Source: a virus
Virus record (IMG/VR): IMGVR_UViG_3300030385_001834
Coordinates: 1 to 27,634 of that record
Reading direction: 5' to 3' (one strand)
Length of the DNA stretch: 27,634 nt
Shown: positions 1 through 27,634 of the stretch, piece after piece
Numbering within the stretch: the first letter of the stretch is position 1
Layout: each line of letters opens with the position of its first letter
Made by a program: the position numbers and the translations under genes
Notes under the pieces: generated by a model
The model's database searches: none
What the model was told of the DNA's origin: nothing
Seen by the model: the letters and a program-made list of their open reading frames with translations, nothing else

Positions 1-35
1 GTCAAACTTTTACGTGGCCAAAACCGAGGTGAAAT

Positions 36-494
36 GTGGGCCGACCGAGGAAGCCGGATCATCTGAAGGTGGTCGCTGGCACTGCCCGGCCGCACCGCAT
101 GAACCCTGACGCGCCTGCTGCGAACACGGGCATGCCTGTCGCGCCGCCGTGGCTGAGCGAGCGGGCGTCGCAGATCTTCGCCGGGATAGCGGTGACGCTT
201 GACGGCATGGGCATCGCATCGCCTGACCATGACGCGATGCTGGCAATGCTGGCGAGCCGCATCGAGGAAATCGAGATCACGACGGCGATCATCGAGGATC
301 TGGGGCGGACCTACACGACGACGAACCAGAGCGGCAGTTTGATGCACCGCAGCCGCCCGGAAGTCGGTCAACGCAACGAGGCTCTCCGTCACGCACAGTC
401 GCTCCTCGCGGAGTTCGGTCTGTCGCCGTCGGCGCTCGGGAAGGTGTCCGTTGGCGGCAAGCGAGAAGATAACCCGTTCGCCGCGCTCGGGTAA
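36..494 (+). CDS. terS: Terminase small subunit, P27 family
   Basis: The 152-aa product is probably the DNA-recognition subunit of the packaging motor, which binds the phage packaging site and hands DNA to TerL. The N terminus (MGRPRKPDHLKV) and the region around residues 75-130 (a helical stretch, then TTNQSGSLMHRSRP and an EFGLSPSA segment) are typical of P27-type small terminases, and the length fits. It starts at GTG 36, about 4 nt after a good ribosome site (GAGGTGA). The ATG at 34 is out of frame. Its last 44 nt overlap the start of the large subunit gene, the usual arrangement for a TerS-TerL pair. Family assignment is from sequence pattern and gene order. Confidence 0.88.
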   Translation: MGRPRKPDHLKVVAGTARPHRMNPDAPAANTGMPVAPPWLSERASQIFAGIAVTLDGMGIASPDHDAMLAMLASRIEEIEITTAIIEDLGRTYTTTNQSGSLMHRSRPEVGQRNEALRHAQSLLAEFGLSPSALGKVSVGGKREDNPFAALG

Positions 495-2223
495 GGCCGC
501 ATATCCGCATGTCGCCGCTGCCGAGCGATACGCGCGAGACGTGGTTGCCGGCAAGATTGCCGCGTGCCACTGGGTGCGGAAGGCGTGCCAGCGCCATCTA
601 GACGACAGGGCATGGGAGAAGGACAAGGCCTATCTCTACCGGTTCGACCGGGACAAGGCTGAGAAGGTATGCCGGTTCCTAGAGCTTCTCCCGCATGTTG
701 CGGGTCGTTGGGGCCTCCGCGCGGAAAAGCTTCGGCTAGAGCCATGGCAGGCGTTCCTGACGTGCTGCGTCTTCGGCTGGGTTCACAGGGCGTCGGGGCT
801 GCGGCGCTTCCGCAAGGTCTTCCTGCTGATCCCCCGGAAGAACGGGAAGTCTCTGCTGGCGGCCGGCTGGGGGCTCTGGATGTTCGCCATGGACGGCGAG
901 TTCGGCGCCCAGGTCTATAGTGGCGCGACGAGCGAGAAGCAGGCTTGGGAGGTGTTCAGCCCGGCGCGATTGATGGCGCTGCGGACGCCGGCTTTGCAAT
1001 CCGCCAAGGGCATATCCGTCAACGCATCGAACCTGCACATCCTGGCAACTGGCAGCAAGTTTGAGCCGCTGATCGGGAAGCCGGGCGACGGCGCTTCACC
1101 GTCATGCGCCATCCACGACGAGTACCACGAGCACGACACCGACGATCAGGTCGACACGATGCAGACGGGCATGGGCGCCCGCGACCAGCCGTTGCAGATC
1201 ATCGTATCGACTGCGGGCTACAATCTCTCCGGTCCTTGCTACCAGTCGCAGTTGGACCTGCAGAAGGTGCTCGACGGCGCCATGCAGGACGACGAGCTAT
1301 TCGGCGCCATCTGGAGCCTAGACCGCGACGAAGACTGGACGACGGAAGAGGCGCTTCGGAAAGCCAACCCGAATTACGGGGTGTCGGTCTCCGGTGAATT
1401 CCTGCGCTCCCAGCAGCGGCAGGCGATCAACTCGGCGCGGAAGCAGGGGAAGTTCCGCACCAAGCACCTGAATGAATGGGTGTCTGCGCGGGCCGCGTAC
1501 TTCAATACGCAGCGGTGGATCGAGGCATCGCGAGCCGACATCACGCTGGATATGTTCGAAGGGCAGCCGTGCCGCCTGGGATTGGACCTCGCCAGCAAGG
1601 TCGATATCGCGGCGCTTGAGATCCTGTTCGATCTGGAAACGTGCGAGCGAACGGCGATCGTCCGCCGGCTCATCGACGATGGGTTCAAGCATGCGCGGTT
1701 CGGCCGATACTACCTGCCGGAAGCGGCGGTCGAGGCTGGCGAGAACGAAGCCTATCGCGGCTGGGTAATCGAGGATTGGATCACCCAGACCGACGGCGAG
1801 ATCATCGACTTCGAGGAAATCAAGGCGGACATCCTGGATATCAGCAGCCGGTTCCAAGTCGAAGATGTCGCCTACGATCCGCACCAAGCCACGATGCTCG
1901 TCACTGCGCTGATGACCGAAGGCGTTCCGGTCACCGAGTTCCGCCCAACGGTCCTCAACTTCAGCGAGCCGATGAAGACCCTCGACGGGATGATCCGCTC
2001 GCGGCAGATCGCGCACAACGGGGACCCGGTCATGACATGGATGATCTCCAACGTGGTCGCGCGAGAGGACGCGAAGGACAATGTCTATCCGCGCAAGGAC
2101 AGGGTCGAGAACAAGATCGACGGGGTGATCGCGCTTATCATGGCGAAGGGTCGGATGATGGCTGGCGCAGGCTCGCCGCCGATCGACCTCGATGCCTGGC
2201 TGTCTAACCCGGTGTCGGTCTGA
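451..2223 (+). CDS. terL: Terminase large subunit (ATPase and nuclease)
   Basis: This is the motor that pumps DNA into the prohead and cuts it. The 590-aa length fits phage terminases. The N-terminal ATPase half carries a Walker A-like PRKNGKS at residues 128-134 and a Walker B-like IHDEY at 221-225. The C-terminal RNase H-like nuclease half has candidate metal-binding acids at D379 (GLDLAS), D476 (AYDPHQ) and D557 (NKIDG). The TTG start at 451 lies inside terS, with a GGGAAGG ribosome site 6 nt upstream. No ATG or GTG precedes the conserved N-terminal region (YPHVAAAERYARDVV). The stop overlaps the portal start as TGATG, indicating translational coupling. Confidence 0.95.
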   Translation: MAASEKITRSPRSGKAAYPHVAAAERYARDVVAGKIAACHWVRKACQRHLDDRAWEKDKAYLYRFDRDKAEKVCRFLELLPHVAGRWGLRAEKLRLEPWQAFLTCCVFGWVHRASGLRRFRKVFLLIPRKNGKSLLAAGWGLWMFAMDGEFGAQVYSGATSEKQAWEVFSPARLMALRTPALQSAKGISVNASNLHILATGSKFEPLIGKPGDGASPSCAIHDEYHEHDTDDQVDTMQTGMGARDQPLQIIVSTAGYNLSGPCYQSQLDLQKVLDGAMQDDELFGAIWSLDRDEDWTTEEALRKANPNYGVSVSGEFLRSQQRQAINSARKQGKFRTKHLNEWVSARAAYFNTQRWIEASRADITLDMFEGQPCRLGLDLASKVDIAALEILFDLETCERTAIVRRLIDDGFKHARFGRYYLPEAAVEAGENEAYRGWVIEDWITQTDGEIIDFEEIKADILDISSRFQVEDVAYDPHQATMLVTALMTEGVPVTEFRPTVLNFSEPMKTLDGMIRSRQIAHNGDPVMTWMISNVVAREDAKDNVYPRKDRVENKIDGVIALIMAKGRMMAGAGSPPIDLDAWLSNPVSV

Positions 2224-3530
2224 TGGGCCTCGTCTCGTGGCTCGGCCGGAAGCTCGGCCTGTCCGATGGGCCGTTCTGGTCGGCCTACTTCGGCGGGGAG
2301 ACGTGGTCGGGCAAGACCGTGTCGGCCGATACGGCTATGCAGTTGTCGGCCTTCTGGGGGTGCGTGCGTCTCAACTCGCAGCGGCTCGGGACGCTGCCTA
2401 TCACGCTGTTCAAGCGGGAGCAGGATGGTAGCCGGGTGTCTGCGGCAGACCATCCGCTCTATAGCATCCTTCACGACCAGCCGAACGCGGACCAGACGGC
2501 GGCGGAATATTGGACGGGCATGATTGCCCGGCTTTGCCTGTGCGGCAACGCCTTCTCGGAAAAGAGCTTCGAGGGCGGCCGTCTGGTGGCGCTTCAGCCG
2601 CCGCAGGACATGCAGCCTTATCGGACGGCTGAAGGCGAGTTGCGGTTCCGCTTCAACGACCGCGGCAAGCTCGAAGACCTTCCGGAAGAGCGGGTGTTCC
2701 ACCTGCGCGGCTTCGGTCTCGGTGGTGACCTTGGGCTTTCGCCGGTAGCCTACGCGCGTCAGACGCTCGGCATCGCGCTTGCGACCGAGGAGTCCGCCGG
2801 CAAGACCTTCGCCAATGGGATGCGGGCTTCCGGCATCTTCACGTTTCCGACTGACCCGACGCCGGCCCAGCGGCAGCAATTTCAACAGAACTACATCAAG
2901 CCGGTCGAGGGTTCGGAGAACGAGGGCAAGTCGCTTGTCCTCCCGCCGGGGTTCAAGTGGCAGCAGATCAACATCCCGCCCAAGGATGCGGAGATGTTGG
3001 TTTCGCGCCGGCACAACGTCGAGGAAATCTGCCGCTGGTTTTCGACGCCGCCGATTCTGGTCGGGCATTCGTCCGAAGGCATGACGGCGTGGGGATCCGG
3101 GATCGAGCAGATCAACCTGTTCTGGCTCACCTACGGGCTCGACCCGGAGATCAAGCGCATCGAGCAAGCCATCCGACGGTCGCTGATAAGCCCCGCAGAC
3201 CGAAGTCGCGGCATCTATGCCGAGTTCATCATCGACGCGCTCCTGCGTGCCGACAGCGCAGCCCGTGCGCAGCACTACTCCACCGCATTGCAGAATGGGT
3301 GGATGACGCGCCGCGAGGTGCGCCGAAAGGAAAACATGCCGCCGATGCCGGGTGACGACATCCTGACAGTGCAGAGCAACCTCGTGCCGCTCGACCAGCT
3401 CGGCAGCGCAGGCGCTTCCCAGAACGCTCGCGAAGCCTTCCGGGCGTGGCTCATGCCCGAGGACCAGCAAGCCGACGTGATCCAGATTTCGGATGTGCGC
3501 AGGCTCCCTGGAGAGGGAAACCGTCGATGA
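2223..3530 (+). CDS. Portal protein, HK97 family
   Basis: The 435-aa protein forms the dodecameric ring at one capsid vertex through which DNA enters and leaves and to which the neck attaches. Family-like segments include AFWGCVRLNSQRLGTLPITL near residue 45, the GNAFSEKS region near 105, and a helical stretch around residues 270-310 that contains the WFSTPPILVGHSS motif. Length and position between TerL and the prohead protease match HK97-type head modules. The ATG at 2223 overlaps the TerL stop. Its own stop overlaps the next ATG (ATGA), so portal and protease are probably coupled. Confidence 0.95.
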   Translation: MGLVSWLGRKLGLSDGPFWSAYFGGETWSGKTVSADTAMQLSAFWGCVRLNSQRLGTLPITLFKREQDGSRVSAADHPLYSILHDQPNADQTAAEYWTGMIARLCLCGNAFSEKSFEGGRLVALQPPQDMQPYRTAEGELRFRFNDRGKLEDLPEERVFHLRGFGLGGDLGLSPVAYARQTLGIALATEESAGKTFANGMRASGIFTFPTDPTPAQRQQFQQNYIKPVEGSENEGKSLVLPPGFKWQQINIPPKDAEMLVSRRHNVEEICRWFSTPPILVGHSSEGMTAWGSGIEQINLFWLTYGLDPEIKRIEQAIRRSLISPADRSRGIYAEFIIDALLRADSAARAQHYSTALQNGWMTRREVRRKENMPPMPGDDILTVQSNLVPLDQLGSAGASQNAREAFRAWLMPEDQQADVIQISDVRRLPGEGNRR

Positions 3531-4645
3531 AGTACGAGCACATCCTTTCGGCCTTCGCCGCAGAACCGTGGGCGATGCAGCGCGAGAAGCTGGACGCGGT
3601 CACCGCGTTCCTGATCTTCAAGGCGCAGGGCGGCGAGTACAGCGCCGAAGAGGTGGCCGCGCGCATCACGAAGAAGCGCGACGCGGAGGTGGCGCAGACG
3701 GAAGGGGCGATTGCCCTGATCCCGGTCTACGGCGTGCTTTCGCAGCGCATGAACATGATGGCCGACATCAGCGGCGGAACGTCGTATCAGGCCATCGGCG
3801 ATTCGATCAACGCCGCCCTTACGAACGAGGAAGTGAAGGCAGTCGTCCTGGACATCGACAGCCCCGGTGGTGCGGTGCCCGGCGCCGATGAGCTGGCGAC
3901 GGAACTGCGGGCGCTCCGCGGCGGCCCCAAGCCGATCGTGGCGCAGGTGAACAGCCTCGCGGCCAGCGCTGCTTATTGGATCGCATCGGCGACCGACGAG
4001 ATCGTGGCGACGCCATCGGCGCGTGCCGGATCGATTGGTGTCTACACGTCGCACGACGATGTTTCCGAAGCGATGGCGAAGCTGGGGATCAAGCGAACCT
4101 ATATCTCCGCCGGCAAGTACAAGACCGAGGGCAACGAAGCGGAGCCGCTCGGCGAGGAAGCGCGGGACTACATCCACGGCCTCGTCGACCAGAGCTATCA
4201 GCGGTTCGTCGGCGCGGTTGCCGAAGGGCGCGGCGTGACGAAGGCCAAGGTGCTCGACGGCTACGGGCAGGGTCGGATCTTCGGCGCCGAGGCGCTTGTC
4301 GAGCGCGGCATGGCCGACCGGATCGGGACGCTGAAAGACACGCTGGCGCGCTTCGGCGTGCAGACGGATTCGCCGACGGTATCGCGGATCAAGGCGCGCA
4401 ACGCATCGCGCGCCGAAGCCGCTGAGACGTTGGCACGGAAGATTCGCACCGGGGAGCCGGTGACGAAGCGCGAGTTCGAGAACGGCCTCAAGGGACTTGT
4501 CGGCTGTTCCAACTCGGAGGCAGAGCGGGCCGCCCGGCTCTACCTCAAGGACGCTCAGGGGGATCCTGGGGACGCGGCGGAGAACCTGAACGAAGCCATC
4601 GCGGCGCTGAAAGAGGCGGCTGCCGGCTTCCTGCGGACATCCTGA
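3527..4645 (+). CDS. S49 (SppA/ClpP-like) prohead serine protease
   Basis: This 372-aa protein probably matures the prohead by removing the capsid delta domain and itself. It has the S49 fold signatures: DIDSPGGAV near residue 109, the nucleophile region SLAASAAYW with candidate Ser147, and YISAGKYKTEG with candidate base Lys199. Together these give the Ser-Lys dyad of the family. The C-terminal tail (about 290-372) is rich in Ala, Glu and Lys and could act as an internal scaffold, which is inference. I chose the ATG at 3527 because it overlaps the portal stop and follows GGAGAGGG at a good distance. An in-frame extension to 3446 lies inside portal and has no ribosome site. Confidence 0.93.
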   Translation: MKYEHILSAFAAEPWAMQREKLDAVTAFLIFKAQGGEYSAEEVAARITKKRDAEVAQTEGAIALIPVYGVLSQRMNMMADISGGTSYQAIGDSINAALTNEEVKAVVLDIDSPGGAVPGADELATELRALRGGPKPIVAQVNSLAASAAYWIASATDEIVATPSARAGSIGVYTSHDDVSEAMAKLGIKRTYISAGKYKTEGNEAEPLGEEARDYIHGLVDQSYQRFVGAVAEGRGVTKAKVLDGYGQGRIFGAEALVERGMADRIGTLKDTLARFGVQTDSPTVSRIKARNASRAEAAETLARKIRTGEPVTKREFENGLKGLVGCSNSEAERAARLYLKDAQGDPGDAAENLNEAIAALKEAAAGFLRTS

Positions 4646-4659
4646 AAGGATCCCCCGAT

Positions 4660-5892
4660 ATGCCTCCCGAGAATGATGCCGTCGACTTGAAGGCGCTCGC
4701 TACCGACCTGAAGGCGGCGGCCGAGCAGAACGCCAAGGCAACCGACGAGGTCAAGGCGATCGCTGAGACCGTCAACGCCGAACTGAAGAATCTCGGCAAG
4801 GTCACCGACGAGACGAAGCAGAAGGCCGACGACGCCCTTCTGAAGCATGGCGACCTCGCCGCACGAATGTCCGAGATCGAGCAGAAGCTGAGCCGCCGCG
4901 GTGGTCCCGGCGGCGAGCACAAGGAGCAGAAGTCTCTCGGCCAGATCGTCGTCGACAACGACGAGGTGAAGGGCCTGACCAGCTCCCGCCGTGGCCGTGC
5001 TTCGGTCAAGATCGACCGTGCCGACATCATGAACGTGACCGGCACCGTGGGCAGCAACACGAGCGGTTCCAACTCGCTCGTGGTCGCTCAGCGGGTACCC
5101 GACATCATCGCGGGTCCGGATCGGATGCTGACCGTCCGCGACCTGCTGATGCCCGGCCAGACCAACTCCGGCAGCATCGAGTACGTGCAGGAGACCGGGT
5201 TCACGAACAACGCTCGGCCGGTCACCGAAGGCCAGACTAAGCCGAAGTCGGATATCGCCTTCGAGCTTCAGACGGCGGCTGTGCGGACCATCGCGACGAT
5301 CTTCAAGGCGTCGCGCCAGATCCTCGACGACGCACCGCAGCTTCGGTCCTACATCGACGGACGTGCGCGCTATGGCATCCGCTTCGCCGAGGAGACGCAG
5401 CTTCTCCGCGGCGACGGCACCGGCCAGAACCTGAACGGCCTGATCACGCAGGCGGATGCCTACAGCGCGGCGTTCACGCCGGCTTCCGCCACGGCGATCG
5501 ATACCATTCGGCTGATGATCCTCCAGGTCTATCTGGCGGAATACCCGGCCACCGGCATCGTGCTGAACCCGACCGACTGGGCACGCATCCAGGTGACCAA
5601 GGACGCCGAGGGCCGTTACATCGTCGGCAACCCGGTCAACGGCAACGCGGCCACGCTGTGGAACCTGCCGGTCGTGCAGACCCAGGCCATGAACGTGGAC
5701 GAGGCCCTCGTCGGCGCCTTCGCGATGGGTGCGCAGATCTTCGATCGCATGGAGGTCGAGGTCCTGCTGTCCACCGAGAACGACACGGACTTCGAGAAGA
5801 ACATGGTGACGATCCGGGCGGAAGAGCGCCTGGCCCTCGCCGTGTATCGCCCCGAGGCCTTCGTCGTCGCCGATCTCGGCTTCGTAGCCTGA
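4660..5892 (+). CDS. Major capsid protein, HK97 fold
   Basis: The 410-aa protein builds the icosahedral shell. Residues 1 to about 85 form a charged coiled coil (repeated Lys/Glu/Ala) that corresponds to the delta or scaffold domain removed by the S49 protease. The shell domain follows, with VRDLLMPGQT, a SGSIEYVQETGF segment (E-loop region) and FAEETQLLRGDGTGQNLNGL, all strongly HK97-like. A ribosome site GAAAGGA lies about 9 nt before the ATG. It follows the protease stop by 14 nt and is itself followed by a strong hairpin. Probably the most abundant product in this window. Confidence 0.96.
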   Translation: MPPENDAVDLKALATDLKAAAEQNAKATDEVKAIAETVNAELKNLGKVTDETKQKADDALLKHGDLAARMSEIEQKLSRRGGPGGEHKEQKSLGQIVVDNDEVKGLTSSRRGRASVKIDRADIMNVTGTVGSNTSGSNSLVVAQRVPDIIAGPDRMLTVRDLLMPGQTNSGSIEYVQETGFTNNARPVTEGQTKPKSDIAFELQTAAVRTIATIFKASRQILDDAPQLRSYIDGRARYGIRFAEETQLLRGDGTGQNLNGLITQADAYSAAFTPASATAIDTIRLMILQVYLAEYPATGIVLNPTDWARIQVTKDAEGRYIVGNPVNGNAATLWNLPVVQTQAMNVDEALVGAFAMGAQIFDRMEVEVLLSTENDTDFEKNMVTIRAEERLALAVYRPEAFVVADLGFVA

Positions 5893-5898
5893 TGACAT

Positions 5899-5927
5899 CG
5901 GGGCCGCTGGCTTTGTCGGCGGCCCCG
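5899..5927 (+). terminator. GC-rich stem-loop after the capsid gene
   Basis: A perfect 9-bp stem (CGGGGCCGC pairing with GCGGCCCCG) with an 11-nt loop begins 6 nt after the capsid stop codon. The U-tract that would follow is weak (TCGTTACG). It may therefore act as a partial terminator or as a 3' stabiliser of capsid mRNA, rather than a full stop. That would explain how capsid expression is set apart from the downstream enzyme genes. Confidence 0.5.
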
Positions 5928-5949
5928 TCGTTACGCGGAGGGTGAAGAG

Positions 5950-6384
5950 ATGGCAATCAAGATGCGGGCCGTTCGCGGTTTCCTCGGCCGTCCTGGCGAG
6001 GGGACTGGCGCGGCTGGTCCGAGAGCAGGCGAGGAATTCGAGGTCGCCAACGATCGCCGCGCCGACGAACTTGAGAACCGATCGAAGCCACTGGCTGTTC
6101 GTGTCGGCGTTCGAAGCCGCCGCGCGCCGGCAAATGAACCGAAGAACGAGGCGGCCGAAACCGGCCCTTTGTCCAAGGCTGGTGGCGAGACTGGCGAGGG
6201 GAAACCGTCGTCATCGTCGCCAGCGGACCGAGCGCCAAGGACGCGCCGCTCGAATGCGCACGGGGGCGAGCGCGATTCATCTGCATCAACGAAGGCTGGC
6301 GGCTCGCGCCGTGGTCGGATGTCCTCTACGCATGCGACGAGATATGGTGGAAGCGACGAGGACCAGTCGAGTTCGGAGGACTGA
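5950..6384 (+). CDS. Small post-capsid protein of unknown function
   Basis: The 144-aa product has no recognised enzymatic motif. The first ~60 residues (MAIKMRAVRGFLG, then GEEFEVANDRRADELE) resemble short proteins often found just after the capsid gene in HK97-like alphaproteobacterial phages, whose function is not established. The rest is low-complexity and rich in Ser, Arg, Gly and Glu. The start is clear: ATG at 5950 with GGAGGGTGA upstream. The last ~180 nt overlap another reading frame (6138-6773) that encodes convincing protein, and codon choice there favours that other frame. The C terminus is therefore either dual-coding or an extension produced by a lost stop or an indel. Confidence 0.7.
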   Translation: MAIKMRAVRGFLGRPGEGTGAAGPRAGEEFEVANDRRADELENRSKPLAVRVGVRSRRAPANEPKNEAAETGPLSKAGGETGEGKPSSSSPADRAPRTRRSNAHGGERDSSASTKAGGSRRGRMSSTHATRYGGSDEDQSSSED

Positions 6385-6773
6385 AGCTAACCGGCGGGCC
6401 GACTAAGATTCCGGATCTTCACTCGGTCGAGTTGGTTAGGGGAAAGGACAAGATCCTCGTCGGGCGAGCGGGCGTTCTGGGGTGGGGTGGCAATAGCGGC
6501 TTCCATGCGCTGAACCTCGCGGTGCAGTTCGGGGCGGATCGGATCGTCTTGGTCGGCTACGACATGCGGGTGGATCGTGGCACTCACTGGCACGGCCAGC
6601 ATCCGCAGGGCATGAACAATCCGAGCGAGAAGAACGTCGTCAGATGGCGCAACGCGGTCGACGATGCGGCGCCTATGCTCGCGGGTTTGGGCATCGAGGT
6701 GCTGAACGCTTCGCCCATTTCGGCTCTGACGGCGTATCCCAAGGTCAGCTTTGAGGATGTGTTCGCATGCTGA
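6138..6773 (+). CDS. Rossmann-like putative glycan enzyme, no canonical start
   Basis: The reading frame is open from 6138 and gives continuous protein-like sequence: FVQGWWRDWRGETVVIVASGPSA, a nucleotide-binding-like start, then LYACDEIWW, GWGGNSGFHALNLAVQFGA, LVGYDMR, and HWHGQHPQGMNNPSEKN near the end. This pattern recalls phage proteins of the DUF115/sialyltransferase-like kind, but the activity is not established. No ATG, GTG or TTG exists in frame until TTG 6432, which would remove the conserved N-terminal half. A Shine-Dalgarno-like GAGGGG at 6196-6201 precedes GTC GTC ATC at 6207. Possible explanations are a rare start codon, -1 frameshifting from the 5950 gene, a lost start, or a sequence error. 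It is followed by two more sugar or methyl transfer genes. Confidence 0.65.
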   Translation, partial: TEERGGRNRPFVQGWWRDWRGETVVIVASGPSAKDAPLECARGRARFICINEGWRLAPWSDVLYACDEIWWKRRGPVEFGGLKLTGGPTKIPDLHSVELVRGKDKILVGRAGVLGWGGNSGFHALNLAVQFGADRIVLVGYDMRVDRGTHWHGQHPQGMNNPSEKNVVRWRNAVDDAAPMLAGLGIEVLNASPISALTAYPKVSFEDVFAC

Positions 6774-7366
6774 CTGCCGCCTGCGTTCTGCGGTCCGGCG
6801 GCGAGTACAAATCTGAGCATGTTGAGCGACTAAGGCGCCAGATTGCAGAACACTTGCCGGGTGTTCCATTCCTCTGCCTGACCGACATGGCATTGCCGGC
6901 CGACATTACGGCATTGCCGCTCGCTCATCGCTGGCCGGGCTGGTGGTCGAAGATCGAGCTGTTCCGGCCCGATATCGATGGCGCCATCCTTTATCTCGAC
7001 CTCGACAGTTCGGCCGTCGGGGACTTGTCCGACATGACTGCGGTCAACCGGCTCGCGATTATGCGGGACGTGTACCGGCCGGACGGGTTGCAATCGTCCG
7101 TCATGTTCCTGCCGCAGTCTGAGCGCGGGCGGGTCTGGCGCGAGTGGATGCGCTGCCCGGAGAAGTGGATGCGGTTCTATCGGGTCGGGGGCGATCAAGC
7201 CTTTCTGGAGCGGCTCTGGCTCAAGTCGGCCGCGCGGTGGCAGGACATCCTGCCGGGTCAGGTGGTGTCGTTCAAAGCCGACAAGATCGCGGAACGAGGT
7301 GTTCCGGAGAATGCGCGGGTGGTGGCTTTCCACGGGAAGCCGCGCCCATGGGATGTGGGGTGGTGA
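6767..7366 (+). CDS. DxD glycosyltransferase (GT8-like)
   Basis: The 199-aa protein resembles small glycosyltransferases with a GT-A fold. It has a WPGWWSKIELF segment at residues 56-66, the metal/nucleotide-sugar motif YLDLDS with D78 and D80, GGDQAF near 142, and a C-terminal VVAFHGKPRPWDVGW of the kind that closes this family. The likely reaction is transfer of a sugar from a nucleotide-sugar donor. The acceptor is unknown; capsid, tail or host glycans are all possible. The ATG at 6767 lies 7 nt inside the preceding frame's end. The stop overlaps the methyltransferase start as TGATG, so the cassette is translationally coupled. Confidence 0.75.
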   Translation: MLTAACVLRSGGEYKSEHVERLRRQIAEHLPGVPFLCLTDMALPADITALPLAHRWPGWWSKIELFRPDIDGAILYLDLDSSAVGDLSDMTAVNRLAIMRDVYRPDGLQSSVMFLPQSERGRVWREWMRCPEKWMRFYRVGGDQAFLERLWLKSAARWQDILPGQVVSFKADKIAERGVPENARVVAFHGKPRPWDVGW

Positions 7367-7926
7367 TGCTGGCTTTCGAGCAGCGGGGATCTGCAATCCT
7401 GCGGCGCTTGCCGCCAACAGCGCGGATGGCAGAGGTCGGCGTACTCATTGGCGTTCTGTCCGAGTTCCTGCTGAGGCGTCACCGCAACCTGACGTTGCTC
7501 ATGATCGACAGTTGGGCACCTGCCGAGCGGCAGCCGGAGCGATACAAGGCGACGCTCGACATTCATGCCCATCACGAGATGGAGCGGGTGATGAAGCATC
7601 GAGCGCAAGCGGAGAACCGGGCGCGTCATTTCCCCGCCCGCGCGATCGTCATGCCCATGTCTTCCGCTGAAGCAGCGGCAATGGTCGAGGATGCTTCCCT
7701 GGATCTCGTTTTCCTGGACGCCGATCATTCGGCAGATGGGGTGCGCGAGGATCTGGCGGCATGGGTGCCGAAGGTGCGGCCCGGCGGGTGGATCGGCGGG
7801 CATGACTACCGCAACCCGGATCCGGCATTCCGCTTCGGCGTGACCGAAGCCGTGGATGAGTGGGCATCCGGCCGAGGTGCCAAGATTGATGCGGATGCCA
7901 ATACGACGTGGTTTTGCCGGCTATGA
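7366..7926 (+). CDS. Class I SAM-dependent methyltransferase
   Basis: The 186-aa product has the layout of Methyltransf_24-type enzymes: a SAM-binding AEVGVLIGVLSEFLL stretch at residues 22-36, an acidic residue after strand 2 (LLMIDSW, D48), and DLVFLDADHS at 113-122, followed by a VRPGGWIGGHDY strand-loop. It probably methylates a small molecule or sugar, since no nucleic-acid-specific motif is seen. I start it at ATG 7366, which overlaps the glycosyltransferase stop. Upstream in-frame extension lies within that gene and has no separate ribosome site. Its pairing with a glycosyltransferase suggests synthesis of a methylated glycan, which is inference. Confidence 0.8.
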   Translation: MLAFEQRGSAILRRLPPTARMAEVGVLIGVLSEFLLRRHRNLTLLMIDSWAPAERQPERYKATLDIHAHHEMERVMKHRAQAENRARHFPARAIVMPMSSAEAAAMVEDASLDLVFLDADHSADGVREDLAAWVPKVRPGGWIGGHDYRNPDPAFRFGVTEAVDEWASGRGAKIDADANTTWFCRL

Positions 7927-8516
7927 CCGCTCCCATCCTCACGCGCCTGACGACGCCGACGATTGACCCGGTCTCGCTCGCCGAGATGAAGACGCACCTG
8001 CGGGTCGACGGTGACGACGAAGACGCGGCAATCACTGACGCTATGGCGGATGCGGCCGCCTTCATCGAGACGCACTGCAACATCGCGCTTGCCCCGGCGA
8101 GTTGGGAGATCCTGTTCGACACGCCAGCATCGTTGCCGCTGACCTTGCCCATCTGGCCAGTTACGAGCGTGGACAGCGTCACCTACAGCAACGGCGACAG
8201 TCCGGATCCGGAAGTCGAGGCGAGCATCTATCGGCTGGTTAAGGGCCAGCCGGCGACCATGCACCTGGCCTATGACGCGACATGGCCATCCATGCGAACG
8301 GAAGCCGCCGCGCTGCGGGTGCTGGTGACTGCGGGATGGCCGGGGGATGGCGCAAGTCCTGAAGTCTGGACAGGCCCACTTCAGGCGCGGCGAGCGATCA
8401 AACTGGTCGTCGGACATTGGTACGCGAACCGCGAGACGGTGAACATCGGCAGTAGTGTGAGCGAGTTACCGTTCGCGGCGGGCGCTCTCCTCGCGCAGCT
8501 TCGGCTTTTCCTCTGA
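7923..8516 (+). CDS. Head-tail connector protein (phiE125 gp8/gp6-like)
   Basis: This 197-aa protein probably forms the ring under the portal (adaptor). The N-terminal helical signature (PVSLAEMKTHLRVDGDDEDA) followed by an acidic/aromatic helix (ADAAAFIETHCNIAL) is characteristic of the gp6/phiE125 gp8 connector families. The middle has conserved WPVTSVDSVTY, and the C terminus contains RAIKLVVGHWYANRE, matching the usual final helix. The start at ATG 7923 overlaps the methyltransferase stop. In comparable phages and GTAs this gene follows the capsid directly, so the three enzyme genes before it look inserted. Confidence 0.85.
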   Translation: MTAPILTRLTTPTIDPVSLAEMKTHLRVDGDDEDAAITDAMADAAAFIETHCNIALAPASWEILFDTPASLPLTLPIWPVTSVDSVTYSNGDSPDPEVEASIYRLVKGQPATMHLAYDATWPSMRTEAAALRVLVTAGWPGDGASPEVWTGPLQARRAIKLVVGHWYANRETVNIGSSVSELPFAAGALLAQLRLFL

Positions 8517-8534
8517 TCTCTGGAGACACTGTGA

Positions 8535-8810
8535 ATGGCAACTGAGCCGAGGCTTTTGTCGCCGCGGGGGTCGTCTGCGCCTGCTGTCGCGGTCCGCGCA
8601 GTGACGCCGCATGCATCGAACGATCTTCCGGGCGGTGTGTGCCGTTCGCTTTGGGTCAATGACGAGGGCGTGGTTACCGTTGCTGTAGTCGCTGAATCGG
8701 ATACGGATGCGGTGACAATGACTGTCAGCGGTCCGGGGCCTTTGCCCGTGCGAGCAAAGGCGGTCCGCATCTCGGGCACCAATGCGGCCAGCATAATCGC
8801 ACTCTACTGA
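8535..8810 (+). CDS. Spike base protein, RCAP_rcc01079-like
   Basis: The 91-aa protein matches the pattern of the gene-transfer-agent head-spike base family: a short N terminus leading to NDLPGGVCRSLWVNDEG, a middle of alternating beta strands, PLPVRAKAVRISGT, and a final AASIIALY. In Rhodobacter capsulatus GTA this family is a capsid vertex/head-spike component used in binding host capsule. The start is ATG 8535 with a GGAG site upstream. Its position next to two further structural genes, and between connector and head-closure genes, supports a role on the head rather than the tail. Confidence 0.8.
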   Translation: MATEPRLLSPRGSSAPAVAVRAVTPHASNDLPGGVCRSLWVNDEGVVTVAVVAESDTDAVTMTVSGPGPLPVRAKAVRISGTNAASIIALY

Positions 8811-8850
8811 CATCTTCCTAAACTTCCCCTTCCCATAGGAGGCGCGGCGA

Positions 8851-9276
8851 ATGGCTGCATTCAACAAGTTCCAGCAGTTCGTCGAAGACTTGGCGCACGG
8901 CGTACATGACCTGGGCAGCGACACGCTAAAGGTGATGCTGACGAACACCGCGCCTGTGGCGACGAACACGGTCAAAGCAAACCTGACCGAGATTAGCGCT
9001 GGCAACGGTTATACGGCGGGCGGCGCGACCCCCGCGCGCACTTCGTCTGGCCAGACGAGTGGAGTGTACCGCCTGATCTTGGAGGACGTGGTCTTCACGG
9101 CGAGCGGCGGCAGCATTGGCCCATATCGCTATGCGGTGCTTTATAACGACACGCCGACCTCTCCTGCGGACCCGCTTATCGGCTGGTACGACTACGGCTC
9201 GTCTCAGACTTCGGCCGCGGCGGAGACATTTACGGTCGATTTCGATCCGACCAACGGCCCGGTTTCGCTGGCCTAA
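8851..9276 (+). CDS. Phage structural protein of unknown role
   Basis: The 141-aa sequence belongs to a pattern seen in many phages: MAAFNKFQQFVEDLAHGVHDL, then TLKVMLTNTAPVATN, LTEISAGNGYTAGG, and GGSIGPYRYAVLYNDT followed by LIGWYDYGSS. The role is not established; it reads as a beta-rich virion component. A very good ribosome site (TAGGAGG) lies upstream of ATG 8851. It sits between the spike base and the large lyase-like protein, so it may be a linker or a decoration subunit of that module, which is inference from position only. Confidence 0.7.
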   Translation: MAAFNKFQQFVEDLAHGVHDLGSDTLKVMLTNTAPVATNTVKANLTEISAGNGYTAGGATPARTSSGQTSGVYRLILEDVVFTASGGSIGPYRYAVLYNDTPTSPADPLIGWYDYGSSQTSAAAETFTVDFDPTNGPVSLA

Positions 9277-9279
9277 CCG

Positions 9280-11787
9280 ATGCAGATCGGCACTGGGATC
9301 GGCCTAAGCGACATCGCTGTCCTGCGACTGGGGCCGCCGTCTGCCCCGCCAGATAGCGACGTACTTAGCGCAGGAACCGGTACGTTCGAAATGACCGGCT
9401 CTGCCGCGAGCCTGCGCAAGTCGCGGCGATTGCTCGCGGAAGGTCCCGTGTTCTCTGTGACCGGATCGGCAACGGCTTTGCGCCGTGGTCGCGTCCTGGC
9501 TGCGGGTGCGGGTTCGTTTGCAGTGACGGGCGGCGCGGCAACGCTAGGTAAGGGCAACAGCCTCGCGGCGGAGACTGGAAGCTTCGCCTTGACTGGCGAT
9601 GCTGCGGTTCTTCGTGCGACGCGAAGTCTGGTTTCCGAGTCTGGATCGTTCGTCCTCACGGGCGGGGAGGCGACGCTTACCTACGTGAGCGCGTCTCCGT
9701 ACGTGTTCGACTACTCGACCGCGGCGCTACCGGATGGGGCCACCTACACGCGGACGGGCGAGCGCGGGTACATCAACTCGACCCCGGAGATGGCGTTCGC
9801 TGCGGCTAATGCCCCGCGGTTCGATCACGACCCGGTTACTGGCGCTTACCGTGGCATCCTGTTTGAGCCGGCGAAGACCGAACTGCACGACAACCCGACC
9901 CTGGCGGGCTCGCCGCCGCCCGGCATGCAGATCCCGTCACCGTCCAACGGGCTCACGGCTACGGTTACGGGGAACCAGACGGTTGACGGGGTTCCGGGCT
10001 TCACGGTCCGCTACGTTGGCACCACGACCGGCACGTCGACGACGATCACCCTGCACGATGGCGCTTCTGTTCCGGCTACGGCCGCGACCGTCGGGACGAC
10101 CTTTATCGGTGGGTGTTACGTCAAGCTCGTTGCCGGCGCGACGACGAACATATCCTCGTTTAACTTCCGCATGGCGGAGCGCAAGGCCGATGGCGGCTAT
10201 GCGACCTCAAGCGGGAACACCTCGGTAAACTTCACGCCGACGACGGCGAGCGCCGCATCGCAGCGGGTCACGGCCACGCGGGAGTTGCAGGCGGCCGACG
10301 CGGTGCGCCCGCAGGCGCTGGTGCGGCTCAACTACAGCAGCGGCGTCGCAATCGACGTGACGCTCTTTATCGGCCTCTGCTCGGTAGTGGATGCCGCCAC
10401 GGCAACGGGACTGGGCTCGCCGGTACAGGCAACGGGCGGCTATGGCGCGGATCAGTTGGTCCACACCGTCCCGAATGGCGATTACGAGATCACCGTGACG
10501 ATGGAGGGCGGGTCTTACTCGGTCCTAGACACGGTATCGACCGGTTCTCACAACTTCTACCTGCCATCGGATGCCATCGTCGCGGGAGAAACGCGCTTTA
10601 CCGGCATCTCCTACGCGCAGCAGGCCGCGGGCTCGACGGACCTGACTGCGCCCTGGGACTTCGATGCGGTCCTCGCGCAGGGGGTTCTGGTCGACGGCGA
10701 CGAGGGAACGAACCTGCGGGGCACTCCGCCGGTCTACACGACGAACCCGGTCACGCTGGCGGACAAAGACCTTTGGGACACGCGGGCTTACGACATCTTC
10801 GACGATGCCGACGACTACATGCTCCAGGGTTCTGGCGCCACGGTGCTCGCTGACAACATTCGCCGCTACATCCTGAACCTCGCCGAAAACGATTACATGC
10901 GGCTCAACGCCTCGACGAACCTGTCGGGCGGCGATGGCCAGACGAAGAACTTCGTGTCGGAGCGCAACTGGGCGGTGATCCTGGTCGCGTGGTCGTACAT
11001 GAAGTGCCGCGGCATTTTCTCGGCCGGAGAGCAGGCGGCCATCGAGGCATGGTTCGGCGCGCTGGGCGACGATATCGCCTGGTACTACAAATTCGAGACA
11101 GACACGCTCGGGTCGAAGCTCAACAATCATTTCGGCTGGGGCAACCAAGCCCTGATGATGTCGGCGGTTATCTCCAACCGGCGCGACCTATTCGAGCGTG
11201 CTCTGGCATCGCAGCGGCGCATCATGTACGGCACCGTCGCGGACTTCGTGAAGGATACGTCCGGGCCGGTTCCGATGCTGGGCTACAATCCCAACTCCGG
11301 GACGCATCCTTTGCCGCCGGGCATCCTGTCGGTTGACCTTGACCGCTACTCGTCTCCGACGGTTCACAACGGCATTTACTACAACTGGTGGCACAATAGC
11401 AGCCGGTGCATCACAGGCCTGTTCGCCCGCGCGAACGGCGTCAACCTGCTGACCGAAAGCACCTACGACGGCGACACGGCCGGCGCGACGTTCGACGACA
11501 TCCTGACTGGTTACAAAGAGGTCTGCGACGACGCTGGCGCCGAGGTCATCGCGTTCCTGAACGCCTATGACGCCAACGTGATCGCGGCAGGCGACACGGT
11601 AACAACCTCGGATCTCAACGTCGCGGCGCACAAGGTGAAGCCGGACATGAGCGGCTTCCGCCTTCTGACGGCCATCGAGCCATTCGCTTCGGGCTCTTAT
11701 GCGGCGACCATCGACGCGAACCTGACGGGCAAAACGGATCGCCTGATGGGCGGCAGCATCGACTACCTGCGCGCGAGGCTGGTGTGA
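9280..11787 (+). CDS. Putative head spike with alginate-lyase-like domain
   Basis: The 835-aa protein is probably a virion depolymerase. Residues 29-135 are five 22-residue repeats. About 140-470 is a beta-rich region with carbohydrate-binding character. From about residue 500 there is an alpha-helical domain resembling PL5-type alginate lyases, with the key Asn-Asn-His at N615-N616-H617 (LNNHFGWGNQALMM) and a second region at residues 689-703 (R689, H696, N697, Y700, W703). The Tyr usual in that second region of PL5 enzymes is not obvious; His696 or a nearby Tyr may replace it. Start ATG 9280 follows the previous stop by 3 nt without a strong ribosome site, suggesting reinitiation. It follows the spike-base gene and precedes neck genes. 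Confidence 0.7.
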   Translation: MQIGTGIGLSDIAVLRLGPPSAPPDSDVLSAGTGTFEMTGSAASLRKSRRLLAEGPVFSVTGSATALRRGRVLAAGAGSFAVTGGAATLGKGNSLAAETGSFALTGDAAVLRATRSLVSESGSFVLTGGEATLTYVSASPYVFDYSTAALPDGATYTRTGERGYINSTPEMAFAAANAPRFDHDPVTGAYRGILFEPAKTELHDNPTLAGSPPPGMQIPSPSNGLTATVTGNQTVDGVPGFTVRYVGTTTGTSTTITLHDGASVPATAATVGTTFIGGCYVKLVAGATTNISSFNFRMAERKADGGYATSSGNTSVNFTPTTASAASQRVTATRELQAADAVRPQALVRLNYSSGVAIDVTLFIGLCSVVDAATATGLGSPVQATGGYGADQLVHTVPNGDYEITVTMEGGSYSVLDTVSTGSHNFYLPSDAIVAGETRFTGISYAQQAAGSTDLTAPWDFDAVLAQGVLVDGDEGTNLRGTPPVYTTNPVTLADKDLWDTRAYDIFDDADDYMLQGSGATVLADNIRRYILNLAENDYMRLNASTNLSGGDGQTKNFVSERNWAVILVAWSYMKCRGIFSAGEQAAIEAWFGALGDDIAWYYKFETDTLGSKLNNHFGWGNQALMMSAVISNRRDLFERALASQRRIMYGTVADFVKDTSGPVPMLGYNPNSGTHPLPPGILSVDLDRYSSPTVHNGIYYNWWHNSSRCITGLFARANGVNLLTESTYDGDTAGATFDDILTGYKEVCDDAGAEVIAFLNAYDANVIAAGDTVTTSDLNVAAHKVKPDMSGFRLLTAIEPFASGSYAATIDANLTGKTDRLMGGSIDYLRARLV
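9364..9684 (+). repeat. Five tandem 66-nt (22-aa) repeats
   Basis: In the large spike protein, conserved Phe residues recur exactly every 22 residues (36, 58, 80, 102, 124). Each unit has the form of a small-residue turn, then G-x-F-x-x-T-G, then small residue, A-x-L-R/G. DNA copies have diverged, so selection is on the protein. The regular beta-turn pattern fits a stacked stalk or attachment segment before the enzymatic part. Confidence 0.85.
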
Positions 11788-12113
11788 TGACCGTCTCTGC
11801 CGGGCAGCTCGACCAGCGTGTGGCAATCCAGACAGAGGCCCGCGTATCCGACGGCGTCGGCGGCTACGAGGTTACCTGGAGCACGACGGCGACTGTCTGG
11901 GCAATGGTGAAGCCGGTCCGGGGGCGCGAGCAGATGGAAGCGCAGCAGCTCCAGGCTTCGGCGATGTATCGGATCACGATCCGCAACCGGGCGGTGAGCG
12001 CGGCGCAGCGGATCGTCTGGCGCGGCCTGACGCTCAACATCCGAGAGGCGCCTGATCCGGGTGGCCGGGCGATGTACCGCGAGATTCTGGCGGAAGAGGG
12101 CGTCGCCGTCTGA
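11787..12113 (+). CDS. Head closure / head-tail joining protein
   Basis: The 108-aa protein fits the SPP1 gp16-like head-tail joining family (PF05521 type). It opens with AGQLDQRVAIQTEARVSDG, followed by GGYEVTWSTTATVWAMVKPVRGRE and a strand-rich C terminus containing IVWRGLTLNIREAPDPGG. These proteins close the neck below the connector ring. I chose ATG 11787, which overlaps the preceding stop as TGATG; a GTG at 11784 adds one residue. It is followed by the gp10-like gene with another TGATG overlap, the standard neck gene order. Confidence 0.88.
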   Translation: MTVSAGQLDQRVAIQTEARVSDGVGGYEVTWSTTATVWAMVKPVRGREQMEAQQLQASAMYRITIRNRAVSAAQRIVWRGLTLNIREAPDPGGRAMYREILAEEGVAV

Positions 12114-12580
12114 TGGCGCGCAGAGCAAGGGTGACGGGGGGCAGCAATGTCCGCCGCCTGTTGCGACGACTGGACGACAACGTTGTGGCGTCGGTCAAGC
12201 GCGAGGTCGCGGACTTCGGCGAGGCGACCCGGCAGGACGGCATCAAGTCGGTGGCGTCTGTCAGCAAGACGGTCGCCCGGAACATCGAGGTGCGTAAGTC
12301 GCGCGACGGGCTCACGGTCCGTGTCGGCATCATCACCAAGAAGGCGCGCAAGGCTGCCTACTTCTCTCGGTGGGTCGAGTTCGGCACCCGGCCGCACAAG
12401 ATCGGCTCCGGCATGCACCCTGGCGTTCAGGCGAAGCCGTTCCTGATCCCCGCGTTCAAGGTCAACAAGGCCTTCTATCGGCCGCGCATCAACGCCGCGA
12501 TCAACCGGGCGATCCGGACCGCGGCGCGTGGCGGCACGATCACGGATCCTGGCGGCGGGGGCTCGTCGAGCGATGAGTGA
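12113..12580 (+). CDS. HK97 gp10-like neck/tail completion protein
   Basis: The 155-aa product has the gp10-like signature: a basic N-terminal helix (VRRLLRRLDDNVVASVKREV), then a strand KSRDGLTVRVGIITKKARKAAYFSRWVEFGTRPHK ending in the conserved VEFGT segment, and AKPFLIPAFKVNK near residue 110. The family sits at the head-tail interface or terminates tails in HK97-like phages. The C-terminal ~15 residues are Gly/Ser-rich and disordered. The start at ATG 12113 overlaps the previous stop, and its own stop overlaps the next gene by 8 nt. Confidence 0.87.
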   Translation: MARRARVTGGSNVRRLLRRLDDNVVASVKREVADFGEATRQDGIKSVASVSKTVARNIEVRKSRDGLTVRVGIITKKARKAAYFSRWVEFGTRPHKIGSGMHPGVQAKPFLIPAFKVNKAFYRPRINAAINRAIRTAARGGTITDPGGGGSSSDE

Positions 12581-12989
12581 TGCAGGACTGGCGGTGCAGC
12601 GCGCGCTGTATCAGGCGCTGACCGCCGCTCTGGCCCCCGTGGTCGTCCTCGACTACGTCCCGCCCGATCAGGCGACGCCGTACGTAACGATCGGCGACAT
12701 CACGACGGTGGAAGACGGGACGAAGACCGAGGACGGTCAGGAGCACACGGCGAACGTCCACGTCTGGACTGAGGGCCACCGCGGGCGCAAGGCCGCGCGG
12801 GAGTTGATGTCTGCCATCTACGACACCCTGCACGACAACGAAGCGCTGGAGATCGACGACGGCGGAAGTCCGCCTGTCGCGACCTGGGCGCTGGTCATGT
12901 GCAAGCACGAGTACGCCGAGGTCATGCCGGATCCGGACGGCATCACCATGCACGGCGTCACGCGATTCCGGATCGTCACCCAAGGCTAG
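12573..12989 (+). CDS. Tail terminator-like protein, DUF3168
   Basis: This 138-aa protein matches DUF3168-type tail terminators: LAVQRALYQALTA at the N terminus, VLDYVPPDQATPYVTIGD near residue 30, and the conserved NVHVWTEGHRGRKAARELMSAIYDTLHD in the middle. It probably caps the tail tube and joins it to the neck. An in-frame upstream extension to 12528 lies within the gp10-like gene; I prefer ATG 12573, which overlaps that gene's end. A GGAGT ribosome site for the next gene starts immediately after its stop. Confidence 0.85.
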   Translation: MSDAGLAVQRALYQALTAALAPVVVLDYVPPDQATPYVTIGDITTVEDGTKTEDGQEHTANVHVWTEGHRGRKAARELMSAIYDTLHDNEALEIDDGGSPPVATWALVMCKHEYAEVMPDPDGITMHGVTRFRIVTQG

Positions 12990-13001
12990 GAGTACAGGAC
13001 T

Positions 13002-13427
13002 GTGGCAAAGGAACGCGGCACGAAGGTGCTTCTGAAGATCGGTGACGGTGCGTCGCCGGAGGTCTTCTCGACGCTGGCGGGCCAGCAGGACACCCGCATG
13101 GCCGGCGCGTCCAACCCGATCGACGTGGGCGCGAAGGAAGATGGCGACTGGGGCGCGACCCTGGGCGGCATCAAGAACATGACGGTGACTGCAACCGGCA
13201 TCGCGAATTGGCCGGACACCACCGGCCTGGAAGCGATCCGCGTCGCGTGGCAGGCGGGAACCGACATCAACTGCCGGGTCGTTCTCAGCGCCGCGGGGCA
13301 GAATTACGTAGGCCCATTCCAGGTGACGCAGTTCGATGTCGGCGGCACGCACACCGGCGCCACCGAGTACAGCATCACCGTCGTGAACAACGGCGCGCCG
13401 ACATACGCTGCGACGGAGCCCGCATGA
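13002..13427 (+). CDS. Major tail tube protein (TP901-1 type)
   Basis: The 141-aa protein has the sequence pattern of small major tail proteins: GTKVLLKIGDG, then TLAGQQDTRMAGASNPIDVGAK, an ATGIANWPDTTGLEAIR loop, and a C-terminal strand set ending in ATEYSITVVNNGAPTY. It should polymerise into the tail tube around the tape measure. The GTG start at 13002 is set by AGGAGT 8 nt upstream. Its stop overlaps the first tail chaperone start (ATGA). The position, just after the tail terminator and before chaperones, is canonical. Confidence 0.9.
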   Translation: MAKERGTKVLLKIGDGASPEVFSTLAGQQDTRMAGASNPIDVGAKEDGDWGATLGGIKNMTVTATGIANWPDTTGLEAIRVAWQAGTDINCRVVLSAAGQNYVGPFQVTQFDVGGTHTGATEYSITVVNNGAPTYAATEPA

Positions 13428-13831
13428 CGCCGAACAAGCACCGCGGCGACGTTCCGGTGACGCTCGTCGTCGCGGGTGTGCCGAAGCAGTTCATCCTGCG
13501 CCCGTCGTTCCAGGCGCTATCGGACTGCGAAGAAGAGACCGGCTTGGAACTGCCCGCGCTGTTCCAGGCCGTTCTGACGCTCCGGCTGGGCATCCGCAGG
13601 ACGGCGGCGGTCCTCGCGGCCGGTCTCCGTGGCTCCGGCGAGCCGGCGACGATCGAGACCGTCGGGGACATGCTCGCCGCCACGGGCCTTTCCGAGGTCC
13701 AGGCCTCCGTCGCCAAGTTCCTGCTCTCCGGGCTTACGGCGGGCCAAAAACTGGGGGAAGCCGACGCGGCGAAACTAGGGGTGTGGGATACCCGTTTCGC
13801 CGCCTCCTCGGTGCAGCCTGCGGCATCCTGA
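13424..13831 (+). CDS. Tail assembly chaperone 1 (GTA TAC-like)
   Basis: The 135-aa protein resembles the TAC_11/GTA-type chaperones: HRGDVPVTLVVAGVPKQFILRPSFQAL, then EEETGLELPALFQ, and an alpha-helical second half (LRLGIRRTAAVLAAGLRGSG). It should bind tape-measure protein and recruit tail tube subunits. It starts at ATG 13424, overlapping the tail tube stop. Its last 49 nt overlap the next chaperone, which lies in the -1 frame relative to it. That is the geometry used by phages that make a fused second chaperone by ribosomal slippage. A G-run (GGGGGAA) at 13752-13758 is the best, but imperfect, slip candidate. Confidence 0.8.
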   Translation: MTPNKHRGDVPVTLVVAGVPKQFILRPSFQALSDCEEETGLELPALFQAVLTLRLGIRRTAAVLAAGLRGSGEPATIETVGDMLAATGLSEVQASVAKFLLSGLTAGQKLGEADAAKLGVWDTRFAASSVQPAAS

Positions 13832-13971
13832 GATGGTCCCCGTCTGACTTCTGGTCGTCCAGCCCGCACGAACTGTTTGCGGCGCTGGAGATTTGGCGCG
13901 AGTCTAAGGGCGACACGGAGCAGGCGAGCAAAAGCGAATGGTCAGAATGGGCGGAGCAGCTTGGGCGGTGA
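13783..13971 (+). CDS. Tail assembly chaperone 2 (rcc01693-like)
   Basis: The 62-aa product carries the compact pattern of the Phage_TAC_6/rcc01693-like family: FRRLLGAACGILRWSPSDFWSSSPHELFAAL, where the SP-x-x-FW-x-x-x-P-x-EL motif is diagnostic. If translated alone it begins at GTG 13783. The frame stays open upstream to at least 13741, so a -1 frameshift product fused to chaperone 1 is also possible. The C terminus is acidic and Ser/Trp-rich. Its stop overlaps an in-frame ATG of the following nuclease. Confidence 0.75.
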   Translation: MGYPFRRLLGAACGILRWSPSDFWSSSPHELFAALEIWRESKGDTEQASKSEWSEWAEQLGR

Positions 13972-14309
13972 TGCTCGTCACTGTGCAGGCGGTCGCGGCG
14001 GACCTGCCAAAGGCCGTGTCCGTCCACGATGGCGATACGTTCCGGGCTTCATTCCGCATCGAGAACGTCGATACCGCCGAGATCGACGGCAAGTGCGCCT
14101 ATGAGCGGGACATGGCGCAGCGGGCCAAGCGGTTCGCATCGGAGTGGATCGCGCAGAACGCCGGACGGATCACCATCGTGACGAGCAAGGTCGACCGCTA
14201 CGGCAGGCCGGTGGCGCTCGTCTCTGCTGGCGGTGAGGACTTGGGCGAGGCGCTGATTGCTGCGGGGCTCGCCCGGCGGTGGACGGGGCGCCGCGAGCCT
14301 TGGTGCTGA
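13938..14309 (+). CDS. Exported thermonuclease-like (SNase) protein
   Basis: The 123-aa protein looks like a staphylococcal-nuclease-fold enzyme that cleaves DNA or RNA with Ca2+. It has DGDTF (D31, D33), a strand ending FRIENVDTAE with R40 and E48, CAYERDMAQRAKRFA (E56), and DRYGRPVA with R90, covering the expected active-site residues. The first ~20 residues (MVRMGG, hydrophobic core, AVAA) look like a cleavable signal peptide. This depends on using ATG 13938, which overlaps the chaperone by 34 nt; the alternative ATG 13971 overlaps the chaperone stop but would spoil the export signal. It is not a standard tail gene, so it is probably an accessory insertion. Confidence 0.75.
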   Translation: MVRMGGAAWAVMLVTVQAVAADLPKAVSVHDGDTFRASFRIENVDTAEIDGKCAYERDMAQRAKRFASEWIAQNAGRITIVTSKVDRYGRPVALVSAGGEDLGEALIAAGLARRWTGRREPWC

Positions 14310-14627
14310 TCAGCGGACCGGGACGATGCGGCCAGTGCTGTTGCCTTCGGTGTAAACCTTGAACTGCACGTTCGGGTAGATTTGGGTTTGGTCGTCTTGA
14401 GGTCCGCAGTGGGCCAGTATGTACGGCCCGGCGGTATCGACTTCTGTGAAGCCAAGATTCACCGCCGGGCAATGGTGACCCTTCATTCTCACCGCGGAGG
14501 TGAGGATATCGGCCTGCTGTTGATTGATGTCGCCGAAGTCCGGCTTTTCTTCGGGGGGGTCCGTGTAAACCAGCCATACCGCAAGCGCCGATATCGCGAG
14601 CAACCCAGCGAACTTCTGTGCCTGCAA
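14310..14627 (-). CDS. Small membrane-anchored protein, reverse strand
   Basis: The 105-aa ORF lies on the opposite strand to the tail operon and ends directly against the nuclease stop. A single hydrophobic segment (AGLLAISALAVWLVY, residues 7-21) anchors a soluble C-terminal domain with two Cys (GHHCPAV and LAHCGPQ), reminiscent of small alphaproteobacterial envelope proteins of unknown function. The start is TTG 14627, preceded by GGAGG at ideal spacing. An in-frame extension upstream to 14843 lacks a ribosome site and runs into the HNH gene. It looks like a moron, perhaps acting on the host envelope or in superinfection exclusion; this is inference. Confidence 0.65.
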   Translation of the reverse strand: MQAQKFAGLLAISALAVWLVYTDPPEEKPDFGDINQQQADILTSAVRMKGHHCPAVNLGFTEVDTAGPYILAHCGPQDDQTQIYPNVQFKVYTEGNSTGRIVPVR

Positions 14628-14667
14628 GGCATCCTCCAAACAGAGGCCGAAATCTGATACAGTAAGC

Positions 14668-14701
14668 GGGTTGCGGGAGTGGTGAGACACCCCTGCAACC
14701 C
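14668..14701. promoter_or_regulatory. Stem-loop between divergent genes
   Basis: The 105-nt gap between the reverse-strand membrane protein and the HNH gene holds a 34-nt inverted repeat. GGGTTGC pairs with GCAACCC, continued by a G-T pair, two G-C pairs, one mismatch and three more pairs around a 6-nt loop. No U-tract follows on either strand, so it looks more like an operator or RNA structure than a terminator. It lies about 30 nt before the HNH start. Confidence 0.5.
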
Positions 14702-14732
14702 TAACCACGACGACCCGTGAAGGGGGCCGTTT

Positions 14733-15521
14733 ATGGCTGACGAGACCATAGCACCACTTCGGTGCTGCACGAAATGCGGCGCGCGCAAACCCGCTGACAC
14801 CGATCACTTCCGACGAGAGCCCCGCACGAAGATTGGCTTTCAAGCCATCTGCCTGGAATGCGAGCGTGCGCGAAACCGGGCGCGACGCGCGGCTGACCCG
14901 GATGTCGACCGCCGCTACTACCTGTCTCTCTCTCCTGAGCGCAAGGATGTCTATAAGGCTGCCGCTAGGAATCGGCGGCGGGACGATCCAGGCCGGGTCA
15001 GAGAAGTGGCGGCGGCGTGGCGTGAGCGGAATCGCGAGAAGGCCCGCGAATATCAGCGGCGATGGGCCGGGAAGAATCGCGAACAGGAGCGCGAGAGATT
15101 AAGGCGATACTTCAAGGAAAATCGCGACAAGATCCGCAAACGTCTCAACGAACACAATCGAGAGAAGCGTAAGACGCCGCACGGCGGGCTGTCGGCAAGG
15201 GTCGGCAACCTGATGCGGCACAATCTCAGGGCAGTTAGCACCGGCCGTCCGACCAACGGTAAGCGCGGCAGGTCATGGCGCGAATTCGTAGACTACTCGG
15301 TTGAGGAATTGGCAGCGCACCTAGAACGCCAGTTCGCACGCGGGATGTCATGGCAGAATTTCGGCGAGTGGCACATCGACCATATCGTCCCCGTCGCATC
15401 GTTCAATTTCGAAAGTCCTCAATGTCCGGAGTTCCGGGCGTGCTGGAGCCTGACCAATCTGCGCCCAGTCTGGGCCGCTGAGAACTTCCGGAAGAACGCA
15501 AAGCGGATCTATCTGCTTTAG
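14733..15521 (+). CDS. HNH endonuclease with N-terminal zinc motif
   Basis: The 262-aa protein is probably a free-standing homing endonuclease. Residues 11-43 hold paired cysteines (CCTKC and CLEC) forming a zinc-binding element. About 45-150 is an Arg/Glu-rich helical DNA-binding region. The nuclease centre is EWHIDHIVPVASF with H214, D216 and H217, followed by TNLRPVWAAENFRKN with N242, N251 and N255. It starts at ATG 14733 after GAAGGGGG. It interrupts the normally adjacent chaperone and tape-measure genes, as expected for a mobile intergenic endonuclease. It is not needed for tail assembly. Confidence 0.88.
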   Translation: MADETIAPLRCCTKCGARKPADTDHFRREPRTKIGFQAICLECERARNRARRAADPDVDRRYYLSLSPERKDVYKAAARNRRRDDPGRVREVAAAWRERNREKAREYQRRWAGKNREQERERLRRYFKENRDKIRKRLNEHNREKRKTPHGGLSARVGNLMRHNLRAVSTGRPTNGKRGRSWREFVDYSVEELAAHLERQFARGMSWQNFGEWHIDHIVPVASFNFESPQCPEFRACWSLTNLRPVWAAENFRKNAKRIYLL

Positions 15522-15532
15522 AGGGGCAATCA

Positions 15533-17725
15533 ATGGCCGGTGAAGTCGATCAACTTCTGGTTCGGATCGACGCATCGACCGAAGCTTTGCGTCGTCAGCT
15601 GAAGCGTGCCGAACGGGACATTAGCGGGTTTGAGCGAAGCGCAGACCGAAATGTGGCGGCGGTTGAAGGCCGCTTCCAGCGGATGGGCGCGACCCTTTCC
15701 CGCAGCCTTGGTGGAATCGGTGTCGCCCTAGGCGGCGCGGCCATCGGACGTGAGATTCTGGGCACCATAACGCAGTTCGAGGCCCTTGATCAGCGGATCC
15801 GCACCCTCACGGGGACCACTGAGGCCTACGACGAGGCGCAGAACTACCTGCGCGAAACGTCAAACCGTCTCGCCACTGACCTCGCCGCGACCACCGATCA
15901 ATACGGCCGTCTGCTCACGCTTCAGAATTCTGGACTGATCACAAACCAGCAGGCACGCGCCTTGTTGGAAGGCTTCGCCGACGCCGCCGCCGCGACGGGC
16001 GCGGAGACCGGACAGCTTAATCAAGTCATGTATGGTCTTTCGCAGGCGCTCTCCTCTGGCACGGTGCGGGCGGAAGAATTTAACCAGGTAACCGAGCCGA
16101 TGCCGGGCCTCCTCCAAGCTATGGAGCGGGCCGCGGGGCTGTCGGCGGGTGGCCTGCGGAAATTGGTGAACGAGGGGGAAGTCACGTCCGAAATGTTCGG
16201 GCGCATCATGGTCGCCGCCCTCCAGGAGTTCGCGGGAGAAGCCGAGAAGCGCGCCGATACCATCGGCGGCAAGTGGCAAATTCTCAACAATCGGTGGACT
16301 GACCTGCAGCGCAGTCTCGCGCAGCCGGTCACTGATGTCCTCGCCCCGATCCTCGGCACGGCGACCGAGCTTCTGGCGAAGATGGACCCGCTGATCAAGA
16401 GCCTGATCGAGATCAACAGGGTCGCCGCGTCTGTTACGCAATTGCCTTTCAAGGCACTCGGTGAAATCGGCGAACGCACTGGTCTTCTTGCGGTCAACCC
16501 GGACGAGCGACGCGCCGACCTGACGCGCGAGCGGGCGAACCTTCTGGATACCATCCAGGCACGCGAGGCCGCAGGCGGGAAGTTCTCGGCCGACATAGTG
16601 GCTGACGCCCGTCGTCGGCTTAACGTCATCGACGCGGAACTGGAGGCACTCAAGGGCGCTGTCTACGGACCTGGGCAAGATATGGTTGGGCCAGCCCAGC
16701 CACCGGCACAGACGCTCAACCTCGGGACCATCACGATCCCAGGCGCGAAGCCCAAGCCCAATGGTCGCTCCGGAGGCACCCGCGGCAAGTCCGAAGCGGA
16801 GAAGGCGGCCGACGAGGCAAAACGCGCCGCGGAGCGCGAGGCCGAAGCGATCAGGAGCGTTACCGATGCGCTCGCGTTCGAACAGGAGCAAATCACCCGC
16901 ACAGCGCGCGAGCAGGAAATCTATAACCAGCTGCGCGCGGCCGGCATCGACACAAACCACGAGGCAGCCGCCGGCATCATCGATCTTGCCGGCAAGGTCT
17001 ACGATCTCGAAAAGGCGTCGCAGGACCTCAACGACCTGATCCAGGACGATCCAGACGGCATCTTCGGCATGGCCCCGAAGAAGGTCGATGAGGTGACGAG
17101 TTCGGTGGGGCAGCTTGGTCAGGCGATGCTTGGCGGGCTGCAGCACGCGCTCGTCTCCGTCGGTGGCAACTTCAAGAACCTGGAGCAGGTCGCGGTCGCG
17201 GCGATCTCGCACATCATCACGGAACTGATCCGCATGCAGCAGACGGCGGAGGCTGCCGGGAAGTCTGGGCCGCTGTCGAACCTGTTCGGAGGTGGCGGTG
17301 GTGGTGGCGGTGACATATTCGGCACGATCGTTTCCGGCATCTCCGGTTTCTTCGGCGGTGGCGGAGCGACGCTCGGGCCAACCGTAGCCGGCGCGTCAGC
17401 CGCGGGCATCCCCGGCGGCGGCTTCGCGAGTGGTGGGCGTCCGCCTGTCGGGATTGCGTCTCTGGTCGGCGAGCATGGGCCGGAAGTGTTCGTGCCCGAC
17501 GTGGCCGGCACCGTCGTCCCGAACTTCGCGATCAAGCCGCAGGGCAGTGGGGGCGGCATGCAGCAGGTCCACCTCAGCGTAGCGCTCTCCGACGACCTTG
17601 ATGCGCGCATGGACACCAGGGCGGAGAACGTCTCGATGCGAGTCGTCCGCCAGCAGTCCCCAAAGATCGTCAGCGAGTCCGTCGCCGCCACCCGCGCATC
17701 CGCCTCGGAGTACCCCATCCGATGA
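15533..17725 (+). CDS. Tape measure protein
   Basis: The 730-aa protein should set tail length and be ejected with DNA. Residues ~1-50 are a charged coiled coil. A hydrophobic Gly/Ala segment (LGGIGVALGGAAIG) lies near 58-70. Residues ~85-270 match the tape-measure N-terminal domain (QRIRTLTGTTEAYDEA, GLITNQQARALLEGFADAA, EFNQVTEPMPGLLQAMERAAG). A long Ala/Glu coiled coil follows, then a Gly-rich C-terminal part with ASLVGEHGPEVFVPDVAG. At about 1.5 angstrom per helical residue this predicts a tail near 110 nm, which is inference. GAGGGG precedes ATG 15533. It ends in EYPIR, as does the next ORF. Confidence 0.93.
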   Translation: MAGEVDQLLVRIDASTEALRRQLKRAERDISGFERSADRNVAAVEGRFQRMGATLSRSLGGIGVALGGAAIGREILGTITQFEALDQRIRTLTGTTEAYDEAQNYLRETSNRLATDLAATTDQYGRLLTLQNSGLITNQQARALLEGFADAAAATGAETGQLNQVMYGLSQALSSGTVRAEEFNQVTEPMPGLLQAMERAAGLSAGGLRKLVNEGEVTSEMFGRIMVAALQEFAGEAEKRADTIGGKWQILNNRWTDLQRSLAQPVTDVLAPILGTATELLAKMDPLIKSLIEINRVAASVTQLPFKALGEIGERTGLLAVNPDERRADLTRERANLLDTIQAREAAGGKFSADIVADARRRLNVIDAELEALKGAVYGPGQDMVGPAQPPAQTLNLGTITIPGAKPKPNGRSGGTRGKSEAEKAADEAKRAAEREAEAIRSVTDALAFEQEQITRTAREQEIYNQLRAAGIDTNHEAAAGIIDLAGKVYDLEKASQDLNDLIQDDPDGIFGMAPKKVDEVTSSVGQLGQAMLGGLQHALVSVGGNFKNLEQVAVAAISHIITELIRMQQTAEAAGKSGPLSNLFGGGGGGGGDIFGTIVSGISGFFGGGGATLGPTVAGASAAGIPGGGFASGGRPPVGIASLVGEHGPEVFVPDVAGTVVPNFAIKPQGSGGGMQQVHLSVALSDDLDARMDTRAENVSMRVVRQQSPKIVSESVAATRASASEYPIR

Positions 17726-17880
17726 CCGACGAAACCATCCGCGCGCTTCTGGCCCGCATCGAGACGCTGGAGAAGACGGTCGAGCATCTTCGGCAGGAGG
17801 TGCGGGCGGATCGTCCCCGCGTCATTCACGACGCCGTCTGCGCCTCGCGCACTGCCTGGCGTGAATACCCGATCCGATGA
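17722..17880 (+). CDS. 52-aa coiled-coil ORF after tape measure
   Basis: This short gene is fixed by overlaps at both ends: its ATG overlaps the tape-measure stop (ATGA) and its stop overlaps the next gene's ATG (ATGA). Residues ~5-30 (ALLARIETLEKTVEHLRQEVRAD) form a strong heptad-like helix. The C terminus, EYPIR followed by the stop, repeats the last residues of the tape measure protein, and the underlying 18 nt differ at only two positions. Function unknown. It may be a tail-tip helper sharing a docking tail with the tape measure, or the trace of a short duplication. Confidence 0.7.
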   Translation: MTDETIRALLARIETLEKTVEHLRQEVRADRPRVIHDAVCASRTAWREYPIR

Positions 17881-18635
17881 GCATCAACGTCTACGCCATG
17901 CCTCCGGTGCCTATCACGGGCTCGGAGTGGACGGAGATTGCGCCGGTCCAGAGCAGCCGGTCCTACTACGGCAAGGACTACACGTCCGCTTTCGGCCGCA
18001 CGCGGCGCCATGTGTCGCTCCAGATCGCGGCGCTTGGGCGCGGCGGGAACATGGGCGCCGGCTACGTCGAGATGCTGAAGCGCTTCCTGGCGGGCATCCA
18101 TGCGGTCCGGCTGAACAGCCTGCCCATCAACTGGCACCTCGATGCAATCCGGGACCGGGCGCGGCTGGAAAGCCTGCCGCTGGTGTGGACATCAGGCGGC
18201 GAGGAGCTGACTTGGACCATGCCGCCGGAAGCGCTGATCTGGTACAGCGGCGTCCCGCTTACGGGGGTCATCGGCACGTCGGGCGGGTGGAACATCGTCA
18301 CCGTGTCGGGGCTGCCGCCCAACTCTCTGGTGGCCCGTCCGGGCGACTTCGTCAAGGTGCAGGAGGATGCGGCCGACACGACGGGCTCGACGGCTCAGGT
18401 CGTGGCGCCCGCCTATTCGAATGCGTCCGGCGTCGCGGTTATTCGCCTGTTCTCGGCGCTGGCGTACGGCGGGATTATCACCCTCAACGCGAGCGACACC
18501 GGGGTGTTCAAGCCGGTGGGGGACTATCCCCGGAGCATGCAGCCGGTGGGTGCCAACTGGTACTACGACTGGTCGTTCCGTGAGGTCTTCGCGGATGATG
18601 TCGGCGGCTTCGTGGAGGTCGACCCTTGGTCCTGA
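17877..18635 (+). CDS. Distal tail-like protein
   Basis: The 252-aa product follows the tape measure, where distal tail or baseplate-hub proteins are encoded. It has no motif I can name with certainty. Visible segments are SEWTEIAPVQSSRSYYGKDY, RRHVSLQIAALGRGGNMGAGYVEMLKRFL, and AVRLNSLPINWHL, then a beta-rich region with a C-terminal NWYYDWSFREVF that could mirror a Dit-type fold. The start at ATG 17877 is coupled to the upstream 52-aa ORF, and the end overlaps the next gene by 10 nt. Role inferred mainly from order. Confidence 0.65.
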   Translation: MSINVYAMPPVPITGSEWTEIAPVQSSRSYYGKDYTSAFGRTRRHVSLQIAALGRGGNMGAGYVEMLKRFLAGIHAVRLNSLPINWHLDAIRDRARLESLPLVWTSGGEELTWTMPPEALIWYSGVPLTGVIGTSGGWNIVTVSGLPPNSLVARPGDFVKVQEDAADTTGSTAQVVAPAYSNASGVAVIRLFSALAYGGIITLNASDTGVFKPVGDYPRSMQPVGANWYYDWSFREVFADDVGGFVEVDPWS

Positions 18636-19459
18636 CCCGAAGCGTAGACACGGATCTGCTAGAGGCCCTTTCCGGGGCCTTTTTTTATCCGGTCATCCTC
18701 GTCTACCTGGACTGGCCGGAGAACGAGATCCGGCTGCACTCCGGCGTCGGTACGATCGAGTGGGGCGGCGAGGACTGGCTGGGCGTCGGCGCGTTCGGTG
18801 AGGTGCGCTTGCCGGAGGAGGCGATTGGCCTTGGTTCGCAGCCCGCGACGCTGAGCCTTGTCGGCCTGCCGGACGATCTCGACGAGCAGTTGGAAGCGCC
18901 GATCCGCAATCGGGCGGGCACGATCTACTTCGGCGCCACGACGGAGCGCGCCGGCAACGTGCTCATCGGGGAGCCGTTCTCGATCTACGACGGCTACATG
19001 GATGCCCTCACGGACAAGGTCGAGGGCTCTGACGGTAAGCTGGCCCGCCGCATCATTCTCAGCCTCGCCAGCGGCCCGTCGCAGCGATCCTATGCCGAGG
19101 TATACCACACCTACGAGGATCAGGCGCGGGCGTATCCGGGGCCGCAGCCGGTGGAGGATGTCGCCTTCGGTGACAGCCCCGATCCTACCGTCATCGACCT
19201 CGCGAACGGCGACTGGGACATCCTCGTGGAGAGCGAGGGCGGGTCCGAATGGCTGGACGTGACAACCACGGGCGGCGCCGGCTGGACCATCCCTGACGAT
19301 GGCGGCGACCCGTACGTTCGGATCCGGGTCTACGCAGACGGGCTGCTGACGACAGGGCAGAAGGCGATCCTGCTGGCCGGCGACACCATCGCCGATACCG
19401 CGGGGCGCCTGACCATCAATGCCGAGGCCGAGGGGCAAAAGCTGCGATGGCCGGAATAG
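18626..19459 (+). CDS. Tail hub/baseplate-like protein
   Basis: This 277-aa protein is a phage tail component of uncertain exact role. The N-terminal half reads PVILVYLDWPENEIRLHSGVG, GGEDWLGVGAFGEV, and PATLSLVGLPDDLDEQL, a beta-barrel-like pattern found in baseplate or hub proteins coded between tape measure and central hub genes. The middle has DGYMDALTDKVEGSDGKL. It starts at TTG 18626, with GGAGG about 9 nt upstream, and overlaps the previous stop by 10 nt. Codons 13-20 contain a hairpin plus T-run that resembles an intrinsic terminator. Confidence 0.65.
   Translation: MVLTRSVDTDLLEALSGAFFYPVILVYLDWPENEIRLHSGVGTIEWGGEDWLGVGAFGEVRLPEEAIGLGSQPATLSLVGLPDDLDEQLEAPIRNRAGTIYFGATTERAGNVLIGEPFSIYDGYMDALTDKVEGSDGKLARRIILSLASGPSQRSYAEVYHTYEDQARAYPGPQPVEDVAFGDSPDPTVIDLANGDWDILVESEGGSEWLDVTTTGGAGWTIPDDGGDPYVRIRVYADGLLTTGQKAILLAGDTIADTAGRLTINAEAEGQKLRWPE
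18663..18686 (+). terminator. Intrinsic-terminator-like hairpin inside a tail gene
   Basis: AGGCCC pairs perfectly with GGGCCT across a 6-nt loop and is followed at once by seven T residues. This is the textbook shape of a Rho-independent terminator, yet it lies 37 nt inside an open tail gene, where it encodes EALSGAFFYP. It could trim transcription of the downstream hub and fibre genes when ribosomes are not close behind polymerase. Translation of the region would normally melt it. Confidence 0.5.
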
Positions 19460-19833
19460 TCCTCGCCCGCGCGATCGATGTCATGGATCGCCCGTGGGAG
19501 TGGGGCAAGGCCGACTGCTGCACGGCGGCCTGCGACGTGTTCCGCGCCCTGCACGGCATCGACCCGATGGCATCCCTCCGTGGCCGTTACATGACGCGCA
19601 GAGAGGCGCACCGGATCATCCGGGACATGGGGGGCTTCGTGGCTATGGCGGAGACCCTGGCGGCATCTGCTGGGCTCTCTGCGGGGCATGGGGAGCCGGG
19701 GGAGATCGGCGTGGCGGAGCACGACGGCGGGCTTGCGCTGGTGATCGCCGTCGGCCCCGGCGCGTGGGCGGGCAAGACGCTTACCGGCATGACGACGGTT
19801 CCCGAGGCGTTGGAGTTCTGGCGTGCTCCGTAG
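19447..19833 (+). CDS. DUF6950-like (NlpC/P60-position) tail protein
   Basis: The 128-aa protein has PWEWGKADCCTAACDVFRALHGIDP, with Cys24 after the WGKAD motif, then LRGRYMTRREAHRII and an EPGEIGVAEHD loop with His92. A Cys in a WG-x-x-DC setting and a later His are compatible with an NlpC/P60-like fold. The gene sits where lambda K and GTA cell-wall peptidases are coded, just before the tail hub. A peptidoglycan hydrolase role at the tail tip is plausible but not shown. The ATG at 19447 overlaps the preceding gene by 13 nt; its end overlaps the next start by 11 nt. Confidence 0.7.
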   Translation: MAGIVLARAIDVMDRPWEWGKADCCTAACDVFRALHGIDPMASLRGRYMTRREAHRIIRDMGGFVAMAETLAASAGLSAGHGEPGEIGVAEHDGGLALVIAVGPGAWAGKTLTGMTTVPEALEFWRAP

Positions 19834-22036
19834 GCTTCTCGCGACCACTGCCCTGACGGCATGCCTGTGGGCGACGCCGGCCGCGGCGGACCCGATCACG
19901 ATCACGGCCCTGGCGATCAACGCAACTGCGTTCGCGACACTGAGCGCCAATGCGGTTCTGGCCGTCGGCATCGCGGTATCCATCGCGTCTGCCGTAGCCT
20001 CGTCGGTCCTGAACAAGCCGGACAAGCCGAAGGTACCGAATCTAAAGCGCGACCTCGCCATCCCGAGTAGCCGACCGCCGTACCGCTACGTCTACGGGCA
20101 CACGCGCACCTACGGCTCCCCGGCTCCGTGGCGGGTGAAGGGCCGCAACCTCTACGGCTGCCTGATCCTCAACAGCCGGCCGAGCGATGGCGGCAACCTG
20201 AAACTGTTCCTCGACAAGCGCGAGGCGACCCTTACCGGGGACATCTTCGACTTCACCGGACCGGGCGCGCTGGCTACGGCGGTCGATCCCGACCAGACTT
20301 GGGACAATAATCACGCATTCTTCTGGCTTGGGCTCGGCGACCAGACCGGACCGCCCGACGAGTTCCTGGCCGACATGCCGGACGACTTCAAGGCAACCGA
20401 TCGGTGGGAAGGCCGGACGGTCCTTTGGTGCCGCTTCAACATTGGGGACAAAGAGGACCGGCAGGAACGTTGGCCGAACGTCCCGCCGAACGTCGAGATC
20501 GAAATGGACTGGTCCTTCGTCTGGGACCCGCGCGACGAAGCGCAAGATGCCGACGACGAGTCCACATGGACCTACAGCGCGACCCAGGCGCTATGCGCGC
20601 TCGACGCTCTCCGCCGTAATCCGATCCGCCGCTACGCCCTATCGCAGTTGCACGTCTCCAGCTTTGAGGAGGGGGCGGACGTAGCAGACGAGGCTATGGC
20701 GCGGAAGTACGCGGAGACGACCGAGCCGCGGTACGAGGCCAATGGGGTGCTGGTCTGGAACGGTAACGAACTGCTGGACCAGATCACGCCGATTGCCGAG
20801 GCCGGGGCCGGGCAGTTGGTCCGCATCGGGAGTGCCATCGGCTACGCGGCCGGCGCTTGGCGCGAGCCGATTTACACGATGGACGACCTGCTGGAGGAGG
20901 GGGGCGTCGAGCTTACCCGCCTACGTCCGGGGCGTGAACTGCCGCGGGCAATCCGTGTCCAGTACATCGCGCCGGATCGTGATTGGCAGGAGGCCGAACT
21001 GCCGCTGCGAACGGTCGATGGCGCGGAGACGCTGGTCGGCGACGACGGCATCCGGGAGATCAAGCTGAACTTCTGCACGTCGCCGACGCAGGCGCAGCGT
21101 GTCCAGAAGATCGAGGCTCTGCGGGCGGCATCACAACGGCGGCTGAAATGCACGTTGCCGCCGAGCGCGATCAAGCTGGTGGCAGGCGCAAACGAGACGG
21201 GTGACTTCGCCGCCGGATTCGAACGCCTCAACCATGTCTGGCAGGTCGAGGCGATCAACCCCGGTCTCTGGACATCGGACAGTTTCCCGGACGGTGGCGT
21301 CGCCATGCGTTGCCCGGTCTCCCTCCGCGAGGAGAAGGAGTCGCATTACGCCTGGGACGCGGAAGCCGACGAGATCGAGATTATAACCGAGGAGTTCGAC
21401 GCGACGCAGGCGGGGCTTGCCGCGCCGGGCGCGATCAGCGTCACGACGGGCTCTGCCGCCGCGCTCAACGGCGAGCCGCGTATCAAGCTGGCGTTCGACC
21501 CGGCCGACGGCGACGTGGACGACTATGAGTGGCAGTACGCGGTCGATGACGAGCCCTGGATACCGGGCGGTACGCTGACCGGCGATGAGTTGGACGGGGA
21601 CAGCAAGGTCTATGCGTTCATCTCGCCGGTACAAGTCGGGGCGTCCTACGACATCCGCGTGCGCTCCCGCAGCGGCATCGCCGGGTACCGGACATCGGAT
21701 TGGGTGACGGCGAGCGACATCATCGCGACGGCGCCGGATGTGGACCTTGACCCGCCATACAACGGCAGCGCGGTCGCCGGCCCATCGGAAATCACGGTCA
21801 CGTTCACGTCCCCGAACAGCCAATACTTCGAAGGCGTCGAGTTCTGGGGCAGCGACACGAACGACGAACTCGACGCCACGCTCCTAGAAACGATCTACGG
21901 CTCGCAAAACCTAGTCTTTGAGTACACGGAAACCGGTCTCGGCACTCCGGTGACCCGCTATTACTTCGTCCGCTCCAAGGGACGTTTCAACGCCACCTCT
22001 GATTTCGCTGCCGTCGTCAGCGCCACCACCTCCTAA
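19823..22036 (+). CDS. Tail hub / tip attachment protein (gpJ-like)
   Basis: The 737-aa protein is the likely central tail hub or host-specificity protein, by size and order. It includes PYRYVYGHTRTYGSPAPWRVKGRNLYGCLILN near residue 85, a long strand-rich hub region, and a fibronectin-like C-terminal part (about 545-640 and 650-737) with repeated strand patterns. The N terminus (MLRRLLATTALTACLWATPAAADP) has the charge, hydrophobic core and small-residue end of a signal peptide, followed by another hydrophobic segment to about residue 63. Hydrophobic N termini are known in gpJ-like proteins. The start is GTG 19823, overlapping the previous gene by 11 nt; a later start cannot be excluded. Confidence 0.8.
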   Translation: MLRRLLATTALTACLWATPAAADPITITALAINATAFATLSANAVLAVGIAVSIASAVASSVLNKPDKPKVPNLKRDLAIPSSRPPYRYVYGHTRTYGSPAPWRVKGRNLYGCLILNSRPSDGGNLKLFLDKREATLTGDIFDFTGPGALATAVDPDQTWDNNHAFFWLGLGDQTGPPDEFLADMPDDFKATDRWEGRTVLWCRFNIGDKEDRQERWPNVPPNVEIEMDWSFVWDPRDEAQDADDESTWTYSATQALCALDALRRNPIRRYALSQLHVSSFEEGADVADEAMARKYAETTEPRYEANGVLVWNGNELLDQITPIAEAGAGQLVRIGSAIGYAAGAWREPIYTMDDLLEEGGVELTRLRPGRELPRAIRVQYIAPDRDWQEAELPLRTVDGAETLVGDDGIREIKLNFCTSPTQAQRVQKIEALRAASQRRLKCTLPPSAIKLVAGANETGDFAAGFERLNHVWQVEAINPGLWTSDSFPDGGVAMRCPVSLREEKESHYAWDAEADEIEIITEEFDATQAGLAAPGAISVTTGSAAALNGEPRIKLAFDPADGDVDDYEWQYAVDDEPWIPGGTLTGDELDGDSKVYAFISPVQVGASYDIRVRSRSGIAGYRTSDWVTASDIIATAPDVDLDPPYNGSAVAGPSEITVTFTSPNSQYFEGVEFWGSDTNDELDATLLETIYGSQNLVFEYTETGLGTPVTRYYFVRSKGRFNATSDFAAVVSATTS

Positions 22037-22050
22037 AGGGGCAAAGCTTC

Positions 22051-24654
22051 ATGGTTGCACCGACCTTCACGCTGCCGGTAACGGCGGCGGGCTCCGGCTA
22101 TGTGACGACGCGGGAGGATCTGGAAAGCGGCGTCCAGACGGTCGTCAACGCGCTCAACGACAAGATCGAGCCTCTCGAAAACCTCGCCGAGGGCGGCAAC
22201 GTCACGACTGCGACTTGGACGGAACTCGCGGCAATCACGGGCGTCCGCGCCAACCAGCGTGCCGACGTGCTCACTGATGCGGGGACGCACACGGACCCGG
22301 TCGTCGGCGGCGTGGTGGACAACGAGGGCATTTACGCCTGGAGCCTGTCGCCGGCCGGGTGGGAGCGGATCGGCGAACTGTCGGACGAGGCAGCCGCGGC
22401 GGAGGTGATTGCGGCGCGGGATGGGGAGGCGTCGCTTTCGGCAAAACTGGCGGCGGATGCGGCGGTCGCGGCTGCGGCAACGGCTGCCGTAAACGACCGG
22501 CTGTCTGTCCTCGTTTATCCGCAGATCATCGGCTACGAGGGCGCCCTTGCGGCGAGCGACGGCGGGCTTAGCGCGTCCACTGTCATCTACGCCGAGGTGA
22601 CCTCCGACGAAGGCGTCATTACCTCGATCGACTATTTCGGCACGGCCGTGGGCACTCTGAAGATCCGCCGCGGCCGGATCGTTGCGGGGGCGTGGACGAG
22701 CCTCGATTCCTTCACCTTCACGACGGCAACCGGCGAGCAGACTGAGACCGTCGGGGACTTCTACTTCGATGCCGGCGACGTGCTAGCGATCTATGGCGAC
22801 GGGCTGATCGAGCGCGATCTTGGGGTAACCGGATCGGCCGGCTACTACGTCATCAGCGGTGACGCGGCCAGCGGATCCGTGGGCACGCTCTTCACGAATG
22901 CCCACATCGCACTGCGTTTCAACCTGACCGTCGGGCCTATCTCCACGAACAAGCTGCGCGACCTCGCCGTGGTCGCGGACGATCTTCCTTCGATTGCGCG
23001 CCGCGATCTGGCCGTCAAGAGCGTGAGCAGCCAGACGGTTTACGGGCTCGACATCGGCGGCTCACCGACGGACCTGGGGGAAAATCTCGGCACGGGCTCA
23101 ACTGTGTGGGATCTCCGCCCGCTCGATGCCGGCGAGGTGACGCAGATCGAGGTCTACAATCGGGGGGCAAGTCCGGTCGTCGGTGCGGTCGTGCTCGGCA
23201 CGTTCTCCGATGCCCGCACGATCAGCATCTACGAGACCATTGGCTACACCTTCGCCGTCGGCCTCAATACCCTCATTCCCGGCGCGACGGGCGTACCGGA
23301 CAAGCTCTATACGAAGGAGGGGACCTATATCGGGCTGAAGGCCGATAGCGCGGGGCTGGCATACGACCTGACCGGCGACCTTCGCAGCGGCCAGTTCTAC
23401 GGCACCACGACGGGCACGACCGGCGATCTGGTGATGACCGGTCAGACCAGCGACCTGTTGCTGGCCATGGATATCGGCATCAGCCGTGTTCGCAAGCGCG
23501 GGTCGCCAATCGAAAAGGTCAAGCCGCTCTACTTCTGCGAGCAGGATTTCGCTGAGGCTGGTATCTCGCCGTTTCTGGTCACGACCGGCACGTGGACTTT
23601 CGGCGGTGATGGTTGGGCAGTGTCCGGCGGCACGGCCGGCATAGCGACACGTCTGTCGCATCGGCGGGCCATCGCCGTTCAGCATGGATTTTGCCGGGCG
23701 GATTTCCAGTTCACCGAGGCCGACCAAGTCGCGCTGTTCGGGCTCGAAACATCGCTCGCTGACATTCGCACCCTTTGCGGCATAGACATCGCGGGCAACA
23801 ACTTCATCGCGTATGCGCAGGCGGCATCGGCTGGCGCACTGTCGGCGGTGGCAACGCAGGCGCTTGCCTTCACGTTGGTTCAGGACAGGACCTATCGGAT
23901 TCAACTGGACAGCCAGGGCCGCAACCTGACTTTCACCCTGACGGATCTCACGACCGGGCAAGCGCACACCTATTCTCAGGCGGATGGCGATGTGGCGAAT
24001 CCGTCCTATCCCATCGGTCGCGGCGCCGGGCGCGTCACGATGGCGAGGCTCGGCACGGCGGGGCTCAAATTCGGGAACGTCCGGCACGGCACGCTGCAGC
24101 GCAATCCGAAGGTCGTCATCTACGGGGACAGCATCACGACCGGCTACGGCGCACCGTGGGAAGATAGCTGGCCGGGGCTGCTGACCGAAGCCCTCAGCGG
24201 CGCGGTGGCGATCAACGCGGTGGGTGGCTTTACGTCGACCAAAGGCCTCCAGCTGCTGGAGATGTCGCTCCACTATTACGACAATGCCCAGTACCTCATC
24301 ACCGCGCTCGGTACGAACGACACGGCCGCGACGGCCACGCTCGCGACGAACCTAGCGTTGTTCCACACCATCGCCACGCGCCGCGGGCTCATCCCGATCA
24401 TTGCCTGCCCCCCGCTGCGGGGTGACAGCAATACGGTGGTGCAGGATACGATCGTCCCGGCGCTGCTGGCGACCGGCTACCGTACGATCAGGTTCGACCT
24501 CGCGACGAGCGTGGGGGCGGACGGCACGACGTGGGACAGCAGCAAGTTCCTGGGGTCATCGGTCAGCCCGACCGACAACGTGCATCCGAACGCGACCGGC
24601 CACCTCGCGATGTACAACCGGATCCGCATGGATGTGCCGGAGATTTTCGAGTGA
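22051..24654 (+). CDS. Tail fibre with C-terminal SGNH/GDSL hydrolase
   Basis: The 867-aa protein is probably the receptor-binding fibre. Residues 1-150 look like an attachment and coiled-coil segment (Ala/Asp-rich helix near 120-150). The middle is beta-rich, with Thr/Gly repeats. From about 685 to the end there is a complete SGNH hydrolase: block I VIYGDSITTGYG with Ser694, block III ALGTND with Asn756, and block V TDNVHPN with Asp842 and His845. Such domains remove acyl, often acetyl, groups from polysaccharides, so it may deacetylate surface glycan during adsorption. ATG 22051 follows AAAGGGGC. It is the last gene of the tail operon and ends 9 nt before a convergent gene. Confidence 0.88.
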   Translation: MVAPTFTLPVTAAGSGYVTTREDLESGVQTVVNALNDKIEPLENLAEGGNVTTATWTELAAITGVRANQRADVLTDAGTHTDPVVGGVVDNEGIYAWSLSPAGWERIGELSDEAAAAEVIAARDGEASLSAKLAADAAVAAAATAAVNDRLSVLVYPQIIGYEGALAASDGGLSASTVIYAEVTSDEGVITSIDYFGTAVGTLKIRRGRIVAGAWTSLDSFTFTTATGEQTETVGDFYFDAGDVLAIYGDGLIERDLGVTGSAGYYVISGDAASGSVGTLFTNAHIALRFNLTVGPISTNKLRDLAVVADDLPSIARRDLAVKSVSSQTVYGLDIGGSPTDLGENLGTGSTVWDLRPLDAGEVTQIEVYNRGASPVVGAVVLGTFSDARTISIYETIGYTFAVGLNTLIPGATGVPDKLYTKEGTYIGLKADSAGLAYDLTGDLRSGQFYGTTTGTTGDLVMTGQTSDLLLAMDIGISRVRKRGSPIEKVKPLYFCEQDFAEAGISPFLVTTGTWTFGGDGWAVSGGTAGIATRLSHRRAIAVQHGFCRADFQFTEADQVALFGLETSLADIRTLCGIDIAGNNFIAYAQAASAGALSAVATQALAFTLVQDRTYRIQLDSQGRNLTFTLTDLTTGQAHTYSQADGDVANPSYPIGRGAGRVTMARLGTAGLKFGNVRHGTLQRNPKVVIYGDSITTGYGAPWEDSWPGLLTEALSGAVAINAVGGFTSTKGLQLLEMSLHYYDNAQYLITALGTNDTAATATLATNLALFHTIATRRGLIPIIACPPLRGDSNTVVQDTIVPALLATGYRTIRFDLATSVGADGTTWDSSKFLGSSVSPTDNVHPNATGHLAMYNRIRMDVPEIFE

Positions 24655-24663
24655 GCCGGCGGC

Positions 24664-24837
24664 TTACCGGATTGCTTGATAGGCGTCGTAGTGCTCGGCC
24701 TCTTCGGCAGTCATCTCGCGATACTCGACCTCGCCGTCCGGGCGGCGGCGACGGAGCAAGTTCTTGTCGAGAGAGGTCAGGTCCCATCGCTGGGCTCCGG
24801 GCAGCTTGGCGAGCATACGCTTCCACCATCGAAACAT
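24664..24837 (-). CDS. Small reverse-strand hypothetical protein
   Basis: This 57-aa product begins MFRWWKRMLAKLPG and continues with RWDLTSLDKNLLRRRRPDGEVEYREMTAEEAEHYDAYQ. It is basic and Trp-rich at the start and acidic at the end, with no recognised domain. Proteins like this are common but uncharacterised in alphaproteobacterial phages. I chose ATG 24837 because GGAG lies about 9 nt upstream; the ATG at 24843 abuts that site too closely. It converges with the tail fibre gene and diverges from the lysis region, so it needs its own promoter, which I could not pick out. Confidence 0.6.
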   Translation of the reverse strand: MFRWWKRMLAKLPGAQRWDLTSLDKNLLRRRRPDGEVEYREMTAEEAEHYDAYQAIR

Positions 24838-24911
24838 CGTCATCTCCGGGCGGTTCGGCCCGCACGGTAGCGCGAGGCTGCGGACTTCGCCAGTAGTCGA
24901 GAGGCGCCTGA

Positions 24912-24938
24912 CCGGCGGGTGTTTGCCGCACCCACCGG
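24912..24938. promoter_or_regulatory. Stem-loop upstream of the lysis region
   Basis: CCGGCGGGTG pairs with CACCCACCGG (one mismatch) around the 7-nt loop TTTGCCG. It lies in the gap between the divergent small reverse gene and the forward lysis genes, about 35 nt before a short ORF with a strong ribosome site. No T-run follows on the forward strand. It could be an operator, or an mRNA structure in the 5' leader. Confidence 0.45.
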
Positions 24939-24973
24939 CCAGGACTTCCACCGCCCCTATACAGGAGGGACGA

Positions 24974-25042
24974 ATGGCACGCACACCCCCAGACACGAGG
25001 GCTACGCGGAATCACGCACGGCATGCGGTGTTCTGCAAGTGA
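24974..25042 (+). CDS. Possible 22-aa leader or microprotein
   Basis: A very strong ribosome site (ACAGGAGGGA) lies 4-8 nt before ATG 24974, and the frame runs 22 codons to TGA 25040 (MARTPPDTRATRNHARHAVF, then CK). The peptide is basic with two His and no known pattern. It ends 24 nt before the membrane protein gene, so it could be a coupling or leader peptide. The main support is the quality of the ribosome site; without homologues it remains tentative. Confidence 0.35.
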   Translation: MARTPPDTRATRNHARHAVFCK

Positions 25043-25066
25043 CCCGCGACACACGGAGTCTTCCGC

Positions 25067-25402
25067 ATGGACGATTCACCAGAGACGCCCCGGAGTAATG
25101 AGGTGGTGCACATGCCGGGAGGCTGGCGCTTCGACAAGACGTTCAACCTCGGGCACGTCCTGACCGTCGCCGCAATCCTGGGGCCGCTCTTCATCTGGGG
25201 GTCGACCGTGGAAAGCCGCCTGTCCGTAGTGGAGCGGATGCAGGTCGAGCAGGGCAACCGCGCCGACCGGAATATGGTCGAATTGAAGGACCGCATGGAC
25301 CGGGACCGCATGGCGGTGGACGCCGCGTTCCGGGACGTAAAGGACTGGCTGAAGGCTATCCGGGATGAGGTGGCGCGGAAGCAGGAGCGGGGGGCTCCGT
25401 GA
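25067..25402 (+). CDS. Holin/spanin-like small membrane protein
   Basis: The 111-aa protein has one clear membrane segment (LGHVLTVAAILGPLFIWGS, about residues 28-46) followed by a long charged coiled coil (residues 50-105, with repeated MDRDRM and DWLKAIRDEVARK). This single-span plus coiled-coil plan is seen in several phage lysis accessory proteins (pinholin, inner-membrane spanin or DUF2730-like). Its position just before endolysin genes supports a lysis role. Its exact class cannot be told from sequence alone. It starts at ATG 25067 after GGAGTC, and the stop overlaps the GTG of the next small gene. Confidence 0.6.
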   Translation: MDDSPETPRSNEVVHMPGGWRFDKTFNLGHVLTVAAILGPLFIWGSTVESRLSVVERMQVEQGNRADRNMVELKDRMDRDRMAVDAAFRDVKDWLKAIRDEVARKQERGAP

Positions 25403-25578
25403 CCGTCGTCGCCTGCATCGGGTGCGGTGAGCCGTACCGCGTGGGAGACGGCGGGGACTGCGTGCATTGCGCTTCGTGCGCGGCAGTGGTGGCGCGGGAG
25501 GTGCGGACCCGCCAGCTAAACGAACGGCCCCCATCCTTTAGCAGTGTGGACGCCGGGCTAAAGGCATCCCGGTTTTGA
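25399..25578 (+). CDS. 59-aa zinc-ribbon-like microprotein
   Basis: GTG 25399 overlaps the membrane protein stop (GTGA), and 59 codons follow. The sequence has cysteines at residues 6, 9, 21, 24 and 27 (ACIGCGEPY and CVHCASC), a typical zinc-ribbon or knuckle arrangement, then a basic helix (VVAREVRTRQL) and a Ser/Pro tail. Function unknown; small zinc proteins in phages often bind DNA or a host protein. It is just short of usual gene-calling cutoffs and is easily missed. Support comes from the coupled start and the ordered cysteine pattern. Confidence 0.6.
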   Translation: MTVVACIGCGEPYRVGDGGDCVHCASCAAVVAREVRTRQLNERPPSFSSVDAGLKASRF

Positions 25579-25588
25579 CATATGGCCG

Positions 25589-25627
25589 CCGTCATGTTCG
25601 AAAACGGCCGGTTTTCTGACATGACGG
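25589..25627. repeat. 39-nt imperfect palindrome
   Basis: The arms begin CCGTCATGT and end ACATGACGG, with an inner GAAAAC / GTTTTC pair; 16 of 19 positions pair. It starts 11 nt after the zinc-ribbon gene. As RNA it would form a long hairpin and could end the lysis-gene transcript, although no T-run follows. As DNA it could be a dimeric-protein operator. Confidence 0.65.
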
Positions 25628-25634
25628 ACCATTA

Positions 25635-25676
25635 TCGACGGGCGTCGACTATGATGTGAGAGCGTCCCGTCACATC
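25635..25676. repeat. Two further short palindromes in tandem
   Basis: TCGACG-GG-CGTCGA at 25635-25648 is a perfect 6-bp inverted repeat, and GATGTGA-N10-TCACATC at 25653-25676 is a perfect 7-bp one. Together with the 39-nt palindrome they form an array of three dyads in 88 nt, a layout typical of operators or other protein-loading sites. Confidence 0.55.
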
Positions 25677-25725
25677 ACGTCACACCATATTGGGCTGGCG
25701 CACAAAATGGTCGGCACCCTGAAAA

Positions 25726-25812
25726 GCAGAGACCCCGCCGAAGCGGTCCAGGATGTCTCACACTGCGGGCCGGGTCGTTACTTCCGGCGGCGGCTTTATT
25801 CACGGTCTCTGC
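25726..25812 (-). ncRNA. Possible structured RNA, reverse strand
   Basis: A closing stem GCAGAGACC / GGTCTCTGC (9 bp) encloses a second helix (CCGCCGAAG with CTTCCGGCGG, one bulge) over 87 nt. Read on the reverse strand, the closing stem is followed directly by TTTTC, as in a small terminated RNA. No promoter or known RNA family was recognised, so this is a candidate only; it may instead be a DNA-level signal. Confidence 0.3.
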
Positions 25813-25941
25813 CACTCGCCCGTTTCGGCTGGCTAAACCAGCGTACGCGGGGTCAATGTGACGCCGAGCTGGGCTCCAAGCTCGCTTACCCATGTCAGGG
25901 CCGATCCTTCGACCCCACCGCAGCACGTCCCTTATAGCAGA

Positions 25942-25972
25942 AGCCCCGGCCGCCGTGAAGGCAGTCGGGGCT
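25942..25972. repeat. Hairpin in the non-coding stretch
   Basis: AGCCCCG pairs with CGGGGCT over a 17-nt loop that itself can form a short GCC/GGC helix. Neither side carries a T-run. It resembles the stem of a terminator or a small RNA. Confidence 0.4.
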
Positions 25973-26148
25973 CTGTGCAACCCGCCTAATCGGTCGATCT
26001 TGGCTATCCCGTCGGAAGCGCCCTGGGGCTCTTGTCGCCAAGCAAGGGTTGCTGCTGCACCCGGCCCGCTCCGCCGAAGTGCCGGAGCCGACGAACAGCC
26101 GCCTGTCAAGCCCCCACACTATCGCCCAACAACCCCCGAGGCGCAAGC

Positions 26149-26277
26149 ATGCAGATCACCCGCAGCGACCTCCTGCGCCTATGCCCGAACGCCTCCGCCG
26201 GCATCCTCGACGGCATCATGCAGTACGGCCCCGGCATGCTCCCGCTCACCCCGGTAGCTTCCAGGCGGGCACGGTGA
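26149..26277 (+). pseudogene. Truncated N-terminal stub of a GH19-like endolysin
   Basis: ATG 26149 has GAGG upstream and opens with MQITRSDLLRLCPNASAGIL, then DGIMQYGPGMLPL. This matches the start of phage GH19 (chitinase-like) endolysins, where an LLRLCPNA-type helix is followed by YGP-x-ML and then the catalytic domain. Here similarity ends near codon 33 (about 26246), exactly where the reverse-strand HNH gene ends, and the frame stops after 42 codons. The catalytic Glu region is absent. I read it as an endolysin cut off by the HNH insertion or by recombination. A functional short peptide is less likely. Confidence 0.55.
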
Positions 26278-26935
26278 CGGCCGTCACGGGATCAACGCCA
26301 ACCTTCACCCGGCGGGAGATTGTCGTGGCCGCCACCCCGAAATGCCGGCCCGCTGCGGCAAGGGAGCCAAATGCTCTATTGCCGACGGTGATGGGGGTGA
26401 TGTTCCTCCGGTTTTCACTGGCATGTACTTCTGGCGTCACCCACCGGCAGTTCTCGGGCGAATAGTCTTTGGCGGGGTCCAGACGGTCGATCTGATGGCG
26501 GTGGGTCGGCTTATGGCCCATGTCGGCCAAGAATTGCGAAAAGGACTTACGCCACGCTTCGCAGACGCGAATGCCTCGGCCTCCCCAGTTTGGGTAGTCC
26601 TTGCATCGCTCCGCGTAGCAACGGCGCTTAATCGCCAGCCAAGTTTTATATTCTGCCGAGGCCGCTCCACGCCGCTTCTGGCCATGCGTAACTTGGCTCG
26701 CCGCACGCTGGGCGATGAACTCAGGATTGGCGCCGAGCGACTTGGCCCATTCAGCGGAAAGGCATCCGCAGGAACGGGTTATGCCAGACCGGAGATTTTT
26801 ACCAGACACGATGGCGGTATTTCCGCAGTCACAACGGCATGACCAATAGGCTCGCGTGTCGACACCGCGAGGCGCGCGTGCAATGACAGTGAGCCGGGAA
26901 AAACGGATGCCAGTCATATCAAGAATCTTGCCCAT
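26246..26935 (-). CDS. HNH homing endonuclease with zinc finger and HTH
   Basis: The 229-aa protein has three parts. Residues 11-60 form a zinc-binding N terminus of the GxRFSRLTVI type with Cys33, 35, 37, 56 and 58 (CRCDCG and SCGCL). Residues 95-180 form an HNH-like nuclease ending in HQIDRLDP and ENCRWVTPEVHASENRRN (His147, Asp150, Asn162, Asn175). Residues 187-215 form a NUMOD-like helix-turn-helix (FGSLAAAGRHFGVAATTISRRV). I start it at ATG 26935, preceded by AGAGG; a longer frame to 27064 would run through the endolysin start. It has its own promoter and lies antisense between two lysis-enzyme sequences, as expected of a mobile endonuclease. Confidence 0.85.
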   Translation of the reverse strand: MGKILDMTGIRFSRLTVIARAPRGVDTRAYWSCRCDCGNTAIVSGKNLRSGITRSCGCLSAEWAKSLGANPEFIAQRAASQVTHGQKRRGAASAEYKTWLAIKRRCYAERCKDYPNWGGRGIRVCEAWRKSFSQFLADMGHKPTHRHQIDRLDPAKDYSPENCRWVTPEVHASENRRNITPITVGNRAFGSLAAAGRHFGVAATTISRRVKVGVDPVTAVTVPAWKLPG

Positions 26936-26969
26936 GACAACCTCTGGCGATACTGCTGAAACCTCGCAA

Positions 26970-26998
26970 ATAATAGCCGTTTGGAGGGAAGATGTCAT
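26970..26998 (-). promoter_or_regulatory. Sigma70-type promoter for the reverse HNH gene
   Basis: On the reverse strand ATGACA (-35, complement of 26993-26998) and TATTAT (-10, complement of 26970-26975) are separated by exactly 17 nt, each one base from consensus. Transcription would begin near 26963, about 28 nt before the HNH start codon. The -35 box overlaps the start codon of the forward GH108 endolysin, and the spacer covers its ribosome site. Confidence 0.55.
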
Positions 26999-27634
26999 CT
27001 GACAACTTTGCCCGCGCCTTTTCTTTAGTGCTCGTGCACGAGGGCGGCTATGTCGATCACCCATCGGACCCGGGCGGCGCGACGAATTTGGGGGTCACCA
27101 TCGGCACGCTATCCGATTGGTTGGACCGTCCAGCAAGCAAGGCCGATGTCCGGGCCCTTACCCGGGCGACCGTCGCGCCGATCTACCGGGCCCGCTACTG
27201 GGACGCGGTGCAGGGCGATGAACTTCCCCCTGGCATCGACTTCGCGATCTTCGACTACGCCGTGAACAGCGGTCCCGCCCGCGCGATCATGGGGGCCCAA
27301 CGCTATCTCGGCGTGGCCGATGACGGGAAGCTGGGGCCCATCACTCTTCGGGCCCTACGGAACGCCGACCCGGGCGACGTGATCCGCGGTGTCTGTGCCG
27401 AGCGCATGGCCTTCCTGCGGCGCCTCTCGACGTGGCCGGTGTTCGGTGACGGCTGGACCAATCGCGTGGACGGCGTGCGCCAGCAGGCCCTCGCGATGAC
27501 CGCCGATGTCATCCCGGGCCCGGGCCCCTACCGACAGCCGGACGACCCGGGGCCCGACATCCCCGACGACCCCGAGCCCATGCCGTTCGCGGCACCCGAA
27601 CCTACCCCGCAGCCCGCCACTAAACCGGCGGGGT
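26992..27634 (+). CDS. GH108 endolysin (lysozyme), 3' end outside window
   Basis: This frame is open to the end of the window (214 codons seen), so the gene is partial. Residues 5-40 (ARAFSLVLVHEGGYVDHPSDPGGATNLGVT) are the GH108 signature; the Glu of HEGGY is the expected catalytic acid. A peptidoglycan-binding domain 3-like part follows (FAIFDYAVNSGPARAIMGAQRYLG, DDGKLGPITLRAL). The tail from about residue 170 is Pro/Asp-rich and leads out of the window. GGAGGGAAG precedes ATG 26992. It should cleave peptidoglycan at lysis; no signal peptide is seen, so holin release is likely. It follows a truncated GH19-like lysin, suggesting replacement. Confidence 0.9.
   Translation, partial: MSSDNFARAFSLVLVHEGGYVDHPSDPGGATNLGVTIGTLSDWLDRPASKADVRALTRATVAPIYRARYWDAVQGDELPPGIDFAIFDYAVNSGPARAIMGAQRYLGVADDGKLGPITLRALRNADPGDVIRGVCAERMAFLRRLSTWPVFGDGWTNRVDGVRQQALAMTADVIPGPGPYRQPDDPGPDIPDDPEPMPFAAPEPTPQPATKPAG

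Follow-up and report, generated by a model that had tools for sequence, protein, structure and literature searches.

Three consecutive genes encoding a capsid-vertex spike base homologue, a phrog_644 protein, and a fibre-like protein with a C-terminal alginate lyase domain may together form a capsid-vertex spike armed with a polysaccharide lyase, a proposal that we consider evenly balanced. The homology of the base, that of the lyase together with its catalytic residues, and the order of the genes were obtained directly with the tools used. The window, that is, the whole stretch of DNA analyzed, is a 27.6-kb virus record with a siphophage-type gene order. Genes for the small and large terminase, portal, protease, major head protein, and connector are followed by the trio and head closure, then by neck/tail completion, tail terminator, tail tube, tape measure, distal tail, and tail protein genes, and at the end by a J-like central fibre, an 867-aa fibre, and lysis genes.

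The three ORFs proposed in an earlier sequence-only reading were confirmed at 8535..8810 (91 aa), 8851..9276 (141 aa), and 9280..11787 (835 aa), all on the + strand between the connector and head closure. The upstream flank of the trio is the head-tail connector (adaptor Ad1, gp6-like; 7908..8516, + strand), which matched PF05135 (5.4e-12), phrog_442 (head-tail adaptor, 1.5e-27), and phrog_40 (3.6e-21). The downstream flank is the head-closure/head-completion protein Hc1 (11784..12113, + strand; PF05521, 3.2e-25; phrog_25, 4.7e-25), and the GTG start of its gene overlaps the stop codon of the 835-aa gene at 11784–11787. As the same reading stated, the trio is located apart from the tail fibre; the tail-tip fibres are encoded at 19823–22036 and 22051–24654. 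Among terminases, the one of Caulobacter phage Kronos is nearest (57% identity). In Kronos, a neck gene follows the connector immediately with nothing in between, and the trio is therefore a distinct insertion relative to this phage, which argues for the vertex spike.

As for the 91-aa protein (phrog_12296, 7e-10), its assignment as a spike-base homologue was borne out by matches with two solved capsid-vertex bases, Rcc01079 of RcGTA and gp40 of Carin-1. A single-sequence search in the phmmer program gave a match with the PDB entry 8cjz, "Spike Base Protein" (2.5e-4); the matched stretch of 8cjz shows a 100% match with Cobetia phage Carin1, and the Carin-1 record describes gp40 as "head spike base protein; structurally identified and validated". 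A profile of the 91-aa protein and two database relatives matched 6tb9 (Rcc01079) and 8cjz with 2.6e-12 and 8e-11, respectively, and a profile with 32 relatives matched 6tb9 Rcc01079 with 7.5e-18. The features of the spike-base family, namely, a small size (about 80–95 aa) and a gene located among head genes, are present here as well. A scan of viral contigs found 34 relatives of the base, plus the closest one, L129, in which the gene order is portal, base, a 231-aa protein, and head protease. Base homologues adjoin head genes in most loci examined, being located near the portal (L129, L023, L037, L048, and L032), the major head protein (L024, L036, L045, L043, L028, and L041), the head-tail adaptor (L021), or the terminase (L022 and L047). 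Both the base homology and the head-gene neighbourhood of the relatives argue for the vertex spike.

The family is not confined to heads: L033/L034 encode a DUF2460 (distal tail) protein with a base domain fused at its C-terminus, and the base gene of phage P8625 is placed after tail genes. In L033/L034, another copy of the base and then a baseplate hub come after the fusion gene. These cases count against the vertex spike and would suit a base homologue located on the distal tail instead of the capsid, the whole trio then being a tail-tip spike. This seems very improbable to us, as the great majority of the examined loci, L129 among them, have a portal, capsid, adaptor, or terminase gene next to the base, and the base gene of the window itself lies inside the neck block.

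The product of the third gene had been described as an 835-aa protein with repeats and an alginate-lyase-like domain, and both parts were recovered: five repeats and a match with PF05426 (Alginate_lyase) at aa 523–649 (1.6e-11, 44.7 bits; the curated Pfam cut-off is 22.2 bits). The composition is even along the whole gene. The lyase domain covers approximately aa 500–835 (10777..11784, + strand), with firm homology over aa 523–727. In addition, the protein matched the AlgL structure 4ozv in the PDB (4e-5), and comparison of the C-terminal region with PL5 enzymes upheld the predicted relationship at the level of sequence homology (hhalign, two PL5 enzymes, prob 95.5, E 1.4e-8). Residues N616, H617, R689, and Y700 or Y701 align with N201, H202, R249, and Y256 of AlgL, which represent the catalytic set of PL5. 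The C-terminal domain is thus predicted to be a PL5-type lyase, and this homology speaks in favour of the proposed spike. The match is divergent (identity to PL5 lyases of about 27–34%), the PL5 lid lysine (AlgL K66) has no clean alignment, and the N-terminal lid region is poorly aligned. The AlphaFold model of the lyase fragment alone, obtained without homologues, had a pLDDT of 35, too low for a comparison with the (alpha/alpha) toroid fold of PL5 lyases, and the lyase assignment rests on sequence. The lid lysine and the low pLDDT count against the proposed spike.

A head spike may also be real with a C-terminal domain that is catalytically dead and lectin-like and only binds acidic polysaccharide. 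We regard this as unlikely: the NNH, Arg, and Tyr equivalents of the AlgL catalytic set are all kept, even though the divergence of the match and the lid region without a confident alignment would be expected of such a domain. The binding-protein appearance of the fibres of RcGTA and of other base-linked fibres (PMC10218006) and the Laminin_G_3 domains in the base-linked fibres of L016 and P8625 are likewise consistent with it.

Neither the 835-aa protein nor its lyase domain had a close relative in viral contigs; the sole genome match, in L130, was a chance match inside an oxidoreductase. The "lyase" of Pseudomonas phage Y5 was also rejected as a phage relative. This AlgL-type gene adjoins an AlgX-like gene in an unverified record and is for this reason probably host DNA; it was used solely as an AlgL sequence. 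Two candidates for other enzyme spikes in base-linked genes, an arabinofuranosidase in L018 and a polysaccharide deacetylase in L044, were weak matches that may reflect shared folds.

The five repeats of the 835-aa protein (9364..9693, + strand) are exactly 22 residues each, with motif starts at aa 34, 56, 78, 100, and 122 and a consensus of about GSFxLTGxAAxLxxxRxLxAx. Repeats of the same type occur in the phrog_644-linked proteins of L064 and L095. The middle domain (aa 148–366; 9721..10377, + strand) is phrog_5939-like (1.1e-6) and probably carbohydrate-binding. It is shared with base-linked fibres (L016, L041, L024, L026, and L022), which supports the vertex spike, and is not specific to them, as it was also found in non-base proteins including Azospirillum phage Cd gp49, which counts against it.

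Previously, residues 2–10 of the RcGTA fibre, IALGLGLGL, have been found to bind the base pentamer, with the aliphatic residues filling pockets of the five subunits (PMC7296036). Genes located directly after spike bases frequently open with a GxGx aliphatic peptide. Thus, the N-terminus of Carin-1 gp39, encoded by the gene after the base, is MLGLGLGIAR, and those of further post-base genes are MIGLGLDLSL (P8625), MIGLGLNIW (ZHS), MLGIGLGLT (L015), MRLGLGIGV (L024), SIGIGIGLAL (L018), and VGIGIGVG (L047). The pattern G[ILV]G[ILV] was present in the first 18 aa of 8 of 36 post-base genes and in 7 of the remaining 1234 ORFs of these loci (Fisher P 1e-9, an optimistic value because the pattern was picked after some of the sequences had been seen). 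The 835-aa protein begins with MQIGTGIGLSDIAV and satisfies this pattern within its first 18 aa. The stricter three-aliphatic alternation fails, with Thr occupying one of the positions (M1, I3, T5, I7, and L9). Judging from this sequence, the protein is a candidate for carrying a degenerate version of the base-anchoring peptide, and its residues 1–17, MQIGTGIGLSDIAVLRL (9280..9330, + strand), were delimited as the candidate anchor by the pattern and by likeness to the RcGTA fibre anchor. The anchor-type N-terminus argues for the vertex spike. The imperfect motif argues against it, as do the similar N-terminus of L057, a repeat protein from a contig that has no spike base, and the position of the 835-aa gene, which is second and not first after the base gene, with the phrog_644 gene intervening.

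The intervening 141-aa protein (phrog_644, 2e-21) had been taken for a beta-rich one, and its AlphaFold model (pLDDT 93.2) agrees with this. According to the analysis in the Foldseek program, the model is similar to the Bxb1 tail tip chain 9d93_Ra (prob 0.99, E 0.036, TM 0.46/0.59); matches in BFVD included a structural protein of Agrobacterium phage 7-7-1 (5e-7) and tail-collar fibre proteins. The predicted fold resembles tail-tip or tail-collar, fibre-attachment domains, and the protein is probably a fibre adaptor or attachment domain. Members of phrog_644 are present in 91 phage records, with at least 571 confirmed in viral contigs, and are often accompanied by 22-aa repeat proteins. A spike base was found in 5 of 80 phrog_644 contigs and phrog_644 in none of 22 base contigs, many contigs in both sets being fragments. 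As in the window, a phrog_644 gene neighbours a base gene in three podovirus-like contigs (L061, L064, and L066). EBPR siphovirus 2 gp75, which adjoins a 70% identical phrog_644 protein, was rejected as a spike base, having a coiled-coil look by eye. The window therefore unites two modules that are normally apart, and the 835-aa protein bears features of both; mainly for this reason, confidence in its mounting on the head is moderate.

Under another explanation, the 91-aa protein is a capsid base, and the 141-aa and 835-aa proteins form a separate tail or neck adsorption unit encoded in the head block, with the lyase being an ordinary tail-spike depolymerase. We consider this rather unlikely, although several observations point to it. 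Widespread phrog_644 genes adjoin tail or fibre genes in several records inspected and almost always occur without a base; the predicted fold of the 141-aa protein is tail-type; and the 22-aa repeat proteins belong to phrog_644 cassettes. The usual lack of a base near phrog_644 and its repeat-protein companions, and the tail-type fold, count at the same time against the vertex spike. Moreover, podophage ctCJ8213 carries phrog_644 three genes ahead of an alginate-lyase/repeat protein; its lyase and that of the 835-aa protein are not alignable by BLASTP, and each matches PF05426 independently. However, both genes of the window lie directly behind the base within the connector/closure block, and their separation from it would leave the base without an adjacent fibre. 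The anchor-type N-terminus of the 835-aa protein also argues against a separate unit, and the region at 22051–24654 already encodes a separate tail fibre, which has an esterase-like domain.

At its C-terminus, this tail fibre has a GDSL/SGNH domain (2.4e-9). If this domain is an esterase, as it may be, the fibre would suit a phage whose target polymer is acetylated. An active lyase on capsid vertices, seated in a GTA-type base, combined with an SGNH-type esterase on the tail tip would amount to a two-step attack, a scheme that we place a little short of evenly balanced. The designation of the region as a "GTA-like module" was not confirmed and goes too far, since among the head-neck genes the spike base alone points to GTA. 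No Pfam match with the GTA tail/baseplate domains DUF2460, DUF2163, NlpC/P60, and TIM barrel was obtained in the tail region at 17877–22036, where Phage-tail_3 matched.

As in RcGTA, the 91-aa protein of the proposed vertex spike would assemble into a jelly-roll pentamer that sits as a base on the major-capsid pentamers. The spike fibre would be the 835-aa protein, with its Gly/aliphatic N-terminus seated in the hydrophobic pockets of the base and M1, I3, T5, I7, and L9, at alternate positions, serving as the pocket-filling residues. The 22-residue repeats would form a stalk, the middle domain would bind sugar, and the PL5-type domain would use beta-elimination to cleave an acidic exopolysaccharide, either alginate or a uronate polymer related to it; the 141-aa protein would probably be an adaptor or collar on the fibre. 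We infer that such a virion would bind and cut through the matrix ahead of tail-tip engagement.

In general, the depolymerases known from phages are tail spikes. If the vertex lyase is true, the phage would cut bacterial slime from the capsid rather than only from the tail, and enzymes would be able to take the place of head ornaments, which would help virions to attach to slime and clear it, whichever way they face, ahead of tail engagement. The spike base and the GxGx peptide might then serve as a transferable device for attaching proteins to capsids. Searching for the N-terminal peptide pattern is, in addition, a simple way of looking for head fibres in uncultured phages. No capsid-mounted polysaccharide lyase was found in the open-access literature, subscription papers being mostly outside the scope of the search. 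Capsule-binding head fibres are already known (PMC7296036, PMC10218006); published work on RcGTA (PMC10218006) supports the earlier statement that its head fibres bind capsule, which also speaks for the vertex spike.

Among known systems, the RcGTA head spike (Rcc01079 base pentamer and Rcc01080 fibre; 6tb9/6tba) shares with the trio a homologous base, a fibre-like neighbour with a Gly/aliphatic N-terminus, and a presumed surface polysaccharide target. The RcGTA fibre has a length of 325 aa, is, as far as known, only binding, and is encoded away from the structural cluster, whereas the protein described here has 835 aa and a lyase domain and is encoded in the head-neck block with a phrog_644 gene intervening. 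Cobetia phage Carin1 (gp40, 8cjz) likewise has a homologous base in the head block, and its gp39 opens with a GxGx peptide; it differs in a podovirus-like neighbourhood (connector, tail nozzle) and in that gp39 has no recognised enzyme domain. The PL5 lyases AlgL (4ozv) and A1-III (1qaz) show catalytic-core homology with aligned N-H-R-Y residues. These are bacterial stand-alone enzymes, whereas the domain described here is the C-terminal part of a virion-type protein and has insertions ahead of the catalytic Tyr. The detachable tailspike TspA of RcGTA equips a GTA particle with a polysaccharide depolymerase, but this known depolymerase of RcGTA is a trimeric beta-helix that sits on the baseplate, is not a head spike, and does not belong to PL5 (PMC13420450). 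A fibre turned into an enzyme, as had been suggested for the 835-aa protein, is possible. An earlier parallel is provided by the capsid turrets of HFTV1, in which the gp30 base carries the gp31 head with a polysaccharide-deacetylase-like domain (PMC12494034). Both are two-part capsid ornaments whose outer part has a carbohydrate-active-enzyme fold; the HFTV1 turret differs in belonging to an archaeal virus, in its location on hexamers, in its hexameric base and trimeric head, and in its enzyme class (PMC12494034). If the vertex lyase is true, it would link the GTA head fibres, the Carin-1 spike, and the HFTV1 turret as one theme.

The podophage ctCJ8213 provides an independent association of phrog_644, the family of the 141-aa product encoded at 8851-9276 in the window, with the alginate lyase family PF05426. 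In this phage (6986-10584 of its record), the phrog_644 gene is followed by genes of two proteins and then by that of a repeat protein with an alginate lyase domain (PF05426, 1.3e-18). In Caulobacter phage phiCbK (11986-20876), an 8.4-kb "lectin-like" gene comes directly after the phrog_644 gene, close to the head genes, and is a candidate for the large fibre or filament of this phage. An AlgL-type alginate lyase gene adjoining an AlgX-like gene was also noted in the record of Pseudomonas phage Y5 (OQ572407), which carries an UNVERIFIED flag; these two genes are probably host DNA within the assembly.

The 867-aa tail fibre of the window (22051-24654) has a C-terminal GDSL/SGNH lipase/acylhydrolase domain (PF13472, 2.4e-9), possibly a tail-tip polysaccharide esterase. 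Between the major head protein and connector genes (6767-7926), ORFs for a glycosyltransferase (phrog_1962) and a methyltransferase (PF13578) were found, which may represent cargo for virion glycosylation. In another compared record (L061), the spike base and phrog_644 are likewise preceded by a methyltransferase, together with an ORF that weakly matches a glycosyltransferase. The interval from tail tube to tape measure (13938-15521) contains two endonuclease-like ORFs (phrog_452, and endonuclease VII phrog_1035).

In two records, L033 (5707-6660) and L034 (7278-8231), a spike-base domain is fused C-terminally to the DUF2460 distal tail protein (DUF2460 match of 9.6e-73 in L033), and a second spike-base gene and then the baseplate hub gene follow 3' of the fusion gene. 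In these phages, the mount of the spike appears to have shifted from head to tail. Record L037 (5631-13521) contains two spike-base genes, with the portal gene adjoining. Each is followed by a giant protein (1251 aa and 1188 aa), both with the N-terminus MFGVGP; this arrangement may represent a duplicated large head spike. In L044 (20-2381), a spike base is directly followed by a gene whose product starts with a signal-like sequence and matches polysaccharide deacetylase (28.4 bits against a cut-off of 23.1), recalling the turret of the archaeal virus HFTV1, a two-part capsid ornament whose outer part carries a deacetylase-like domain.
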